Assembly (NCBI RefSeq): GCF_010093445.1
Contig: NZ_PDWW01000006.1
Location: 62,001-126,000 of the forward strand
DNA length: 64,000 bases
Direction of reading: 5' to 3'
Origin: Pseudoxanthomonas japonensis
GTDB taxonomy: Bacteria > Pseudomonadota > Gammaproteobacteria > Xanthomonadales > Xanthomonadaceae
Below the pieces are notes generated by a model. The model was not told the origin of the DNA, did no database searches, and was given only the letters and a program-made list of their open reading frames with translations. The position numbers were made by a program, and so were the translations under genes. Of this stretch, positions 1 through 64,000 are shown in pieces. Numbering within the stretch: the stretch's first letter is position 1; each line of letters begins with the position of its first letter.

Positions 1-819
1 GGCGGCACCGGCCATGTGATCGAGTTCCGCGGCAGTGCCATCGAGGCGCTGGACATGGAGCAGCGCATGACCCTGTGCAACATGTCGATCGAAGCCGGCG
101 CGCGCGCCGGCATGGTCGCGCCCGACCGGACCACGTTCGATTGGGTCGCGCGCACGCCGCGCGGACCGAAGGGCGTGGCGTTCGACGACGCCGTCGCGTA
201 CTGGACAACGCTGCGCAGCGATGAAGGTGCGACCTTCGACGCTGAGGTGCGCATCGACGCCGCCGACATCCGTCCGACCCTGACCTGGGGCACGCACCCC
301 GGCACGGCGATCGCGGTGGATGTACCGATTCCCGCGCCCGCCGATGCCGCCGACCAGAAGGGCCTGGACTACATGCACCTGCGCGCCGGCCACGCGCTGG
401 AAGGCACGCCGGTCGACGTGGTCTTCGTCGGTTCGTGCACCAACGGCCGCCTGCGCGACATGCGCGAGGTCGCACAGGTCTTGCGTGGCCGCAAGGTCGC
501 CGCTGGCGTGCGCATGCTGGTGGTGCCCGGCTCGGAGATCGTCAAGCGCGAGGCCGAGGCAGAAGGCATCGATGCCGTCGTGCGTGAAGCCGGCGCCGAA
601 TGGCGCGAGCCGGGATGCTCCATGTGCATCGCGATGAACGGCGACCTGGTTGCGCCAGGCCAACTGGCCGTCAGCACCAGCAACCGCAATTTCGAAGGCC
701 GCCAGGGACCCGGCGCACGCACGCTGCTGGCGTCGCCATTGACGGCGGCGTGGGCCGCCGTCAATGGCCGCGTCAGCGATCCGCGCGATCTGTTTAACGC
801 ACACAAGGCGGTGGCGTGA
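1..819 (+). CDS. leuC: 3-isopropylmalate dehydratase large subunit, C-terminal part
   Basis: The frame is open from base 1, so the gene begins upstream and only its last 272 codons are present. With LeuD it interconverts 2- and 3-isopropylmalate in leucine synthesis. The three cysteines that bind the 4Fe-4S cluster of the aconitase family are visible: one in SCTNGR (codon at 436) and two in CSMC (codons at 616 and 625). The downstream segment [14 protein letters not shown] is the usual substrate-domain signature of LeuC. The stop codon TGA shares a base with the ATG of leuD, so the two subunits are probably translationally coupled. Identification is secure; only the N-terminal part is missing because of the window edge. 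Confidence 0.97.
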
Positions 820-1400
820 TGGCCGGCTTCAACGAGGTGCGCTCGCAGAGCGTGGTGCTGGCGCAGACCAACATCGATACCGACCAGATCATCCCCGCGC
901 GCTTCCTGTCGACGACCGAACGCGCCGGACTGGGCAAGCACGCCTTCAACGACTGGCGCTGGCAGGCCGACGGTTCGCCGAACCCGACCTTCCCGTTCAA
1001 CCAGCCGGAGAACGCGGACCGCAGGATCCTGCTGGCTGGCCGCAATTTCGGCTGCGGTTCCTCGCGCGAGCACGCGCCCTGGGCACTGACCGACCTCGGC
1101 CTGCGCGCGATCGTCAGCAGCGAGATCGCCGACATCTTCCGCAACAACAGCCTGAAGAACGGGCTGGTGCCGGTGGTGCTGCCGGAAGCGACCGTGCAGG
1201 CGCTGATGCAGCGGCCGGACGACGAACTGGTCGTCGACGTCGCGGCGAAGGAATTGCGCACGCCGGACGGTTCCGCCTTCTCCTTCCCGCTGGACGCCTT
1301 TGCGCAGACCTGCCTGCTGCAGGGCGTCGACGAACTGGGCTACCTGCTGGCCCGCCACACCGACATCGAACGCTACGAGGCCACCCGCCATGCACGCTGA
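819..1400 (+). CDS. leuD: 3-isopropylmalate dehydratase small subunit
   Basis: This 193-residue protein has the normal LeuD length. It carries the N-terminal [12 protein letters not shown] motif and the central [14 protein letters not shown] motif that forms the substrate-recognition swivel domain. It partners LeuC in the cytoplasm to isomerise 2-isopropylmalate. The ATG at 819 overlaps the leuC stop by one base. A GTG three bases earlier is in frame, but the TGATG overlap favours the ATG. Its last 11 bases overlap the leuB start, so leuC, leuD and leuB form one tightly coupled operon. Confidence 0.96.
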
Positions 1401-2478
1401 CATCGCCCTCCTGCCCGGGGACGGCATCGGTCCCGAGGTCACCGCCGCCGCCGTCACCGTGCTGCGCACACTGGCGCGACGCCACGGCCATACCTTCGAC
1501 TTCCACGAGTACGATATCGGCGGCATCGCCATCGACAAGCACGGCGGGCCGCTGCCGCAGGCCACGCTGCAGGGGTGCCAGCAGGCCAACGCCGTGCTGC
1601 TCGGCGCCGTGGGTGGTCCGAAGTGGTCGGATCCCAATGCAAAGGTGCGTCCGGAGCAGGGCTTGCTGGCACTGCGCAAGGGCCTGGGCCTGTTCGCCAA
1701 CCTGCGCCCGGTGCGTCCGCATCCGGCCGCGCTGAACGCCTCGCCGATCAAGCCGCACCTGCTGACCGGCGTGGACATCGTGGTGGTGCGCGAACTGACC
1801 GGCGGCATCTACTTCGGCGAGAAGACGCGCGATGCGCGCGGCGCCAGCGACCTGTGCAGCTACAGCGTCACCGAGATCGAGCGCGTGGTGCGCAGCGCGT
1901 TCAAGCTGGCACGCCAGCGCCGCAGCCAGCTGGTGTCGGTGGACAAGGCCAACGTACTGGAAACCTCACGCCTGTGGCGCGACGTGGCCACGCGCATCGG
2001 CCGCGAGGAATTCCCGGACGTGACGCTGGAACACCAGCTGGTCGACTCGATGGCGATGCACCTGCTGTCCAAGCCGCGCGAGTACGACGTGATCGTCACC
2101 GAGAACATGTTCGGCGACATCCTGACCGACGAAGCTTCGATGCTGGCCGGCTCGCTGGGCCTGCTGCCATCGGCGTCGCTGGGCGACGGCAAGGTCGGCC
2201 TGTACGAGCCGATCCATGGCTCGGCGCCGGACATCGCCGGCAAGGGCGTCGCCAATCCCTACGCCACCATCCTTAGCTGCGCGCTGCTGCTGCGCCATTC
2301 GCTGGGTCTGCACGAGGAGGCCGACTGCATCGAACGCGCGGTCGACGGCGCGCTCAACGCACAGGTATTCACCAACGATCTGGCGACCGGCGGACGCGGC
2401 GTGTCCACGCAGGTGGCGACGCAGGCCGTGCTGGAGCAGATGCAGGCGCGTTGCTACGTGGCGGAGTTGCGGGACTGA
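1390..2478 (+). CDS. leuB: 3-isopropylmalate dehydrogenase
   Basis: The protein has 362 residues and begins [17 protein letters not shown], the standard N-terminus of the isopropylmalate/isocitrate dehydrogenase family. Visible signatures include the substrate segment [10 protein letters not shown], the [10 protein letters not shown] metal-binding region and the [17 protein letters not shown] cofactor loop typical of NAD-dependent LeuB. It oxidatively decarboxylates 3-isopropylmalate. The start codon lies inside the end of leuD (11-base overlap), which indicates translational coupling. It is the last gene of the visible leu operon: 71 bases without a recognisable gene separate it from the next start. 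Confidence 0.97.
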
Positions 2479-2549
2479 GGCACGTGACCTGATCGCGGCA
2501 TCCCCTGCGTTGTCCATAGGGCAGGGGATGCACGCACAGGAATGGCACG

Positions 2550-2882
2550 ATGCCCACGACACAGATCGAGAAGTACCACGTCATCTATTCGGCCAACACG
2601 TTCCGCCGCCGCATCGGCCTGATGGCCGGCGGCGCCTACATCGGCCAGCTGGTGTTCCATGCCAACGGCGCGGCCCTGCCCGCCGACGGCCTCAACGGCA
2701 CGCAGCCGCAGTTGAACTACCACCTGGACGACTTCCAGAACTGCATCGACCTGCTGCGCAACGAGAAGCCGGTCTACCTGCTCTACAACGGCAGCGGCGG
2801 CGGTTTCGAGAACGCGCTGACGACCGATCCGGAAACCGTGGGCGAAGGTGAGGCCGGCGGACTCCGCTTCGTCGGCCGCTGA
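2550..2882 (+). CDS. small conserved-looking protein of unknown function
   Basis: A 110-residue soluble protein that I do not recognise. It has no signal peptide, transmembrane segment or cysteine pair. The N-terminal half (residues 8-40) alternates basic and aromatic residues. A Gly-rich stretch follows at about residue 84, and the C-terminus is acidic and then glycine-rich. An AGGA sequence eight bases before the ATG is a reasonable ribosome binding site. It sits on the same strand as leuB, but the gap and its own binding site leave cotranscription open. It ends 24 bases from the convergent sensor gene. Codon use matches its neighbours, so it is probably a real native gene. Confidence 0.75.
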   Translation: MPTTQIEKYHVIYSANTFRRRIGLMAGGAYIGQLVFHANGAALPADGLNGTQPQLNYHLDDFQNCIDLLRNEKPVYLLYNGSGGGFENALTTDPETVGEGEAGGLRFVGR

Positions 2883-2906
2883 CCGCGTTACCACGCCTCG
2901 GATGCG

Positions 2907-5882
2907 TCAGCTGGAGACCAGGCGGTTCCGCCCCTGCTGCTTGGCCTTGTACAGGCGCTCGTCCGCCACGCGCAGCAGGTCGCGCAGGTCCTGGCCGGCC
3001 TCCAGCTCCGCCACGCCGATGCTGACCGTGCAGCGCAGGGTATCGCCATCCGGCGTCTCGATGCCCGCACGGGCGATCCCCTCGCGCAGTGCCTCCAGGC
3101 GCGCGCGCGACGCGGACCTGGGCAACTGCTGGCACACCAGGAACTCCTCGCCGCCGTAGCGCGAGATCAGCACGCCCTCCACGCCGCCCGCCAGGTGTTC
3201 CGCCAGCGCGGCGATCTGCGACAGTACGTCGTCGCCGAACGCGTGGCCGTAGCGGTCGTTGACGGCCTTGAAATGGTCGATGTCGATCAGCGCGACGGAC
3301 AACGGACGCCCTTCGCGACGGCTGACCTCCAGCGCTTCAGCGAGGAAGGCATCGCCGGCGCGCCGGTTGGCGAGCCGGGTCAGCGGATCGTGGCGCGCCT
3401 GGTGGGCCAGTTGCTCCAGCAGCCGCGCGTTCGCCTCGCCCGCCTGCTCCAGCTGCGCGTTCTTGTCGCTCAGTTCCGACGTGCGCGCGTCCACCAGCGC
3501 TTCCAGCCGTCGCTGGCGATGACGTTGGCGACGCAACGCGAACAACAGCACGGCCCACCCCACCAGGCCCAGCAGCACGGCGTACAGGGCCAGCGCCCAC
3601 GCCCGCAACCACCACGGCGAGGCCTTCTCGAACTCGACCGTCCGCGTCACCAGGTTTTCCGGCTTGCTCCAGTCCGCCGGCGCGTTCATCACCTGCACCT
3701 CGAAGCGCATCTTGCCCGGCGGCAGGTTGGTGTAGACCGCATCGTGGGCGATGCCATTGTCGGTCTCGATCCAGCCACGATCGAATCCGACCATGCGGTA
3801 GCGGTAGCGCAGGCGCTCGGGCGCACGCTGGTTGAGGCCGGTGAAGCGGATCACCACGCGCCGCGTGTCCGCCGGCAGCACGTGGCGATCCTGCGGCGGC
3901 AGGAAACGCCCGTCCGCCTCTACCGACTCCACCACCAGCGTGATGCCCTGCGCGCGTTGTCGACGGGCATCGTCCGGATCGATCACGCCGATGCCGTTGG
4001 CCGTGGCGAACCACAGCTTGCCATCGCGCATCGGCCATCCCGCCGGCGAGGTGGCGCCGTTGGCCTGGCTGCTCGGCAGGCCATCGGCATGGGTGAAGGC
4101 CTCCACCGGCAAGCGGGCGAGGTGCCCGTTCTCCACCGCCGTCAGCGCCGCACGCGAGATCCGGAACACGCCGCGGTTGCTCGAGACCCAGAAGTCGCCG
4201 TTGTCGTCCTCCAGCAGCCGGAACAGCCGGTTGTTCGGCAGGCCCTGCCGGTGGTCGAACTGGACGAAGCGGCCGTCGTGCCAGTGCAGCAGGCCGCGAT
4301 CGGTGGCGATCCACAGGCTGCCGTCGGGGTCGGCCAGGAAATCGAACGCGGCCACCGCGGGAAACCCGGACATCGGCGACCACGCACGCAGCGTTCCGTC
4401 GCGACGCATCATTCCCATGCCGTTGCTGGTGCCGATCCAGAGCTCGCCCTGCGCGGTTTCGTGCAGCACATAGACGTTGCCGCTGGGCAATCCGTCCGCG
4501 GTCGTGTACGTCCGCAGGATGCGGCCGTCCCGGTACACGCTGACGCCTTCGTTGCTGCCGATCCACAACGAACCGTCCGACCGCTCCAGCAGCGCGCGGA
4601 CGTGGTTCGACGGCAACCCCCCGGCCTCGTCGATGCGCCGCGGGCGTGCCTGCGGGCCTTCGCCAGCCGCGGGCAACCGGATGACGCCCTGGTCGTAGGT
4701 GCCGATCCAGAGACTGCCGTCGCGCGCGTTGGCCAGCGACAGCACAGAGGGATCGCCCTTGCCGTCGAACGCGAGCGGTATCGCGCGGGCCTGGCCACCC
4801 TGCCATGCGTCCACCCCCATCGGATGGCCGATCCACACGCCCTGTCCCGGCCGCTCGATGATGGCGCGGACATAGATGTCGCGCAGGCCGCTGCTGCGCG
4901 CCAGTCCGAACACCGGCCCGTCGGAGATGCGGTACAGGCCATTGGTGGTGCCCACCCACAGCAGCCCGTCGCGATCCTCGAACAGCGCCGGCGCCAGTCG
5001 CCCCATCAGGCCGTTGCGTTCGCCCAGCGTTTCGTACCGCCCCTGTGCGTAGCGTCGCAGGCCGTCGAGCGTGGAGATCCACAGGCTTCCGTGGCGGTCC
5101 TCCAGCATGGCTTCGACGCGCTCACCGGTGATCTGCAGGGCGCGGCCCTGGTCGAGCCGCCAGGCGCCCGCGCCGCCACCGATCAGGATGCCGCCCCAGC
5201 GCGATGGCTGGATCGCCAGCACGGAGGTCTCGGGCAGTCCCGTCTCGCGACCCCACTCGCTGGCGCGGTCGTCGCGGATGCGGAACAAGCCATGCCGGTT
5301 GCCGACCAGCGCCTGTCCATCCGCCAGCGGCAGGACCGCCAGCACGCGCTCGTTCGCCAACCTCGGGTGCGTGCCGCCGATGTCACGCAGCCGTCCATCG
5401 CCGGCCATCCGGTAGAGGCTGTGGTCGGTCCCGATCCACAAGGCACCGTCCGGACCGAAACGCAGCACCGACACATCCGCCAGCGTGCCCGCCTCGCCCG
5501 GCAGTCGCTGCCAGCGCCCCTGGTGGAAGTGCAGCAGGCCCGGCCCCACGCGCCCCAGGCTGATCACCATGCCGCCCTTCGGGTCCCGCGCGATGGCACG
5601 CACGCCCTCGATTTCCAGCCCCTCGACCGTGCCAGCATCGAAAGCCGTGAAGCGGCGACCGTCGAAACGCGCCGCGCCTTCCCATGTGCCGATCCAGACA
5701 TAGCCCTCGGCGTCCTGGCCGATCGTATGCACCAGGTTGTGCGGCAGCCCGTCCTCCATCGTCCAGCGCGCGATGGTGTACTCGTCCACCTTGCGCGCAG
5801 GGTCCAGCGCCCACGCGGGCGCGCCGACGAGCAGGACCAGCAGACACAGGCCGTTGAGGAACAGGCGCCGCATGGCGGGCAT
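2907..5882 (-). CDS. periplasmic beta-propeller sensor with GGDEF diguanylate cyclase domain
   Basis: About 991 residues from the ATG at 5882 (an ATG nine bases later is also possible). A signal sequence (MRRLFLNGLCLLVLLVGAPAWA) is followed by many repeats containing variants of WIGT.NGL, the hallmark of ligand-sensing two-component regulator propellers. Next come a Y_Y_Y-like immunoglobulin domain (around RLRYRYRMVGFDRGW), one transmembrane helix near residues 750-775, a short coiled coil and a C-terminal GGDEF domain. The catalytic loop reads RYGGEEF, so diguanylate cyclase activity is expected. The layout predicts a periplasmic signal controlling cytoplasmic c-di-GMP. It is monocistronic, and no EAL domain is attached. 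The ligand is unknown. Confidence 0.92.
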   Translation of the reverse strand: MPAMRRLFLNGLCLLVLLVGAPAWALDPARKVDEYTIARWTMEDGLPHNLVHTIGQDAEGYVWIGTWEGAARFDGRRFTAFDAGTVEGLEIEGVRAIARDPKGGMVISLGRVGPGLLHFHQGRWQRLPGEAGTLADVSVLRFGPDGALWIGTDHSLYRMAGDGRLRDIGGTHPRLANERVLAVLPLADGQALVGNRHGLFRIRDDRASEWGRETGLPETSVLAIQPSRWGGILIGGGAGAWRLDQGRALQITGERVEAMLEDRHGSLWISTLDGLRRYAQGRYETLGERNGLMGRLAPALFEDRDGLLWVGTTNGLYRISDGPVFGLARSSGLRDIYVRAIIERPGQGVWIGHPMGVDAWQGGQARAIPLAFDGKGDPSVLSLANARDGSLWIGTYDQGVIRLPAAGEGPQARPRRIDEAGGLPSNHVRALLERSDGSLWIGSNEGVSVYRDGRILRTYTTADGLPSGNVYVLHETAQGELWIGTSNGMGMMRRDGTLRAWSPMSGFPAVAAFDFLADPDGSLWIATDRGLLHWHDGRFVQFDHRQGLPNNRLFRLLEDDNGDFWVSSNRGVFRISRAALTAVENGHLARLPVEAFTHADGLPSSQANGATSPAGWPMRDGKLWFATANGIGVIDPDDARRQRAQGITLVVESVEADGRFLPPQDRHVLPADTRRVVIRFTGLNQRAPERLRYRYRMVGFDRGWIETDNGIAHDAVYTNLPPGKMRFEVQVMNAPADWSKPENLVTRTVEFEKASPWWLRAWALALYAVLLGLVGWAVLLFALRRQRHRQRRLEALVDARTSELSDKNAQLEQAGEANARLLEQLAHQARHDPLTRLANRRAGDAFLAEALEVSRREGRPLSVALIDIDHFKAVNDRYGHAFGDDVLSQIAALAEHLAGGVEGVLISRYGGEEFLVCQQLPRSASRARLEALREGIARAGIETPDGDTLRCTVSIGVAELEAGQDLRDLLRVADERLYKAKQQGRNRLVSS

Positions 5883-5889
5883 GGCGTCC

Positions 5890-5907
5890 GGAGGGCTTCG
5901 ACCCTCC
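5890..5907 (-). promoter_or_regulatory. hairpin containing a GGAGG in the leader of the GGDEF sensor gene
   Basis: On the minus strand a 6-bp perfect stem (GGAGGG/CCCTCC with a 6-base loop) lies 7 bases before the ATG at 5882. The only strong Shine-Dalgarno-like sequence in the leader is the 5' arm of this stem. It might limit translation, or it may be coincidental. Confidence 0.3.
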
Positions 5908-5957
5908 CAGTATCGGCTGCGGCAGGGGGGTTCTTGAACCCCCCGCCGCACGGCGAA

Positions 5958-8900
5958 CTATGACGCGGTGCGCTCTTCGGGCCTGACCTTGAACCATGCC
6001 GCGTACAGCGCCGGCAGGAAGAACAGCGTCAGCACGGTGGCGACCGTCAGCCCCCCCATGATGGCCACCGCCATCGGCCCGAAGAAGGCGCTGCGCGACA
6101 GCGGGATCATCGCCAGCACCGCCGCCAGCGCGGTCAGCACGATGGGACGGAAGCGACGCACGGTCGCGTCGATGATCGCGTGCCAGCGGTCGTGGCCCGC
6201 GCGGATGTCCTGGTCGATCTGGTCCACCAGGATCACCGAATTGCGCATGATCATGCCCGCCAGCGCGATGGTGCCGAGCATGGCGACGAAGCCGAACGGC
6301 ACGCGGAACACCAGCAGCGCGAGCGTCACGCCGATCAGGCCGAGCGGCGCGGTCAGCAGCACCAGCGCCATCCGCGAGAAGCTGCGCAGCTGCAGCATCA
6401 GCAGGGTGGTCACCGCGAGCAGGAACAGCGGCATGCCGGCGGCGATCGACTTCTGCCCGCGCGCCGAGTCCTCGACCGTGCCCCCGGTTTCCAGCAGGTA
6501 GCCCTGTGGCAGCGTGTCGCGGATGCCGTCCAGCGTCGGCGAGATCTGCGCGACCACGGTCGGCGCGGTCACGGCGTCGGTGTTCAGGTCGGCGCGCACC
6601 GTCACCGTCGGCAGACGGTCGCGATGCCAGATGATGCCGTCCTCGAAGGCGTACTCCAGATTGGCGATCTGCGACAGCGGCACGCTGCCGCCATTGCTGG
6701 TCGGCACCGCCAGGCTGCCCAGCAGGTCCAGCCGCGTGCGCTCCTCTTCCGGCCCGCGCAACAGGATCTCCACCAGTTCGTTGCCTTCGCGGTAGGTGCT
6801 GACGCTCAGGCCCGACAGCGATCCGGACAGGAAGTGCGAGACCTGCGAGGTGCTGACGCCAAGCGCGCGAGCGCGGTCCTGGTCGATCTGCAGCCGCACG
6901 ATCTTGCTCGGTTCGCTCCAGTCCAGGTTGACGTTGGTGACGTGCGGATTGGCGCGCACTTTCTCCGCCATCTGCCGCGCGATGGCCTGCACGCGGTCGA
7001 TGTGTTCGCCCGAGACGCGGAACTGGATCGGATAGCCGACCGGTGGGCCGTTCTCGAGGCGCGTCACGCGGAACTGCAGTTCGGGGAACTGCGGCGCCAC
7101 CTCGTCGATCAGCCAGCGGCGGGTGGATTCGCGCGAGGCGGTGTCGGCGGTCAGCACCACGAACTGCGAGAAGTTCGCCTGCGGCAACTGCTGGTCGAGC
7201 GGCAGGTAGAACCGCGGCGAACCGGTGCCGATGTAGGCCACGTAATTGAGGATGCCCTCGCGCCCGGCCAGCAGCTTCTCCAGCTTGCGCGCCTGCGCAT
7301 CGGTGGATTTCAGCGAACTGCCCTCCGCCAGTTCCAGGTCCACCATCAGCTCGGGACGCACGGAATCCGGGAAGAACTGCTGCGGCACGAAACGGAACAG
7401 CGCGATGGACGCGACGAACGCCGCCACGGTCACGCCGATCACCAGCCAGCGGTGACGCAGGCAGAACGCCAGCCAGGCACGGAAGCGCGCATAGAACGGC
7501 GTGTGGTACGGATTGTGGTCGTGCGCATCGTGCGCCTTCGGTGCCAGGACGCGGGCGAACTGCGGCCAGCGATCCGCCAGTCCCGCGCGGAACGCCTGCC
7601 AGCGCGCGGCCAGCGATCCCGGCTTCGGCGGCTGCGGGTTGCCGAGGTCGGGCAGCATCTTGTCGCCCAGGTACGGAATGAACAGCACCGCGGCGATCCA
7701 CGACACCACCAGCGCGATGGTCACCACCTGGAACAGCGAACGCGTGTACTCGCCGGTGCTGGACGCGGCGGTCGCGATCGGCAGGAATCCGGCCGCCGTC
7801 ACCAGCGTGCCGGTGAGCATCGGGAACGCCGTCGACTCGTAGGCGAAGCTCGCCGCCTTCAACCGGTCGAAGCCCTGCTCCATCTTGATGGCCATCATTT
7901 CGACCGCGATGATCGCGTCGTCCACCAGCAGGCCCAGCGCCAGCACCAGCGCGCCCAGCGAGATCTTGTGCAGGCCGATGCCGAAGTAGTGCATCACCGC
8001 GAACGTCATCGCCAGCACCAGCGGGATCGACACCGCGACCACCAGCCCGGTGCGCATGCCCAGCGAGAAGAAGCTCACCAGCAGCACGATGATGACGGCC
8101 TCGGCCAGCACGCGGACGAATTCGCCCACCGACGCATCGACCGCCGCCGGCTGGTCGGACACCTTGCGCAATTCCATGCCCAGCGGCAGCGTCTTCTGCA
8201 GCCGGTGGAACTCGGCCTCCAGCGTCGAACCCAGCTTCAGGATGTCGCCGCCGTCCTTCATCGCCACCGCGATGCCGATGCCGGGCTGGCCCATGAAGCG
8301 CATCCGCGGCGCGGCGGGATCGGCGAAGCCGCGCTTGATCTCGGCGATGTCGCCCAGCTTGACGGTACGGCCGCCAGCGCGGATCGGGAACTCGCGGATC
8401 TCGTCGACCGAACCGAATTCGCCGCTCACGCGCAGTTGCACGCGATCGCTCGGGGTCTCGAAGAACCCGGCCGGCGTCACCGCGTTCTGCTCCTCCAGGG
8501 CCTGCTGCACCGCGCCCAGCGGGATGCCCAGCGTGGCCAGCTTGGTATTGGACAGCTCGATCCAGATCTTCTCGTCCTGCAGGCCGACCAGCTCGACCTT
8601 GCCGACGTCGTCGACGCGCTGCAGTTCCAGCTGGATGCGGTCGGCGTAGTCCTTCATGACCGCGTAGTCGAACCCCTCGCCGGTCAGCGCATAGATGTTG
8701 CCGAAGGTGTCGCCGAACTCGTCGTTGAAGAACGGGCCGATCACACCGCTCGGCAGCGTGGCGCGGATGTCGCCGACCTTCTTGCGCACCTGGTACCAGA
8801 GCTGCGGCATGTCGCGCGACTTCAAACTGTCGCGCGCAGCGAAGATCACCTGCGATTCGCCCGGCCGCGAATACGAACGGATGTATTCGTAGTTGCCGGT

Positions 8901-9128
8901 GGTCATCAGCGCCTTTTCGATGCGTTCGGTGACCTGCTGCGAGACCTCTTCGGCGGTCGCGCCCGGCCACACCGTGCGCACCACCATCGCCTTGAAGGTG
9001 AACGGCGGATCCTCGGACTGGCCCAGGTGCTTGTAGGACCACGCGCCGATGATGCCCAGCAGGATCATCAGGAACAGCACGAGGCTGCGGTTGGTCAGCG
9101 CCCACTCGGAAAGGTTGAAGCGGCGCAT
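5958..9128 (-). CDS. RND efflux pump, inner-membrane transporter
   Basis: A 1056-residue AcrB/HAE-type permease starting MRRFNLSEWALTNRSLV. The typical topology is visible: TM1 at residues 12-30, a large periplasmic loop, then clusters of transmembrane helices around 330-470 and 850-1030 separated by a second periplasmic loop. The GLLVDDAI segment in TM4 contains the adjacent aspartates of the proton relay. It exports hydrophobic or toxic compounds using proton motive force. It starts four bases after the fusion-protein stop codon, so the two are one operon. An in-frame upstream start would overlap the fusion gene and is less likely. The substrate cannot be told from sequence. Confidence 0.95.
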   Translation of the reverse strand: MRRFNLSEWALTNRSLVLFLMILLGIIGAWSYKHLGQSEDPPFTFKAMVVRTVWPGATAEEVSQQVTERIEKALMTTGNYEYIRSYSRPGESQVIFAARDSLKSRDMPQLWYQVRKKVGDIRATLPSGVIGPFFNDEFGDTFGNIYALTGEGFDYAVMKDYADRIQLELQRVDDVGKVELVGLQDEKIWIELSNTKLATLGIPLGAVQQALEEQNAVTPAGFFETPSDRVQLRVSGEFGSVDEIREFPIRAGGRTVKLGDIAEIKRGFADPAAPRMRFMGQPGIGIAVAMKDGGDILKLGSTLEAEFHRLQKTLPLGMELRKVSDQPAAVDASVGEFVRVLAEAVIIVLLVSFFSLGMRTGLVVAVSIPLVLAMTFAVMHYFGIGLHKISLGALVLALGLLVDDAIIAVEMMAIKMEQGFDRLKAASFAYESTAFPMLTGTLVTAAGFLPIATAASSTGEYTRSLFQVVTIALVVSWIAAVLFIPYLGDKMLPDLGNPQPPKPGSLAARWQAFRAGLADRWPQFARVLAPKAHDAHDHNPYHTPFYARFRAWLAFCLRHRWLVIGVTVAAFVASIALFRFVPQQFFPDSVRPELMVDLELAEGSSLKSTDAQARKLEKLLAGREGILNYVAYIGTGSPRFYLPLDQQLPQANFSQFVVLTADTASRESTRRWLIDEVAPQFPELQFRVTRLENGPPVGYPIQFRVSGEHIDRVQAIARQMAEKVRANPHVTNVNLDWSEPSKIVRLQIDQDRARALGVSTSQVSHFLSGSLSGLSVSTYREGNELVEILLRGPEEERTRLDLLGSLAVPTSNGGSVPLSQIANLEYAFEDGIIWHRDRLPTVTVRADLNTDAVTAPTVVAQISPTLDGIRDTLPQGYLLETGGTVEDSARGQKSIAAGMPLFLLAVTTLLMLQLRSFSRMALVLLTAPLGLIGVTLALLVFRVPFGFVAMLGTIALAGMIMRNSVILVDQIDQDIRAGHDRWHAIIDATVRRFRPIVLTALAAVLAMIPLSRSAFFGPMAVAIMGGLTVATVLTLFFLPALYAAWFKVRPEERTAS

Positions 9129-9132
9129 GCGG

Positions 9133-10272
9133 TTACTCCGAGCGCGAGGCGACGTTGGCGGTACCACCGGCCGCGCTCGGCTTCAGCGGACGGTTGCTGC
9201 GGTCCACCGGCGCGACGACCTGCCCGTCGCGCAACAGATGGCCACCGGCCGCCACCACCCAGTCGCCGGCCTTCACGCCGCTCTGCACGGGGACCGACGC
9301 TTCGCCATAGGGACCGAGCTGCACGGCCTGCGCGCGCACCTTGCCGCTCGCGGGATCGACCACCCACACCGTCGTCTTGCCATCGTCGCCACGCTGGATG
9401 GCCGACAGCGGAAGCTTCAGCGATGCCTTGCTGCCGTTCTCCTGCACATAGACGCGGGCACTCTGGCCCAGCTCGACCTGCTGCTGCGCCTCGCCCACCA
9501 GGCTGACGCGCGCAGCGTAGGTGCGCGTCTGCGCATCCGCCGCCGGCGCGATCTCGCGGATGGTGCCGGGCAGTCGCTGGCCGGGCGCATTCCACAACTC
9601 GATCACCACCGGCTGGCCGACGCTGAATTGGCGGATGCGGTTCTCCGGCAGGCCGATCGCGACCTCGCGACCTCCATCGGCGGCCAGCGTGAAGACGGTC
9701 TGCCCCGCGGCGACCACCTGGCCCGCTTCGGCCTGCCGGCTGGCGATGACGCCATCACGCGGTGCGCGCAACTGCGAATAGCCTTCCTGGTTGCGCATCA
9801 CGTCCATCTGCGCGCGTGCCGCGCGCGCCTGTCCTTCGGCCGCCTTGTAGGCTGCGACCTGCGCGTCGTACGCGGACTGGCTGATCAGCTTGTCGCCAAC
9901 CAGCTTCGCGTAGCGGTCGCGGTCGCCGCGCGCGCGGACCAGATCGGCTTCGGCGGCGGCCAGCTGCGCCTGCGCGGCCTGTGCCTGCAAGGCGAAGTCG
10001 CCGGCGTCGAGCAACGCCAGCACTTCGCCCTTCTGCACGCGTGCGCCGGCATCCACGTTGCGACGGACCAGGTTGCCGCCGACGCGGAACGACAGCGGGC
10101 TTTCTTCGCGGGCGCGCACCTCGCCGGCATAGGCCGACAGCGCCGCGTCGGCACCACCGCCGGGCTGCACCACCAGGGCCGGCCGCGGCGTTTCCGCGGG
10201 CTGCTCCGCGCTGCAGGCGGCCAGGCCGACCAGCACCATTCCGAACACTCCGTTCCAGCGCGTCTGGCGCAT
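9133..10272 (-). CDS. RND efflux membrane fusion lipoprotein
   Basis: A 379-residue periplasmic adaptor. The N-terminus MRQTRWNGVFGMVLVGLAAC has a lipobox (LAAC), predicting lipid anchoring. A split lipoyl/barrel-sandwich domain (the GGNLVRRNVDAGARVQKGE region and the RAPRDGVIASR region) brackets an alpha-helical hairpin rich in Ala, Gln and Arg at about residues 105-170. A beta-barrel and a membrane-proximal domain follow. It links the permease to an outer-membrane channel. No channel gene follows in this operon; a TolC homologue lies 1.6 kb away on the other strand. It is transcribed divergently from a TetR regulator, its probable repressor. Confidence 0.93.
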   Translation of the reverse strand: MRQTRWNGVFGMVLVGLAACSAEQPAETPRPALVVQPGGGADAALSAYAGEVRAREESPLSFRVGGNLVRRNVDAGARVQKGEVLALLDAGDFALQAQAAQAQLAAAEADLVRARGDRDRYAKLVGDKLISQSAYDAQVAAYKAAEGQARAARAQMDVMRNQEGYSQLRAPRDGVIASRQAEAGQVVAAGQTVFTLAADGGREVAIGLPENRIRQFSVGQPVVIELWNAPGQRLPGTIREIAPAADAQTRTYAARVSLVGEAQQQVELGQSARVYVQENGSKASLKLPLSAIQRGDDGKTTVWVVDPASGKVRAQAVQLGPYGEASVPVQSGVKAGDWVVAAGGHLLRDGQVVAPVDRSNRPLKPSAAGGTANVASRSE

Positions 10273-10290
10273 TGACCGCTCCGTTTCGAT

Positions 10291-10345
10291 TTCAATTAGT
10301 AGACTTGGCGGTATAGTATAAATATCGAACCGAGTAGTCTAGTAT
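10291..10345. promoter_or_regulatory. AT-rich divergent promoter with an imperfect dyad, likely TetR operator
   Basis: The 79-base space between the efflux operon and tetR is conspicuously AT-rich for this genome. Imperfectly symmetric half-sites lie at 10299-10309 (AGTAGACTTGG) and 10330-10340 (CCGAGTAGTCT) around TATAGTATAAATAT. Toward the pump, a TAGACT, 17 bases, TACTAT arrangement can be read as -35/-10. Local autoregulatory repression is inferred from the family and the arrangement. Confidence 0.5.
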
Positions 10346-10351
10346 TGCGTC

Positions 10352-11023
10352 ATGGTCAGCCCACGCTCTTCCGCCAGCCGCTCCAAAGCCCCCTCCAAGC
10401 CCGCCGCCAGCGGTCCCGGCCGCCCCAAGGACCTGGGCAAGCGCGCCGCCATCCTCGACGCCGCCAAGCACCTGTTCGCGCGCGAGGGGTTCAACGGCGT
10501 CAGCATGGACCAGATCGCCGCCGAAGCCGGTGTGTCGAAGCTGACGGTGTACAGCCACTTCGGCGACAAGGACGCCCTGTTCGCCGCGGCCGTGCAGGCC
10601 AAGTGCGAGGAAATGCTGCCGGACACGCTGTTCGAGCTCGAACTGACCGGCGGCCTGCGCGACCAGCTGAAGGCGATCGCGCAGGCGTTCTTCGCGCTGG
10701 TCACCAGCGAAGAGGCCATCAGCACGCACCGCATGATGATGGTCCCCGGCAACATCGACGACAAACTCAAGCAGACCTTCTGGGAAGCCGGCCCGCAGCG
10801 CACGCACGACGCCTTCGCGGCGATGCTGCAGGCGCTGGTAAGCAAGGGCGAGCTGGACATCCCCGACGTGGCGACGGCGTCCGCGCAGTTCTTCACCCTG
10901 ATCAAGGGCGAGGTGCACGCGCGCATGACCTGCGGCCTGTGCAGCCGGCCCGGTCCGGTCGATGCCCGCCAGCACGTCGATGCCACGGTGGACATGTTCC
11001 TGAGGGCGTATGGCCGCCGCTGA
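10352..11023 (+). CDS. TetR/AcrR family transcriptional regulator
   Basis: A 223-residue regulator. A basic, Ser/Ala-rich leader (residues 1-30) precedes the TetR DNA-binding domain, with the helix-turn-helix VSMDQIAAEAGVSKLTVYSH at about residues 51-70. The C-terminal part matches the ligand/dimerisation domain seen in AcrR-like proteins (a TetR C-terminal domain with FFALVTSEEA and FTLIKGEVHAR). It is divergent from the RND operon across 79 bases, the standard position of a local repressor of efflux. The effector is unknown. Confidence 0.92.
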   Translation: MVSPRSSASRSKAPSKPAASGPGRPKDLGKRAAILDAAKHLFAREGFNGVSMDQIAAEAGVSKLTVYSHFGDKDALFAAAVQAKCEEMLPDTLFELELTGGLRDQLKAIAQAFFALVTSEEAISTHRMMMVPGNIDDKLKQTFWEAGPQRTHDAFAAMLQALVSKGELDIPDVATASAQFFTLIKGEVHARMTCGLCSRPGPVDARQHVDATVDMFLRAYGRR

Positions 11024-11128
11024 AACTGAAGCGCAGCCCCGGGCGACGGAGGTTGCGGTGACTTCCGGCACTGCGCCGGCTGGCGCAGGTACCCCGATCC
11101 TTGCCCAGCGCGGACGGGGCCAGCCCGG

Positions 11129-11134
11129 TAAAAT
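11129..11134 (+). promoter_or_regulatory. possible -10 element upstream of the methyltransferase gene
   Basis: TAAAAT lies 37 bases before the chosen ATG, inside the 147-base stretch after tetR that otherwise holds no gene. No good -35 hexamer is seen at 16-18 bases, so this is only a candidate. Confidence 0.25.
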
Positions 11135-11170
11135 GCCCGGCCCAGCCCTCCGCGTCGGATGACCACCCCC

Positions 11171-11827
11171 ATGACGATCAACTACACCCAGGCCCGCGAA
11201 AACATGGTCGAGCAGCAGGTACGTCCCTGGGACGTGCTGGATGCGCGCGTGCTGGAAACGCTGGCCACGCTGCCGCGCGAGGCCTTCGTCGCCGAATCGC
11301 ACCGCGCGCTGGCGTACGCGGACCTGGAGCTGCCGCTGGGCCATGGCCAGTCGATGGCCAAGCCCGTTATCGAAGGCCGCACCCTGCAGGCGCTGAAGCC
11401 GCAGGCGGACGAGGACGTGCTGGAGATCGGTACCGGCAGCGGCTACCTGACCGCCTGCCTGGCACACCTGGCGCGTGAAGTGGTCAGTCTGGAGATCCAC
11501 CCCGGACTCGCCGACGCCGCGCGCGCGCGCCTCGATGCGGCCGGCCTGGGCAGCAACGTGCGCATCGACGCCGTGGACGCACTCTCGTGGGAAACAGACC
11601 GTCGCTTCGACGTGATCTGTGTGACCGGCGCCGTCGCTACCCTGCCGCCGCGCTTCCTGCAGTGGCTGCGCCCGGGTGGCCGCCTGTTCGTCGTGCAGGG
11701 CGTGTCGCCGGTGATGGAAGCCGTACTGCACGTGGCCGATGTCAACGGCACCCGCATCGAATCGTTGTTCGAAACCGACCTCCCCTATCTGGTCGGCGCC
11801 GCACCGGCGCCCCAGTTCGTCTTCTGA
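11171..11827 (+). CDS. protein-L-isoaspartate O-methyltransferase family protein
   Basis: 218 residues from the ATG at 11171; an ATG 12 bases earlier is in frame. The Rossmann-type SAM site is clear in VLEIGTGSGYLTACLA (residues about 75-90), followed by the acidic SLEIHPGL strand and a DVICVTGAV motif. The N-terminal NMVEQQVRPWDVLD matches the Pcm family segment. True Pcm enzymes repair isoaspartyl residues using SAM. The xanthomonad relatives found beside tolC are annotated in this family, but repair activity is not proven for them. It ends 22 bases before tolC, so cotranscription is likely. Confidence 0.85.
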   Translation: MTINYTQARENMVEQQVRPWDVLDARVLETLATLPREAFVAESHRALAYADLELPLGHGQSMAKPVIEGRTLQALKPQADEDVLEIGTGSGYLTACLAHLAREVVSLEIHPGLADAARARLDAAGLGSNVRIDAVDALSWETDRRFDVICVTGAVATLPPRFLQWLRPGGRLFVVQGVSPVMEAVLHVADVNGTRIESLFETDLPYLVGAAPAPQFVF

Positions 11828-11849
11828 AGAAATACAAAAAGGAATCCGC

Positions 11850-13196
11850 ATGAGCCGTCGCCCCCTCGTACTCGCGCTCGCCCTGGCCCTGCCGTTCGCG
11901 GCCAACGCCACCGACCTGATGCAGACCTATGAGCTGGCGCGCACCGGCGACCCGACCCTGTCGATCGCGGAATCGACCCGCCTGATCGACAAGGAAGGCG
12001 CCGTGCAGGCGCGCGCGGCCCTGCTGCCGCAGATCACCGGCAGCGCGGGCTACGAACTGACCCACAGCAGCCGTCCGGGCGATCCGACCGGCGACGGCAA
12101 GAGCCGCACCTACGGCGCCCAGGTCAACCAGACGATCTTCGACTGGAGCCGCATCGCCAACCTGCGGGGCCAGCGCGCCATCAGCCAGGCGGCCGACTAC
12201 GATCTGGCCTCGGCGAACAACCTGCTGATCACGCGCACCTCCGCCGCGTACTTCAACGTGCTGATCGGCATCGAGTCACTGGCTGCCGCTGAGACCAACG
12301 AGGCCGCATCGAAGAAGCAGTTCGATTACGCGCAGAAGCGCCTGGACGTGGGCCTGGCCCCGATCACCGACGTGCACGAAGCACGCGCCCAGTACGACAG
12401 TGCGCGTGCGAATACGATCCTGGCCCGCAACGCGTTGGACGACAGCTATCGCGCCCTCGCCGAGATCACCGGCCAGCCGATCAGCGGCCTGAAGGGCCTG
12501 CCGGACGACTTCCGTCCGGAACTGCCGCCGGAACAGAACGCGCAGTCGTGGGTCGACCGTGCGCTGGAGCAGAATCCAGACCTGAAGTCCGCCGAGTACG
12601 TGCTGGAGTCGGCGCAGCATGGCGTGTCGAGCGCGCGTGCCGGCCACTACCCCACGCTCAATTTCCGCGGCGGCTATTCCAATGGCACCGACTGGGACAG
12701 CGTGCCCGGCACGCTCTCGCGTGATGGCGAGGGCTACAACTGGGGCGTGACGTTGACCGTGCCGATCTTCTCCGGCGGCGCCACCCAGTCCGGCGTGCGC
12801 CAGGCGCTGGCCCAGCGCGACCGCGCCGCCGATGGCCTCGAGCAGACCCGTCGTGCCCTTGTGCGCAACACCAGCAACGCCTACCAGGCGCTGGTCGCAG
12901 GTGTGACCGAAGTGGAAGCACGTCGCCTGGCGGTCGTGTCCGCGCAGAGCGCGCTGGATGCCTCGCAGGTCGGCCTGGAAGTCGGTACCCGCACCGTGCT
13001 GGACGTGCTGCAGAACCAGCGCACGCTGTTCCAGGCGCAGGTCGAGTACGCACAGGCGCGCTACAACTTCCTGCAGAACCGGCTGTTGCTGGAACAGGCC
13101 GCCGGTACGCTGGACGGGGCCGACGTGCAGGACGTCAACCGCCTGCTGACCGCCGACGCCGAGGCGCGCCTCTCGTCGCAGCCCGTTTCGCAGTAA
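11850..13196 (+). CDS. tolC: TolC family outer-membrane channel
   Basis: A 448-residue protein with signal peptide MSRRPLVLALALALPFAANA and two tandem OEP repeats rich in heptad Ala, Gln and Leu helices, as in TolC. Repeat boundaries carry QTIFDWSR in the first half and VPIFSGG in the second, the equatorial beta-strand signatures. The ATG at 11850 follows an AAAAAGGA ribosome binding site, so the longer frame upstream is not used. It forms the outer-membrane duct for RND pumps and type I secretion. The pump 1.7 kb away lacks its own channel and is a plausible partner. Confidence 0.93.
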   Translation: MSRRPLVLALALALPFAANATDLMQTYELARTGDPTLSIAESTRLIDKEGAVQARAALLPQITGSAGYELTHSSRPGDPTGDGKSRTYGAQVNQTIFDWSRIANLRGQRAISQAADYDLASANNLLITRTSAAYFNVLIGIESLAAAETNEAASKKQFDYAQKRLDVGLAPITDVHEARAQYDSARANTILARNALDDSYRALAEITGQPISGLKGLPDDFRPELPPEQNAQSWVDRALEQNPDLKSAEYVLESAQHGVSSARAGHYPTLNFRGGYSNGTDWDSVPGTLSRDGEGYNWGVTLTVPIFSGGATQSGVRQALAQRDRAADGLEQTRRALVRNTSNAYQALVAGVTEVEARRLAVVSAQSALDASQVGLEVGTRTVLDVLQNQRTLFQAQVEYAQARYNFLQNRLLLEQAAGTLDGADVQDVNRLLTADAEARLSSQPVSQ

Positions 13197-13220
13197 CCCC
13201 TCGCGTTCTTCGCGCTCACG

Positions 13221-13250
13221 ACGGCGGGCTTCGGCCCGCCGTTGTCGTTT
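13221..13250 (+). terminator. rho-independent-like terminator after tolC
   Basis: A 9-bp perfect stem ACGGCGGGC/GCCCGCCGT with a TTCG tetraloop, followed by TGTCGTTT, lies 25 bases after the tolC stop. Confidence 0.75.
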
Positions 13251-13267
13251 CAGGGCCCGGGATTTCC

Positions 13268-13363
13268 TGTAGGAGCGACGTCAGTCGCGACCGCACGCTT
13301 CGATGGCCCAGAAGCATCGATGCGGGCGGAAAATTCCCGGTCGCGACTTACGTCGCTCCTACA
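13268..13363. repeat. TGTAGGAGCGACGT palindromic element pair (REP-like)
   Basis: Two inverted copies, 13268-13292 and 13339-13363, read TGTAGGAGCGACGTCAGTCGC... and its complement with one or two changes; each arm also contains a small internal palindrome (GCGAC...GTCGC). It lies between tolC and the CoA-transferase gene, whose stop is nine bases away. Similar elements recur in this window. Confidence 0.85.
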
Positions 13364-13371
13364 ACGGCCAC

Positions 13372-14592
13372 TCAGATCGCGCCATGTGCACGCAGCGCCG
13401 CGATCTCCGCATCGTCGTAGCCCGCCTCGCGCAACACCTCGTCGGTATGCTGTCCGAGCAGCGGCGGCGCATGCCGCACATCGACCGGTGTCGCCGACAG
13501 CTTCAGCGGGCTCGCGACCAGTGGCACTGCACCGGCATGCGGGTGTTCGACGTGCGCGACCATGCCGCGTGCCAGCACCTGCGGATCGGCGAACACATCG
13601 GCGATGTCGTTGACCGGCCCGCAGGGAATGCCCGCCGCTTCCAGCGACGCCAGCCACGTTTGCCGGTCATGCGACCGGAAGGCCGACTGCAACATCGGCA
13701 CCAGCACATCGCGATGGCGCACGCGTCCCGCATTCGTCGCGAAACGCACGTCGCCGGCCAGCGCTGGGTCGCCCAGCAGTTCGCACAGGCGCGTGAACTG
13801 CCGATCATTGCCGACCGCCACGATGAGGTGGCCGTCGGCCACGGCGAAGACCTGGTACGGCACGATGTTGGCGTGCGCATTGCCCTGTCGCGGCGGCACG
13901 TCGCCGCCGACCAGGTAGTGGCTACCCAGGTTGGCCAGCATCGCAACCTGCGCATCGAGCAGGGCCATGTCGATCACCTGTCCTTCGCCGGTCGCATCGC
14001 GGTGACGCAGCGCCGCGAGAATCGCCACCGTCGCGTACATGCCAGTGAACAAGTCCGCCACCGCGACACCGACCTTCTGCGGCTCGCCATCGGCCGCACC
14101 GGTGACGCTCATCAGGCCACCGAGTCCCTGGATGGCGAAGTCGTAGCCGGCGCGCTGCGCGTAAGGACCCTGTTGGCCGAAGCCGGTGATCGAGCAGTAC
14201 ACCAGTCGTGGATTGGACGCACGTAGTACCTCGGCATCCAGGCCGTGGCGCGCCATGTCGCCGACCTTGAAGTTCTCCACCAGCACGTCGCTCTGCAACG
14301 CGAGCCGGCGGATGACGGCCTGTCCCTCTTCGGTGGCGATGTCGACCGTCAGCGAGCGCTTGTTGCGGTTCGCGCACAGGTAGTACGCAGACTCCGTGGT
14401 CTCGTTTCCTTCTGCATCCCGCAGGAACGGCGGCCCCCAGCCGCGGGTGTCGTCGCCGCTGCCGGGACGTTCCACCTTGATGACCTCGGCACCCAGGTCG
14501 GCCAGCGTCTGCGTGCACCATGGACCGGCAAGCACGCGTGTCAGGTCCAGCACGCGCACGCCGGCCAGCGCACGCGTTGCCACCGCGTTCAT
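13372..14592 (-). CDS. CaiB/BaiF family CoA transferase
   Basis: A 406-residue family III CoA transferase. The N-terminal GVRVLDLTRVLAGPWCTQ and ADLGAEVIKVE segments are the family hallmark. The catalytic aspartate region reads GQVIDMALLDAQVAML near residue 170, and the central Rossmann segment VLVENFKVGDMARHGL is also typical. These enzymes move CoA between organic acids through an aspartyl-CoA thioester; the acids handled here cannot be deduced. Its start overlaps the waaA stop (ATGA), so it is cotranscribed with waaA, although no functional link to Kdo transfer is known. Confidence 0.9.
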   Translation of the reverse strand: MNAVATRALAGVRVLDLTRVLAGPWCTQTLADLGAEVIKVERPGSGDDTRGWGPPFLRDAEGNETTESAYYLCANRNKRSLTVDIATEEGQAVIRRLALQSDVLVENFKVGDMARHGLDAEVLRASNPRLVYCSITGFGQQGPYAQRAGYDFAIQGLGGLMSVTGAADGEPQKVGVAVADLFTGMYATVAILAALRHRDATGEGQVIDMALLDAQVAMLANLGSHYLVGGDVPPRQGNAHANIVPYQVFAVADGHLIVAVGNDRQFTRLCELLGDPALAGDVRFATNAGRVRHRDVLVPMLQSAFRSHDRQTWLASLEAAGIPCGPVNDIADVFADPQVLARGMVAHVEHPHAGAVPLVASPLKLSATPVDVRHAPPLLGQHTDEVLREAGYDDAEIAALRAHGAI

Positions 14593-15890
14593 GCCACGGG
14601 CGCCGGCAGGTGCGGCGCGATCATCACCAGCGTGCGCGCCAGCGCGCCGCGTCCGTGTTCGACCAGCGCCCGCCCCCGCTCCGCCATGCCGCGCCGGCGG
14701 GCGTCGTCGGCGAGCAGGGCGTCGATCGCCTCCGCCACGCCCGCTGCGTCGGGCACGATCACCAGCGCGTCGGCCTCATTGAGGCGGCGCGAAATCTCGC
14801 TGAAGTTGTGCAGGTGCGGCCCGGTGACGGCCGGCGTTCCCACCGCCGCGGGCTCCAGCATGTTGTGGCCGCCGATGGCCTGCAGGCTGCCACCGATGAA
14901 GGCCACGTCCGCGCACGCGTAGAACGCCATCAGTTCGCCCAGCGTGTCCAGCACGAAGACATCGTCGCCGGCGGACGGCCAGCGGTCCTCGCGCCGTGTG
15001 CCGACCTTCCAGCCGGCCTCGCTTGCCGCCTCCGCCACGCGCGGAAAGCGTTCCGGATGCCGCGGCGCCCACAGCAGCAGCAGGTCCGGCCAGCGCTGGC
15101 GCAGGCGCGCGTGGATGGCGAGGACGGGGGCCTCTTCGTCCTCGTGCGTGCTGGCGGCGATCCAGACCGGCCGGCCGCTCGACAGATGCTGCCGGAAGCC
15201 GGCGACCACCTCGCCCACGTTGGCCGGCACGGGAATGTCGAACTTGAGGTTGCCGACATCGCGCACCTGTCCGGGCAATGCGCCCAGCTGCACGAAGCGC
15301 GCGGCGTCGTCGCCGGATTGCGCCGCCACCTTGCGCACCGTGCGCAGCGTGCGCGCGATCAGCGGCCGCAATACGCTGTAGCCCCGCAGCGAGCGCGCGG
15401 ACAGCCGTGCGTTGAGGATGTACAGCGGCACCTTGCGATCGTGGCAACCGAACAGCAGGCTGGGCCAGAGTTCGGTTTCCATGATCAGCGCCAGGCGTGG
15501 CGGAAAATGCCGCAGGAAGCGCGATACCGCGCCCGGCAGGTCGTAGGGGGAGTACACGTGCAGCACGCGCCCGCCCCACAGCGTCTGCACGCGCTGCGAC
15601 CCGGTCGGCGTGATGGTGGTGATGAGCAGGCGCAGCCCGCGATGCCGCTTCAACAGCGCGTCGACCACCGGCGCGGCGGCGTTGACCTCGCCCACCGACA
15701 CCGCATGCAGCCACACGTCGACCGCCCCGCCCGGAGCATCGTAGTTGCCGTAGCGCTCGTTCCAGCGCTGGAAATACTCCGGATAGCGGAAGCCGCGCCA
15801 GATCAGGTGGTAGAGGGTGACCGGCGTCAGCACGTACAGCACCGCCGAGTACAGGGCGCGCAGCAGGCGTTCGGCGGTACGGTTCGACAT
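14589..15890 (-). CDS. waaA: 3-deoxy-D-manno-octulosonic acid (Kdo) transferase
   Basis: 433 residues, the usual size for WaaA. A membrane-anchoring N-terminal helix (residues 8-30, LLRALYSAVLYVLTPVTLY) is followed by the GT30 N-domain motif VWLHAVSVGEVNAA containing the catalytic glutamate, then TETELWP-like METELWPSLLF and the C-terminal nucleotide-sugar domain. It transfers Kdo from CMP-Kdo to the lipid A precursor on the inner face of the inner membrane. The ATG at 15890 is chosen over an in-frame TTG nine bases upstream. It diverges from the acyltransferase gene by only 39 bases. Confidence 0.94.
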   Translation of the reverse strand: MSNRTAERLLRALYSAVLYVLTPVTLYHLIWRGFRYPEYFQRWNERYGNYDAPGGAVDVWLHAVSVGEVNAAAPVVDALLKRHRGLRLLITTITPTGSQRVQTLWGGRVLHVYSPYDLPGAVSRFLRHFPPRLALIMETELWPSLLFGCHDRKVPLYILNARLSARSLRGYSVLRPLIARTLRTVRKVAAQSGDDAARFVQLGALPGQVRDVGNLKFDIPVPANVGEVVAGFRQHLSSGRPVWIAASTHEDEEAPVLAIHARLRQRWPDLLLLWAPRHPERFPRVAEAASEAGWKVGTRREDRWPSAGDDVFVLDTLGELMAFYACADVAFIGGSLQAIGGHNMLEPAAVGTPAVTGPHLHNFSEISRRLNEADALVIVPDAAGVAEAIDALLADDARRRGMAERGRALVEHGRGALARTLVMIAPHLPAPVA

Positions 15891-15918
15891 GGGCGACAAG
15901 GATACCCGGGCGCGCCGC

Positions 15919-15924
15919 TACAAT
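15919..15924 (+). promoter_or_regulatory. candidate -10 for a near-leaderless acyltransferase transcript
   Basis: TACAAT lies five bases before the ATG at 15930. A start site about seven bases downstream would give an almost leaderless message. No strong -35 is seen; the 39-base divergent space leaves little room for other signals. Confidence 0.3.
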
Positions 15925-15929
15925 GGGTC

Positions 15930-16862
15930 ATGGCCGAATCCGAGAAGCGATCCTCCGACGCCGGCGAGCGTCCTCCGATGGGCCCACGGCAGTGGCCGTC
16001 CTGGCTGGGCATCGGACTGGCATGGTTGGCCGCCCGCGTGCCGTGGATCCTGCAGCGCCCGATCGGCCGCGCCGTCGGTGCGCTGCTGTACCGCGTGCTG
16101 CGCGATCGCCGGCATGTGGCCCGGCGCAATATCGCGCTGTGCTTTCCCGAGCTGGATGCGCAACGGCAGGAGGCGCTGGCGCGCGCCAGCTTCGGCGAGC
16201 TCGGCATCGGCCTGTTCGAATTCGCGCGCGCGTGGTGGGGCAGCGTCGACCCGATGCGGAAGGGCCTGCAGGTCGAAGGGCTCGAACACCTGACCGCGGC
16301 GCGCGCAGGCGGACGTGGCGTGATCGTGGTATCGGGCCACTTCACCACGCTGGAGATCTCGGCGCGCCTGATGTGCGACTACGCACCATTGGCCGGCATG
16401 TACCGCCCGCACAACCAGGGCGCGATGGAATGGGCGGTCAAGCGCGGACGGCTCCGCTACGCCACCGCGATGTTCACGCGCGAGGAACTGCGCCCCGCGC
16501 TGAAGCACCTCAAGCAGGGCGGCCTGCTGTGGTTCGCGCCCGACCAGGACACGCGCCGCGGCGACAGCGTGTTCGTCCCGTTCTTCGGCCACCCCGCCTA
16601 CAGCCTGACCTCGACGCACCAGTTGGCGCGACTGTCCGGTGCGGCGGTGATCGCCTTCGCGCACGTCCGCCGCGAAGACGGCGGGCACACGCTGACACTG
16701 TCGCCCGCGTTCGAGGACTTCCCCTCGACCGATGCCACCGCCGATACCGCGCGCGTGATTGCCGCGATCGAGGGGATGGTGCGGCAGGCGCCCACCCAGT
16801 ACCTGTGGATCCACCGGCGCTTCAAACGCCAGCCAGACGGCCGTGGCGAACTCTACCGGTAG
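15930..16862 (+). CDS. lipid A biosynthesis lauroyl/myristoyl-type acyltransferase
   Basis: A 310-residue LpxL/HtrB family enzyme. It has an N-terminal hydrophobic helix (WPSWLGIGLAWLAARVPWIL) and the catalytic HX4E motif in SGHFTTLE near residue 140. It also has the conserved segments ARRNIALCFPEL and DQDTRRGDSVFVPFFGHPA, and ends with the family-typical WIHRRFK. It adds a secondary acyl chain to Kdo-lipid A at the inner membrane, which fits its position next to waaA. Its 3' end overlaps the convergent paralogue by 10 bases, and both proteins end in the same residues (ELYR). Confidence 0.92.
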   Translation: MAESEKRSSDAGERPPMGPRQWPSWLGIGLAWLAARVPWILQRPIGRAVGALLYRVLRDRRHVARRNIALCFPELDAQRQEALARASFGELGIGLFEFARAWWGSVDPMRKGLQVEGLEHLTAARAGGRGVIVVSGHFTTLEISARLMCDYAPLAGMYRPHNQGAMEWAVKRGRLRYATAMFTREELRPALKHLKQGGLLWFAPDQDTRRGDSVFVPFFGHPAYSLTSTHQLARLSGAAVIAFAHVRREDGGHTLTLSPAFEDFPSTDATADTARVIAAIEGMVRQAPTQYLWIHRRFKRQPDGRGELYR

Positions 16863-17758
16863 AGCTCCGGCTCGCCCGGCGGGCGCGTCTTGAATCGCCG
16901 GTGCACCCACAGATACTGCTCGGGATGCTGGCGGACGACGGTTTCCAACTCCGCCATGTAACGCGCCGCATCCTGCGCCGGATCGCCGCTCGGCCATCCG
17001 CTCCACGTCGGCTCCACGCGTAGCTGGTAGCGTCCGTCGGCATCGCGATGGAACCAGAACGGCAGCACCACCGCGTTGCCGCGGCGCGCCAGGTCGGGCG
17101 TGGCGGTCAGGGTGGCCGCCGGCACGCCGAAGAACGGCACGAAGGCGTTCTGGTAGTTGAAATCCTGGTCGGCCGAGTACGCCACGATGCCGCCGCGCGA
17201 GAGCGTGCGCAGCAGGCCGCGGACATCCTTCTTGGCGATGACGTCGGCGAACACGCGCCGGCGTGCGCTATCCATCCATCGCTCGATGCAGGGGTCGTTG
17301 TTGCGCCGCGCGACGATGCTCACGCGTTCGCCCAGCGCCTCGCCCAGCAGGCGGGCGCACAGCTCCGAATGCGGGATGTGCCCGCCGAACAGCAGGATGC
17401 CGCGCCCTTGCGCCTGCGCGGCACGGACGTGCTCGAGCCCCTGCACGTCGGCGAGCCCGCGCAGGACGCGCGCAGGCGCGTACCAGCCGCGGATCAGTTC
17501 GAACACGCCGGTCACCGTCGCACGCACGGTGTCGCGCAGCAGGCGCATGCGGGCGCGTTCGTCCAGTGCCGGAAAACACAGTGAAAGGTTGGTCGCCGCG
17601 TGGCGCCGGCGCTTGGCGAGCAGCGGCCACAGCAACCACGTCGCCACGCTGCCGAGGCTCAGCAACCAGGGTTGCGGCAGTCGCGCGATACCGGAAGCCA
17701 ACAGATTGGCGGGCGCCACGAACCAGCAGCGCCTGCCACGCGCGCGCTCACTCGTCAT
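16853..17758 (-). CDS. second LpxL/HtrB family lipid A acyltransferase
   Basis: 301 residues from the ATG at 17758; an in-frame start at 17782 is possible. It is paralogous to the convergent neighbour: ATNLSLCFPAL, the catalytic HX4E in GGHIPHSE, SADQDFNYQNAFVPFFGVPA and WVHRRFK all recur. It probably adds the other secondary acyl chain. The start overlaps the ligase stop by 11 bases, placing it last in an operon of glycosyltransferase, ligase and acyltransferase. Which enzyme acts first, and with which chain length, cannot be read from sequence. Confidence 0.9.
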   Translation of the reverse strand: MTSERARGRRCWFVAPANLLASGIARLPQPWLLSLGSVATWLLWPLLAKRRRHAATNLSLCFPALDERARMRLLRDTVRATVTGVFELIRGWYAPARVLRGLADVQGLEHVRAAQAQGRGILLFGGHIPHSELCARLLGEALGERVSIVARRNNDPCIERWMDSARRRVFADVIAKKDVRGLLRTLSRGGIVAYSADQDFNYQNAFVPFFGVPAATLTATPDLARRGNAVVLPFWFHRDADGRYQLRVEPTWSGWPSGDPAQDAARYMAELETVVRQHPEQYLWVHRRFKTRPPGEPELYR

Positions 17759-19070
17759 CGCGCGCCAGCAGGCTGCCCGCATACAGCGCCGCCAGCATCA
17801 GCGTGAGCCCGCCCCAGAAGGTGGAATAGAACGCGAGGTGCGTGTTCAACGGAAACACCGTCACCGCCAGCGCCAGCATCGCCGGGCGGGCGCGCTCCTT
17901 CGCCTGCGGCGTGGCGTAGCGCCATGCGCGTATCGCCAGCGCCGCGCCGGCCAGCCACAGCAGCAGGCCGATCGCGCCGGTTTCGCTGAGGATCTCGAGG
18001 ACGATCTGGTGCGCGTGCAGCGCGGGACCTTCACCCCATGCAGGGCGCTGCTGCGGCGTCGCATCGCAGTCCGGATAGGCTTCGCGGAAGCCGCGAGCGC
18101 CCACGCCGTTGACCGGATGCTCCCACACCATGCAGGTCGCGGCGGACCAGATCTGCGCGCGGCCCGAGAGCGCGGTGTCGACCCCGGAGCCGTCGGCGGT
18201 CAGCGCTTGCGTGGTACGCACCACGCGTTCGCGCACCTGCGGCGATACGACTGCCAGCAGCGTCAGCAGCAGCGCGCCGAACCCAAACACCGCAAGCAGC
18301 CGCTTCCAGCCCAGCAGGCGCCAGCCCGAGAACACCAGCACCAGCGCGTAGGTAATCCACGCGGCGCGCGCGCCCGCCAGCAGCACCACGATGCCGACCA
18401 GCGTCGCCGCCAGCAGCCATCCCGCGACCTCCATGCGGCGTGCCGCCACGAACAGGAGGAATGGTGACAGGCTGGCCATGACCATGCCGAGCTTGAGATT
18501 GCAGGGCCCCAGGAAACCGCTCAGGCGATCCACGGCCATGACGGCGTCCTTGGTGCACATCGGCCGCCCGCTTATCAGGTGCTTCAGCTGGTCCAGTCCC
18601 CAGAACAGGGGGCTGCCGCCGAACACCACCTGCGCCAGCGCATCCAGCGTCCAGATCGCCATGATGATGGCGAGACCGTTGAAGGTCGTGCGTCTGGCGT
18701 GCGCATTCGCCACCGCCGCCGCCGCCAGCCACAGGAACGGCAGATAGCGCAGGTCCACCGCCGCCTCGCGCAGCGCGCGCGGCATGTCGACGGCGTCGAT
18801 CGCCGAGATCACCTGCGGCAGCCAATACGCGGCGAACAGCGCACTCGTCAGCGCCCACGCGCCACCGCTCAACAGGCGCGTGCCGCCGCGGAAGCGGTCG
18901 AGCAGCAGGCGGACGATGGCCGCCAGCGCACCCAGCACCATGACGCCTTCGGCGTACCCAGGTGCCGGCCACAGCGCGACGAACGTCAGCACCCATGCGG
19001 GCGCCCAGCGCCAGCCGTGCGTGTCGCGTGGACGCGGCGTATCAGGAATCGATGGCGAGTCGGCGGTCAT
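17748..19070 (-). CDS. O-antigen ligase/polymerase family membrane protein
   Basis: About 440 residues with roughly ten to twelve hydrophobic segments, the WaaL/Wzy topology. A large periplasmic loop at about residues 275-350 contains SGRAQIWSAATCMVWEHPVNGVGARGFREAY and HAHQIVLEILSETGAIG, which match the O-antigen ligase (Wzy_C) signature with its conserved Arg and His. It would join O-antigen to lipid A-core in the periplasm. The ATG at 19070 is used; the longer frame begins with TTG. It overlaps the glycosyltransferase end by 29 bases. Ligase versus polymerase is not decided by sequence alone. Confidence 0.87.
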   Translation of the reverse strand: MTADSPSIPDTPRPRDTHGWRWAPAWVLTFVALWPAPGYAEGVMVLGALAAIVRLLLDRFRGGTRLLSGGAWALTSALFAAYWLPQVISAIDAVDMPRALREAAVDLRYLPFLWLAAAAVANAHARRTTFNGLAIIMAIWTLDALAQVVFGGSPLFWGLDQLKHLISGRPMCTKDAVMAVDRLSGFLGPCNLKLGMVMASLSPFLLFVAARRMEVAGWLLAATLVGIVVLLAGARAAWITYALVLVFSGWRLLGWKRLLAVFGFGALLLTLLAVVSPQVRERVVRTTQALTADGSGVDTALSGRAQIWSAATCMVWEHPVNGVGARGFREAYPDCDATPQQRPAWGEGPALHAHQIVLEILSETGAIGLLLWLAGAALAIRAWRYATPQAKERARPAMLALAVTVFPLNTHLAFYSTFWGGLTLMLAALYAGSLLARDDE

Positions 19071-20181
19071 CGGCAAGATCGTGGTAGAGGGCGAGCGTGG
19101 CGTCCTGCATCGCGCGCAGGGTGTAGGCCGCCATCGTAGCCAATGGCGGCGGTGGATGGGCGAGGACGTCCTGCACCGTGTCGAGCAGCACGCCCTCGTC
19201 GAACGCCGGCACGGCGCCGCGCGGCTGCAGTCCGGCCAGCAGTTCGCCGACGCCGCCGTGCGCCCAGCCCACGACCGGACGTCCCACCGAGAACGCCTCG
19301 ATCACCGTGCGACCGAAGGCTTCGGGCTTGCGCGACAGCTGCAGCACCAGGTCGCTGGCGGCATAGGCACGGGCGATTTCCGTCGTCGGCGGCGTGATGG
19401 CGAGCGCATCGGCGAACCGGCCGAGCTGCGCTTCCGTTTCCAGCTCGACCATGTACTGCTCGCGCCCGCGCTCACGCGCGCCGGGCATCCACAGGCGGGC
19501 ATCCACGCCGCGGTCGCGCAGGTTGCCCAACAACGCGAGCGCCTCACGGTGCCCCTTCAGGCGCGTGCCACGTCCCGGCAACACCAACAGCGGACCATCG
19601 CCCGCCAGCGCGGGATGCTGCGCTGCTGCCCATGCACGTGCCTCGGCATCCGGGTGCGCGGCGCGCGGGAATTGCGACGGATCGATGCCGCGCGGAATCA
19701 CCACCAGCTTGCCGGGATCCGTTCGCGGATAGTGCTGGAGCAGGTAACGGCGCACCGTGTCGGAGACGCAGATCACGCGTTCGCCGTAGGTCATCACCGC
19801 GCTGTAGCGGCCCGGCGAATTCAACCCGTGCATGGTGGTGACGAAGCGCGGCCGCGATGGCGACGGCATGCTGCGCACCGCCCATAGACCGATCCAGGCC
19901 GGCAGGCGTGAACGCGCGTGCACGATATCGGCGCCGACCTCGGCAAACAGGTGTCGCAACGCGCCGGCATGGCGCAACGTCAGCAGCGACTTGCGGCCGA
20001 TGTCCAGGGTGACATGTTCCGCGCCCGTGGCGCGTAGCGCAGGCTCCAACCGGCCCCCCGCGGACACGACCACGGCGCGATGGCCGGCGCGCACCAGTGC
20101 ATCGGCGATCTCCAGCGTGGAGCGTTCGACGCCGCCGGACTCCAGCGCCGGCAGCAGCTGGACGACGGTCAGCCGGCGCAT
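19042..20181 (-). CDS. GT4 family glycosyltransferase
   Basis: A 379-residue GT-B enzyme. The N-terminal VVQLLPALESGGVERSTLEIA is the usual acceptor-side loop of family 4. The C-terminal donor site has the EX7E motif in EAFGRTVIE near residue 290, followed by GRPVVGWAHGGVGELL. It is cytoplasmic or membrane-associated and probably adds a sugar to the lipopolysaccharide core, given the overlapping O-antigen ligase gene and nearby waaA. Donor and acceptor are unknown. Confidence 0.88.
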   Translation of the reverse strand: MRRLTVVQLLPALESGGVERSTLEIADALVRAGHRAVVVSAGGRLEPALRATGAEHVTLDIGRKSLLTLRHAGALRHLFAEVGADIVHARSRLPAWIGLWAVRSMPSPSRPRFVTTMHGLNSPGRYSAVMTYGERVICVSDTVRRYLLQHYPRTDPGKLVVIPRGIDPSQFPRAAHPDAEARAWAAAQHPALAGDGPLLVLPGRGTRLKGHREALALLGNLRDRGVDARLWMPGARERGREQYMVELETEAQLGRFADALAITPPTTEIARAYAASDLVLQLSRKPEAFGRTVIEAFSVGRPVVGWAHGGVGELLAGLQPRGAVPAFDEGVLLDTVQDVLAHPPPPLATMAAYTLRAMQDATLALYHDLADDRRLAIDS

Positions 20182-20217
20182 GGTCGAAGGGCGATGCGGC
20201 GCGACCGCATCAGGCGG

Positions 20218-20415
20218 TCAGTCGGCCAGGACGAAGTGCGAGCCGCAATACGGGCACTGCACTTCACCGCCTGCCGCGTCTTCAATGGCCAGGTACACGC
20301 GCGGATGCGAGTTCCACAACGCCATCGACGGCAGCGGGCAGCTCAGCGGCAGGTCGGCGCGCGACACGGTGTAGCGCTTCTCGGCGTTGGCGGGCGCGGT
20401 GGCGGTCTGGCTCAT
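20218..20415 (-). CDS. small CHCC zinc-finger protein
   Basis: 65 residues from MSQTATAPANAEKRYTVSRA; the longer open frame upstream lacks family similarity. The metal site is C (SCPLP), H (NSHPRVYL) and CPYC near the C-terminus, the zf-CHCC pattern also found in the NDUFS6 subunit of complex I. Bacterial versions are small cytoplasmic proteins of uncertain role. It lies 36 bases upstream of the glycosyltransferase on the same strand and is likely to be the first gene of that operon. Confidence 0.85.
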   Translation of the reverse strand: MSQTATAPANAEKRYTVSRADLPLSCPLPSMALWNSHPRVYLAIEDAAGGEVQCPYCGSHFVLAD

Positions 20416-20496
20416 GGCGTGCAGGCGGTCGTGGAACGAGGCGGCCAGTCTACCAGTCGGCGCCACGGCCGCCCATGGAACCGCTCCCCGAAAAGG

Positions 20497-20526
20497 AAAA
20501 CGCCGCCCGGCGTGGGCGGGGCGGCG
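20497..20526 (-). terminator. intrinsic terminator after the YceI gene
   Basis: Read on the minus strand, CGCCGCCC and GGGCGGCG form an 8-bp stem followed by TTTTCCTTTT, about 50 bases after the yceI-like stop. Confidence 0.8.
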
Positions 20527-20577
20527 AGTCCTTGCTGGCGGTACCGGGCGGGGGAGGAGCGCCGGATCGCAGCGGGT

Positions 20578-21156
20578 TTACTTCTTCGCGTCGGCCGTGG
20601 CTTCGGTGGTGATCTTCAGCGCGACTTCGTCGCTGACCATCGGGGCATACGCGCCCACGTCGAAATCGCTGCGCTTGACGGTAGCCGTGGCGTCGAAGCC
20701 GATCGCCGGCACCTTCTTCATCGGGTGCTCGCCCGCCTTGTTCAGCGTCACGTCCAGCACCACCGGCTTGGTGATGCCCTTGATGGTGAGGTCGCCGGTA
20801 ACCTTCAGCTTGCCTTCGCCCGCGGCTTCGACCTTGGTGCTCTTGAAGGTGGCGGACGGATACTTGGCGGCATCGAACCACTTGTCGCTGGTCAGGTGGT
20901 CGTAGAACTGGTCGGCCAGCGCGCTCAGGCCGGTCAGCGGCAGCGTGACCTGCACGCTGGACTTGGACACGTCGGCGGCGTCGTACACCAGCGTGCCGTC
21001 GGCCTGGCCGAAGTTGGCGCTGGGGTTGGAGAAGCCGAAATGGTTCCAGCTGGCCAGCACGTTGGTGTGGCTGGGATCGATCTTGTAGGTCACCGGCGCC
21101 GCGAAGGCGGAACCGGCGAACGCGAACAGGGCGGCAACGAGCAGGGTCTTGCGCAT
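20578..21156 (-). CDS. YceI family periplasmic protein
   Basis: A 192-residue protein with signal peptide MRKTLLVAALFAFAGSAFA. The mature N-terminus VTYKIDPSHTNVLASWNHFGFSN is the YceI lipocalin-like signature, followed by the conserved TLPLTGLS, SDKWFDAAKYP and FDVGAYAP segments. YceI proteins bind isoprenoid-type lipids in the periplasm; the physiological role is not settled. The start at 21156 is fixed by the signal peptide. It lies 25 bases after the nitroreductase stop on the same strand, so the two may be cotranscribed. Confidence 0.92.
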   Translation of the reverse strand: MRKTLLVAALFAFAGSAFAAPVTYKIDPSHTNVLASWNHFGFSNPSANFGQADGTLVYDAADVSKSSVQVTLPLTGLSALADQFYDHLTSDKWFDAAKYPSATFKSTKVEAAGEGKLKVTGDLTIKGITKPVVLDVTLNKAGEHPMKKVPAIGFDATATVKRSDFDVGAYAPMVSDEVALKITTEATADAKK

Positions 21157-21181
21157 GGGGATGTCTCCGGGTGGTGGGGTG

Positions 21182-21769
21182 TCAGAGGATGCGCGCGGCT
21201 TCGTCGAAGCCCAGGCGCGGGGAACGCGGGAAGATGCTGGCCGGGTCGCCATGGCCCAGGTTGACCAGGATGTCGGACTTGATGGCAGTGCCGGCGAAGA
21301 ACGCCTCGTCCACCTTGTCCGCATCGAAGCCGGTCATCGGGCCGGCATCCAGGCCCAGCGCGCGCGCGGCGATGATCAGGTAGGCCGCCTGCAGGCTCAT
21401 GTTGCGCAGCGAGGGCTTGCTGCGGTTCTCGCGCGGACCGTCGAACCACGCCTTGGCGTCGGTGTGCGGGAAGAGGAACGGCAGCTTCTCGTGGAAGTCC
21501 TCGTCGCGGCCGATGATGACGGTGACCGGGGCCTCCATCGTCTTCTTGTAGTTGCCTTCGGACAGCGCCGGGCCCAGCTTGGCCTTGGCCTCGGCGGACT
21601 TCACGAACACGAAGCGCGCCGGCGTGGTGTTGGCCTGGGTGGGACCGAACTTCAGCAGGTCGTACAGCTGGCGCAGGGTGTCGTCGCTGACCTCGCCGGT
21701 GAAGGCGTTGTAGGTGCGGGCGGTGCGGAACAGCTGGTCGAGCGAGGCGGCATCGAGGGCGTGGGACAT
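21182..21769 (-). CDS. nitroreductase family protein (malonic semialdehyde reductase RutE-like)
   Basis: 195 residues, the size of RutE-type flavin reductases. The N-terminal [21 protein letters not shown], the FMN-contacting [15 protein letters not shown] and the C-terminal [18 protein letters not shown] agree with the HadB/RutE branch of the nitroreductase superfamily. No other rut pyrimidine-degradation genes are nearby, so it may instead be a general NAD(P)H-dependent reductase. It shares a 123-base divergent upstream region with the ELM1-like gene. Confidence 0.87.
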
Positions 21770-21892
21770 GGGTTACCTGTCGCAAGGAAGGGAAGCGCGT
21801 CGCGGCGGCACGGGCCGGCGCATCGGACGGGCAGTGTAGAGTGTCCTGACCATGGCAATATCCAATCGACCCGGAACGGATTGTTTTAACCG

Positions 21893-22870
21893 GTGGAACA
21901 AACACGCCCCCTCCAGGCCGAATCCCGCGGTCTCTGCACCCTGACCGACGGCCACGCCGGCAACGTACGCCAGGCGCAGTCGTTGGCGCGTGCACTCGGT
22001 GGGCGCGCGTGGGACGTGACGCTGGAACCGCGTGCACCCTGGCGCTGGATCGCGCCCCACGCGCTACCCGCGGCGGAACACGCATTCGGTACGGCCTTCC
22101 ACGCCTCATGGATGCATGCGCCCGCAGTTGCGATCGGCTGTGGTCGCCAGGCCGCGCTGGCGACGCGGCTGCTGCGCAGACGCGGCAGCCGCGTCGTGCA
22201 GATCCTCGATCCGCGTATCGAGCCGTCGCATTGGGACCTGGTCATCGCACCGGAACACGATGGGCTCACCGGTCCAAACGTGCTGACCCCGCTCGGCAGC
22301 CTGAACCCGGTCGACGATGCCTGGCTGGCCGATGCGCGCGCCGCGTTTCCCACACTCGCCGCCCTGCCCTCACCGCGCACGTCCGTCCTGCTCGGCGGCG
22401 ACAGCGCGCACTACCGGTTCGATGCCGCTGCGTTCGCACGGCTCGCGATCCTGCTCGATGACACGGCGGTGGATGGCAGCCTGCTGGTCACCACCTCACG
22501 ACGCACGCCACCCGCCGTGATCGACGCCGTGCGCCGGCGCTGGGCGCACCGGCCGCATACGCTCGTGTGGTGCGATCCGTCCGACGGCCCGAATCCGTAT
22601 GCCGGCCTGCTCGCCTGGGCCGACCGCATCGTCTGCACACCGGAGTCGGTCAACATGCTGTCGGAAGCCTGCGGCACGCGTGTACCGGTGCAGGTATTCG
22701 AACCCGGTCGCGTCGGCGGACGTCCTCGCCGCTTCCTCGACGCCTTGCGCCAGCGCGGACGCATCCACGATCTCGCCGACGGATCGACAACGTTCGAGGG
22801 CGAGCCGCTGCGCGAGACCGAGCGCATCGCCGCCGAGGTGCGCACCCGACTGGGCCTCCTGCTCCCGTAG
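21893..22870 (+). CDS. ELM1 (mitochondrial fission-like) family protein
   Basis: A 325-residue protein starting at a GTG. The N-terminal LTDGHAGNVRQAQSLARAL, the central ILDPRI and LGGDS motifs and the C-terminal SVNMLSEACGTRVPVQVFEPG region define the ELM1/GT-B-like family. The plant member affects mitochondrial fission. Bacterial members resemble glycosyltransferases and often lie near lipopolysaccharide genes, but no biochemical function is established. It ends 34 bases before a palindromic repeat pair and is convergent with glnE. Confidence 0.82.
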   Translation: MEQTRPLQAESRGLCTLTDGHAGNVRQAQSLARALGGRAWDVTLEPRAPWRWIAPHALPAAEHAFGTAFHASWMHAPAVAIGCGRQAALATRLLRRRGSRVVQILDPRIEPSHWDLVIAPEHDGLTGPNVLTPLGSLNPVDDAWLADARAAFPTLAALPSPRTSVLLGGDSAHYRFDAAAFARLAILLDDTAVDGSLLVTTSRRTPPAVIDAVRRRWAHRPHTLVWCDPSDGPNPYAGLLAWADRIVCTPESVNMLSEACGTRVPVQVFEPGRVGGRPRRFLDALRQRGRIHDLADGSTTFEGEPLRETERIAAEVRTRLGLLLP

Positions 22871-22903
22871 CTACGTTTCGGATCCTGCTGCCCCCTGATC
22901 GTG

Positions 22904-22981
22904 TGTAGGAGCGGGCCATGCCCGCGATGCTCTTGCCTTGATGTCGAATCAGACGCATCGCGGGCATGGCCCGCTCCTACA
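22904..22981. repeat. TGTAGGAGCGGGCCATGCCCGCGATGC palindromic pair
   Basis: Two inverted copies (22904-22930 and 22955-22981) of TGTAGGAGCGGGCCATGC... are separated by 24 bases; each arm contains its own GCGGGCCATGCCCGC palindrome. The right arm contains the stop codon of glnE. Confidence 0.88.
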
Positions 22982-25790
22982 GCGGATCGAAGGCGAGTCC
23001 GTGTGCCGTCGTCGTCCGCATCACCACGGCGCGTGCCGTCGCCAGTCCTGCGTTCTCGACGACCAGCCTTGGACGTCTATCCAGCGTGCAGGCCAACCCC
23101 TCGGCGACGAAGGTCGCGTGCACCGCTTCCAGCGCATCGGCTTCTTGCGAAGACAGTGCGCCCGCGGTCGCCAGCGACCCGATGAGCCCCGGTGTATCGC
23201 GTGGCAGCAGCAAGGCGGGCTGCACCGTGGCATCGCGCAGCACGAGGTACTGGAGCAGGAACTCCAGGTCGACCAGGCCACCGGCACCCTGCTTCAGGTC
23301 GAAGCGGGCGGCGTCACTGCGGTCCAGCTCGCTGCGCATGCGCGCACGCATCCTGATCACCTCGCCACGCAGGACGTCGTCGTCGCGCGAGCGCGCCAGC
23401 GTCGTGGTGCGGACGTCCTCGAACGCCTGCAACAGCATGGCATCGCCGGCGACGCCACGCGCGCGCACCAGCGCCTGATGTTCCCAGGTCCAGGCACGCT
23501 CGCGCTGGTACTCGGTGAAGCTCGTGAGCGACGACACCAGCAGCCCCTTCGCCCCGTCAGGGCGCAGGCGCACGTCGACATCGTAGAGCCGGCCGGCGGC
23601 GGTCACCGCGCCGAGCAGCGCGACGATCTTCTGCGCGAGTCGCGCATACCAGCGGCCGGCCTCCATCGGACGCGCGCCATCGGATTCCGTGTCGGCCGGC
23701 GCATCGAACAGGAACACCAGGTCGAGATCCGAACCGAAGCCGAGTTCTTCGCCCCCCAGGCTGCCATAGCCGACCACCGCGAACCGGCCGTCCGCGACGA
23801 TCCCGTGCGACGCAGCGACATCGCGCGTGGCGACCTGCACCACGACGCGGACCACCTCGTCCGCCAGCCACGCCAGCTGACGCACGCTGTCGCGCGCGGA
23901 CTGGCGGCCATCCAGCGCGGCCAACGCGACGCGGAAGCTCAGCGCCAGGCGCCGCTCGTTCAATACGCGCAGGCAGGTTTCCGGATCGTCCTCGACCAGT
24001 GCGGCCTCGCACTCGGTCCGCAGTTCGTCGCGATCCGGCATCGGTCCGGAGACGCGGGTATCGAGCAGTTCGTCCAGCAGCAACGGATACTGCGCCAGCC
24101 GCTCGGACAGCAGCGCACTGCGTGCCAGCACGTCCACCAGCCGACCGAGCGCACTGGGCTGCTCGTCGAGCAGCGCCAGATAGCTGGCGCGGCGCAAGAT
24201 GGCCTGCAACAGCGACAGTACGCGACGCAGCGCGGCATCCGGCTGGGACGAGCGCGCGCAGGCGTCGAGCAGCGCCGGCACCACGCGATCCAGTCGCGCG
24301 CGCGCACTGTCGGACAACGCACGCACGCCGCTGAACTGCGCGAACTCGCGCAATGCGCCATCGGCGCTGCCGGCATCGGCGAAACCGGAAGCCGCCAGCG
24401 TGTCCGCCTCGCCACCGTCGGGCAGCGCACGCCAGTAAAGCGCCAGGGCATCCGGCGCCGCATCGCGCTGCCGGGGCGCCAGCAGTTCGGCGAATTCGGC
24501 GGCTACGCGTGCGCGTTGCACGTCCAGGGCGGCGCGCAGGCCGTCCCAGTCCGGATAGTCGAGTCCACGCGCAATGCGATGCCGGTCCAGGGGATCTTCC
24601 GGCAGGGCATGCGTCTGCGCGTCGCGCAGCATCTGCAGGCGGTTCTCCAGCAGGCGCAGGAAGCGATAGGCCTGCATCAGCGCATCGCCTTCCTCGACCG
24701 AAACCTGCCGCGCGGCGACCAGTGCCGGCAGCGCGACGCGCAAACGCCGTTCGCGCAGTGACGGTTCGCGACCGCCGCGGATCAACTGCAATGCCTGCGC
24801 CAGGAATTCGATTTCGCGGATGCCGCCCGGCCCGCGCTTGATGTCGTCGGCCAGCTCGCGGCGCGCGACTTCCGCGGCGATCGCCGCCTTCATCTCGCGC
24901 AGACCGTCGAGCGCGGTGTAGTCCAGGTAGCGGCGGTAGACGAATGGGCGCAGCGATTCCAGCCAGCGCTCGCCGGCCTCGATATCGCCCGCCACCGCGC
25001 GCGCCTTCAGCCACGCGTAGCGTTCCCAGTCGCGGCCTTCGCGCTGGAAGTACTGGTCCATGCCGGCGAAGGACAGCGCGACGCGCCCGGCATTGCCGAA
25101 CGGACGCAGACGCAGGTCGACGCGATGGCAGAAGCCGTCGACGGTCGGTTCGTCCAGCAGTTTCGCCAGCCGCTGGCCCAGCCGCATGAAGTAGTCCTCG
25201 GCCGCAAGCGATCGCGCGCCGTCGGACTCACCGCCCTGCGGATAGGCGTAGACCAGGTCGATGTCGGACGAGAAGTTCAGCTCGCCGCCACCCAGCTTGC
25301 CCAGGCCGAACACGACCAGGCGCTGCGCGCTGCCATCGGGCGAACGCACCACGCCATGGCGCTGCGCAAATTCCGCTTCGAGGGCTTCGAGTGCGGTCTG
25401 CAGGCAGATTTCCGCCAGCCGCGTGGTGCCGACCAGCGTGTCGTCGACGGTGTCCAGGCCGTGCACGTCGCGCCAGACCAGGCGCGTCGATTCCGCCGCG
25501 CGGTAGCGGCGCAACAGCTCCGGCCAGTGCGTGGTGTTGTCCGGCGCCAACGCGGGCACCGGCCATGGCGCCGCGCCATCGTCGTGCAGCAATGCCGCCA
25601 ACAGGTCGGGCTGACGGCGCAGCGTCTCGAGCGCAAAGTCGCTGGTCGCGATGACACGCGATACGCGATCGATGTGATGCGTGTCGGCCAGGAGGGCATC
25701 GACATCCGTCGATACGGCGCGCAATCGCACCAGGCCGCGTTCGATCAGGGCACTGCGTTCGGCATCGAGGGACGGGGTCGCATCATTCAT
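22977..25790 (-). CDS. glnE: bifunctional glutamine synthetase adenylyltransferase/adenylyl-removing enzyme
   Basis: About 937 residues with two nucleotidyltransferase halves, as in GlnE. The N-terminal adenylyl-removing half has [20 protein letters not shown] (around residue 165); the C-terminal adenylylating half has [20 protein letters not shown] (around 690). The paired Gly-Ser-Asp-x-Asp metal sites are intact in both. It tunes glutamine synthetase activity in response to PII. The ATG at 25790 is chosen; two in-frame ATGs upstream are possible. The stop TAG is the TAG of the neighbouring repeat arm, so the gene end is fixed by a repeat element. Confidence 0.95.
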
Positions 25791-25839
25791 GGCGACCGAT
25801 TGTGGCATGGGGTGGTGCGACACATGCGATCAACATCGA

Positions 25840-25976
25840 TGTGGGAGCGACGTGAGTCGCGATACGACCAAGTGCGAGGGCAGCCATGCGTGATGAGTCC
25901 TGGAATACGCCAGGCCTGGATGACCTACGGCGGCAAGATTCCCTGGAAAGCCATCGCGACTGACGTCGCTCCCACA
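25840..25976. repeat. TGTGGGAGCGACGTGAGTCGC palindromic pair
   Basis: Arms at 25840-25863 and 25953-25976 are inverted copies with one change. They occupy most of the 205 bases between the glnE start and the lipB end, which hold no gene. It is a variant of the element at 13268. Confidence 0.85.
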
Positions 25977-25995
25977 ATTACATAACCAGTCCGCG

Positions 25996-26664
25996 CTAAG
26001 CGGCTTCGGAAAGATCCGGCAACGCGGTCTCGTGTTGCAGCGCGAGCCCGAACTGCTCCGCCATGTGCTTCAGCAGCACCGGCTTCACCTGGTCCATGCT
26101 GCCCGGGCCGCCGAGATCGGCCAGCGAGACGACCTGCAGGCCCTGGTAGCCGCAGGGATTGATGCGGTGGAACGGCTCCAGGTCCATCGCGATATTGAAC
26201 GCGAGGCCATGGAACGTATAGCCGCGACGCACGCGGATGCCGAGCGCGCCGATCTTGGCGTCGGCCACGTACACGCCGGGCGCGCCGTCCTTGCGCTCGG
26301 CGTGGATGTTCCAGTCGGCCAGCGTATCGATCATCGCCTGCTCGATCTTGCAGACGTAGTCGCGCACGCCGACCTTGAGGCGCTTCAGGTCGAACAACGG
26401 ATACGCGACGATCTGACCAGGGCCGTGGTACGTCACCTGTCCACCACGGTCGACGTTGATCACCGGAATATCGCCCGCCGCGAGCACATGCTCGGGCTTG
26501 CCGGCCTGGCCGAGGGTGAACACCGGATCGTGTTCGACCAGCCAGAGTTCGTCGGCGGTCGCCTCGGTGCGGGCATCCGTAAAGCGTTGCATCGCGCGCC
26601 AGACCGGCTCGTACGGCTGGCGGCCGAGCTCGCGGACGATGCAGGTCGCGGTCACAGCGTCCAC
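25996..26664 (-). CDS. lipB: lipoyl(octanoyl) transferase
   Basis: A 222-residue LipB. The family signature [17 protein letters not shown] (residues about 73-90) and [21 protein letters not shown], with the catalytic lysine and the conserved [10 protein letters not shown] cysteine, are intact. It moves octanoate from acyl carrier protein to lipoyl domains in the cytoplasm. The GTG at 26664 is used; a second GTG at 26655 would give a GTGA overlap with the upstream gene. It is coupled with ybeD, a common arrangement in proteobacteria. No lipA is seen here. Confidence 0.95.
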
Positions 26665-26930
26665 TTCACTTCGGGATGGTCGCGCAACGCCTCATGGGCA
26701 GCGTCGTACTGGGCGCGGTCGTTGGCCTGGAAGCGGATGCGCACGGAGACGTACTTGCCGTTGGCCGAATGCTTCCAGCTGATGTCTTCATGCAGGACTT
26801 CCACGCCCTTCGATTCCAGCAGGCGCGGCAGTTCGGTTTCCAGGCCGGTGCCGGCCGTGCCCATCGCGCTGAGCTCGAAGGTGCCGGGGAACTGGAAGCC
26901 GTGTTCGGGGTTGTCGGATTTGATTTCCAT
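26652..26930 (-). CDS. YbeD/DUF493 family protein
   Basis: 92 residues beginning [20 protein letters not shown], the characteristic N-terminus of the YbeD family, which has an ACT-like ferredoxin fold. It ends [18 protein letters not shown], also typical. The molecular role is unknown, but it is usually found beside lipB, as here, where the genes overlap by 13 bases. The ATG at 26930 is chosen because the upstream extension is not family-like. Confidence 0.92.
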
Positions 26931-26984
26931 GCCCGGATTATTGGGACGCCGGCAGCGAAAGCCAAGCCGCACGCCTCCGGAACG

Positions 26985-27012
26985 ACGAAGGGCCGCTTGC
27001 GCGGCCCTCCGT
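26985..27012. terminator. hairpin between the CsgG-like gene and ybeD
   Basis: An 8-bp stem AGGGCCGC/GCGGCCCT with a TTGC loop lies 20-40 bases after the CsgG-like stop on the minus strand. A strong T-run is missing, so termination may be partial. Confidence 0.5.
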
Positions 27013-27029
27013 CACTGCAGCGCGGCGGT

Positions 27030-27992
27030 TCAGCGCGCCAGCTGCACCAGGCTGGACGAGACCCAGCCCTTGTTGCCGAGTTCGTCCTCGACTTCCCACA
27101 TCACCCCGTCCTTGTTGCCGGTGGGGTACAGCATCATGCCCGGATCCAGATCGCGCACGGCCTTGCCGGTGCCCTTGGGATTGGCGAACAACCGGCCCGG
27201 CTTGGTCATCTCGACCGCCTGGTGGGCATTAGAGGCCGACGCATTGCCGGACAGGCCGCCCAGTTCGCTGACCAGGTTGGTGTAGGCCTGCAGGTAGGCC
27301 AGCGTGATGACCTGCCCGATCTCGGTGTTGGCGTAACCGCTGGCACCGCCGCCGCCCCAGTGGCTGCCGGTGAACAGGCTGCCGCCCGCGCCCCAGCCGA
27401 TGTCGGTCTTCTTGGCGCTGCCTTCGGCCATGGCGACCTGTTCGGACGAACGCACGTCGGTGACCGTCAGCACCACGTCGGCGGTCTTCTTCTTGAAGTC
27501 GAGGCCACCAACCATGCGGCCGACGTTGCCGCCCATCAGCCCGCCCAGCAGGCCGCTGATGGCATTGCCGCCGGCGTTGCTGTTCTGCGAGATCAGGTCC
27601 GGCACCAGCACGTAGTCGGCCGCACGGATCTGGCCCTTGCCGATGTTCGAGCGATTGCGCAGTTCGCCACTGGCCGCGAGGTCACGCTCGGCCATCGCCG
27701 CGCCCATGCCGACGCCACGGTCCACCAGCGTGAAGCAGCGCGACTTGTTGACGAACACCTTGATCAGCTTAGACGGCGCCGGCAGCTGTTGGCCGCTCCA
27801 CCAGTTCACGCCGTCCTCGGGCTCGATCACCGAGATGCTGCCCAGCGGCTTGGTGCAGGTCGGGATCTCCGCGGTCTGCTGCTTGCGCTGGTCCTGCGCA
27901 CTCTGGCGTTGCGCCCAGGCGGGCGTTGTCGCAGCGGCCGCCATCAGCAGGCAGGCCGTCATCGTCATCTTCTTGCAGGTTCCCCTGTTCAC
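27030..27992 (-). CDS. CsgG/HfaB-like exported protein with C-terminal SH3-like segment
   Basis: 320 residues from a GTG at 27992 that follows AAGGAG by eight bases. A signal peptide (MTMTACLLMAAAATTPAWA) precedes a CsgG-like region: KVFVNKSRCFTLVDRG, AADYVLVPDLI, KKKTADVVLTVTDVRSSE and a Gly-rich loop. The last 60 residues (KPGRLFANPKGTGKAVRDLDPGM...) resemble a bacterial SH3 domain. CsgG-type proteins form outer-membrane secretion pores or associate with holdfast export, but the lipobox of true CsgG is absent and no curli genes are nearby. A peptidoglycan- or surface-associated role is an inference. Confidence 0.8.
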   Translation of the reverse strand: MNRGTCKKMTMTACLLMAAAATTPAWAQRQSAQDQRKQQTAEIPTCTKPLGSISVIEPEDGVNWWSGQQLPAPSKLIKVFVNKSRCFTLVDRGVGMGAAMAERDLAASGELRNRSNIGKGQIRAADYVLVPDLISQNSNAGGNAISGLLGGLMGGNVGRMVGGLDFKKKTADVVLTVTDVRSSEQVAMAEGSAKKTDIGWGAGGSLFTGSHWGGGGASGYANTEIGQVITLAYLQAYTNLVSELGGLSGNASASNAHQAVEMTKPGRLFANPKGTGKAVRDLDPGMMLYPTGNKDGVMWEVEDELGNKGWVSSSLVQLAR

Positions 27993-28205
27993 GCGTGCTT
28001 CTCCTTGAGAATGATGGTGCCCGCACCCCGCGGACCTTCCGTTGCGGGCGTGGCCTGCCTTCGCGTGCCGGGTCGCCCGAACGCGATGATAGGCGAAGAA
28101 TGCGGTTTCGCTGGATGAAAACGAAAAGAGTGACACCCAAAGGCCATCGGACGTGGCTCAGGGGGCGATGCGGCGATAATGCCGGCCCCATCCGTGAGGT
28201 CCGCC

Positions 28206-29072
28206 GTGCCCTACCTGCTCTCCAGCGTCGTCTGCAGCGTGCTGGTCTCGGTACTGCTGAAACTCATGCAGCGGCGCGGCATCGACACCGCGCAGGGCAT
28301 CGCCTGGAACTATCTGGCGGCCTCGCTGCTGTGCTTCGCCCTGCTGGACCCGCCGCTGGCGTCGCTTGCCGCGCCGCACGCACCCTGGCCTGCCCTCGCC
28401 CTGCTGGCGGTGCTGCTGCCCGGCATCTTCCTGGCGTTGTCGGCCTCCGTTCGCGCGGCCGGTATCGTGCGCACCGACATCGCCCAGCGCATGTCGCTGG
28501 TGCTGTCGCTGTTGGCCGCGTTCCTGTGGTTCGGCGAACGGGCCGATGCGCTGCGCCTGACCGGTCTCGCACTGGGTCTGCTGGCGATCGTGCTGCTCGT
28601 GCTGCGCCCGCGCGCCGCGTCCGCGGAAGCCGAAGGCGGCTGGACCGGCTGGGCGTTGCCGCTGCTGGTGCTGGTCGGCTATGCCAGCGTGGACGTGCTG
28701 CTGAAGCACATCGCCGCGGCCGGCACGCCGTTCGCCGCGTCGCTGCAGGTCGCCTTCATCGCCGCGTTCGTGGTGATGCTTGGCGTGCAACGGGTACGCA
28801 GCGCGCGTGGCGGTCCCGCCCTTGCGTTGCCGGCGCTTGGGTATGGCCTGCTGCTCGGCGCACTGAACTTCGGCAACATCCTGTTCTACGTGAAGGCGCA
28901 CCGTGCGCTGCCGGACAACCCGGCCGTGGTGTTCTCCACGATGAACATCGGCGTGGTCGTGCTGGGCACACTGGCCGGCACGCTGCTGTTCCGCGAGCGA
29001 CTCAGCCGCATGAACCTGCTGGCGATTCCGCTGGCGATCATCGCCATCGCACTGATCGCCACCGGCCTGTAA
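28206..29072 (+). CDS. DMT/EamA family permease
   Basis: 288 residues from the GTG at 28206, which follows a GTGAGG ribosome binding site; an ATG at 28179 is the alternative. Ten hydrophobic helices are arranged as two EamA repeats. The first half ends with VLSLLAAFLWFGERADAL and the second with LGTLAGTLLFRERLSRMNLLAI, the family's repeated motif. It is an inner-membrane metabolite transporter; the substrate is unknown. It stands alone between a divergent CsgG-like gene and the convergent dacC. Confidence 0.87.
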   Translation: MPYLLSSVVCSVLVSVLLKLMQRRGIDTAQGIAWNYLAASLLCFALLDPPLASLAAPHAPWPALALLAVLLPGIFLALSASVRAAGIVRTDIAQRMSLVLSLLAAFLWFGERADALRLTGLALGLLAIVLLVLRPRAASAEAEGGWTGWALPLLVLVGYASVDVLLKHIAAAGTPFAASLQVAFIAAFVVMLGVQRVRSARGGPALALPALGYGLLLGALNFGNILFYVKAHRALPDNPAVVFSTMNIGVVVLGTLAGTLLFRERLSRMNLLAIPLAIIAIALIATGL

Positions 29073-29083
29073 CCACCGGTAAC

Positions 29084-29111
29084 AAAAAGGCCGGCATGCG
29101 CCGACCTTTTT
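29084..29111. terminator. bidirectional intrinsic terminator
   Basis: AAAAAGGCCGGC, an ATGC loop and GCCGACCTTTTT form a 12-bp stem with one mismatch, with A- and T-tracts on both sides. It sits between the convergent permease gene and dacC and can serve both. Confidence 0.88.
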
Positions 29112-29133
29112 GCTCAAGAGCGCGCGCGTCGGA

Positions 29134-30333
29134 TCACTCCGACTCCCACCACATCCAGAATGCATCCCACAGGCGCTTGAAGAAGCCGGCCTCTTCGATC
29201 GGCGTGATCGCCACCAGCGGCGATTCCGCGACGACCTTGCCGTCGAGCGTGACCTTCACCGTGCCGATGGCCTGACCTGCCGCGATCGGAGCGACCAGCG
29301 TCTTGGGCACGTCCATCGTCGGCTTCAGCTGCTCGTAGCGGCCACGCGGCACGCTGACCAGCATCGGCTGCGCGACGCCCAGTTGCACTTCCTTGGCCTG
29401 GCCCTTCCACACGCGCTGCGTGGCGATGGCCTTGCCCGGCTCGTACAGGCGGTGCGTTTCGTAGAAGCGGAAGCCCCAGTTCAACAGCGCCAGGCTGTCG
29501 TCGGCGCGCTGCTTCTCGGAGGTCGAGCCCATCACCACCGCGACCAGGCGCTGGTCGCCACGCTTGGCCGAGCTCATCAGGCAGTAGCCAGCACCCGAGT
29601 GGTGGCCGGTCTTGATGCCGTCAACGCTGGCATCGCGCCACAGCAGCAGGTTGCGGTTCGGCTGGGTGATGGTGCCGACAGTGAATTCCTTGATCTTGTT
29701 GAAGGCGTACTGCTCGGGATAGTCGCGGATGAAGGCGCGGCCCAGCAGCGCCAGGTCGTACGCCGTCGAGTAGTGCTCCGGCGCGGACAGGCCGTGCGCA
29801 TTGACGAAGTGCGAGCCCTTCATGCCGATCTGCGCGGCGTAGTTGTTCATCAGCGACGCGAAGGCTTCCTGGCTGCCGGCGGCGTGCTCGGCCAGCGCGA
29901 TCGCGGCGTCGTTGCCCGACTGCACGGCCATGCCCTTTTCCATGTCCAGCAGCGGCGCGGTCTTGTTGACGGCGAATCCACTGTAGCTGCCGTCGGTGCC
30001 AGCGCCACCTTCGCGCCAGGCGCGCTCGCTCATCATCACCTGGTCGTCGGGCTTGATCTTGCCGTTCTTCTGCTCGGCCGCCAGCACGTACGAGGTCATG
30101 ACCTTGGTGATGCTGGCCGGCTCGACGCGCTCGTTGTAGTTCTCGCCTGCCAGGACCTGGCCGGTGATGTAGTCGACCAGCACCCAGGCCGTGCCCACGG
30201 GCTTGGGCGGCGGCGGGATTTCCACGGCGGCGGCAGCCGGAGCGGCGGGTGCCGGGGTCGGCGCGGGGGTCTGGGCGATGGCCAGGCCCATGGCGGTGGT
30301 CGCGAGCGCGGCGAGGGCGAAACGGAACTTCAT
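29134..30333 (-). CDS. D-alanyl-D-alanine carboxypeptidase (PBP5/6 family)
   Basis: A 399-residue class C low-molecular-weight PBP with signal peptide MKFRFALAALATTAMGLAIA and a Pro/Ala-rich linker before the catalytic domain. The serine motifs are SITK (about residue 76), SGN (about 139) and KTG (about 243). A C-terminal PBP5-like domain ends with an amphipathic membrane anchor (RLWDAFWMWWESE). It trims the terminal D-Ala of peptidoglycan pentapeptides in the periplasm. It follows rlpA on the same strand after a terminator, so it likely has its own promoter, with TACAAT at 30383-30388 on the minus strand as a possible -10. Commonly annotated dacC or dacA. Confidence 0.94.
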   Translation of the reverse strand: MKFRFALAALATTAMGLAIAQTPAPTPAPAAPAAAAVEIPPPPKPVGTAWVLVDYITGQVLAGENYNERVEPASITKVMTSYVLAAEQKNGKIKPDDQVMMSERAWREGGAGTDGSYSGFAVNKTAPLLDMEKGMAVQSGNDAAIALAEHAAGSQEAFASLMNNYAAQIGMKGSHFVNAHGLSAPEHYSTAYDLALLGRAFIRDYPEQYAFNKIKEFTVGTITQPNRNLLLWRDASVDGIKTGHHSGAGYCLMSSAKRGDQRLVAVVMGSTSEKQRADDSLALLNWGFRFYETHRLYEPGKAIATQRVWKGQAKEVQLGVAQPMLVSVPRGRYEQLKPTMDVPKTLVAPIAAGQAIGTVKVTLDGKVVAESPLVAITPIEEAGFFKRLWDAFWMWWESE

Positions 30334-30422
30334 CGGCGGAAAACTCCTGGCAAGGCCGTGGGCCTGACGATTCAAGGCGAATATTGTAGGGAGACCAGCC
30401 GCGACGTGGGTTGGAAAGACGT

Positions 30423-30448
30423 AAAAAAGCCCCGGACGGAGGCAGGCC
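30423..30448 (-). terminator. intrinsic terminator after rlpA
   Basis: On the minus strand, starting at the rlpA stop, a GC-rich imperfect hairpin (GCCTGCC...GGGGC) is followed by six T residues. Confidence 0.65.
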
Positions 30449-31615
30449 TTATTCGCGGACGATCTGCGGGCGTCCGAATCCCAGGCTCGCGATCCTGCCC
30501 GCCAGCGCTTCGGCCGAGGCGGCATCCGCCGCCCCCACGCGCAGCCGCCACAGCGGACGGTCCGCCCCCGGCACATCGCTGAGCCGCGCATCGGCGATGC
30601 CGGCGGCGGTCAGGCGCGCCAGCGCGCGGTCGGCGTTGTCGCGGCTGGAGAAGCTGGCGACCTGCAGTTGCACGGCAGCCGGCAATGCAGCGACCGGCGC
30701 TGCACCCGTGGGCACTGCCGGGGTGGGCATGGCGGTGCTGGCGACCACGGCAGGCGCAGTGGGCGCGCCCGGCTTGCCGGACGCCACGCGCACGCCGTTG
30801 GCCTTCATCCATGCCTCGAAACCGGCCGCGCTCGGGGTATCGCCCGCTTTCGCCGGCACGTGGTAACGCGCCGCGTCTTTCGGCAACTGCCCGACCAGCT
30901 GGTCCATCGCCGACGACGAAGGCACAGGGGCAGGCGCGGTGGCCAGCGTGCTGCCATCCGGCGTCAGCGCACGCACTTCCACGCGCCCGGTACCCCGCTG
31001 GGTGATGCCCAGCTTGACCGCGGCGGCGTAGCTCAGGTCGATCACGCGGCCTTCGTGGAAGGGGCCGCGGTCGTTCACCCGCACCACCACCGATTGCCCG
31101 TTGTCCAGGTTGGTCACACGCGCGAAGCTCGGCAGCGGCAGCGACTTGTGCGCGGCGCTGTACGCGTACATGTCGTACACCTCCTGGTTGGAGGTGCGGC
31201 GGCCATGGAACTTGTTGCCGTAGTACGACGCGGTGCCCTGTTCGACGTACCCGTCCACCTTGTCCAGCACACGGTACTGCTTGCCCAGCACGCTGTAAGG
31301 CGACTTGTTGCCGATCGGCGAACGCGCTTCGGCGGTCACCGCGGGTTCGCGGATGCAGTCCAGGTCGGGCACGTGATCCGGCGTGGTATCCAACACGCCC
31401 GGCTTGTAGAGACCACCGGCGGTGTAGTCGCCGCGCGTGGACAGGTCTTCCTGCGCCGGTGCGTAGCGCGAGCAGTCCTTGCCGGCGATGCCGGGCGAAG
31501 GCTTCGCCGGCGACGGGCGGGTGATGCCGCCGGTCGATGGCGACGGGGACTTCTTCGGCGCCGTGCTGCACGCGGCCAGGGCTACCGCCAGCAGCGGCAG
31601 GGCCAGCCACTTCAT
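30449..31615 (-). CDS. rlpA: septal ring lytic transglycosylase RlpA with SPOR domain
   Basis: A 388-residue lipoprotein (lipobox LAAC, residues 13-16). The double-psi beta-barrel domain at about residues 120-205 has the RlpA signature GTASYYGNKFHGRRTSNQE and VRVNDRGPFHEGRVIDLS, including the catalytic aspartate. The C-terminal SPOR domain (residues about 315-388, QLQVASFSSRDNADRAL...) binds denuded glycan strands at the septum. RlpA cleaves peptidoglycan lacking stem peptides. It is coupled with mltB by an ATGA overlap. Confidence 0.94.
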   Translation of the reverse strand: MKWLALPLLAVALAACSTAPKKSPSPSTGGITRPSPAKPSPGIAGKDCSRYAPAQEDLSTRGDYTAGGLYKPGVLDTTPDHVPDLDCIREPAVTAEARSPIGNKSPYSVLGKQYRVLDKVDGYVEQGTASYYGNKFHGRRTSNQEVYDMYAYSAAHKSLPLPSFARVTNLDNGQSVVVRVNDRGPFHEGRVIDLSYAAAVKLGITQRGTGRVEVRALTPDGSTLATAPAPVPSSSAMDQLVGQLPKDAARYHVPAKAGDTPSAAGFEAWMKANGVRVASGKPGAPTAPAVVASTAMPTPAVPTGAAPVAALPAAVQLQVASFSSRDNADRALARLTAAGIADARLSDVPGADRPLWRLRVGAADAASAEALAGRIASLGFGRPQIVRE

Positions 31616-32748
31616 GCCGGCGGGATCTCGCGGCCGGCGATCGCCTGCGACAACTGGTACACCGCCATCGCGTACATCTTGGAGTTGTTGTAGCGGGTGA
31701 TCGCGTAGTAGTTCTGGAAGCCCAGCCAGTACTGCTTGCCGTCGGCGCCATCCAGTTGCACCAGCGTCGCCGTGGCGTCCGGCGCCACCGGTTCGATCGG
31801 GCGATAGCCCTTCTCGGCCAGCTGCGCCAGCGTGTAGTCGGGCGTCCACGTCTCCGGATTGAACTCGGCGAACCCGTCCTGCAACTGCGCGCGCGCGACC
31901 ACCGCACCGCCCGGCACCCAGCCACCGCGCTCACCGCCCTTCTTGCGGAAGTAGTTGGCGATCGAGGCGAAGATGTCCGGATACGTGGTGAACAGGTCGC
32001 GGCGACCGTCGCCGTTGCCGTCCACCGCGAATTCGCGGTAGCTGGACGGCATGAACTGGCCCAGTCCCATTGCGCCGGCATAGCTGCCGGTCAGCGACGC
32101 GATGTCGAGCTTCTCCTCGCGGCCCAGCGCGAACAGCTGCGCCAGTTCATCACGGAAGAACTGCTCGCGGCGATGCTCGTACGCGGCACGCGCCGGATCG
32201 CCGGTCCGCGGATAACGGAACGCCAGCGTATACAGCGCATCCAGCACCTTGTGGCGGCCGGTGAAGCCGCCGTAGTTGGTTTCCACGCCGATGATCGAGA
32301 CGATCACCTCGGCGGGCACGCCGTACTGCTGCTCGACGCGGGTCAATTCGTCACGATGCGCGGCGATGAATTTGCGACCGCCGTCGATGCGCGCCTGCGT
32401 AAGGAAACCGACGCGGTACTCGCTCCACGGCTTCACCCGCTCGGCGGGACGCGACATGGCCGCGACCACGCTGTCGAGGAACTGCGCCTTGGCCAGCGTG
32501 GCTTCGATCTCGCCCGGCGCGATGCCGTACTTCGCCGCCGTGTCCTTGACGAACTGCGCACGCGCGGTAGGGAAATCGACCGGCTTCAGCGCTTCCGGCG
32601 GCACCTCGGCAACACGCTCGACCGAGGTTTCGGCCGGGGTCGTGGAAGCGGGAGCGGGAGGCGTCGCCGACGCGGCCGGCGGCGGGGGTTGCGGCGTGGC
32701 GCAGGACGCAAGGCCCAGCACCAGCAGACAGGAAAGTGCGTTTCGCAT
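31612..32748 (-). CDS. mltB: lytic murein transglycosylase B
   Basis: A 378-residue GH103 lipoprotein (lipobox LASC, residues 13-16) with a Pro/Ala/Thr-rich linker. The catalytic glutamate lies in IIGVETNYGGFTGRHKVLDAL, near residue 155. The conserved RREQFFRDELAQLFAL and GSYAGAMGLGQFMPSSY segments follow. It cleaves murein glycan with formation of 1,6-anhydro products. An ATG three bases upstream is equally possible. It lies between rodA and rlpA in the cell-wall cluster, separated from rodA by the 79-base inverted repeat. Confidence 0.94.
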   Translation of the reverse strand: MRNALSCLLVLGLASCATPQPPPPAASATPPAPASTTPAETSVERVAEVPPEALKPVDFPTARAQFVKDTAAKYGIAPGEIEATLAKAQFLDSVVAAMSRPAERVKPWSEYRVGFLTQARIDGGRKFIAAHRDELTRVEQQYGVPAEVIVSIIGVETNYGGFTGRHKVLDALYTLAFRYPRTGDPARAAYEHRREQFFRDELAQLFALGREEKLDIASLTGSYAGAMGLGQFMPSSYREFAVDGNGDGRRDLFTTYPDIFASIANYFRKKGGERGGWVPGGAVVARAQLQDGFAEFNPETWTPDYTLAQLAEKGYRPIEPVAPDATATLVQLDGADGKQYWLGFQNYYAITRYNNSKMYAMAVYQLSQAIAGREIPPA

Positions 32749-32804
32749 CATCGGCGCGAGGGTAGCACGCAGGGTGCGGAAAATCGTGAACAGCCCGTGG
32801 AGCA

Positions 32805-32883
32805 GGAGCGAGTGGAGAGGCGTGAGAAGTGAGTAACAGCAGAGCCCGCTTCTACTCACTTCTCACGCCTCTCCACTCACTCC
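32805..32883. repeat. 31-bp near-perfect inverted repeat directly after the rodA stop
   Basis: Arms at 32805-32835 and 32853-32883 are reverse complements with a single mismatch, separated by 17 bases. The right arm ends one base before the rodA stop codon. The sequence (GTGAGAAGTGAGTA-containing) differs from the TGTAGGAG elements. Confidence 0.9.
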
Positions 32884-34020
32884 TCAATACCCGTGCACGG
32901 GCCGGTGCGCGCGCACCGCCATCACCAGCCCCAGCCCCGCGAGCAGCGAGACCGCCGACGTGCCGCCGTAGCTCAGCAGCGGCATCGGCACACCGACCAC
33001 CGGCAGCAGGCCCGACACCATGCCGCCGTTGACGATGACATAGACGAACAGCGCCATCCCCAGCGTGCCGGCGAGCAGGCGTGAATAGGTGTCGCGCGCA
33101 TCCATCGCGATCCACAGGCAGCGACCGACGACGAACAGGTACAGCGACAATGCCACCGCCACGCCGGCCCAGCCGAACTCCTCCGACAGCACGGAGAAGA
33201 TGAAGTCGGTGGTGTGTTCGGGCAGGTAGTCGAGATGCGACTGCGAGCCCTGCCCCCAGCCCTTGCCGGTCCAGCCGCCACCGCCGATGGCGATCTTCGA
33301 CTGCAGGATGTTCCAGCCCGCGCCGAGCGGATCGTTCTCCGGATCGCGGAAGGTCAGGATGCGGTTCTGCTGGTATTCGCGCAGGAACGAGAACCACGAG
33401 ATCGGCGCGAACATCACTAGGCCCACCGCCGTGCCGCCGAACACGCCCGCCGTGATGAACCACCACCACGACAGCCCGGCCAGGTACAGGCCGAACACGC
33501 CGCTGGCCGCGACCAGCATGGCGGTACCGAAGTCCGGCTGCAGCAGGATCAATCCGGTCGGCAGGCCGATCAGCAGCGCGGAGACGATCGTCGTGCGCCA
33601 GCCCGGCGGCAGCGGTTCGCGGTGCAGATACCACGCCAGCATCATCGGCAGCGCGATCTTCAGCAGTTCCGACGGCTGCAGGTAGAAGAACTTCAGGTCG
33701 ATCCAGTGCGCGCCGTGCTTGCCGGTGCCGATGAACAGCACCAGCACCAGCGGCACCAGCGCCACCGCGAACACGCCCGGCGTCCACGCCCGCAAGCGCA
33801 CCGGCGTCACGCGGGAGAGCGCCCACATCGCCACCAGCCCCACGCCGAAACGCACGCCCTGCGCCAGCACCAGCCGCGAGCCCAAGGCCTCGCCGCCGGC
33901 GCTATACAGCACTGCCAGGCCGATGGCCATCAACGCCAGCAAGGCGCCGAGCAGCAGCCAGTCCACCGTGCGCAGCAGATGCCGCAGCAGGTCGAAACCC
34001 CAGCGCAGGAGATCGGTCAT
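32884..34020 (-). CDS. rodA: rod-shape peptidoglycan glycosyltransferase RodA
   Basis: A 378-residue SEDS protein with ten hydrophobic segments. Family motifs include LLQPDFGTAMLVAASGVFGLYLAGL and GWTGKGWGQGSQSHLDYLPEHTTDFIFSVLSEEFGW, with the conserved extracellular loop 4 residues, and the C-terminal GLLPVVGVPMPLLSYGGTS. It polymerises glycan strands together with PBP2 during elongation. It overlaps mrdA by four bases (ATGA). Order mreB, mreC, mreD, mrdA, rodA is the classical elongasome operon. Confidence 0.97.
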   Translation of the reverse strand: MTDLLRWGFDLLRHLLRTVDWLLLGALLALMAIGLAVLYSAGGEALGSRLVLAQGVRFGVGLVAMWALSRVTPVRLRAWTPGVFAVALVPLVLVLFIGTGKHGAHWIDLKFFYLQPSELLKIALPMMLAWYLHREPLPPGWRTTIVSALLIGLPTGLILLQPDFGTAMLVAASGVFGLYLAGLSWWWFITAGVFGGTAVGLVMFAPISWFSFLREYQQNRILTFRDPENDPLGAGWNILQSKIAIGGGGWTGKGWGQGSQSHLDYLPEHTTDFIFSVLSEEFGWAGVAVALSLYLFVVGRCLWIAMDARDTYSRLLAGTLGMALFVYVIVNGGMVSGLLPVVGVPMPLLSYGGTSAVSLLAGLGLVMAVRAHRPVHGY

Positions 34021-36161
34021 GTCGAAGCCCTCCGCGCGGACGCCGCTTCAAGCCCCTCTCCCCCCGGGAGAGGGGTTGGGGTGAGGGTCGGGACAAGCGC
34101 GACGGTGAACTTCTCATGCGAATGCAGTGCGAGCGCGGCGACGTTATCGCCAACGTTCGGCATCCTGTCTTCGCCGACCCTCACCCCAGCCCCTCTCCCG
34201 GGGGGAGAGGGGCTCGGAGCCCGGCTCGGTTTCGGATTTGAGTTCGTCGGCTGCGCCGGTGCCGATGCCGGCGGTGTCGCGGGCGCCATGCCTGCAGGAC
34301 CCCCTTCCTCGCCCTCCTTCTCCGGCATCTTCCCCAGCAGATACGCATCGAAGATCTTCCGCGCCATCGGGCCGGCCGTGCTGCCGCCGTAACCGCCGCC
34401 TTCCACGGCGATGGCGATGGCGATCGTCGGGTTGTCGGCCGGCGCGAAGCCGACGAACAGCGAGCGGTGGCGCAGGTGCATCGGCAGGCTGCGCGGGTCG
34501 ACCGCGGCGGTGCCGCGACGGCTGATCACCTGCGCGGTGCCGGTCTTGCCGGCCATCAGATAGGGCGCACCCAGCGCCGTGCGCCAGCCCGTGCCGCCGG
34601 GCTGCATGGTGTCCTGCATGCCCAGCCGCACCACCTCCACGTTCGCGGGATTCGGACTGATCGCGATGGGCGCCGGCTGTGGCAACGGCTCCCATGGCCG
34701 GTCGAAGCCGTGCCGCATCTCGCTGACCAGATGCGGGCGCCGCATCTGCCCGTTGGCGATGCCGGCGGTGGCGCGCACCAGTTGCAACGGCGTGACTTTC
34801 CAGTCGCCCTGGCCGATGGCGACGTTGACGGTGTCGCCCGGATACCAGCGCTCCTTGCGCGATTTCAGCTTGGCCGCCGGCGACGGCAGGATGCCGCCGA
34901 TCTCGCCACGCAGGTCCACGCCGGTCGGTTGCCCGAACCCGTAGTGCTCCATGTAGTCGTCGAACTGCGCGATGCCCAGGTCCAGCGCCAGACGGTAGTA
35001 ATACGTATTGACCGACTGCGAGATCGACTTGCGCAGGTTGGTCACGCCGTGGCCGCGCCGGCTGGCGTCGCCCCAGCCGCGGCTGGTGCCCGGCAGGTAG
35101 AACATGCCGGTGGAGACCACCGTGTCCTCCGGCTTGCGCTTGCCGCTGTCCAGGCCGGCCAGCGCGATCAGCGGCTTCAGCGTGGAACCCGGCGCCACGC
35201 CACCCAGCACCAGGCGGTTGAACTGCGGGCGCGAGGGATTGTCGTTGAGCTGTTTGAAGTCCTTGCTGGAAATGCCGTTGACGAACAGGTTGGGGTCGTA
35301 GCTGGGCAGGCTGACCATCGCCAGGATTTCGCCGGTGCGCGGATCGACGGCGATCGCCGAGCCTTCCAGTTCGCCGAACGAATCGACGATGGCCTGCTGC
35401 AGCTTGGCATCCACGCTCAGTCGCAGGTCGGTACCCGCCTGTGCCGGCACGCGCCCGACCACGCGCAGCGCGCGGCCTTCCACATTGGTTTCGACCTTCT
35501 CGTAACCGATCTTCCCGCGGAGCTGCTCGTCGTAGTAACGCTCCAGGCCGGTCTTGCCGATGTGGGTCAGGGCCGAATTGATCTCGCCCAGGGTTTCCAG
35601 GTCCTTCTCGTCGACGCGACCGACGTAGCCGACGATGTGCGCGAACAGCTCGCCATACGGATAACGCCGCGTGAGGTACGGCACCAGTTCCACGCCGGGA
35701 TAGCGCCAGCGGTCCACCGCGAAGCGCGCCATCTCCTCCTCGCTCACGCGCAGCTTCAGCGTGATCGGGCGGAAGCCGCGCGTCGCCTTGCGCGTGGCCT
35801 CGAAGCGTTCGATGTCCTCGGGCGACAGCGCGATGATCTTCGCCAGGTCGGCGACCAGCTTCGCCGGCTCCTTGACCTTGTCCGGCGTCACATCGAGGCG
35901 GAATGCCGGCACGTTCTCCGCCAGCAGCAGGCCGTTGCGGTCGTAGATGGTGCCGCGCCCGGGCACGACCGGCCGCGGCCGGATGCGGTTCGCTTCCGAG
36001 CGCGTGGCGTACTCGTCGTGATCGACCACCTGCAGCTTGAAATACCACGCACCCAGGCCGAGCAGGCACAGCGCCACCACGATGAAACCGGTCACCGCAC
36101 GGCGACGGAACTGGTCGGCTTCGGCGTGCGGATTCTTGCCGCGCCGGCGGGCCCCGAGCAT
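34017..36161 (-). CDS. mrdA: peptidoglycan D,D-transpeptidase MrdA (PBP2) with repeat-derived C-terminal tail
   Basis: 714 residues. An N-terminal transmembrane helix (residues 23-43) is followed by a PBP dimerisation domain and a transpeptidase domain with the serine in GSTLKPL (about residue 325), the SVN-type motif in SQSVNTYYY and KTGTAQV (about 540). It crosslinks peptidoglycan for elongation with RodA. The recognisable domain ends near residue 635. The last 60-70 residues are encoded partly by a 39-base inverted repeat (34051-34089 and 34176-34214) and read as low-complexity SPSPPGRGAGVRVG and TLTPTPLPGGEG. The tail is likely to be dispensable (inference). Confidence 0.96.
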   Translation of the reverse strand: MLGARRRGKNPHAEADQFRRRAVTGFIVVALCLLGLGAWYFKLQVVDHDEYATRSEANRIRPRPVVPGRGTIYDRNGLLLAENVPAFRLDVTPDKVKEPAKLVADLAKIIALSPEDIERFEATRKATRGFRPITLKLRVSEEEMARFAVDRWRYPGVELVPYLTRRYPYGELFAHIVGYVGRVDEKDLETLGEINSALTHIGKTGLERYYDEQLRGKIGYEKVETNVEGRALRVVGRVPAQAGTDLRLSVDAKLQQAIVDSFGELEGSAIAVDPRTGEILAMVSLPSYDPNLFVNGISSKDFKQLNDNPSRPQFNRLVLGGVAPGSTLKPLIALAGLDSGKRKPEDTVVSTGMFYLPGTSRGWGDASRRGHGVTNLRKSISQSVNTYYYRLALDLGIAQFDDYMEHYGFGQPTGVDLRGEIGGILPSPAAKLKSRKERWYPGDTVNVAIGQGDWKVTPLQLVRATAGIANGQMRRPHLVSEMRHGFDRPWEPLPQPAPIAISPNPANVEVVRLGMQDTMQPGGTGWRTALGAPYLMAGKTGTAQVISRRGTAAVDPRSLPMHLRHRSLFVGFAPADNPTIAIAIAVEGGGYGGSTAGPMARKIFDAYLLGKMPEKEGEEGGPAGMAPATPPASAPAQPTNSNPKPSRAPSPSPPGRGAGVRVGEDRMPNVGDNVAALALHSHEKFTVALVPTLTPTPLPGGEGLEAASARRAST
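34051..34214. repeat. 39-base inverted repeat inside the mrdA 3' end
   Basis: The arms 34051-34089 and 34176-34214 match as reverse complements at 38 of 39 positions; each contains its own CCCCTCTCCC...GGGAGAGGGG palindrome. Both arms lie within the coding sequence of mrdA. A third related copy lies in mreC at 36732. Confidence 0.92.
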
Positions 36162-36164
36162 CGC

Positions 36165-36650
36165 TCAACCCCGCCTGCGGCGACCCAGCCGCAGCGCGTC
36201 CATCAGCACGAACAGCGGCGGCCAGAACAGCATGCCCAGCAGCGGCGCCCACCAGTACTGCCAGGGCAGCGTGGGCTCGCCCAGCGCGAGGTGCACGACC
36301 GTGGTGACGATGCGGTCGTTCAACAACAGGCCACCGATCGCCAGCGCCTGCTGCGACATCGGAAAGAAGCGCAGCCGGGCGCGGAAGCGCTGCAGGATGA
36401 AGGCCATGATCAGCAGGCGCAGCGCCTGTTCGCCGAGCAGCGTGCCGAACATCAGGTCGGCGACCAGGCCGACGATGACGGCAAAGCCCAGACCGGCACT
36501 GTCCGGCGCCTCGATCACCCAGTACGCCACCACCAGCGCCAGCCAGTACGGGCGCAGCGGCTGCAGCGTGTCGGGCAGCGGCAGCAGACCCAGCAGCAGC
36601 GCGACGATGATGCTCAAGGGCATCAGCCAGCCGGTACGGGCGCGGCTCAT
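36165..36650 (-). CDS. mreD: rod shape-determining protein MreD
   Basis: 161 residues with five to six hydrophobic helices. The RPYWLALVVAYWVIEAPDSAGLGFAVIVGLVADLMFGTLLGEQAL segment carries the conserved MreD pattern (polar residues within LVADLM and GLGEQAL-type motifs). It is an inner-membrane component of the elongation complex. It ends three bases before the mrdA ATG and starts 24 bases after mreC, within the same operon. Confidence 0.93.
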   Translation of the reverse strand: MSRARTGWLMPLSIIVALLLGLLPLPDTLQPLRPYWLALVVAYWVIEAPDSAGLGFAVIVGLVADLMFGTLLGEQALRLLIMAFILQRFRARLRFFPMSQQALAIGGLLLNDRIVTTVVHLALGEPTLPWQYWWAPLLGMLFWPPLFVLMDALRLGRRRRG

Positions 36651-36674
36651 CGCTGCGGCTCCTGCGGCGGTGCT

Positions 36675-37718
36675 TCAGTGCTTCGCGGGCGCGGATGCGG
36701 TGTCGGTCGCACCCGCATTACGGCCTTCGTTGCCCCTCACCCCAACCCCTCTCCCGGCGGGAGAGGGACTTTGGGTCGCGGACGCGGCCGGTCCCGTTTC
36801 CGCCGTGCCGGCTGCGCCTGCCGCTGGTGCAGCCGCCTCAGGCAGAAACCGCGACGGATCCGCCGGCGGCATCGGCTGCGGTGGCGCCGACTTCAGCAGC
36901 AGCACGTCGCGACCGCGATCCAGCCGGGCGGCCGGGGTGACGTCGCCGACCAGGAAGGCGTGGCTGTCGTCCGGACGCAGCGCGGCGATCGTGCCGACCG
37001 GGAAGCCCGCCGGGAAACGGCCGCCCAGGCCGGAGGTCACCAGCACGTCGCCCACTTCCACGCCACTGTTGAGCGGTACGTCGGCCAGCTCCAGCAGGTC
37101 GCTGCGGCCGCGGCCGTAGACGATCAGGCGCACGCCGTTGCGCGCGACCACCACCGGTACGGCATGGTCGGGGTCGGTCAGCAGCAGCACGGTGGCGTGG
37201 GCGGGCGTGGTCTCGATGATCTGGCCCATCAGGCCGCCGGCATCGATGACCGACTGGCCGACCAGCGCACCGGCACGGCTGCCGGCGTCCAGCACCAGCC
37301 GCTGGCGACCGGGAGCCAGGTCGATGTCGAGGACCGGTGCGAGCTGCACGTCCAGGCCACGCGAGGTCTTCACGCCCAGCAGCGCGCGCAGCTGCGCGTT
37401 GTCGGCCGCCGCGGTCTGCAGGCGGGCCAGCCGGGCGTTGGCGACCAGCATGTCGTTGCGCAGCCGCTGGTTCTCTTCGATCAGGCCGGTGCGGGTGGCC
37501 GCGTCGTCCTGCACGCGGGTGGTCACGCGACCGGGCAGGCCTGCCATCCACCACAGCGGCTGGGTCACCACATTGGCCTGCGCGCGCACCTGCGACAGCC
37601 AGCCGCCACGGTGATCGAGGATAACCAGCGCGATGGTCAGCGCCAGATAGCCGAGCAGGCGCAGCGTGCTGGCGACTTCACCGCGGGTGGCGACAGGGGG
37701 ACCGGCGTAGGAGGGCAT
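36675..37718 (-). CDS. mreC: rod shape-determining protein MreC
   Basis: 347 residues: an N-terminal transmembrane helix (LLGYLALTIALVILDH), a periplasmic coiled coil (residues 60-105) and the two beta-barrel MreC core with GQIIETTPAHATVLLLTDPDHAVPV and VLVTSGLGGRFPAGFPVG. It scaffolds the elongasome. The core ends near residue 280. The tail is Pro/Ala-rich and includes SPSPAGRGVGVRGNEG, which is translated from a copy of the repeat element seen in mrdA. MreC tails vary widely, so the insertion is probably tolerated. Confidence 0.94.
   Translation of the reverse strand: MPSYAGPPVATRGEVASTLRLLGYLALTIALVILDHRGGWLSQVRAQANVVTQPLWWMAGLPGRVTTRVQDDAATRTGLIEENQRLRNDMLVANARLARLQTAAADNAQLRALLGVKTSRGLDVQLAPVLDIDLAPGRQRLVLDAGSRAGALVGQSVIDAGGLMGQIIETTPAHATVLLLTDPDHAVPVVVARNGVRLIVYGRGRSDLLELADVPLNSGVEVGDVLVTSGLGGRFPAGFPVGTIAALRPDDSHAFLVGDVTPAARLDRGRDVLLLKSAPPQPMPPADPSRFLPEAAAPAAGAAGTAETGPAASATQSPSPAGRGVGVRGNEGRNAGATDTASAPAKH
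36732..36768. repeat. CCCCTCACCCCAACCCCTCTCCC element inside mreC
   Basis: A single unit of the same family as the mrdA repeat, with an internal CCCTCTCCC(GGC)GGGAGAGGG palindrome. It lies in frame within the 3' end of mreC. Confidence 0.85.
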
Positions 37719-37725
37719 CAGGGCC

Positions 37726-37883
37726 GGGAATGGAGAATGGAGACTGGGGGATGGCGGAACGCACGTGGAGGGCGTTCCGGATCGTGCGCCTGCGATACGG
37801 GGCGTGAAAGCGGTTGTGGGAGGAACGAATCAGACGCACGGAAAGGCGAAACGCCGATTCCCCACTCCCGATTCCCCATTCCC
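37726..37883. repeat. inverted GGGAATGGGGAAT-type repeat between mreB and mreC
   Basis: The 169 bases between mreC and mreB hold no gene. They are bounded by an imperfect inverted repeat: GGGAATGGAGAATGGAGACTGGGG from 37726 and its near complement ending ATTCCCCATTCCC at 37883. A further mini-palindrome (GGAACGC...GCGTTCC) is seen near 37755-37776. Confidence 0.7.
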
Positions 37884-37887
37884 TGCC

Positions 37888-39038
<1,151 letters not shown>

Positions 39039-39249
39039 GGAAAAATCTCGTGAATCCACGGGGAAAAACGCGGTTCGCGAGGCGCCCGCTCCACGCCGGG
39101 CGTCGCCGCGCCGCGGCACGGCGGCACCGGTCAAGACTGGCCGCCGACCGGCCCACCCGGTAACCTTCGCAGCGGCGCGCCGGGAATGGGGCGCACGTCC
39201 CGCTTTCCTGCGGCCACGCGGCCGCTCCCGCCTCCAGCCGAGTCTGCCG

Positions 39250-40182
39250 ATGTCCGCACTGATCTGTGGTTCCCTTGCCTACGACACCATCATGGTGTTC
39301 CCGGACCAGTTCAAGAACCACATCCTGCCGGACAAGGTGCACATCCTGAACGTGTCGTTCCTGGTGCCGCGCATGCGCCGCGAGTTCGGTGGCTGCGCCG
39401 GCAACATCGCCTACAACCTCAAGCTGCTGGGCGGCGACCCGGTGCCGATGGCGACGGTGGGCCAGGACTTCGGCCCGTACCGCGAGCATTTCGTCGAGCA
39501 GGGCATCACGCTGGACCAGGTGAAGGTGATCGACGAGCTGTTCACCCCGCAGGCCTTCATCACCACCGACCACGACAACAACCAGATCACCGCGTTCCAC
39601 CCGGGCGCGATGATGCGCAGCTACGAGAACCACGTGAAGGACGTGGCCGGCGTGACGTTCGGCATCGTCAGCCCGGACGGTCGCGAGGGCATGATCCAGA
39701 ACGCCGCCGAGTTCGCCGAGGCCGGCATTCCCTTCATCTTCGATCCCGGCCAGGCCATGCCGCTGTTCAACGGTGAGGAACTGCGCCACTTCATCGAACT
39801 GGCCGACTACGTGACCGTCAACGACTACGAGTCCAACCTGCTGCAGGAGCGCACCGGCTGGAGCGAGGCCGACATCGTCAAGCGGGTGAAGGCCTACATC
39901 ACCACCCGCGGCCCGCATGGCTCGCAGATCCACACGCCCGAGAAGACCTACGACATCCCGCCGGCGCACGAGCGCCGCGTGACCGACCCGACCGGCTGCG
40001 GCGACGCCTTCCGCGCCGGCCTGATCTTCGGCATCGAGAAGGGCTACGACTGGCTGACCATCGGCCGCATGGGCAACCTGATGGGCGCCCTGAAGGTCGA
40101 GCACCCGGGCACGCAGAACCAGCGCTTCGACTTCGACGAGTTCAACGAACAGTTCAAGCAGCAGTTCGGCTACGCGCTGTAA
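39250..40182 (+). CDS. PfkB family carbohydrate/adenosine kinase
   Basis: A 310-residue ribokinase-fold enzyme. The N-terminal CGSLAYDTIMVFPDQF and the GGCAGNIAYNLKLLGG segment are typical of the bacterial adenosine kinase-like branch. The catalytic C-terminal motif is DPTGCGDAFRAGL (about residue 246), with the base aspartate and anion hole. It phosphorylates a sugar or nucleoside with ATP; adenosine is the best guess but not proven. It is divergent from mreB, 315 bases away, and appears monocistronic. The long open frame upstream of the ATG is antisense to mreB and is not used. Confidence 0.9.
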   Translation: MSALICGSLAYDTIMVFPDQFKNHILPDKVHILNVSFLVPRMRREFGGCAGNIAYNLKLLGGDPVPMATVGQDFGPYREHFVEQGITLDQVKVIDELFTPQAFITTDHDNNQITAFHPGAMMRSYENHVKDVAGVTFGIVSPDGREGMIQNAAEFAEAGIPFIFDPGQAMPLFNGEELRHFIELADYVTVNDYESNLLQERTGWSEADIVKRVKAYITTRGPHGSQIHTPEKTYDIPPAHERRVTDPTGCGDAFRAGLIFGIEKGYDWLTIGRMGNLMGALKVEHPGTQNQRFDFDEFNEQFKQQFGYAL

Positions 40183-40325
40183 GGAAAACGCCGGCCGGCG
40201 GCGGCACGAAGCCGGCGCGCACGCGCCATGGGTCGTCACCGTCCCTCCCATTTGTGAAGTAAGGTAAGGCCGGGGAACGGCCGGACCGGTCGCGCTCCGC
40301 GCAGTCGGCAACGGGCAGGGGCAGC

Positions 40326-41777
40326 ATGGTCGCGCAGCATCGGCAACCTCCTCCGCAGGACGTCAGCATTCCTGCTTCGTCCGCCGTTGCCTTCCGCCAG
40401 CTCGCGATGCGGGCGTCCGGCGTCGCCGCCCTGGTCTTCCTCGCCAGCGGGCTCGGCATCCTGACCCGGCCAGACCACCAGCTGGCGACGTTCTGGCCGA
40501 CCAATGCGCTGCTGCTGGGCCTGTTCGCCCGGCGCCCTGCCCTGGCATCGCCGGCCGGCTGGGCCGCCGCCGCCCTGGGTTACGTGGCAGCGGACCTGCT
40601 GACCGGCACCTCGCTCCCCACGACCTTGCGCCTGACGCTCGCCAACCTGGCCGGCGTGGCTGCGGGGTTCCTGCTGTTCCGCCACGTCCGCCAGGAAGAC
40701 CGCCACCTGCAGCATCCCCTGTCGATGCTGGGGATACTGGCGGTGTCGGCGGTGGCCGCACTCGGCGCCAGCGTGGTGGGCGCGCTGACCTCGCACACGC
40801 TGGTCCGCATGGACATGCTGAAGGCCAGCGGCTTCTGGTTCTCGGCCGAATTGGTCAGCTACGTGGCGATCCTGCCGGTCGTGCTGCTGGCGCCCTCACC
40901 GACCGGCGCGGTCGCGCGCCTGGCGGAGACATGGACACGCCTGCGGCGTCGGCCGGCCCGGCTGCTGCCATTGGCGGCGCTGGCGCTGGCGGTGGTGCTG
41001 GGCGTGGTGATCGGCGGTCCCGGCGCCATCGCCTTCCCGGTACCGGCGCTGCTGTGGTGCGCGCTGGCCTACCGACTGTTCACCACCGCGCTGGTCACCC
41101 TGCTGCTGTGCATGTGGACGCTGATCGCCATCGCGCATGGTGTGATCGACCTGCAGGTGCAGGCCGAAGGCCCGTTGCCGGTGATCTCGCTGCGCATGGG
41201 CATGGCGCTGCTGGCCGTGGCGCCGCTGACCGTGGCCAGCGTCAATGCGGCGCGCAACCGCCTGCTGGCCACGCTCAACCACGCCGCCGACCACGACGCA
41301 CTGACCGGTGCGCTGAACCGCAGCGCCTTCCTGCGACGCGGCCGCACGATGGCCGACCAGGCGCAGGCGAGCGGTACGCCCTTCGTCGCGATGATGCTGG
41401 ACATCGACCACTTCAAGTCGGTCAACGACCGCCATGGCCACGCCGCGGGCGATGCGGTGCTGACGGCGTTCGCCACGCGCATGCGCGAGCACCTGCGCGA
41501 CGACGGCCTGTTCGGGCGGTTCGGCGGCGAGGAGTTCGCGGCACTGCTGCCGGGCCTGGGGACGGGCGACGCACACCAGGTCGCCGAGCGCCTGCGCGCA
41601 GCGGCCAGCGAACCGATCGGCCTGGACGACGGCCGCGTGCTCGACATCACCGTGAGCGTGGGCCTGGCGTCGCCGTCGGCGTCGATGCCGCGGGATACGC
41701 TGGAGCAGCTGCTCAGCCGCGCCGACGCCGCGCTGTACCGGGCCAAGGCGATGGGCCGGAACCGGGTAGTCGCCTGA
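40326..41777 (+). CDS. membrane-bound GGDEF diguanylate cyclase with MASE1-like sensor
   Basis: 483 residues. Eight to nine hydrophobic helices occupy residues 25-300, with FWPTNALLLGLFARRPAL near residue 55 resembling the MASE1 sensor domain. The cytoplasmic GGDEF domain spans about 315-480 with DIDHFKSVNDRHGHAAGD and the active loop RFGGEEF. c-di-GMP synthesis is therefore expected; a complete RxxD inhibitory site was not identified. No EAL domain is attached. It is flanked by unrelated genes, so the target process is unknown. Confidence 0.9.
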   Translation: MVAQHRQPPPQDVSIPASSAVAFRQLAMRASGVAALVFLASGLGILTRPDHQLATFWPTNALLLGLFARRPALASPAGWAAAALGYVAADLLTGTSLPTTLRLTLANLAGVAAGFLLFRHVRQEDRHLQHPLSMLGILAVSAVAALGASVVGALTSHTLVRMDMLKASGFWFSAELVSYVAILPVVLLAPSPTGAVARLAETWTRLRRRPARLLPLAALALAVVLGVVIGGPGAIAFPVPALLWCALAYRLFTTALVTLLLCMWTLIAIAHGVIDLQVQAEGPLPVISLRMGMALLAVAPLTVASVNAARNRLLATLNHAADHDALTGALNRSAFLRRGRTMADQAQASGTPFVAMMLDIDHFKSVNDRHGHAAGDAVLTAFATRMREHLRDDGLFGRFGGEEFAALLPGLGTGDAHQVAERLRAAASEPIGLDDGRVLDITVSVGLASPSASMPRDTLEQLLSRADAALYRAKAMGRNRVVA

Positions 41778-41819
41778 CGCATTCCGCCGCCTCGACGCCG
41801 CGCTTTCGCTCCGGACGGC

Positions 41820-42440
41820 TCAGGCGTGCGCGTCTTCGCCGAGCGTGGCCAGGATCGCCGCACAGTCCGCCAGCCGCCACGTGGCGTCCACCGGCAGCTC
41901 CTCCTCGCGGACATTCACCAGCACGGTATGCGTGCCCGCGGCGCGGCCACACTCGATATCGAAGCGGTAGTCGCCGACCATCACCATCTGCGCCGGCGAC
42001 ACGTTCCAGCGGTTCGCGAAGTACAGCAGGCCATCGGGCGCCGGCTTGGGCGTGGCGTCGTCGCGGCCGATGATGTCGGCGTCGTCGAACGCGTCGCCCA
42101 GCCCGATCACCGCCAGCGTGACGCCGGCCAGCGCCCGCGCGTTGCGGGTGAGGATGCCCAGGCGGCAGCCGCGCGCGTGCAGCGCGCGCACCAGCGCGAC
42201 GGCGCCCGCCGCTGCCGTCGCCGCTTCGGCCAGTGCCTGTTCGTGCCGCATCAGCCAGTCGTGCCTGGCGCGCGCCTCGTCCGGGGGCAGCATGGCCAGG
42301 TGGGCCAGGATGTCGGCGTCAGGCGGGATGTCCAGCTCACGGCGTATCAGCGCGAAGTCGTGTACCGCTTCCGTCAGCGTGCCGTCCAGGTCGAACACCC
42401 AGTGGCGCAGGCTCGCCAGCGCCGGCACGGCGGCCGGCAT
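41820..42440 (-). CDS. HAD family hydrolase (phosphatase-like)
   Basis: 206 residues from the ATG at 42440. The HAD motifs are VFDLDGTLTE (nucleophile Asp, about residue 17), the ILTRN threonine motif, the lysine in KPAPDGL and GDYRFDIECGRAAG. A small alpha-helical cap follows motif I, like Gph and related phosphatases. Substrate unknown. It is the last gene in the operon running from the M1 peptidase: five bases separate it from the lipoprotein gene. Confidence 0.9.
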   Translation of the reverse strand: MPAAVPALASLRHWVFDLDGTLTEAVHDFALIRRELDIPPDADILAHLAMLPPDEARARHDWLMRHEQALAEAATAAAGAVALVRALHARGCRLGILTRNARALAGVTLAVIGLGDAFDDADIIGRDDATPKPAPDGLLYFANRWNVSPAQMVMVGDYRFDIECGRAAGTHTVLVNVREEELPVDATWRLADCAAILATLGEDAHA

Positions 42441-42445
42441 CGGCG

Positions 42446-43189
42446 TCAGTCCCACCCCGGCATCTGGCTGCCGTCCAGGCCGCCGGTCTCGAACACGGCC
42501 TTGCGCAGGCTGCCGTCCTTCACCAGGAACTCGACCTCCAGCTCTTTCGTCTTGCGCACGAGGCGCCACAGGGCCTTGTCGTCGTCGATGAACATCGCGG
42601 TGGCCTCGTCGGTATCCGGCCGGTGGGACGCCATGCGCTTCGGTGCGGCGCCGTCCGCGACCACGTTCACCTGGCACCGGCGGTAACAGGCCTTGGCGAA
42701 ATCGCCGGCCTGCAGCACCAGGTAGCTGCTGCGTTTCCACTCGGGATGATCGCGGAACACCAGCTGCACCGGCTTGGCGCCGCTGCCGTCCACGTCCACC
42801 GGCTCCTTGCTGTAGATCATCGCCGAGCGCTGCGTGCCCTTGCCGGCCGGCACCTGCGCGTAGGCCCACAGCGCCTCCATGCGGCGCTGGTCGCGCACGC
42901 CCTCGGCCTTCTTCTTCACCTCGTCGAGCGACGGCCCGATGCGTGCGGCTGCCGTGCTCTGGGGGTACTGGTCGAGCAGCGCGATGCCGTGGATGCGCGC
43001 CATGTCCCAGTCGCCGGAGGCCGCGGCGCTGTCGTACTTCTTCGCCAGCTCATCGGCCTGCTGTTCCGTGGCGGCCGCCTGGGCCGCGGCAGCGGCGGCG
43101 CGTTCGGCCTCGCGGTCGCCGCAGGCGGACAGCGCCACGCCGCACGCCAGCGCCAGTCCCAGGAAATAGGTCGCGTTCTTCATCGTCAT
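42446..43189 (-). CDS. lipoprotein of unknown function
   Basis: A 247-residue protein with signal peptide MTMKNATYFLGLALACGVALSAC and a lipobox (LSAC). An Ala/Gln/Glu-rich probable coiled coil follows (residues 28-50), then helical repeats resembling a TPR-like stretch (GDWDMARIHGIALLDQYPQS). The C-terminal half is a globular beta-rich region with a CYRRC cysteine pair. I do not recognise the family. It is locked between the hydrolase (ATGA overlap) and the HAD gene, so it is part of the same operon. Confidence 0.82.
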   Translation of the reverse strand: MTMKNATYFLGLALACGVALSACGDREAERAAAAAAQAAATEQQADELAKKYDSAAASGDWDMARIHGIALLDQYPQSTAAARIGPSLDEVKKKAEGVRDQRRMEALWAYAQVPAGKGTQRSAMIYSKEPVDVDGSGAKPVQLVFRDHPEWKRSSYLVLQAGDFAKACYRRCQVNVVADGAAPKRMASHRPDTDEATAMFIDDDKALWRLVRKTKELEVEFLVKDGSLRKAVFETGGLDGSQMPGWD

Positions 43190-44163
43190 CGGGGGTTTCC
43201 TTGCTGGATCAGCCGGGCGACCGCGGCCGCCACGTCATCGGGTTTTTCCATGATGGACATGTGCCCGCAACCGTCCAGTGAAACCTGGAGCGCCTGCGGG
43301 ATCTTCTCCGCGTACAGCGCCATCGCGCTGGGATCGATCACGCGGTCCTGCCGGCACCACAGCAGCAGCGTCGGCTGGCGGATCGAGGCGGCCATCTCGC
43401 CGGGCAGGAAACGTTCGTTGCTGCGACCGATGCGGTCCAGCACCTGCTGCTCGAACGGTGCCTGCGCGATGCGCCAGTCGATGACGGCCTTCGACGCGGG
43501 CCAGGGAATCGCGGGCTGCGCGGCACGGTCGTGGAAGACGGTATCGAGGTAGCGCTGCAGCGAGGCCGCGTCGTACACCGCGAACGGATTGCGCCCGGCC
43601 AGCACTTCCAAGCCGAAGGCGTTGTCGGCGAACCGCACACCCGCCGCGTCGATCAGCGCGACGCGCGCAACCAGGTCGGGTTGCTCCGCCGCGGTGATGG
43701 CCACGATGCCGCCGCCCATCGAATGCCCGACCAGCACGATGGGGCTGCCGTCGCGGCGGATCGCACGCAGGAACGCCGCCAGCCGCGCCGCCTGCGCCTT
43801 GAAGCCGTAGTCGGCGCCGTCGATGCGCTGGCTTTCGCCCCAGCCGGGCAGGTCCGGGATCACCAGCCGGTAACGGTCATGCAGGCGCGTCGCCAGCGGG
43901 TACCAGTTCTCCTTGCCACCGGTGAAGCCATGCACCAGTACCACGGTCGGCGCGGCGGGATCGTCGGCCTCGCGCGTGTCGTAGACCCAGCGATGGTCGC
44001 CCACCACCACCTGCCGCGCCGACAGGTCGATCCACCAGCCCTGCAGCGCCAGCCCGTTGCGCAGCGGCGCCATCGGATCGCGCCAGATCCACACGGCCAC
44101 CGCGCAAACAAGAACGGCCGCCACCAGGGCGACCGTCCGTGTGCGGGTCAGGCGCAACGCCAT
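43186..44163 (-). CDS. alpha/beta-fold hydrolase, membrane-anchored
   Basis: A 325-residue hydrolase with an N-terminal hydrophobic helix (VALVAAVLVCAVAVWIW) that probably anchors it with the catalytic domain in the periplasm. The oxyanion segment is VVLVHGFTGGKENW, the nucleophile elbow GHSMGGG (about residue 143), and the acid and histidine fall in LLLWCRQDRVIDP and DGCGHMSIMEKP. It resembles lipase/esterase and C-C bond hydrolase families; substrate unknown. It starts three bases after the M1 peptidase stop. Confidence 0.88.
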   Translation of the reverse strand: MALRLTRTRTVALVAAVLVCAVAVWIWRDPMAPLRNGLALQGWWIDLSARQVVVGDHRWVYDTREADDPAAPTVVLVHGFTGGKENWYPLATRLHDRYRLVIPDLPGWGESQRIDGADYGFKAQAARLAAFLRAIRRDGSPIVLVGHSMGGGIVAITAAEQPDLVARVALIDAAGVRFADNAFGLEVLAGRNPFAVYDAASLQRYLDTVFHDRAAQPAIPWPASKAVIDWRIAQAPFEQQVLDRIGRSNERFLPGEMAASIRQPTLLLWCRQDRVIDPSAMALYAEKIPQALQVSLDGCGHMSIMEKPDDVAAAVARLIQQGNPR

Positions 44164-44166
44164 GCC

Positions 44167-46080
44167 TTACTGGCCTGCCGACGCCTTCGCCAGCAGCGCC
44201 TCGACCGACCCGGTCGTGATCGGGTGGTACCCCGGCCTGGCGCGCGCGAAGCTTTCCTTCGCCAGCGCGAGGCCTTCCGGCGTCTTCACCAGCTCTTCGT
44301 AGACCGGCATGATCAGCTTGCGGCGACCGACGCGCTCGATGAACCTGGCGATCTCCGGGCGCGCCTCCACGTAACCGCTGCGGATGGTCAGCGGATACCA
44401 GCGCATCGCGATCTCGCCGTTGGCCGTGCCGGTGAAGTGGTAGGCGTCATCCAGCTGCTTGAGCTGTTCGACCGTCAGCGTCTCGCCCATGCCTTCGAGG
44501 AAATGCACCCACTGCTGGGTCACCCAGGCGTCGGTCAACTGCTTGTTCGGCAGCTGGCCGCTGCCCTGCCAGGCGATGCGCGCGGTGTCGGTATTGGAGA
44601 ACCCGCGCGACTGCACCTGCGGCGCGGTGGCCGGAATGCCCGTGCCGTACACCCAGGTCTGGATCTCCGCGTCGGAGACCAGGTTGGGATGCTTGTCGAA
44701 CAGATTCTTCTTTGCGTAGTCGAGGAACTGCTCGGTGGTGATGCTCTGGAACGCGAAGTGGTCGAAGTAACCGCGCAGGAAGGCGTCGAACTCCTGGCGG
44801 CCGAAACGCTCTTCCAGGAACTGCAGGAACCACGCGCCCTTGTCGTACGACACCGCGCTGAGCGCGTCGTCGGCGTCCAGCTGCGTGCCCGGCTTGACTG
44901 CCAGCGACTGGGTCGCTTCGGGCATCGTGCCGATCTCCTTCTTCAGCGCATTGCGGGCGATGGCGTACTCCATGCTCGCGGTTTCCTTGCCGTACAGCGC
45001 CTCGACGATGCGGTTCTCGACGTAGCTGGTGAAACCTTCATTGAGCCAGCCGTGCTTGGCGCTGGAGAACGTCACCAGGTTGCCCGACCAGCTGTGCGCC
45101 AGCTCGTGCGCGATCAGCGAGACCAGCGTCTTGTCGCCGACGATGACGGTCGGCGTGATGAAGCTCAGGCGCGGGTTCTCCATGCCGCCGTACGGGAACG
45201 ACGGCGGCAGCACCAGCATGTCGTAGCGGTCCCAGCGGTAGGGGCCGTACAGCTGCTCGGTGGCGGCGATCATCTTCTCGGTGTCTTCGAATTCCTTCGT
45301 GGCCCTGTCGACCATCGCCGGCTCGGCCCACACGCCGCTGCGCGCGGAGATCGGCTTGAACACCAGGTCGCCGGCGGCGATCGCCATCAGGTACGACGGG
45401 ATCTTCTGCGGCATCTTGAACGTGTAATCGCCGTCGCGCACGGCGGCTGGATCGTTGTCGGCGCTCATCAGTACCATGACGTCCGGGCGCGAGGTCACGT
45501 GCGCGCTGTAGGTGTAACGCACCTGAGGCGTGTCCTGCAGCGGCACCCAGCTGCGCGCGTGGATCTGCTGCGACTGGCTGAACATGAAGGGCAGCTGCTT
45601 GCCTTCGGTCATCTCCGGCGTCAGCCACTGCAGGCCCGAGGCCTCGGGCGAACTGGTGTAGGTGACCCGGACCTTGGCGTTGCGGGCCGGCGTCTCGATG
45701 GTCAGCTTGCTGCCCAGCACCGGATCCTTGGCGGCCAGCGCGTACTGCAGCGGCGCCCAAGCATTGCCGGCCTCGCCTTCGACCTTCTCGATCGTCAGGT
45801 CGCGCGTGTCCAGCACCAGCTGGGTGGCGGTCTTGTCCTTCCAGTCCAGCGTGTAGGTGGCGGTACCGCCGATGGTCTTCGCGTCGAAGTCGACGGCGAT
45901 GTCCAGCGCCAGATCGTCGATGGCGACCTTGCGCGGTTCGGCGTAGGAATGCTCGTCACGATCGACGGGCGTCTCGACGGCGGGCTTGGGCGTGGCGGCC
46001 ACGGGAGCGGATTCGGGTTCCTTGGAACAACCGGCCGCCAGCACGGCGGCGCAGGACAACAGCAAAGCCAGAGAACGCAT
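44167..46080 (-). CDS. M1 family aminopeptidase lipoprotein
   Basis: 637 residues with lipobox LAAGC after MRSLALLLSCAAV. The gluzincin site is LIAHELAHSWSGNLVTFSSAKHGWLNEGFTSYVE (about residues 310-345), with HExxH and the third zinc ligand glutamate 18 residues downstream. The substrate-binding GGMENP exopeptidase motif precedes it, and an N-terminal beta saddle domain and an alpha-helical C-terminal ARM-like domain (leukotriene A4 hydrolase type) flank it. It hydrolyses N-terminal residues from peptides in the periplasm. It is first in a four-gene operon. Confidence 0.94.
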   Translation of the reverse strand: MRSLALLLSCAAVLAAGCSKEPESAPVAATPKPAVETPVDRDEHSYAEPRKVAIDDLALDIAVDFDAKTIGGTATYTLDWKDKTATQLVLDTRDLTIEKVEGEAGNAWAPLQYALAAKDPVLGSKLTIETPARNAKVRVTYTSSPEASGLQWLTPEMTEGKQLPFMFSQSQQIHARSWVPLQDTPQVRYTYSAHVTSRPDVMVLMSADNDPAAVRDGDYTFKMPQKIPSYLMAIAAGDLVFKPISARSGVWAEPAMVDRATKEFEDTEKMIAATEQLYGPYRWDRYDMLVLPPSFPYGGMENPRLSFITPTVIVGDKTLVSLIAHELAHSWSGNLVTFSSAKHGWLNEGFTSYVENRIVEALYGKETASMEYAIARNALKKEIGTMPEATQSLAVKPGTQLDADDALSAVSYDKGAWFLQFLEERFGRQEFDAFLRGYFDHFAFQSITTEQFLDYAKKNLFDKHPNLVSDAEIQTWVYGTGIPATAPQVQSRGFSNTDTARIAWQGSGQLPNKQLTDAWVTQQWVHFLEGMGETLTVEQLKQLDDAYHFTGTANGEIAMRWYPLTIRSGYVEARPEIARFIERVGRRKLIMPVYEELVKTPEGLALAKESFARARPGYHPITTGSVEALLAKASAGQ

Positions 46081-46178
46081 CAGGGGACTTCCAGTGATAC
46101 GGGGGAAGTGCCCAGTTTACCGCGCCGGGCGGGGCCTGCCTTGTCCGGCTCCCCTCCTGTGCCCGTTCATTGGCCCCT

Positions 46179-46254
46179 TGTAGGAGCGGGCCATGCCCGC
46201 GATGCTCTCAAGCGGGGTGATGGAAAAGCATCGCGCCCATGGGGCGCTTCTACA
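46179..46254. repeat. TGTAGGAGCGGGCCATGCCCGCGATGC element pair, one arm degraded
   Basis: A copy of the element at 22904. The left arm (46179-46205) is nearly identical; the right arm (46229-46254) has several changes (GCATCGCGCCCATGGGGCGCTTCTACA). It fills the space between the M1 peptidase start and the ubiE stop. Confidence 0.85.
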
Positions 46255-46272
46255 GGGCGCTCGGCGCCCTGG

Positions 46273-47034
46273 TCAGACCTTGTAGCCGGTGTGGATGGCC
46301 ACGATGCCGGCGGACAGGTTCTTGTAGCTGGTCCGGGCGAATCCGGCCGCGTCCATCATGCCCTGCAGCTCGGCCTGCGGCGGGTGCTTGCGGATGCTTT
46401 CGGCCAGGTACTGGTAGCTGCCGGCGTCCTGGGCGAACAGCTGGCCCAGCTTCGGCAACACCTTGAACGAGTGGAAGTCGTACATCGGCTTGAACCAGTC
46501 GACCGTGACCTCGGAGAACTCCAGCACGCGCGCCTGCCCGCCGACCTTCAGCACGCGGTGCATGTCGCGCAGCGCGGCTTCCTTGTCGGTGACGTTGCGC
46601 AGGCCGAAGGCAATGGTGACCAGGCCGAAGCTGGCGTCCGGGAACGGCAGCTTCTCGGCGTTGCACTGCACGTACTCCAGGCCCTGCACCACGCCGCGGT
46701 CGGTCATGCGGTCGCGGCCGACCGACAACATGCCGGCGTTGATGTCGCCCAGCACGATCTGGCCGGTATCGCCCACCCGATCCTTCAACAGCGCGGCGAT
46801 GTCGCCGGTGCCGCCGGCCAGGTCCAGCACGCGGTCGCCGCGCTTCACCTGGCAGGTGCCGACGAAGTAGCGCTTCCAGACCCGATGGATGCCCAGGCTC
46901 ATCAGGTCGTTCATCAGGTCGTACTTGCCGGCCACCGAGGTGAAGACCTCGCCGACCAGCTTCTGCTTGTCCTTGGCGGCGACGTCGCGGAAGCCGAAAT
47001 GGGTGGTGCCGCGTTCGTAGGGGGATTCGCTCAT
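46273..47034 (-). CDS. ubiE: bifunctional demethylmenaquinone/2-polyprenyl-6-methoxyphenol methyltransferase
   Basis: A 253-residue UbiE. SAM-binding motif VLDLAGGTGDIAALL (residues about 66-80), the preceding KYDLMNDLMSLGIHRVWKR and the post-motif segment VTIAFGLRNVTDKEAALREMH-like GLRNVTDKEAALRDMHRV are diagnostic. It carries out C-methylation in ubiquinone and menaquinone synthesis. It is single, with its 3' end near a repeat and its start 37 bases after the stop of the upstream protease gene. Confidence 0.96.
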   Translation of the reverse strand: MSESPYERGTTHFGFRDVAAKDKQKLVGEVFTSVAGKYDLMNDLMSLGIHRVWKRYFVGTCQVKRGDRVLDLAGGTGDIAALLKDRVGDTGQIVLGDINAGMLSVGRDRMTDRGVVQGLEYVQCNAEKLPFPDASFGLVTIAFGLRNVTDKEAALRDMHRVLKVGGQARVLEFSEVTVDWFKPMYDFHSFKVLPKLGQLFAQDAGSYQYLAESIRKHPPQAELQGMMDAAGFARTSYKNLSAGIVAIHTGYKV

Positions 47035-47071
47035 GGCCGGATTATCGCATTACCCACCGGCCGGGGTCCGC

Positions 47072-48703
47072 TCAGCGCTCGAACGGCGCACAGGCTGGCG
47101 ATGCCTGCCATCGCCGCGCCGGCAGGCCGCAGACAGGCGCCCTACGCGGTGGGCCGCCGGGTAGCGCACCGGCGTCCGTCCGCCCCGTGTGCAGCGGGTG
47201 CGCGGACGACGTGGGCAGGCTGCGTTCCAGCATGGGGGCAGGCGTGCTCATCACGCGCGGGCGGGGTCCGATCCGCACCCGGAAGCCCGTGGGCGTCGAG
47301 GCGACGACCGACACCCAGTGCCGGCCATCCGGCGTGTTCCAGTGCTCGCCCACCTTCAGCATGGAGCCTTCGTTTCCCGACAGGTCGGCCGGCGGCGTGT
47401 CGGTGTCCACGCTGTAGGCGGCGCCGTTCCCGGCCACCCGGTGGATGATCACCGCATCGCCCGCCAGGGCGGACTCGTAGGCGCCACTGCGACGGCGGGC
47501 CTCCAGCGTGTAGGACACGGTGCGGTAGGGATCGGGCTGCGCTTCGCCGCCCAGCACCACCAGTTGCACCTGGTCGGATCCCGCCACACTGCCCGCGTCG
47601 AGCACGATCTCGTGAATCGCCTCGTTGTCGAACGGCACGAGCCGCTTGCGCGCCGGCGGCAGCCAGCCCAGGCGGTCGCGCTGGTGCATGCTCAGGTGCT
47701 TGGGCAGCAGCCCCAGCACGGGATCGGTGGTGGCGTGGCGCCAGGCGTCGCTCATCAGGTCCCACGGGTTGTCGTGGGTATCGGCGTCGCCGTCGGAATT
47801 GTCCGAATGCGGCAATCCGTAACCGTGCCCCATCTCGTGCGCCAAGCTGGCGACATTGTCCGAGGCCCACGGCGGACTCCACGTCGCACGCGTGCAGGCA
47901 TCCACGCCCTCCAGCAGGCCACAGGCACCGCCTCCCCACGCACGGCCGTCCAGTTCGCCGTTGAACACCAGGTTGATGCCCTGCACGCTGCGGAAATCGA
48001 CGTCCGCCTCCGCCTGGGCGACGCAGTCGTTGAACAGCCGCGACAGGTCCGCGCGCGGCTTCCCGGCGATGCTCGGGACGTAGTCCGCCCTCGCCGCCGG
48101 CAGCGTGTACCAGCCATACGCCGCACTGCCGGCCAGATGGATCGCGCCGTAGGACACCTCGGACCAGTAGTGGCCCAGCTGGCCCGGCGCATCGCCGTAC
48201 TGCGCCTGGAAGAACGCGCGCGACTTGGGCTCCACCGCGATGTCGGCGAACTTGCACATCAGCGTCACCCAGCGGGTGCCGCCCGTCACGGGCGCCGCCA
48301 TCGCGATGCGCCCCCCCGCCTCGCGCACGGTCGCGCGCTGCGGCAGGCGTCCCACCGGCACGATGGCCTCGATGACCGGGTCGGAGGAGACGCTCTTGCG
48401 CGGTACGTACGACACCGCCACGCGCCGGTTCGACAGGGCGGCGAGATCGCCCGCGGCACGCAGGGCCTCGACCTCGTCCAGCCGGTAGCGCAGGCCCGGG
48501 CCGAGATTCAGCCACGCCTCAAACACGGGCGGCGTCGCCGGATGGCCGGGCGGTGCGGCCCGCGCATCGCCCCAGCGAAGCTGCAGTGTGCCCTGCACGA
48601 TGTCGCTGCCCTCCAGGGCGTGCGCCGGCGCACAGCAAACGCCCACCAGCGCCACGACGCCTGCCAGCGCCCGACGGGTGGTCATTCCTGCGGTTCGTCG
48701 CAT
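47072..48703 (-). CDS. secreted metzincin-type metalloprotease, tandem copy 1
   Basis: About 543 residues; possible starts are 48724, a GTG at 48712 behind GGAGG, 48703 or 48685. A signal peptide (ALAGVVALVGVCCAPAHA) precedes VQGTLQLRWGD, a prodomain-like region and a catalytic domain with HEMGHGYGLPH, an Asp-rich SDNSDGDADTHDNPWD stretch, Met in WDLMSD and the LGWLP segment, as in M6 and M11 (gametolysin-like) peptidases. A beta-rich domain (AVIIHRVAGNG; SMLKVGEHW) and a Pro-rich linker follow. It ends C-x12-C-x4-R. It is the most divergent copy near the linker. Extracellular proteolysis is inferred. Confidence 0.88.
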   Translation of the reverse strand: MRRTAGMTTRRALAGVVALVGVCCAPAHALEGSDIVQGTLQLRWGDARAAPPGHPATPPVFEAWLNLGPGLRYRLDEVEALRAAGDLAALSNRRVAVSYVPRKSVSSDPVIEAIVPVGRLPQRATVREAGGRIAMAAPVTGGTRWVTLMCKFADIAVEPKSRAFFQAQYGDAPGQLGHYWSEVSYGAIHLAGSAAYGWYTLPAARADYVPSIAGKPRADLSRLFNDCVAQAEADVDFRSVQGINLVFNGELDGRAWGGGACGLLEGVDACTRATWSPPWASDNVASLAHEMGHGYGLPHSDNSDGDADTHDNPWDLMSDAWRHATTDPVLGLLPKHLSMHQRDRLGWLPPARKRLVPFDNEAIHEIVLDAGSVAGSDQVQLVVLGGEAQPDPYRTVSYTLEARRRSGAYESALAGDAVIIHRVAGNGAAYSVDTDTPPADLSGNEGSMLKVGEHWNTPDGRHWVSVVASTPTGFRVRIGPRPRVMSTPAPMLERSLPTSSAHPLHTGRTDAGALPGGPPRRAPVCGLPARRWQASPACAPFER

Positions 48704-48724
48704 CCATCCCACGGTGGCCTCCAT

Positions 48725-48746
48725 GTCGTGACATCACGTTCACGAC
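48725..48746. promoter_or_regulatory. perfect dyad GTCGTGA-N8-TCACGAC upstream of protease copy 1
   Basis: A 7-bp inverted repeat with an 8-base spacer lies just before the first possible start of copy 1. It could be a regulator site or an RNA hairpin in the leader. No match to a known box is claimed. Confidence 0.35.
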
Positions 48747-48874
48747 TAAGGCTTTATCGCGATCCGGCGCCGAAGGCGGAAACCGGGAGCGGGATCGATG
48801 TCGTTCCGTGTCCGGTTCCACGCAGCAGCGCACGTTCCGGACGCCACCTACCACCGCTGACGGCCTCCAGGCGG

Positions 48875-50533
48875 TCAGCGGACCAGCAGCGCGCACACCA
48901 TCGGCAGCCTGAGCACGCGCGGCACGGCTTCACAGCCGCGCGATCGCCGCACCGGAGGCGGTGCGCTGCGCGCGACGACCGGCGGCGGTGGCGCCCCGAC
49001 CGCCACGCCCGCGCGCTGCGCCGTGCCGCCCTGCAGCAGGGCGGGCGTCGGCGCACTCATCGCGCGCGTGCGAGGACCGACCCGCACCACGAAGCCGCGT
49101 GCCGTTTCCGACACCACCTGGACCCAGTGGCGCTCGTCAGGCGTGCTCCACTGTTCGCCCACCTTCAGCATGGAGCCTTCATTGCCGGAGAAATCCGCTG
49201 CGGGCGTGTCCGTGTCGACACTGCGGGCGATGCCGTAGTCCTCGATCCGGTGGATGATCACCGCATCGCCCGCCAGCGCGGACTCGTAGACCCCTTGCCT
49301 GCGGCGCGCCTCCAGCGTGTAGACCACCGTCCTGTACGGATCGGGTTGCGTGGGCATCGCCAGCACCAGCATCTGCGTGCCGCCGGCGTCGCCCGGGCCG
49401 GCCGCGTCGAGCACGATCTCGTGCGTGTCGCGATTGTCCGCGGCGACGGTGCGCTTCTGGCCGGGCGCCAGCCATCCAAGGCGATCCCGCTGGTACATGT
49501 TCAGGTACTTGGGCAGCAGCCCGTAGGTGGCGTCGGTGGCGGCCCTGCGCCAGGCGTCGCTCATCAGGTCCCAGGGATTGTCGTAGGTGTCGGCATCGCC
49601 GTCGGAATTGTCCGAATGCGGCAGGCCGTAGCCGTGTCCCATCTCGTGCGCAAGCGGCGCCAGGTTGTTGAACGACCACGGTGGATTCCATGTCGCACGC
49701 GTGCATGCGTAGGCACCGTCCAGCGTGGCGCAGGCACCGCCACCCCATGCGCTGCCATCCAGCTCGGCGTTGAACATCAGGTTGACGCCCTGCACGCCAC
49801 TGAAGTCGACCGCGGCGTCGGCCAGCGCGGTGCAATCGGCGAACAGCAGCGACAGGTCCGCGCGCGGCCGGCCGTTGACGGTCGCGACATAGGCGGACCG
49901 CGGCTTCGGCAACGTGTACCAGCCATGCGCGCTGCTGCCGTCCAGGTCGATGGCCCCCTGCGAGACTTCGGACCAGTAGTGGCCCAGCTGTCCCGGCGCG
50001 TTGCCGTACTGGGACTGGAAATACGCGCGCGGCTTCTGCTCGGCGCCCATGTCGGCGAACTTGCACATCAGCGTGACCCAGCGCGTGCTGCCCACCATCG
50101 GCGCCGCGGCCATCACGCGTCCGTCCTGCCCCGCCGCCAACGCGCGCTGCGGCACGCGATCCGCGGGGACGATGGCGCTGATCACCGGTTCGGCCGGGGC
50201 TGCCGACATCACCTTGCCCGCCGACGCGATGTTCGCCCGCATGCCGTAGGACACCGCGACGCGCCGGTTCGCCAGCGCGTACAGGTCGCCGGCCGCACGC
50301 TTGGCCTGCGCCACGTCCAGCCGATGGCGGCGACCGGGGCCGGCATCCAGCCACGCTTCGAACTGCGCGGGCGGTGACGCGCCACTTTTCGTCGCATGCG
50401 GCGCATCGCCCCACCGCAGCTGGAGCACGCCCTGCACGATCTCGTCCGCACGCGCCTCCACCGCCGCCACGCAAGCGAACAGGCAAGCCGCCAGCGCGAC
50501 CGCGCGTGGCGCGGCCTTCTTGTCCAAGCCCAT
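48875..50533 (-). CDS. secreted metzincin-type metalloprotease, tandem copy 2
   Basis: 552 residues from the ATG at 50533, which follows GGAG by six bases. Signal peptide APRAVALAACLFACVAAVEARA. The core matches copies 1 and 3: RWVTLMCKFADM, QYGNAPGQLGHYWSEVS, GGGACATLDGAYACTRATWNPPWS, HEMGHGYGLPH, the Asp-rich loop and LMSDAW. Two cysteines eleven positions apart in the GGGAC...AC stretch suggest a disulfide near the active site. The C-terminal linker is Pro/Ala/Val-rich, and the protein ends GCEAVPRVLRLPMVCALLVR. All zinc ligands are present, so activity is expected. Confidence 0.9.
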   Translation of the reverse strand: MGLDKKAAPRAVALAACLFACVAAVEARADEIVQGVLQLRWGDAPHATKSGASPPAQFEAWLDAGPGRRHRLDVAQAKRAAGDLYALANRRVAVSYGMRANIASAGKVMSAAPAEPVISAIVPADRVPQRALAAGQDGRVMAAAPMVGSTRWVTLMCKFADMGAEQKPRAYFQSQYGNAPGQLGHYWSEVSQGAIDLDGSSAHGWYTLPKPRSAYVATVNGRPRADLSLLFADCTALADAAVDFSGVQGVNLMFNAELDGSAWGGGACATLDGAYACTRATWNPPWSFNNLAPLAHEMGHGYGLPHSDNSDGDADTYDNPWDLMSDAWRRAATDATYGLLPKYLNMYQRDRLGWLAPGQKRTVAADNRDTHEIVLDAAGPGDAGGTQMLVLAMPTQPDPYRTVVYTLEARRRQGVYESALAGDAVIIHRIEDYGIARSVDTDTPAADFSGNEGSMLKVGEQWSTPDERHWVQVVSETARGFVVRVGPRTRAMSAPTPALLQGGTAQRAGVAVGAPPPPVVARSAPPPVRRSRGCEAVPRVLRLPMVCALLVR

Positions 50534-50627
50534 GATGTGCTCCGAGTGCGCGCAGTGCCGCGCGACTACTCGGGACATCGCCAAGACGCGCCGAATGCGG
50601 CAAGCGGATCGGCATTTCCGGCGACGA

Positions 50628-50645
50628 CATTCCGTTTCTGGAATG
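50628..50645. promoter_or_regulatory. CATTCC-N6-GGAATG dyad upstream of protease copy 2
   Basis: A 6-bp perfect inverted repeat lies about 95 bases before the copy 2 start, inside a 262-base gap to copy 3 that holds no gene. It may be a regulator site; the same motif was not seen upstream of the other copies. Confidence 0.3.
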
Positions 50646-50795
50646 GAGGTCGATCTTCGCCTGCGCCGCCTTGCGCATTCCTTCGCGGCGAATACGAATG
50701 CAGTCGTGTCCGCTCAAGCACCGTGTTGTCACTCGTGAATGCGATTACATCGACACTCCACGCACGCCCACATCAATGCATCGCGGCCGCCACGG

Positions 50796-52472
50796 TCACC
50801 GTTCGAGCCATACGCACACCGGCGCCAGCCTCAGCAACGAAGGCAGGGCGTCGCAACCGCGACGGCGCACGGAGGACTGCGGACGGGCGGCGGGTGTGGG
50901 CGCCGAGGGACGCGGCGTGGCGGGCGACGACGAGGCCACCTGCGTCGGACGCTCGAGCACCGGTGCCGGCGAACTCATCGACCGCTGCCGGGGACCGACG
51001 CGCACCACGAATCCCTGTGCGGTGGCGGACACCACTTCCACCCAGTGCAGTTCGTCCGGCGTGTTCCAGCGCCCCCCGACCTTCAGCATCGAGCCTTCGT
51101 TGCTCGAGAAATTCGCCGCCGGCGTATCGCGGTCGACGCTGTACGCGATGCCGTAGTCCTCGAGCCTGTGGATGATCACCGCGTCGCCGGCCAGGTTCGC
51201 TTCGTACGTACCGGTGCGCCGGCGCGCTTCCAGCGTGTAGATCACGGTCTTGTACGGATCGGGCTGCGCCGGCAGGGCGAGCACCACCAGCTGCGTGTTG
51301 GCCGTCTTCAGCACGCTGCCCGCATCGAGCACGAACTCCTGCGTCTCGCGGTTGTCCGCCGCCACGACGCGCTTGCGCGACGCCGGCAGCCAGCCCAGGC
51401 GCTCGCGCTGGTACATGTTCGGATGTTTCGGCAGCAGACCGTAGGTGGCATCGGTGGTCGCGTTGCGCCACGCGTCGCTCATCACGTCCCACGGGTTGTC
51501 GTAGGTATCGCTGTCGCCGTCGGAGTTGTTGGAGTGCGGCAGTCCGTAGCCGTGCCCCATCTCGTGCGCCAGCGGCGCGAGGTTGGCGAACGACCAGGGC
51601 GGGCTCCAGGTCACGCGCGTGCACGTGTAGGTGCCATCCAGCGTGGTGCAGGCGCCGCCGCCCCACGCGCTTCCGTCGAGCTCGCCGTTGAACATCAGGT
51701 TGACGCCCTGGATGCCGGCGAAGTCCACGTCGGCATCGGCCGCTGCCGCACAGTCCGAGAACAGCTCCGACAGCTGCGCCTTCTGCCTGCCGTTGACATC
51801 CGCCAGGTAGGCCGCGCGTGGCTTCGGCAACGTGTACCAGCCGTGCGCGGAACTGCCCGCCAGGTTGATCTGCCCGTAGGAGACCTCGGACCAGTAGTGG
51901 CCCAGCTGCCCCGGTGCGTTGCCGTACTGGTCCTGGAAGAAACTGCGCGGCTTCTGCTCGGTCGCGATGTCGGCGAACTTGCACATCAGCGTGACCCAGC
52001 GCGTGGCGCCGAGCACCGGCGCGGACGCCATCACGCGTCCGTCCGCTCCCATCGCGAGTGCGCGTTGCGGCAGCCGGTCCGTCGGCACGATGGCGCTGAT
52101 CACCGGCAACGCGCCCGATGCGGCCATGACCTTCGACGACGCAGCCAGGGTCGCGCGCGTGTCGTACGACACCGCAACGCGGCGGTTGGCGAGGGCATAC
52201 AGGTCGCCTGCCGCGCGCTGCGCCTGCGCCACGTCCAGCGCCACGCGACGACCGGGCCCCATGTCGAGCCAGGCGTCCAGATGCGGCTGCGCCTGCGTGC
52301 GCCCGGGCTGCGCGCGCGGAGGATCCGCCCACTGCAGCTGCAATGTTCCCTGCACCACCGTTTCCGCCTTCGCATGAAGGCCTGGAAGGATGCATGCCCA
52401 TACCGACATTCCAACGACGAAGAGCGCCCGAACGCTCCTGCGTCGCGTGTCGGCTGATCCGTGTCTGACCAC
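50796..52472 (-). CDS. secreted metzincin-type metalloprotease, tandem copy 3
   Basis: About 558 residues from a GTG at 52472; a TTG at 52490 and an ATG at 52409 are alternatives, and no start has a strong ribosome binding site. An arginine-rich leader precedes ALFVVGMSVWACILPGLHAKA. The catalytic part has RWVTLMCKFADI, GGGACTTLDGTYTC, HEMGHGYGLPH, an Asn-for-Asp change in SNNSDGDSDTYDNPWD and VMSDAW. It is close to copy 2 throughout. The Ser/Thr/Pro-rich linker ends in GCDALPSLLRLAPVCVWLER, nearly identical to the copy 2 end, pointing to a recent duplication. Confidence 0.88.
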   Translation of the reverse strand: MVRHGSADTRRRSVRALFVVGMSVWACILPGLHAKAETVVQGTLQLQWADPPRAQPGRTQAQPHLDAWLDMGPGRRVALDVAQAQRAAGDLYALANRRVAVSYDTRATLAASSKVMAASGALPVISAIVPTDRLPQRALAMGADGRVMASAPVLGATRWVTLMCKFADIATEQKPRSFFQDQYGNAPGQLGHYWSEVSYGQINLAGSSAHGWYTLPKPRAAYLADVNGRQKAQLSELFSDCAAAADADVDFAGIQGVNLMFNGELDGSAWGGGACTTLDGTYTCTRVTWSPPWSFANLAPLAHEMGHGYGLPHSNNSDGDSDTYDNPWDVMSDAWRNATTDATYGLLPKHPNMYQRERLGWLPASRKRVVAADNRETQEFVLDAGSVLKTANTQLVVLALPAQPDPYKTVIYTLEARRRTGTYEANLAGDAVIIHRLEDYGIAYSVDRDTPAANFSSNEGSMLKVGGRWNTPDELHWVEVVSATAQGFVVRVGPRQRSMSSPAPVLERPTQVASSSPATPRPSAPTPAARPQSSVRRRGCDALPSLLRLAPVCVWLER

Positions 52473-52630
52473 GCGCGACCCCGTTTGCAACCGGCGGGTC
52501 GAGATGACGCCGCCATGGCCGGGGTGTCGGCAGGACGCGGACGCTCTTGAGGGCCTTCAGGCGCGAATCGCACCGGATGTTCCGAACTGCGATGCAGGTC
52601 AGGAATCGACAGCGAACATCATCGTTTTAC

Positions 52631-52664
52631 GCCCCGACAACGCGCACTTGCACGATGTCGGGGC
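52631..52664 (-). terminator. 9-bp perfect hairpin after protease copy 4
   Basis: GCCCCGACA and TGTCGGGGC pair across a 16-base loop, 22 bases after the copy 4 stop. No T-run follows on the minus strand, so it may stabilise or attenuate rather than terminate. The 213 bases between copies 4 and 3 hold no gene. Confidence 0.45.
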
Positions 52665-52685
52665 ACGTAGGGACATCCCCTACAT

Positions 52686-54311
52686 TCAGCGCTCGCGGAT
52701 CGCGCAGGCGATGGCAGGCGAACGCATGCCACCAGCGACGCAGCGCGTGACCGCCGGCGTACGTTCGCGCGCACCGCCAGAGGCGGGTTGCGCAGCCGGC
52801 AATGCGAGGGAAGACGGCGCCACCGCGTCCGGTTTCAGGCGTGGCGGCAAGGGTGTGCTCATCACGCGCGCCGGCCCGACCGTCAGCACGAACCCGGTCG
52901 CCGTCTGCGCCTTGACGGTCACCAGGTGCGAGGCTTCGGGCGTCATCCAGCGCTCGCCCACCTTGAACATCGATCCTTCGTTGTTCGAACGGTTCGCGGG
53001 CGGCACGTCGGCATCGATGCTGTAGGCGGTCCCGGACCGTTCGACCTTGTGGATGATCACCGCATTGCCGGCCAGGTTGCCTTCGTACGTACCCTCGCGC
53101 TTCCGTGCCTCCAGCGTGTACACCACGGTGGCGTAGGGATCGGCCTGCGGCGACATCGAGAGCACCAGCATCTGCACGTTCGTCGAGCCCGCCAGGTGCG
53201 CGTAGTCCAGCGTGATGTCGCGCGTCGTCCTGTCGGCGAGCGCCACGATCTGCTGCCGCGGCGCATCCACCCAGCTCAGGCGGTGGCGCTGGAAGATGTT
53301 GATGTGCTTTGGACGCGTGCCGTACGTGGTGTCGCCGACCGCGTTCGACCAGCTGTCGCTCATCACGTCCCACGGGTTGTCGTAGGTATCGTCGTCGCCA
53401 TCGGAATTGTCCGAGTGCGGCAGGCCGTAACCGTGTCCCATCTCGTGCGCGAGCGGGGCGAGGTTGCCGAACGACCACGGCGGGTTCCACGTAACGCGCT
53501 TGCACAGGCGCGCGCCGCGCACCGTGGCGCAGCTCTGTCCACCCCAGGCATAGCCGTCCAGGTTGCCGTTGAACATCATGTTGATGCCCACCGGCGCGGT
53601 CAGGTCGACGGTGTCCGGTGCGGCCGACGCGCAGTCGGCGAACAGCTTGTTGAGGTCTGCCTTGTCCTTGCCATCCACGGTCGTGACATACGTGGAACGC
53701 GGACTGGGCAGCGTGTACCAGCCATGCGCGGTGCTGCCCGTCAGGTTGATCTTGTTGTACGACACCTCGCGCCAGTAATGACCGAGCTGGCCGACGCCTT
53801 CGCCGTACTGGGACTGGAAGAACGCCAGGTCCTTCTGCTCGTCCGCGAGGTCGCTGAACTTGCACATCAGCGTCACCCAGCGTGTGGTGCCGCTGATCGG
53901 TGCAGCCGCCATCACGCGGGCATTGGCGGCATGCATGGGTGCGGATTGCGTCACGCGATCGACAGGCACGATGGCCTCGATAGCCGGCATGGATGACATG
54001 ACGCGTCCCGCGGGCGCGAAGGCCACGGCAACGCGGCGATTGGCCAGCACGTACAGATCGCCCGCCGCCAGCTTCGCCTGCGCGGGATCGAGGCGGATGC
54101 GGGTGCCGTCGTCCTTCAGCAGCGAGGCGTTGAACTGCGGCGCACGCCGTGGCTGTCCCTTCGCCACGGGTGGCGGATCGCCCCATTCCAGATGCAGCAA
54201 CCCTTGTTCGATGGCCTGTGCGCGCGCGTCCGTCGCCGACGACATCGCACACATGACCAGTACCGCCACCGCCCACGCGCGGCACGGCGGCGCCTTGGCA
54301 TCCTTCCCCAT
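52686..54311 (-). CDS. secreted metzincin-type metalloprotease, tandem copy 4
   Basis: 541 residues from the ATG at 54311, three bases after GGAG. Signal peptide WAVAVLVMCAMSSATDARA. The core is shared (RWVTLMCKFSDL, QLGHYWREVSY, HEMGHGYGLPH, SDNSDGDDDTYDNPWD, VMSDSW), but this is the most distant copy in the catalytic region: GGQSC replaces GGGAC, and RHRLSWVDAP replaces the DRLGWL segment. It is first in transcription order. The linker is Pro/Ala/Leu-rich and the end is CVAGGMRSPAIACAIRER, keeping the paired-cysteine and terminal-Arg pattern. A distinct substrate preference is possible. Confidence 0.88.
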   Translation of the reverse strand: MGKDAKAPPCRAWAVAVLVMCAMSSATDARAQAIEQGLLHLEWGDPPPVAKGQPRRAPQFNASLLKDDGTRIRLDPAQAKLAAGDLYVLANRRVAVAFAPAGRVMSSMPAIEAIVPVDRVTQSAPMHAANARVMAAAPISGTTRWVTLMCKFSDLADEQKDLAFFQSQYGEGVGQLGHYWREVSYNKINLTGSTAHGWYTLPSPRSTYVTTVDGKDKADLNKLFADCASAAPDTVDLTAPVGINMMFNGNLDGYAWGGQSCATVRGARLCKRVTWNPPWSFGNLAPLAHEMGHGYGLPHSDNSDGDDDTYDNPWDVMSDSWSNAVGDTTYGTRPKHINIFQRHRLSWVDAPRQQIVALADRTTRDITLDYAHLAGSTNVQMLVLSMSPQADPYATVVYTLEARKREGTYEGNLAGNAVIIHKVERSGTAYSIDADVPPANRSNNEGSMFKVGERWMTPEASHLVTVKAQTATGFVLTVGPARVMSTPLPPRLKPDAVAPSSLALPAAQPASGGARERTPAVTRCVAGGMRSPAIACAIRER

Positions 54312-54452
54312 GATCTCCGACTCCCCAGGTTCCGGTGCGCCTTCCGCACCGCGTCCTGCGTTCTAACCGCTCGCCGGCGCATGCGCCGTGAGTGGTATCA
54401 CATTCTCCACGTGTGGGATGCTGCGCACCTGACACCACCGGCCTTTCACCGC

Positions 54453-54908
54453 ATGAGCACGTCCATCGACTACCACGCCCTCCTCCAGACCGCCATCGCC
54501 GAAGCCCGGCAGGGACTCGCGGAGGGCGGCATCCCCATCGGCGCCGCGCTCTACCACCAGGACGGGCGCCTGCTCGGCTGCGGCCACAACCGCCGCGTGC
54601 AGGAAGGCGACCCCTCCGTGCACGGCGAGACCGACGCCTTCCGCAAGGCCGGCCGCCAGCGTCGCTACCGCGACACGATCATGGTCACCACGCTGGCGCC
54701 CTGCTGGTACTGCAGCGGGCTGGTGCGCCAGTTCAACATCGGCACCGTGGTGGTCGGCGAATCGGTGACGTTCCAGGGCGGCATCGACTGGCTGCGCGAA
54801 TCCGGCGTCGAGGTCGTCGACCTGCACGACCAGGAATGCATCGACCTGCTCGGCGGCTACATCCGCGCCAATCCCGAGGTGTGGAACGAGGATATCGGCG
54901 AGGACTGA
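54453..54908 (+). CDS. nucleoside/cytosine deaminase family zinc enzyme
   Basis: A 151-residue cytidine deaminase-fold enzyme. The zinc site is HGE (SVHGETDAFRKAG, about residue 62) and PCWYC (TLAPCWYCSGLV, about residue 90), giving the H-x-E and PCxxC ligands. The IDWLRESGVEVVDLHDQECI segment and overall length resemble yeast-type cytosine deaminase rather than TadA. It would convert cytosine or a related base to uracil with ammonia release. It is divergent from the protease array across 141 bases. Confidence 0.86.
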   Translation: MSTSIDYHALLQTAIAEARQGLAEGGIPIGAALYHQDGRLLGCGHNRRVQEGDPSVHGETDAFRKAGRQRRYRDTIMVTTLAPCWYCSGLVRQFNIGTVVVGESVTFQGGIDWLRESGVEVVDLHDQECIDLLGGYIRANPEVWNEDIGED

Positions 54909-54918
54909 ACGCCGGACC

Positions 54919-55383
54919 TCAGGCGGGTTTCACCACCATCAGCCAGAAGATGGCGATGACGCTGATGAAGGCTGGCCAGCCCAACCAGAACCACCACCGC
55001 ATCGCGCGGTGGTAAGCCGGCGGCAGCGGCGCGCCGGTGGTGGCCGCCTGCGCCGCGAGATCGCGCGCACGTACCTGCAGCCACAGTACCGGCAACCAGC
55101 AGACACCGATCACGAAGAAGAGCACCAGCGCCGCCTTCACCCAGAACACGTCCAGCGGCAGGCCGAGCAGATGCGTCAGCCACAGGCCGCTGCCCAGTTG
55201 CACCACCACGGCGGGGGCGGTGAAGCAGGCATCGGCGATGACCACCGTGCGCGCCGTGGCGGCGATGACGCGTGCATCGCCGCGCAGGTGCGCCAGCCAC
55301 ATGAAGAAGGCGATGCCCAGGCCCGTGCCGAACAGCAGGGTCGAGGCGAGGATGTGGATCCACTTCACCCACAGGTACGTCAT
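54919..55383 (-). CDS. DUF2269-like integral membrane protein
   Basis: 154 residues with four hydrophobic segments: WIHILASTLLFGTGLGIAFFMW, a central ADACFTAPAVVVQLGSGLWL, VFWVKAALVLFFVIGVCWLPVL and a C-terminal WFWLGWPAFISVIAIFWLMV. Conserved histidine and tryptophan positions in the first helix fit the DUF2269 family. Function unknown. Its ATG overlaps the SDR-DoxX gene stop by one base, so the pair is cotranscribed; this pairing recurs in proteobacteria. Confidence 0.85.
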   Translation of the reverse strand: MTYLWVKWIHILASTLLFGTGLGIAFFMWLAHLRGDARVIAATARTVVIADACFTAPAVVVQLGSGLWLTHLLGLPLDVFWVKAALVLFFVIGVCWLPVLWLQVRARDLAAQAATTGAPLPPAYHRAMRWWFWLGWPAFISVIAIFWLMVVKPA

Positions 55384-56711
55384 CAGCGTCGCTCCGTCAG
55401 GACCCACAGCACGGCCAGGGTCGGCAGCAGCCCCAGGTTCTTCGCCAGTCCGCCCAGCGGGTCCCACCAGAGCGCCGGCACGGCGATGCCCAGCACCAGC
55501 GTATAGGCGAGCAGCAACAGCAGCATCGCGGAGACGGCGGCACGGGGGCGCCGGCCGCTGGCCAGCCACAGGCCGAGCATCAGGTCGGCCACGCCACCAC
55601 CACGGGCCAGCAGCACAGGATCCATCGCATCCAGCGGCGTGCCGGACGACAGGCGCAGGATATCGGCCGCCGGGGTGAGGAAGCCGGCCAGCGCCGACAG
55701 CAGCCAGAGCGCCACCACGGACCATCTCAAGGCCGGCGCAAGGAAATACAGCTCCGCCTGCCAACGGTCCTGCACCTGGCTCGGCGCCGATGCGAGTGCA
55801 TCCTCCAGCGTGCGCGGCCGAATGCCGAAATCGGCCGCCAGCCGCTCGCCCGCGTCCGGCCCCGCCGTGTTGCCGCGCCGGAGCATGCGCCACATGGTGC
55901 GTCCCACCGGACCGCGTCCGAGCGCTTCCATGACGGTGACGGCGAGCGACACCGCGGCCTCGGGCACGGCGACGACACGCGCTCCCGGGACCCGCAGCCA
56001 GCGCCGCCACTGCCCCTGGTAGTCGCGCAACGACAGCGGTGCGGGACCGCCCACGTCATAGATGCCGGTGACGGTGCCCGACGCCGCGCGCGCGACCAGT
56101 TCCCCGAGGTCTTCCGCCGCCAGCGGCTGCACCTGCCAGCGCCCATCGCCCGGAAGCCATTGCACGCCGGGAAATCCTGCCAGCGCACGCAGCAGCGAGG
56201 TGCCGCCATACGAACCGCTGACCGAATACACCACCGAGGGGCGAAGCACGACGGACGACAATGCGAGGCCGCCGAGTCGCTCGTCGAAACGATGCTTGGA
56301 GGCGATGAACGGACCGTCCTCGGGAAGGCCGAGCGCCGAGACCTGCACGAAACGGCCTACGCCGCGTGCCAAGCACGCTTGCGCGAGTGCGAAAGGCGCC
56401 TCGACATGGATCGCCTCGAACGTCTGGCCGCCCTCTTCGCGCAGGATGCCGGCAGCATTGACGACGGCATCCACGCCATCGAGCAGCGGCAGCCAGTCTT
56501 CCAGGCGCACCATCGCCTGCAGGTCGCAGGCGCGCTCATCGTCCGAAAGCGCGCGTCCTTTCGGTCGCACTGCGCGCAACACGTTCCAGCCATGGCGGCG
56601 AAGCGCCGCGACCAGATAGCCACCGATGAAACCCGCGCCACCCACTACCAGCACGGTCCGACCCACGTTGTCCGGCGATGCCTGCGGGAGGGGTTCCATG
56701 CGGTCTTCCAT
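55383..56711 (-). CDS. NAD(P)-binding SDR protein fused to a DoxX-like membrane domain
   Basis: 442 residues. The Rossmann domain (VLVVGGAGFIGGYLVAALRRHG, residues 19-40) belongs to the atypical SDR/NmrA-like group with VNAAGI and an SVVYSVSGSYGG active-site neighbourhood. From about residue 310, four transmembrane helices (FLAPALRWSVVALWLLSALAGF onwards) form a DoxX-like C-terminal domain. A membrane-tethered redox role is inferred; no substrate is known. It is coupled to the DUF2269 gene. An ATG 12 bases downstream is an alternative start. Confidence 0.85.
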   Translation of the reverse strand: MEDRMEPLPQASPDNVGRTVLVVGGAGFIGGYLVAALRRHGWNVLRAVRPKGRALSDDERACDLQAMVRLEDWLPLLDGVDAVVNAAGILREEGGQTFEAIHVEAPFALAQACLARGVGRFVQVSALGLPEDGPFIASKHRFDERLGGLALSSVVLRPSVVYSVSGSYGGTSLLRALAGFPGVQWLPGDGRWQVQPLAAEDLGELVARAASGTVTGIYDVGGPAPLSLRDYQGQWRRWLRVPGARVVAVPEAAVSLAVTVMEALGRGPVGRTMWRMLRRGNTAGPDAGERLAADFGIRPRTLEDALASAPSQVQDRWQAELYFLAPALRWSVVALWLLSALAGFLTPAADILRLSSGTPLDAMDPVLLARGGGVADLMLGLWLASGRRPRAAVSAMLLLLLAYTLVLGIAVPALWWDPLGGLAKNLGLLPTLAVLWVLTERR

Positions 56712-56738
56712 GTCCGTCGAGGAGAGAGAAACGTGGAA

Positions 56739-57077
56739 TCAGGCCTTGCGCACGAACTCCGACTTGAGCTTCATCGCGCCGATGCCGTCGATCCTGCAGT
56801 CGATGTCATGGTCGCCATCGACAAGGCGGATGTTCTTGACCTTGGTGCCGACCTTGACCACCAGCGATGAGCCCTTGACCTTCAGGTCCTTGATGACGGT
56901 GACGGTGTCGCCATCCTGCAGCAGGTTGCCGTTGGCATCCTTGATGACGCGCTCATCGTCGCTGGCCGCCGCCGCATCGGCGGACCACTCGTGTCCGCAC
57001 TCCGGACAGACCAGCTGGGCGCCGTCCTCGTAGGTGTAGGCGGAGGCGCATTGCGGGCAGGGAGGCAGCGTACTCAT
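56739..57077 (-). CDS. zinc ribbon alkylphosphonate-utilisation-type protein PhnA/YjdM
   Basis: 112 residues. The N-terminal zinc ribbon has CPQC (residue 8) and CPEC (residue 24). The PhnA C-terminal domain contains [25 protein letters not shown] and [28 protein letters not shown]. Despite the name, phosphonate metabolism is not established for this family; in E. coli it is YjdM. It lies upstream of the SDR gene on the same strand with a 27-base gap. Confidence 0.92.
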
Positions 57078-57139
57078 ACGGGTGAAAGCGTCTTGCGGAA
57101 CGAGGTGCGATTGTAACCGACGCCCCGCCGCGACCCGGA

Positions 57140-57167
57140 AACGAAGAACCCGCCTTGCGGCGGGTTC
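57140..57167 (-). terminator. intrinsic terminator after hslU
   Basis: Starting seven bases after the hslU stop on the minus strand, GAACCCGCC and GGCGGGTTC form a 9-bp stem with a 4-base loop, followed by TTCGTTT. Confidence 0.75.
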
Positions 57168-57173
57168 GTGGCG

Positions 57174-58562
57174 TCACAGGATGTAACGGCTCAGGTCCGG
57201 ATCCTGCACCAGTTCGCCCAGGTGCGCATCGACGTAGGCGCGGTCGATGGTGATGCTCTGGCCGTCGCGATCCGGTGCTTCATAGCTCAGCGTGTCCAGC
57301 AGGCGTTCCAGCACGGTATGCAGGCGGCGGGCACCGATGTTCTCCTGGCGCTCGTTGACCAGCGCCGCGATCTCGGCGAGGCGATCCACCGCATCGTCGG
57401 TGAAGCGCAGCGACACGCCTTCCGTCTTCATCAGTTCGACATACTGCTTCGTCAGCGCGGCCTTCGGTTCGGTAAGGATGCGGATGAAGTCCTCCTTGCT
57501 CAGCGCCGACAGTTCCACGCGGATCGGGAAGCGGCCCTGCAGCTCCGGGATCAGGTCGCTGGGCTTGGCCAGGTGGAACGCGCCCGAGGCGATGAACAGG
57601 ATGTGGTCGGTCTTCACCGTGCCGTACTTGGTCGACACGTTGCTGCCCTCGACCAGCGGCAACAGGTCGCGCTGCACGCCCTCGCGGCTGACGTCGGCAC
57701 CGCTCATGGTGCCGCTGCGCTTGGCGACCTTGTCGATCTCGTCGATGAAGACGATGCCGTGCTGTTCGCAGGCCTCGATGGCCGCGGCGCGGATGTCGTC
57801 CTCGTTGACCAGCTTGGCGGCTTCCTCCTCGATCAATTGCGGGCGGGCGGCCTTGATGGTCACGGTGCGCTTGTGCGTCTTCTGCCCGCCGAGGTTGGAG
57901 AACATCTGCCGCAGCTGCTGGCCCATTTCCTCCATGCCGGGCGGCGTCATGATGTCGACGCCGACGTTGGCGGCCAGTTCCAGTTCGATCTCGCGGTCGT
58001 CCAGATCGCCGTTGCGCAGCTGGCGACGCAGCTTCTGGCGGGTCTCCGACTCCTTCGGCGAGGGTTCGGCACCGATGTCGACCGTGGTGGTGTTCGCGCC
58101 GAAGCCGAAGCCGTTGCCGCCTGCGGCATCGCGTCGCGGCAGCAGCGCATCGAGGATGCGGTCCTCGGCACGTTCCTCGGCCTGCGTGCGCATGCGCGCC
58201 TTGGCCTGTTCGCGGTACATCTTCACTGCGGTGTCCGCCAGGTCGCGGACGATCTGCTCAACATCCTTGCCCACGTAGCCGACCTCGGTGAAGCGCGTGG
58301 CTTCGACCTTGACGAACGGTGCGTTGGCCAGCGTCGCCAGCCGGCGCGCGATCTCGGTCTTGCCGACGCCGGTGGGGCCGATCAGCAGGATGTTCTTGGG
58401 CATCACTTCGTTGCGCAGCCCGGCATCGAGCTGCATGCGGCGCCAGCGGTTGCGCAGCGCAATGGCGACGGCGCGCTTTGCGGAATGTTGGCCGACGATG
58501 TGGCGGTCCAGTTCCTGCACGATCTCGCGCGGCGTCATGGTGGACGAGGTGTTTTCGGTCAT
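57174..58562 (-). CDS. hslU: ATP-dependent protease ATPase subunit HslU
   Basis: A 462-residue AAA+ unfoldase. Walker A is [15 protein letters not shown] (about residue 60), and the pore-loop and I-domain follow, with Walker [12 protein letters not shown] (about 260). The C-terminal sensor II region ends in the conserved EDLSRYIL-type tail (DPDLSRYIL), which docks into HslV. It unfolds substrates for HslV in the cytoplasm. It lies 69 bases after hslV, a gap that holds a single TGTAGGAG unit at 58575. Confidence 0.97.
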
Positions 58563-58574
58563 GGCGTGATGTTC

Positions 58575-58598
58575 TGTAGGAGGGGCTTCAGCCCCGAC
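58575..58598. repeat. single TGTAGGAGGGGCTTCAGCCCCGAC unit
   Basis: One arm of the TGTAGGAG family with its own GGGGCTTCAGCCCC hairpin, in the hslV-hslU spacer. No inverted partner was found within 100 bases. Confidence 0.75.
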
Positions 58599-58631
58599 CC
58601 TGACGGCCGGAGCGGGATGGCGGTCGGAGCC

Positions 58632-59183
58632 TCAGAGCTCTTCGACCACCACGTTGCGATTGGTGTAGATGCAGATGTCGCCGGCGATGTTCAGCGACTC
58701 GACCGCGATGGACTTTGCGTCCAGCTCGGTATGCGCGAGCAGCGCGCGCGCCGCGGACAGGGCGTAGGAACCGCCCGAACCGATGGCGATGATGCCGTCC
58801 TCCGGCTCGATGACATCCCCGGTACCGCTGATGATCAGCGAGGTTTCCTTGTCGGCGACCGCGAGCAGCGCTTCGAGCTTGCCGAGGCGACGCTCGGTGC
58901 GCCAATCCTTCGCAAGTTCGACCGCCGCACGCGTCAGCTGGCCGTGCTTTTCCAGCTTGGCTTCGAACAGTTCGAACAGCGTGAACGCATCGGCCGCGGC
59001 GCCGGCGAACCCCGCCAGCACCTGGCCGTCGCGACCGAGCCGGCGCACCTTGCGCGCGTTGCCCTTCATCACCGTGTGGCCCAGCGTCACCTGGCCGTCG
59101 CCGGCAACGGCGACATGGCCGTTGCGGCGCACGGACAGGATGGTGGTGGCGTGGAAAACGTTGGGATTCTGGCTGGGGTCCAT
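58632..59183 (-). CDS. hslV: ATP-dependent protease peptidase subunit HslV
   Basis: A 183-residue Ntn-hydrolase. The catalytic threonine is in the [11 protein letters not shown] segment, with 12 residues preceding the first Thr ([12 protein letters not shown]), longer than the single Met of E. coli HslV. The active-site lysine lies in [17 protein letters not shown], and the C-terminus EELVE-type end is intact. Processing to expose the threonine is required, as in other relatives with short propeptides. It is the first gene of hslVU and starts opposite a repeat-rich stretch. Confidence 0.96.
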
Positions 59184-59268
59184 GGAGGCCTCCGGGGTGT
59201 TCCCCCAGAGGTGGGGACGCCGGTGCCCGGTTCAAGCATGACCTTTGGGAGAACGCTCCGAACACCGA

Positions 59269-59363
59269 CCGTAGGCTGGGATGCAGCGCAGCGAAATCCC
59301 AGCAACCCCGCGATATCGAGCGCCACGCGCTGGGATTGCGCGTTGCTTCATCCCAGCCTACGG
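59269..59363. repeat. GTAGGCTGGGATGCAGCGCAGCGAAATCCCAGC inverted pair
   Basis: The outer arms CCGTAGGCTGGGATG (from 59269) and CATCCCAGCCTACGG (to 59363) are perfect complements. Inner parts (AATCCCAGC / GCTGGGATT) also pair. It fills the space between the hslV start and the xerC stop. Confidence 0.85.
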
Positions 59364-59368
59364 CTTCC

Positions 59369-60247
59369 CTATTTCTTTCGCTTCGCTCTGGGATGCGCGG
59401 CGTCGTACACCTTGGCCAGGTGCTGGAAATCCAGGTGCGTGTAGATCTGCGTGGTGGCGATGTCGGCATGGCCGAGCAGTTCCTGCACACCGCGCAGGTC
59501 GCCGGACGATTCCAGGATGTGGCTGGCGAAACTGTGGCGCAGCATGTGCGGGTGTACGTGCTTGAACAGCCCCTGCCGTTGCGCGAGCTGCTTGATGCGG
59601 ATCTGCACGGCGCGCTGCGAGATGGGACCCTCGCCGCGACCGGGGAACACGAACGCGTCGTTGCCGGCGGGTTTTTCCTGTCGCCATTCCGCCAATGCGT
59701 TGCGCGCGTGCGAACCGACCGGCACCTTGCGTTCCTTGTTGCCCTTGCCGAGCACGGTGACCATGCCGCCGGCCATATCGAGGTCGCGCCAGCGCAAGGC
59801 GCATAGCTCGCTCAGGCGCAGGCCGGAGGAATAGAACAGTTCCAGCAACGCGCGATCACGCTTGCCCAGCGGCGCATCGACCGGCACCTCGACCAGCCTG
59901 ACGGCCTCGTCCGCGTCCAGCACCTGCGGCAACTTGCGCGGTGCCTTGGGCGCGCGAAGCGCGGCGGCAGGACTGGCAGCGACGCGGCCGTGCTTCAGCA
60001 ACCACTGGTAGTAGCTGCGGCAGGCGGACAGGCGCCGTTGCAGGCTCTTCGGCGACAGGCCGCGCCGATGTTCGCTGGCGACGAAGCCGCGCAGCTGTTC
60101 CGCCTGCAGCTCGGCAAGACCGGCGATGCCCTGGGCCTGCGCCCATTCGGTCAGCGCGGCGAGGTCACGGCGATAGGCATCCAGCGTGTGCGTGGAGACC
60201 CGGCGCTCGACTTGGAGATGGGCGATAAAGTCGGCGACTGCGTACAT
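59369..60247 (-). CDS. xerC: tyrosine recombinase XerC
   Basis: A 292-residue site-specific recombinase. The SAM-like core-binding domain (residues 1-90) precedes the catalytic domain with Arg in SSGLRLSELCALRW, Lys in GKGNKERKVP, HMLRHSFASHIL, the GH in ELLGHADIATTQIYTHL and the nucleophilic tyrosine in that last segment. XerC and XerD resolve chromosome dimers at dif. The DUF484 and dapF neighbours match the E. coli xerC context, so XerC rather than XerD is favoured. It starts 136 bases after DUF484, across a repeat. Confidence 0.95.
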   Translation of the reverse strand: MYAVADFIAHLQVERRVSTHTLDAYRRDLAALTEWAQAQGIAGLAELQAEQLRGFVASEHRRGLSPKSLQRRLSACRSYYQWLLKHGRVAASPAAALRAPKAPRKLPQVLDADEAVRLVEVPVDAPLGKRDRALLELFYSSGLRLSELCALRWRDLDMAGGMVTVLGKGNKERKVPVGSHARNALAEWRQEKPAGNDAFVFPGRGEGPISQRAVQIRIKQLAQRQGLFKHVHPHMLRHSFASHILESSGDLRGVQELLGHADIATTQIYTHLDFQHLAKVYDAAHPRAKRKK

Positions 60248-60257
60248 TCCGGTGATC

Positions 60258-60362
60258 CGTCATTCCGGCGAAAGCCGGAATCCACGTTGCCGTTGCGTTT
60301 GTCTTGATCGGCCCACCGGAAAGACAAGAGCGAAATGGATTCCGGCTTTCGCCGGAATGACG
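60258..60362. repeat. CGTCATTCCGGCGAAAGCCGGAATCCA inverted pair
   Basis: Arms at 60258-60284 and 60336-60362 are exact reverse complements, each with its own ATTCCGGC...GCCGGAAT palindrome. It lies between xerC and the DUF484 gene. Confidence 0.88.
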
Positions 60363-60383
60363 GCCGGAAGCGTCGGCCCGCGC

Positions 60384-61058
60384 TCAACCATCGAACCGCT
60401 TCAGCGCCGTCACCAGCGTATCGCCCATCATGCGCAGGAACAGCGTGCCCATGCCGGGGTAGAAGCGGTTGCCGTCGCGGCTGCCGACGGCGACCAGACC
60501 GATGCCCGGCAGCGGCAGCAAGGCCGACGACGCCACGTCCTCGGCACGCGCACCGTACAGCAGCACGTGCTTCTCCGGCTGCAGGCGGCCGCAGATCGGC
60601 TCGCCGTCGCGCAGGCAGTCGCGGAACGGCGCCATGTGCGGGTTGTCGGCCGGAATCACCTGCAGCCACTCGCTTTCCTCCAGCCCGGCCACGGGCTGCA
60701 GCAGCACGATGCTGACGCGGTCGCCATTGAAGTCTTCGGCCAGCGAGGCGGCCATCGCACGCACGGTGTCGGCGGCAGTGCCCTGCTTCATCAGCGTGAG
60801 CGCCAGCTGGTGCGTGCGGACGGCCAGGCGTTCGTTCTCCTGCGCATTGGCGAACAGGTCGGTGAGGCGGCGCGACAGTTCGCGGTTCTTGTCGCGCAAC
60901 ACTTCCAGCTGGTAGCTGGCCAGCGACGCCGTGGGGCCATCGTCGCGCGGCACCACCAGGCTCAGGGCCAGGTCCGGGAACTGCTTCAGGAAGGTCGGGT
61001 GCCGACGCAGCCACGCCGCGACGTCGTGGGCGCCCAGTTTTTCCAGTGTCTCGCTCAT
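60384..61058 (-). CDS. DUF484 family protein
   Basis: 224 residues from the ATG at 61058. The N-terminal VAAWLRRHPTFLKQFPDLALSLVVP is the DUF484 signature, followed by a coiled-coil-like region and a GAF-like fold. Function unknown; genomes usually place it between dapF and xerC, as here. The start is two bases after the dapF stop, so translational coupling is likely. Confidence 0.92.
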   Translation of the reverse strand: MSETLEKLGAHDVAAWLRRHPTFLKQFPDLALSLVVPRDDGPTASLASYQLEVLRDKNRELSRRLTDLFANAQENERLAVRTHQLALTLMKQGTAADTVRAMAASLAEDFNGDRVSIVLLQPVAGLEESEWLQVIPADNPHMAPFRDCLRDGEPICGRLQPEKHVLLYGARAEDVASSALLPLPGIGLVAVGSRDGNRFYPGMGTLFLRMMGDTLVTALKRFDG

Positions 61059-61060
61059 GC

Positions 61061-61918
61061 TTACCATTCCCCTTCGAATACGAATGCCGCCGGCCCCGAC
61101 ATGATGACCGGCGCGTCGTCGGACGGCCAGCGGATCCGCAACTCGCCCCCCGGCAGCGCGATGGCCACGTCGCGATCGACCCGGCCGCGGCGGATCAGCA
61201 CCGCCGCCGCGGCGCAGGCGCCGCTGCCGCAGGCCAGCGTCTCGCCCACGCCGCGCTCGTACACGCGCAGGCGGACGCGGTCGCGCGCGACGACCTCGGC
61301 GAAGCCGACGTTGACGGATTCCGGGAAATGCCGCGAGCGCTGCAGCAGCGGGCCGTAATGCCGTACCGGCGCGGCGTCGACCGAAGGCACTTCGATGACG
61401 GCGTGCGGATTGCCCATCGATACGGCGCCGAAACGCAGCCGCAGACCTTCGTCCACGTCCGCATCGTATTCGGCACGCACCTGCTCGAAGCCATGCATCG
61501 GAATGCGGGCGGGCACGAACTCCGGCACGCCCATGGCGATGGCATAGCGGTCGGCGCCGATCCGTTCGACCGCGTGCGTGGCCAGTGGACTGTCGACATC
61601 GAACATGTCGCCGTGCGCCGCACCGTCGCGCATCAGCCAGGCCGCCACGCAGCGCGCACCGTTGCCACACTGCTGCGAGGGCGAGCCGTCGGAATTCCAG
61701 ATGCGGTAGGCCGCGATCGAACCGGCGCTGCGCGGCCGCTCGATGGTCAGGATCTGGTCGCAGCCGACACCGCGGTGACGATCGGCCAGTGCGGCGGCGA
61801 GCGCGGCATCCGGCGGCGGCAGGCCATCGCGCAGATCGAGCACGACGAAGTCGTTGCCGGCGCCGTGCATCTTGGTGAACCGCATCGCCGTGGACCGCGC
61901 GTGCGGAAACTCAGCCAT
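61061..61918 (-). CDS. dapF: diaminopimelate epimerase
   Basis: A 285-residue epimerase. [17 protein letters not shown] at residue 12 is the usual start, and an ATG there (61885) is an alternative to 61918. The two catalytic cysteines lie in [11 protein letters not shown] and [13 protein letters not shown]. It converts LL- to meso-diaminopimelate for lysine and peptidoglycan. It overlaps the lipoprotein gene by eight bases when the upstream ATG is used, consistent with an lptM-dapF-DUF484-xerC operon. Confidence 0.96.
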
Positions 61919-62120
61919 TCCCGCCGGTGGCGGGCACCGTCGCGGGATCGATCGGCGGTTCGGCGGGAACGCTGTCGGTCGCGGGCGGTGCCGGCTCCGC
62001 CGGCGTCACCGGCGCCTCTTCGACCGGCTTCTCCGGCATGAACAGCGGGCCCTTGGCACCGCAGGCGGACAGGACCGCCATGACGGCGGCAGCGAGGACA
62101 AGACGGACGTTCCGGTTCAT
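61911..62120 (-). CDS. lptM: LptM-like small lipoprotein
   Basis: 69 residues from [20 protein letters not shown], with a lipobox and the diagnostic [10 protein letters not shown] immediately after the lipid-bearing cysteine. This motif and the position before dapF match LptM (YifL), which assists LptD oxidative folding in E. coli. The remainder is a Pro/Glu/Ala-rich tail, longer than but similar in style to relatives. Assignment by motif and synteny; the role here is inferred. Confidence 0.87.
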
Positions 62121-62160
62121 GCCGCGAGTATAGCCACAGCGGGATGAATGCGATGGCCGT

Positions 62161-62643
62161 TCACCCCGCACGCGGCGGTTCCGGACGTCGCCACAACCAG
62201 GCGGCGACCACGGCCATGCAGGCGATCGGCAGCGCCACCATCCACCAGCGGTGCGAAGCGGTCCACAGCATCAGCGCGACCAGGATCGCGGCACTGGCAA
62301 GCATCGTCCACGTCGCGGCCCACTTGGCCCGTCGCGAGACGGCACGATGCAGATGCCAGTCATGGATCATCGGCCCGAAGCGCGGATGGGTGACCAGGTA
62401 CCGATGCAGCCGCTCGGAACCCCGCGACGCCGCATAGGCGGCGACCAGGATGAAGACCGTGGTCGGCAGGCCGGGGACGAACACGCCCACGATGCCCATG
62501 CCGAGGCTGGCGTACGCCAGCAGCCACCACGCCCAGCGGAAGCGCACCGGGTGCGCATCGGGCAGGTCACGCGGCGGCGGCGGAGACGGCTGGTGCACGT
62601 CGACCTTGTACCCCAAATCGGCAACGGACGGCGCGAATACCAT
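62161..62643 (-). CDS. YbaN/DUF454 family membrane protein
   Basis: 160 residues from the ATG at 62643. The N-terminus is uncertain: a longer frame to 62688 and a GTG at 62598 exist. The family core is VRFRWAWWLLAYASLGMGIVGVFVPGLPTTVFILVAAYAASRGSERLHRYLVTHPRFG, followed by two C-terminal helices. Function unknown. It lies 40 bases upstream of lptM on the same strand and may belong to that operon. Confidence 0.88.
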   Translation of the reverse strand: MVFAPSVADLGYKVDVHQPSPPPPRDLPDAHPVRFRWAWWLLAYASLGMGIVGVFVPGLPTTVFILVAAYAASRGSERLHRYLVTHPRFGPMIHDWHLHRAVSRRAKWAATWTMLASAAILVALMLWTASHRWWMVALPIACMAVVAAWLWRRPEPPRAG

Positions 62644-62768
62644 CCGCGCCGATCTTGCGACCGCACCCCACCCTGCCATGACCCTCACCCGCTCGCGCCG
62701 ACTCTTCCGGGTTATCGGCGGTGACCTGCACCTACTGAAGCCCCCGGGTTCGCGATCCGGAAACGGAA

Positions 62769-62790
62769 AGAGCCGGGTTTCCCCGGCTCT
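62769..62790 (-). terminator. intrinsic terminator after the oligopeptidase gene
   Basis: On the minus strand, AGAGCCGG pairs with CCGGCTCT across a 6-base loop, followed by TTCCGTTT, 22 bases after the stop at 62812. Confidence 0.7.
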
Positions 62791-62811
62791 CCCTGTTCAC
62801 GCACGACGCGG

Positions 62812-64000
62812 TTACTTCGACGCCACGCCCAGCTGGTCCAGCATGAAGGCGTACATTTCCGCACGCTCGCGGTACTGGCGGAAACGGCCCGACTTGCCGC
62901 CGTGGCCCGCTTCCATGTTGGTGCGGAACACGATGGTGTTCTTGCTCGTGTTCAGGTCGCGCAGGCGGGCGACGTACTTGGCCGGCTCCCAGTACTGCAC
63001 CTGCGAATCCCACAGCCCGGTGCCGACGAACATCGCCGGGTAGGCCTTGGCCGCCAGGTTGTCGTAGGGCGAGTACTTCAGGATGTAGTCGTAGTAGCCC
63101 TTCTCTTCCGGGTTGCCCCACTCGTCGTACTCGTTGGTGGTCAGCGGGATGCTGGGGTCGAGCATGGTGGTGACCACGTCGACGAACGGCACCAGGGTCA
63201 GGATGACCTTGTACTTCTCCGGCGCCATGTTCGACACCGCACCCATCAACAGGCCACCGGCGCTGCCGCCCATCGCGGCGACGCGATCCTTGGCCGCATA
63301 ACCTTCCTTCACCAGGTAATCGGTGACGTCGATGAAGTCGGTGAAGGTGTTGATCTTGTTGTACAGCTTGCCGTCGTCGTACCAGGTACGGCCCATTTCC
63401 TGGCCGCCGCGGATGTGCGCCAGCGCATACACCACGCCGCGGTCCAGCAGGCTGATGTTGGTGATGCTGAAGTTCGGGTCCATCGACGAGCCGTAGCTGC
63501 CATAGGCGTACTGCAGCATCGGCGCCTTGCCGTCGCGGGCGACGTCCTTGCGGTACACCAGCGTCACCGGGATCTTCGTCTTGCCGTCGCGGGCCGGCGC
63601 CCACACGCGCTCGGTCACGTACTTCGAGGCGTCGTAGCCCGGCACCGGCTGCTGCTTCAACTGGCGGCGCTCGCCGGTCTTGGTGTTGATCTCGTAGGTC
63701 GTGGCCGGCGTGGTCATCGACGTGTAGCTGTAGCGGACCCAGTCGGTGCCGGTCTCGGGATTCGCGGACAGGCCCATCGAGTACGCAGGCTCGTCGGCCT
63801 TGATGTCCTCGCTGCTGCCGTCGGCCTTGATCACGCGCAGGCTCTCCAGCGCGTTGGCGCGCTCGGACACCACGCTGAAGCCGTCGAACAGCTCGATGCC
63901 CTCGACGAACACGTCGTCGCGGTGCGCGATCCAGTCCTTCCAGTCCTTGCGCGAAGTCGAACCGGTCGGCGCGGTGACGACCTTGAAATTGGTGGCGCCG
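62812..64000 (-). CDS. prolyl oligopeptidase family S9 (oligopeptidase B-like), C-terminal part
   Basis: The frame stays open to the window edge, so the N-terminus is missing and 395 residues are visible. The alpha/beta-hydrolase half contains the nucleophile in AMGGSAGGLLMG, the aspartate in GTGLWDSQVQYWEP and the histidine in EAGHGGKSGRF. Part of the preceding beta-propeller is also present. The RDVVTTMLDP-type VDVVTTMLDPSIPLTTNEYDEWG is typical of oligopeptidase B, which cleaves short peptides after basic residues. Whether it is exported cannot be judged without the start. Confidence 0.93.
   Translation of the reverse strand, partial: GATNFKVVTAPTGSTSRKDWKDWIAHRDDVFVEGIELFDGFSVVSERANALESLRVIKADGSSEDIKADEPAYSMGLSANPETGTDWVRYSYTSMTTPATTYEINTKTGERRQLKQQPVPGYDASKYVTERVWAPARDGKTKIPVTLVYRKDVARDGKAPMLQYAYGSYGSSMDPNFSITNISLLDRGVVYALAHIRGGQEMGRTWYDDGKLYNKINTFTDFIDVTDYLVKEGYAAKDRVAAMGGSAGGLLMGAVSNMAPEKYKVILTLVPFVDVVTTMLDPSIPLTTNEYDEWGNPEEKGYYDYILKYSPYDNLAAKAYPAMFVGTGLWDSQVQYWEPAKYVARLRDLNTSKNTIVFRTNMEAGHGGKSGRFRQYRERAEMYAFMLDQLGVASK

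What the first reader, a model, noticed from the sequence alone, without database searches (positions are those of the whole stretch)
47072..54311. Tandem array of four paralogous secreted metalloproteases
Four consecutive minus-strand genes of 540-560 codons share the zinc motif HEMGHGYGLPH, HYW(S/R)EVS, LMCKF, DNPWD(L/V)MSD and a C-terminal beta domain, yet differ in linkers and loops. Copies 2 and 3 look most recent; copies 1 and 4 are more divergent. Four retained zinc sites argue for function, and each copy has its own gap of 150-260 bases. M6/M11-like zinc proteases are established families; expansion as a four-gene array with this architecture is unusual and may be lineage-specific.
Basis: partly seen in the sequence, partly recalled or inferred. 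Interest (0 to 1): 0.8.

Follow-up and report, generated by a model that had tools for sequence, protein, structure and literature searches.

The report
Array of four secreted metalloproteases
A bacterium related to Pseudoxanthomonas carries four side-by-side genes for what look like secreted zinc proteases of a poorly described kind, each kept working by selection and ending in an unusual short cysteine-bearing tail; the array is real and lineage-specific, but of a broadly familiar sort.

Summary
Four adjacent minus-strand genes (47072-54311) encode apparently secreted metzincins (HEMGHGYGLPH, Met-turn WDxMS). The four copies fall below every Pfam and NCBIfam cut-off; the nearest model is the M6 domain TIGR03296. 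The site is fixed: in 38 genus genomes, deaminase and ubiE flank four copies in 5, two in 10, one in 8, a contig-split case in 1, and none detected in 14. Each copy's closest kin is the same-position copy in other species. A recent burst from copy 2 is rejected (AU p 0.002), so the downstream copies look older and were probably lost in two-copy species. Cores are under purifying selection (dN/dS 0.06-0.32). Substrate unknown. In relatives the same core ends in other short C-termini; one of these (IFxDGFD/E) gives 118 pattern hits in a Dokdonella genome. New variant of a known kind.

The parts
52686..54311 (-). Copy P4, first gene of the array (position 1), 541 aa, metzincin with apparent signal peptide
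50796..52490 (-). Copy P3, second gene (position 2), 564 aa from a TTG start
48875..50584 (-). Copy P2, third gene (position 3), 569 aa from a TTG start
47072..48724 (-). Copy P1, fourth gene (position 4), 550 aa
53415..53447 (-). Zinc motif HEMGHGYGLPH of P4 (residues 289-299)
51534..51566 (-). Zinc motif of P3 (residues 309-319)
49616..49648 (-). Zinc motif of P2 (residues 313-323)
47807..47839 (-). Zinc motif of P1 (residues 296-306)
52689..52760 (-). C-terminal cysteine tail of P4 (last 24 codons; Cys 524 and 536)
50799..50870 (-). C-terminal cysteine tail of P3 (Cys 546 and 559)
48878..48949 (-). C-terminal cysteine tail of P2 (Cys 551 and 564)
47075..47146 (-). C-terminal cysteine tail of P1 (Cys 532 and 545)
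54387..54402 (-). CRP/Clp-like site TGTGATACCACTCACG, 75 bp before the P4 start codon and about 50 bp before the inferred start of the divergent deaminase gene
46273..47034 (-). ubiE, conserved flank downstream of the array
54453..54908 (+). Deaminase-like gene (PF00383), conserved flank upstream of the array (start inferred from where conservation begins)

Best explanation
The four genes encode secreted zinc endopeptidases of the metzincin kind, most like the M6 (immune inhibitor A) domain. Each protein has an apparent Sec signal peptide, a pre-catalytic region of about 110-120 residues that probably acts as a prodomain, a catalytic domain with the HExxHxxGxxH zinc site and Met-turn, a beta domain, a variable Pro/Ser/Ala-rich linker and a short C-terminal tail with two cysteines at near-fixed spacing, probably a disulfide loop. 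The array sits at a fixed site between a deaminase gene and ubiE. Copies persist as separate orthologous lines, so they probably differ in substrate or expression. The proteins most likely leave the cell through the type II system and digest external protein as part of a Clp-controlled extracellular enzyme set. Shown: motifs, predicted fold of two copies, synteny, tree, selection, tail geometry, and presence of the CRP-like site, of a CRP gene and of a T2SS secretin gene. Inferred: signal peptide (by eye), catalysis, prodomain role, export route, Clp control, disulfide, substrate, division of labour.
For: All four zinc sites and Met-turns are intact. TIGR03296 matches 60 of 60 aligned relatives at E up to 0.01. 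Confident models for P3 (pLDDT 84.6, pTM 0.79) and P1 (84.1, 0.80) show much the same order of elements; P3's best PDB match is an InhA2 zymogen (E 2.8e-10, TM 0.48/0.40). Core dN/dS is 0.06-0.32 in all 16 ortholog comparisons. Both flanking genes are in 38 of 38 genomes, and the copies lie between them in the loci read. A CRP-like site scores 9 of 10 in 13 and 8 of 10 in 2 of 15 multi-copy loci. The genome holds a CRP above the NCBIfam cut-off (317.5 vs 266 bits) and a GspD above cut-off. In Xanthomonas, Clp activates extracellular enzymes (PMC6430473, passages seen).
Against: No window copy reaches a family cut-off. P1's model does not return the M6 structure among the 50 rows shown; its best matches are O-glycopeptidase constructs at E 1e-4 with TM 0.25. 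P3's model also matches other metzincins weakly, among them fragilysin structures (E 8e-4 and weaker). The CRP-like site lies between two divergent genes and could serve the deaminase; 8 of 10 positions in a 190-bp stretch turns up in 2-5% of simple shuffles, and the 15 genomes are related. No sigma-70-like promoter was found. Linker (20-33 codons) and tail (18-24 codons) dN/dS values are noisy. There are no expression or activity data.
Confidence: 0.72

Rival explanations
1. Redundant dosage array: the copies do the same job and are kept only because more protease is better.
For: Same predicted fold in the two copies modelled and invariant active sites in all four; 50-68% identity.
Against: Each position forms its own orthologous group in the best tree, without sign of whole-gene homogenisation (position 2 support only 72/54). 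Rates differ by position: core dN/dS is 0.07-0.11 at position 1 and 0.12-0.30 at position 4. Upstream regions differ between positions.
Confidence: 0.2
2. Recent lineage burst: positions 3 and 4 and the dispersed copy arose from position 2 only in the ancestor of the five four-copy species.
For: Gene content alone suggests it: four copies in 5 genomes, two in 10.
Against: Holding position 2 of the five with positions 3, 4 and the dispersed copies is rejected (AU p 0.0018; with G013 added p 0.017). Faster change after duplication could bias this test.
Confidence: 0.2
3. The proteins work like O-glycopeptidases (Amuc_1438, OgpA), cutting glycoproteins or mucin-like matrix instead of bulk protein.
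For: Foldseek places an Amuc_1438 chain second for P3 (E 2.5e-4) and first for P1 (E 1e-4); PF05548 (M11) is 0.7 bit under its cut-off for P3.
Against: TM-scores of 0.24-0.36 with rmsd over 11 A for the Amuc_1438 'ALT' chains mean that little more than the shared metzincin core aligns. No glycan-binding domain was reported by Pfam or NCBIfam.
Confidence: 0.1

Closest known systems
M6 family metalloprotease domain (TIGR03296; immune inhibitor A, PF05547)
   Same: Zinc-site region over most of the domain model, and post-catalytic beta region; best sequence model and, for P3, best solved fold.
   Different: The four copies score 50-74 bits against a cut-off of 110.8. The third zinc ligand is His; that InhA has Asp in that place is my recollection, from no call. 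The Cys tail lies outside the matched stretch.
Gametolysin M11 (PF05548) and the O-glycopeptidases OgpA/Amuc_1438 (that these two belong to M11 is recalled)
   Same: HExxHxxGxxH metzincin core; weak fold match.
   Different: 20.3 bits against 21 for P3 and not listed for the other three window copies; TM about 0.25 on the query length.
Reprolysin-like M12B (PF13688 and relatives)
   Same: Zinc-site region; PF13688 matches 58 of 60 members at E up to 0.01.
   Different: 21.6-24.1 bits against 27 in the window copies, over only 54-65 residues.
GlyGly-CTERM / rhombosortase and MYXO-CTERM tails
   Same: A short C-terminal signature on secreted proteins, ending in positively charged residues in GlyGly-CTERM (starts of the abstracts of PMC6219818 and PMC11980579 seen in the listing).
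   Different: No long hydrophobic stretch and no Gly-Gly motif in the 19 tails aligned; two cysteines at near-fixed spacing.

Membership tests
Metzincin clan (MA(M)) | HExxHxxGxxH zinc motif | tested here: met
   4 of 4 window copies; the motif's H, E and G residues are invariant in the 60 sequences aligned
Metzincin clan (MA(M)) | Met-turn downstream of the zinc motif | tested here: met
   WDLMS/WDVMS in 4 of 4; M337 invariant. That this Met sits in the turn is inferred from the motif.
M6 (TIGR03296 / PF05547) | Score over the curated cut-off | tested here: not met
   49.6-74.2 bits vs 110.8; 10.4-21.0 bits vs 22
M6 (InhA-like) | Fold match to a solved M6 structure | tested here: inconclusive
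   P3 model: E 2.8e-10, TM 0.48/0.40; P1 model: not among the 50 rows shown
M11 (PF05548) | Score over the curated cut-off | tested here: not met
   20.3 bits vs 21 for P3; not listed for the other three
Secreted protease | N-terminal signal peptide | tested here: inconclusive
   By eye only: basic n-region, hydrophobic stretch, small residues before the core; modelled as a helix at residues 14-37 of P3 and 13-30 of P1. No signal-peptide program was available.
GlyGly-CTERM rhombosortase substrate | Gly-Gly motif, membrane-spanning segment, basic end | tested here: not met
   No such motif or segment in 19 aligned tails, by eye; NF038115 at 11 bits vs 150
Clp/CRP-controlled extracellular enzyme | Regulator binds the promoter and controls expression | not testable with these tools
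   Only the sequence match and the presence of a CRP gene were tested

The most novel reading that the evidence does not exclude
The C-terminal cysteine tail is an unrecognised sorting or export signal. Across this family one conserved catalytic core carries interchangeable lineage-specific C-terminal tags: a C-x(10-12)-C loop in Pseudoxanthomonas, TGG plus a basic end in Luteimonas, and IFx(D/N)GF-like ends in Rhodanobacteraceae and Thermoanaerobaculales. Each tag would hand the same protease to a different export or anchoring machine.
Probability: 0.22. Interest if true: 0.72.

Novelty: new variant of a known kind. Interest (0 to 1): 0.42.

Why it matters
The array gives a clean setting in which to ask why a bacterium keeps several versions of one secreted protease: one chromosomal site, related species with zero, one, two and four copies there, and intact orthologous lines. 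The tail and the different C-terminal ends of relatives point to possible sorting signals on which the searches made here showed nothing. The enzymes also form a subfamily that scores below current family cut-offs in the window copies.

Tried and rejected
Mobile element or phage origin: no match in 50,697 phage records, one distant plasmid match at 27% identity over 60% of the query, flanking genes conserved in 38 of 38 genomes. Anti-phage defence: no PADLOC match for the four copies. Tail shared with other proteins of the same genome: a 19-row tail profile (positions 2 and 3) found only P3 and P2 convincingly in the own genome (the next match has E 0.3). It missed even P1 and P4, so degenerate tails elsewhere are not excluded. 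CRP-like site as an ancestral feature of the locus: best scores are 6-8 of 10 in 8 single-copy loci and 5-7 of 10 in the 10 of 14 protease-free loci examined; the three 8-of-10 cases (G001, G015, G022) lie on the other strand. Promoter and terminator scans were uninformative. Literature: I saw listings only of searches (46, 69 and 73 capped at 10-12 of 42, 59 and 366 papers) found no paper; nothing in them concerned this array, the tail or the IFxDGFE tag. The library holds open-licence papers only. A first script looking for the IFxDGFE tag used a wrong spacing and found nothing; it was corrected. Rows dropped before counts: loci under L048, proteins of 400 aa or less, frames without a stop in the locus, and L052 and L069 (same-genus records); G023_2 was left out of the upstream alignment; the linker was measured in 36 of 40 copies. 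The family-wide search scored only three candidates per genome, so its copy numbers are lower bounds.
Full report
WHAT IS THERE. Four minus-strand ORFs of 550, 569, 564 and 541 aa lie at 47072-48724 (P1), 48875-50584 (P2), 50796-52490 (P3) and 52686-54311 (P4). In transcription order P4 is position 1, P3 position 2, P2 position 3 and P1 position 4. All carry HEMGHGYGLPH, a Met-turn WDLMS or WDVMS, and four conserved core cysteines plus two near the C-terminus. The window is in a 4.08-Mb, 74-contig genome; the closest named records found are Pseudoxanthomonas. A fifth copy lies elsewhere in the genome.

FAMILY. No Pfam gathering score is reached by any of the four copies, and the M6 domain model TIGR03296 gives them 50-74 bits against 110.8. 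TIGR03296 matches 60 of 60 aligned relatives at E up to 0.01, PF13688 matches 58, PF05547 26 and PF05548 22. Profiles of 4 and 60 sequences found no solved structure by sequence better than E 0.079. AlphaFold2 models of P3 and P1 are confident over most of the pre-catalytic, catalytic and beta regions and poor in the linker; the tail is modelled with moderate confidence as short helices in P3 and as disordered in P1. P3's top PDB match is an M6 zymogen (TM 0.48/0.40), followed by Amuc_1438 and fragilysin chains at E 2.5e-4 and weaker. P1's top matches are O-glycopeptidase constructs with TM about 0.25, and the M6 structure is not among the 50 rows shown. I therefore call it an M6-like metzincin subfamily and not a member of M6.

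LOCUS AND COPY NUMBER. The flanking ubiE and deaminase genes are present in 38 of 38 genus genomes. Protease relatives are found in 24 of 38 at E up to 1e-20. Between the two flanks, 5 genomes have four copies, 10 have two and 8 have one. One (G014) has a copy beside each flank on two separate contigs. Of the 14 without a match, 10 were read: 2 have only 81-101 bp between the flanking matches, and 8 have 1.0-4.4 kb without any protease match. The other 4 have roughly 50-180 bp between the two flanking matches (positions). The five four-copy genomes also have a dispersed copy; none of the ten two-copy genomes does. In 395 sampled genomes of the family, the genus included, 45 have a relative.

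HISTORY. An IQ-TREE tree of 70 rows gives position 1 as one clade (15 rows, 100/100), position 2 (15 rows, 72/54), position 3 (5 rows, 92/86), position 4 (5 rows, 93/88) and dispersed copies (5 rows, 100/99). Positions 2-4 plus dispersed copies are together at 100/100; with position 1 and the single copy of G036 added, 85/88. The four window copies are not a clade of their own (p 4e-49): orthologs across species are closer than paralogs. A recent origin of positions 3, 4 and dispersed copies from position 2 of the five genomes is rejected (p 0.0018), so the longer array is probably older and was shortened in ten genomes, although faster change after duplication or horizontal gain remain possible. 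Whether position 3 is nearer to position 2 or to position 4 is open (p 0.256), and independent origin of positions 3 and 4 in G012/G028 is not excluded (p 0.334). Dispersed copies do not follow the species order: G000 groups with G028 and G012 and not with G018, and G018's copy shares no neighbour frames with the others in the stretches compared.

SELECTION. In 16 ortholog comparisons over five genome pairs, core dN/dS is 0.06-0.32. The last 24 residues are constrained at position 2 (0.06-0.19 in four pairs; the fifth could not be computed) and position 3 (0.15-0.31, three pairs), but less at position 1 (0.27-1.0, five pairs) and position 4 (0.56-1.01, three pairs). The linker has a higher ratio than the core in 15 of 16 comparisons, with wide scatter (0.03-2.2, 20-33 codons each).

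THE TAIL. C-x(10-12)-C followed by 3-7 residues to the end occurs at position 1 in 15 of 15, position 2 in 15 of 15, position 3 in 5 of 5, position 4 in 4 of 5 and dispersed copies in 1 of 5; a looser form (x8-12) occurs in 4 of 9 single or extra copies. Position 2 has exactly 12 and 5 in 13 of 15. The linker before it varies from 30 to 41 residues in the 36 of 40 copies where both marks were found. Among 673 control frames of 250 aa or more from the same loci, 3 have the geometry; these mix coding and non-coding frames. In the 19-row alignment of position 2 and 3 tails, both Cys, one Pro, one Leu and one Arg are invariant. Outside the genus 1 of 47 listed proteins matched a looser pattern, a Desulfobulbaceae protein of different make-up. 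There the C-terminus differs by lineage: R or K is last in 15 of 19 Lysobacteraceae, 8 of these 19 with TGG near the end, and FxxGF-like ends occur in 7 of 8 Rhodanobacteraceae, 2 of 2 Thermoanaerobaculales and 2 of 19 Lysobacteraceae. For comparison 159 of the 673 control frames end in R or K. These different ends on one core are why I suspect a sorting role; it is inference.

REGULATION. TGTGATACCACTCACG at 54387-54402 is the only exact TGTGAN6TCACR in the window (0.25 expected; 19 of 100 shuffles had at least one), so on its own it is weak. Its strength is conservation: 8-9 of 10 positions at a similar place in 15 of 15 multi-copy loci, against 6-8 in 8 single-copy loci and 5-7 in 10 protease-free loci. 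Relatedness of the 15 genomes lowers the weight of this count. The genome has a CRP over the NCBIfam cut-off and a T2SS GspD over cut-off. Clp of Xanthomonas campestris activates extracellular enzymes and is governed by cyclic-di-GMP (PMC6430473, passages). Upstream stretches of positions 2 (14 orthologs) and 3 (5 orthologs) also hold conserved blocks, unlike each other.

JUDGEMENT. The kind of thing, a tandem family of secreted metalloproteases, is familiar; the subfamily, the fixed-site copy-number series and the tail are the new parts.

Noticed in passing
L073 (Dokdonella fugitiva), L067 (Tahibacter aquaticus), L088 (Thermoanaerobaculales); sampled sites L150-L169: A short C-terminal tag [ILVFM]Fx[DN]GF[DE], seen on some protease relatives, recurs genome-wide: 118 pattern hits in Dokdonella (control 1), 44 in Tahibacter (0), 49 in the Thermoanaerobaculales genome (0), none in the window's genome (control 1); L071's genome was not held. 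In 20 of the 118 Dokdonella sites looked at, the tag lies 0-22 residues before a stop in 18; in 2 the frame runs off the stretch. It looks like a C-terminal sorting or processing tag on which my searches showed nothing.
   Followed up: partly
L107, L109, L111, L113, L115: The dispersed fifth copies mostly lack the Cys tail (1 of 5 has it) and their tree conflicts with the species order; G018's copy sits in a different, lower-GC neighbourhood (63.4%), about 65 kb from the array.
   Followed up: partly
L102 (G029 C5:280000-291000): A divergent extra copy in a genome with one copy at the main locus lies in a low-GC stretch (56%), suggesting horizontal gain.
   Followed up: no
window 52491-52685 (before P3) and 50585-50795 (before P2), minus strand: Conserved blocks in the spacers upstream of positions 2 and 3, different in each, conserved in 14 and 5 orthologs aligned; possible regulatory elements or RNA, or uncertain gene starts.
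   Followed up: no
window 44167-46080: A leukotriene-A4-hydrolase-like M1 aminopeptidase gene with a lipoprotein-like start (by eye) lies beyond ubiE in 22 of the 23 ubiE-bearing loci compared, the other being cut by a contig end.
   Followed up: no
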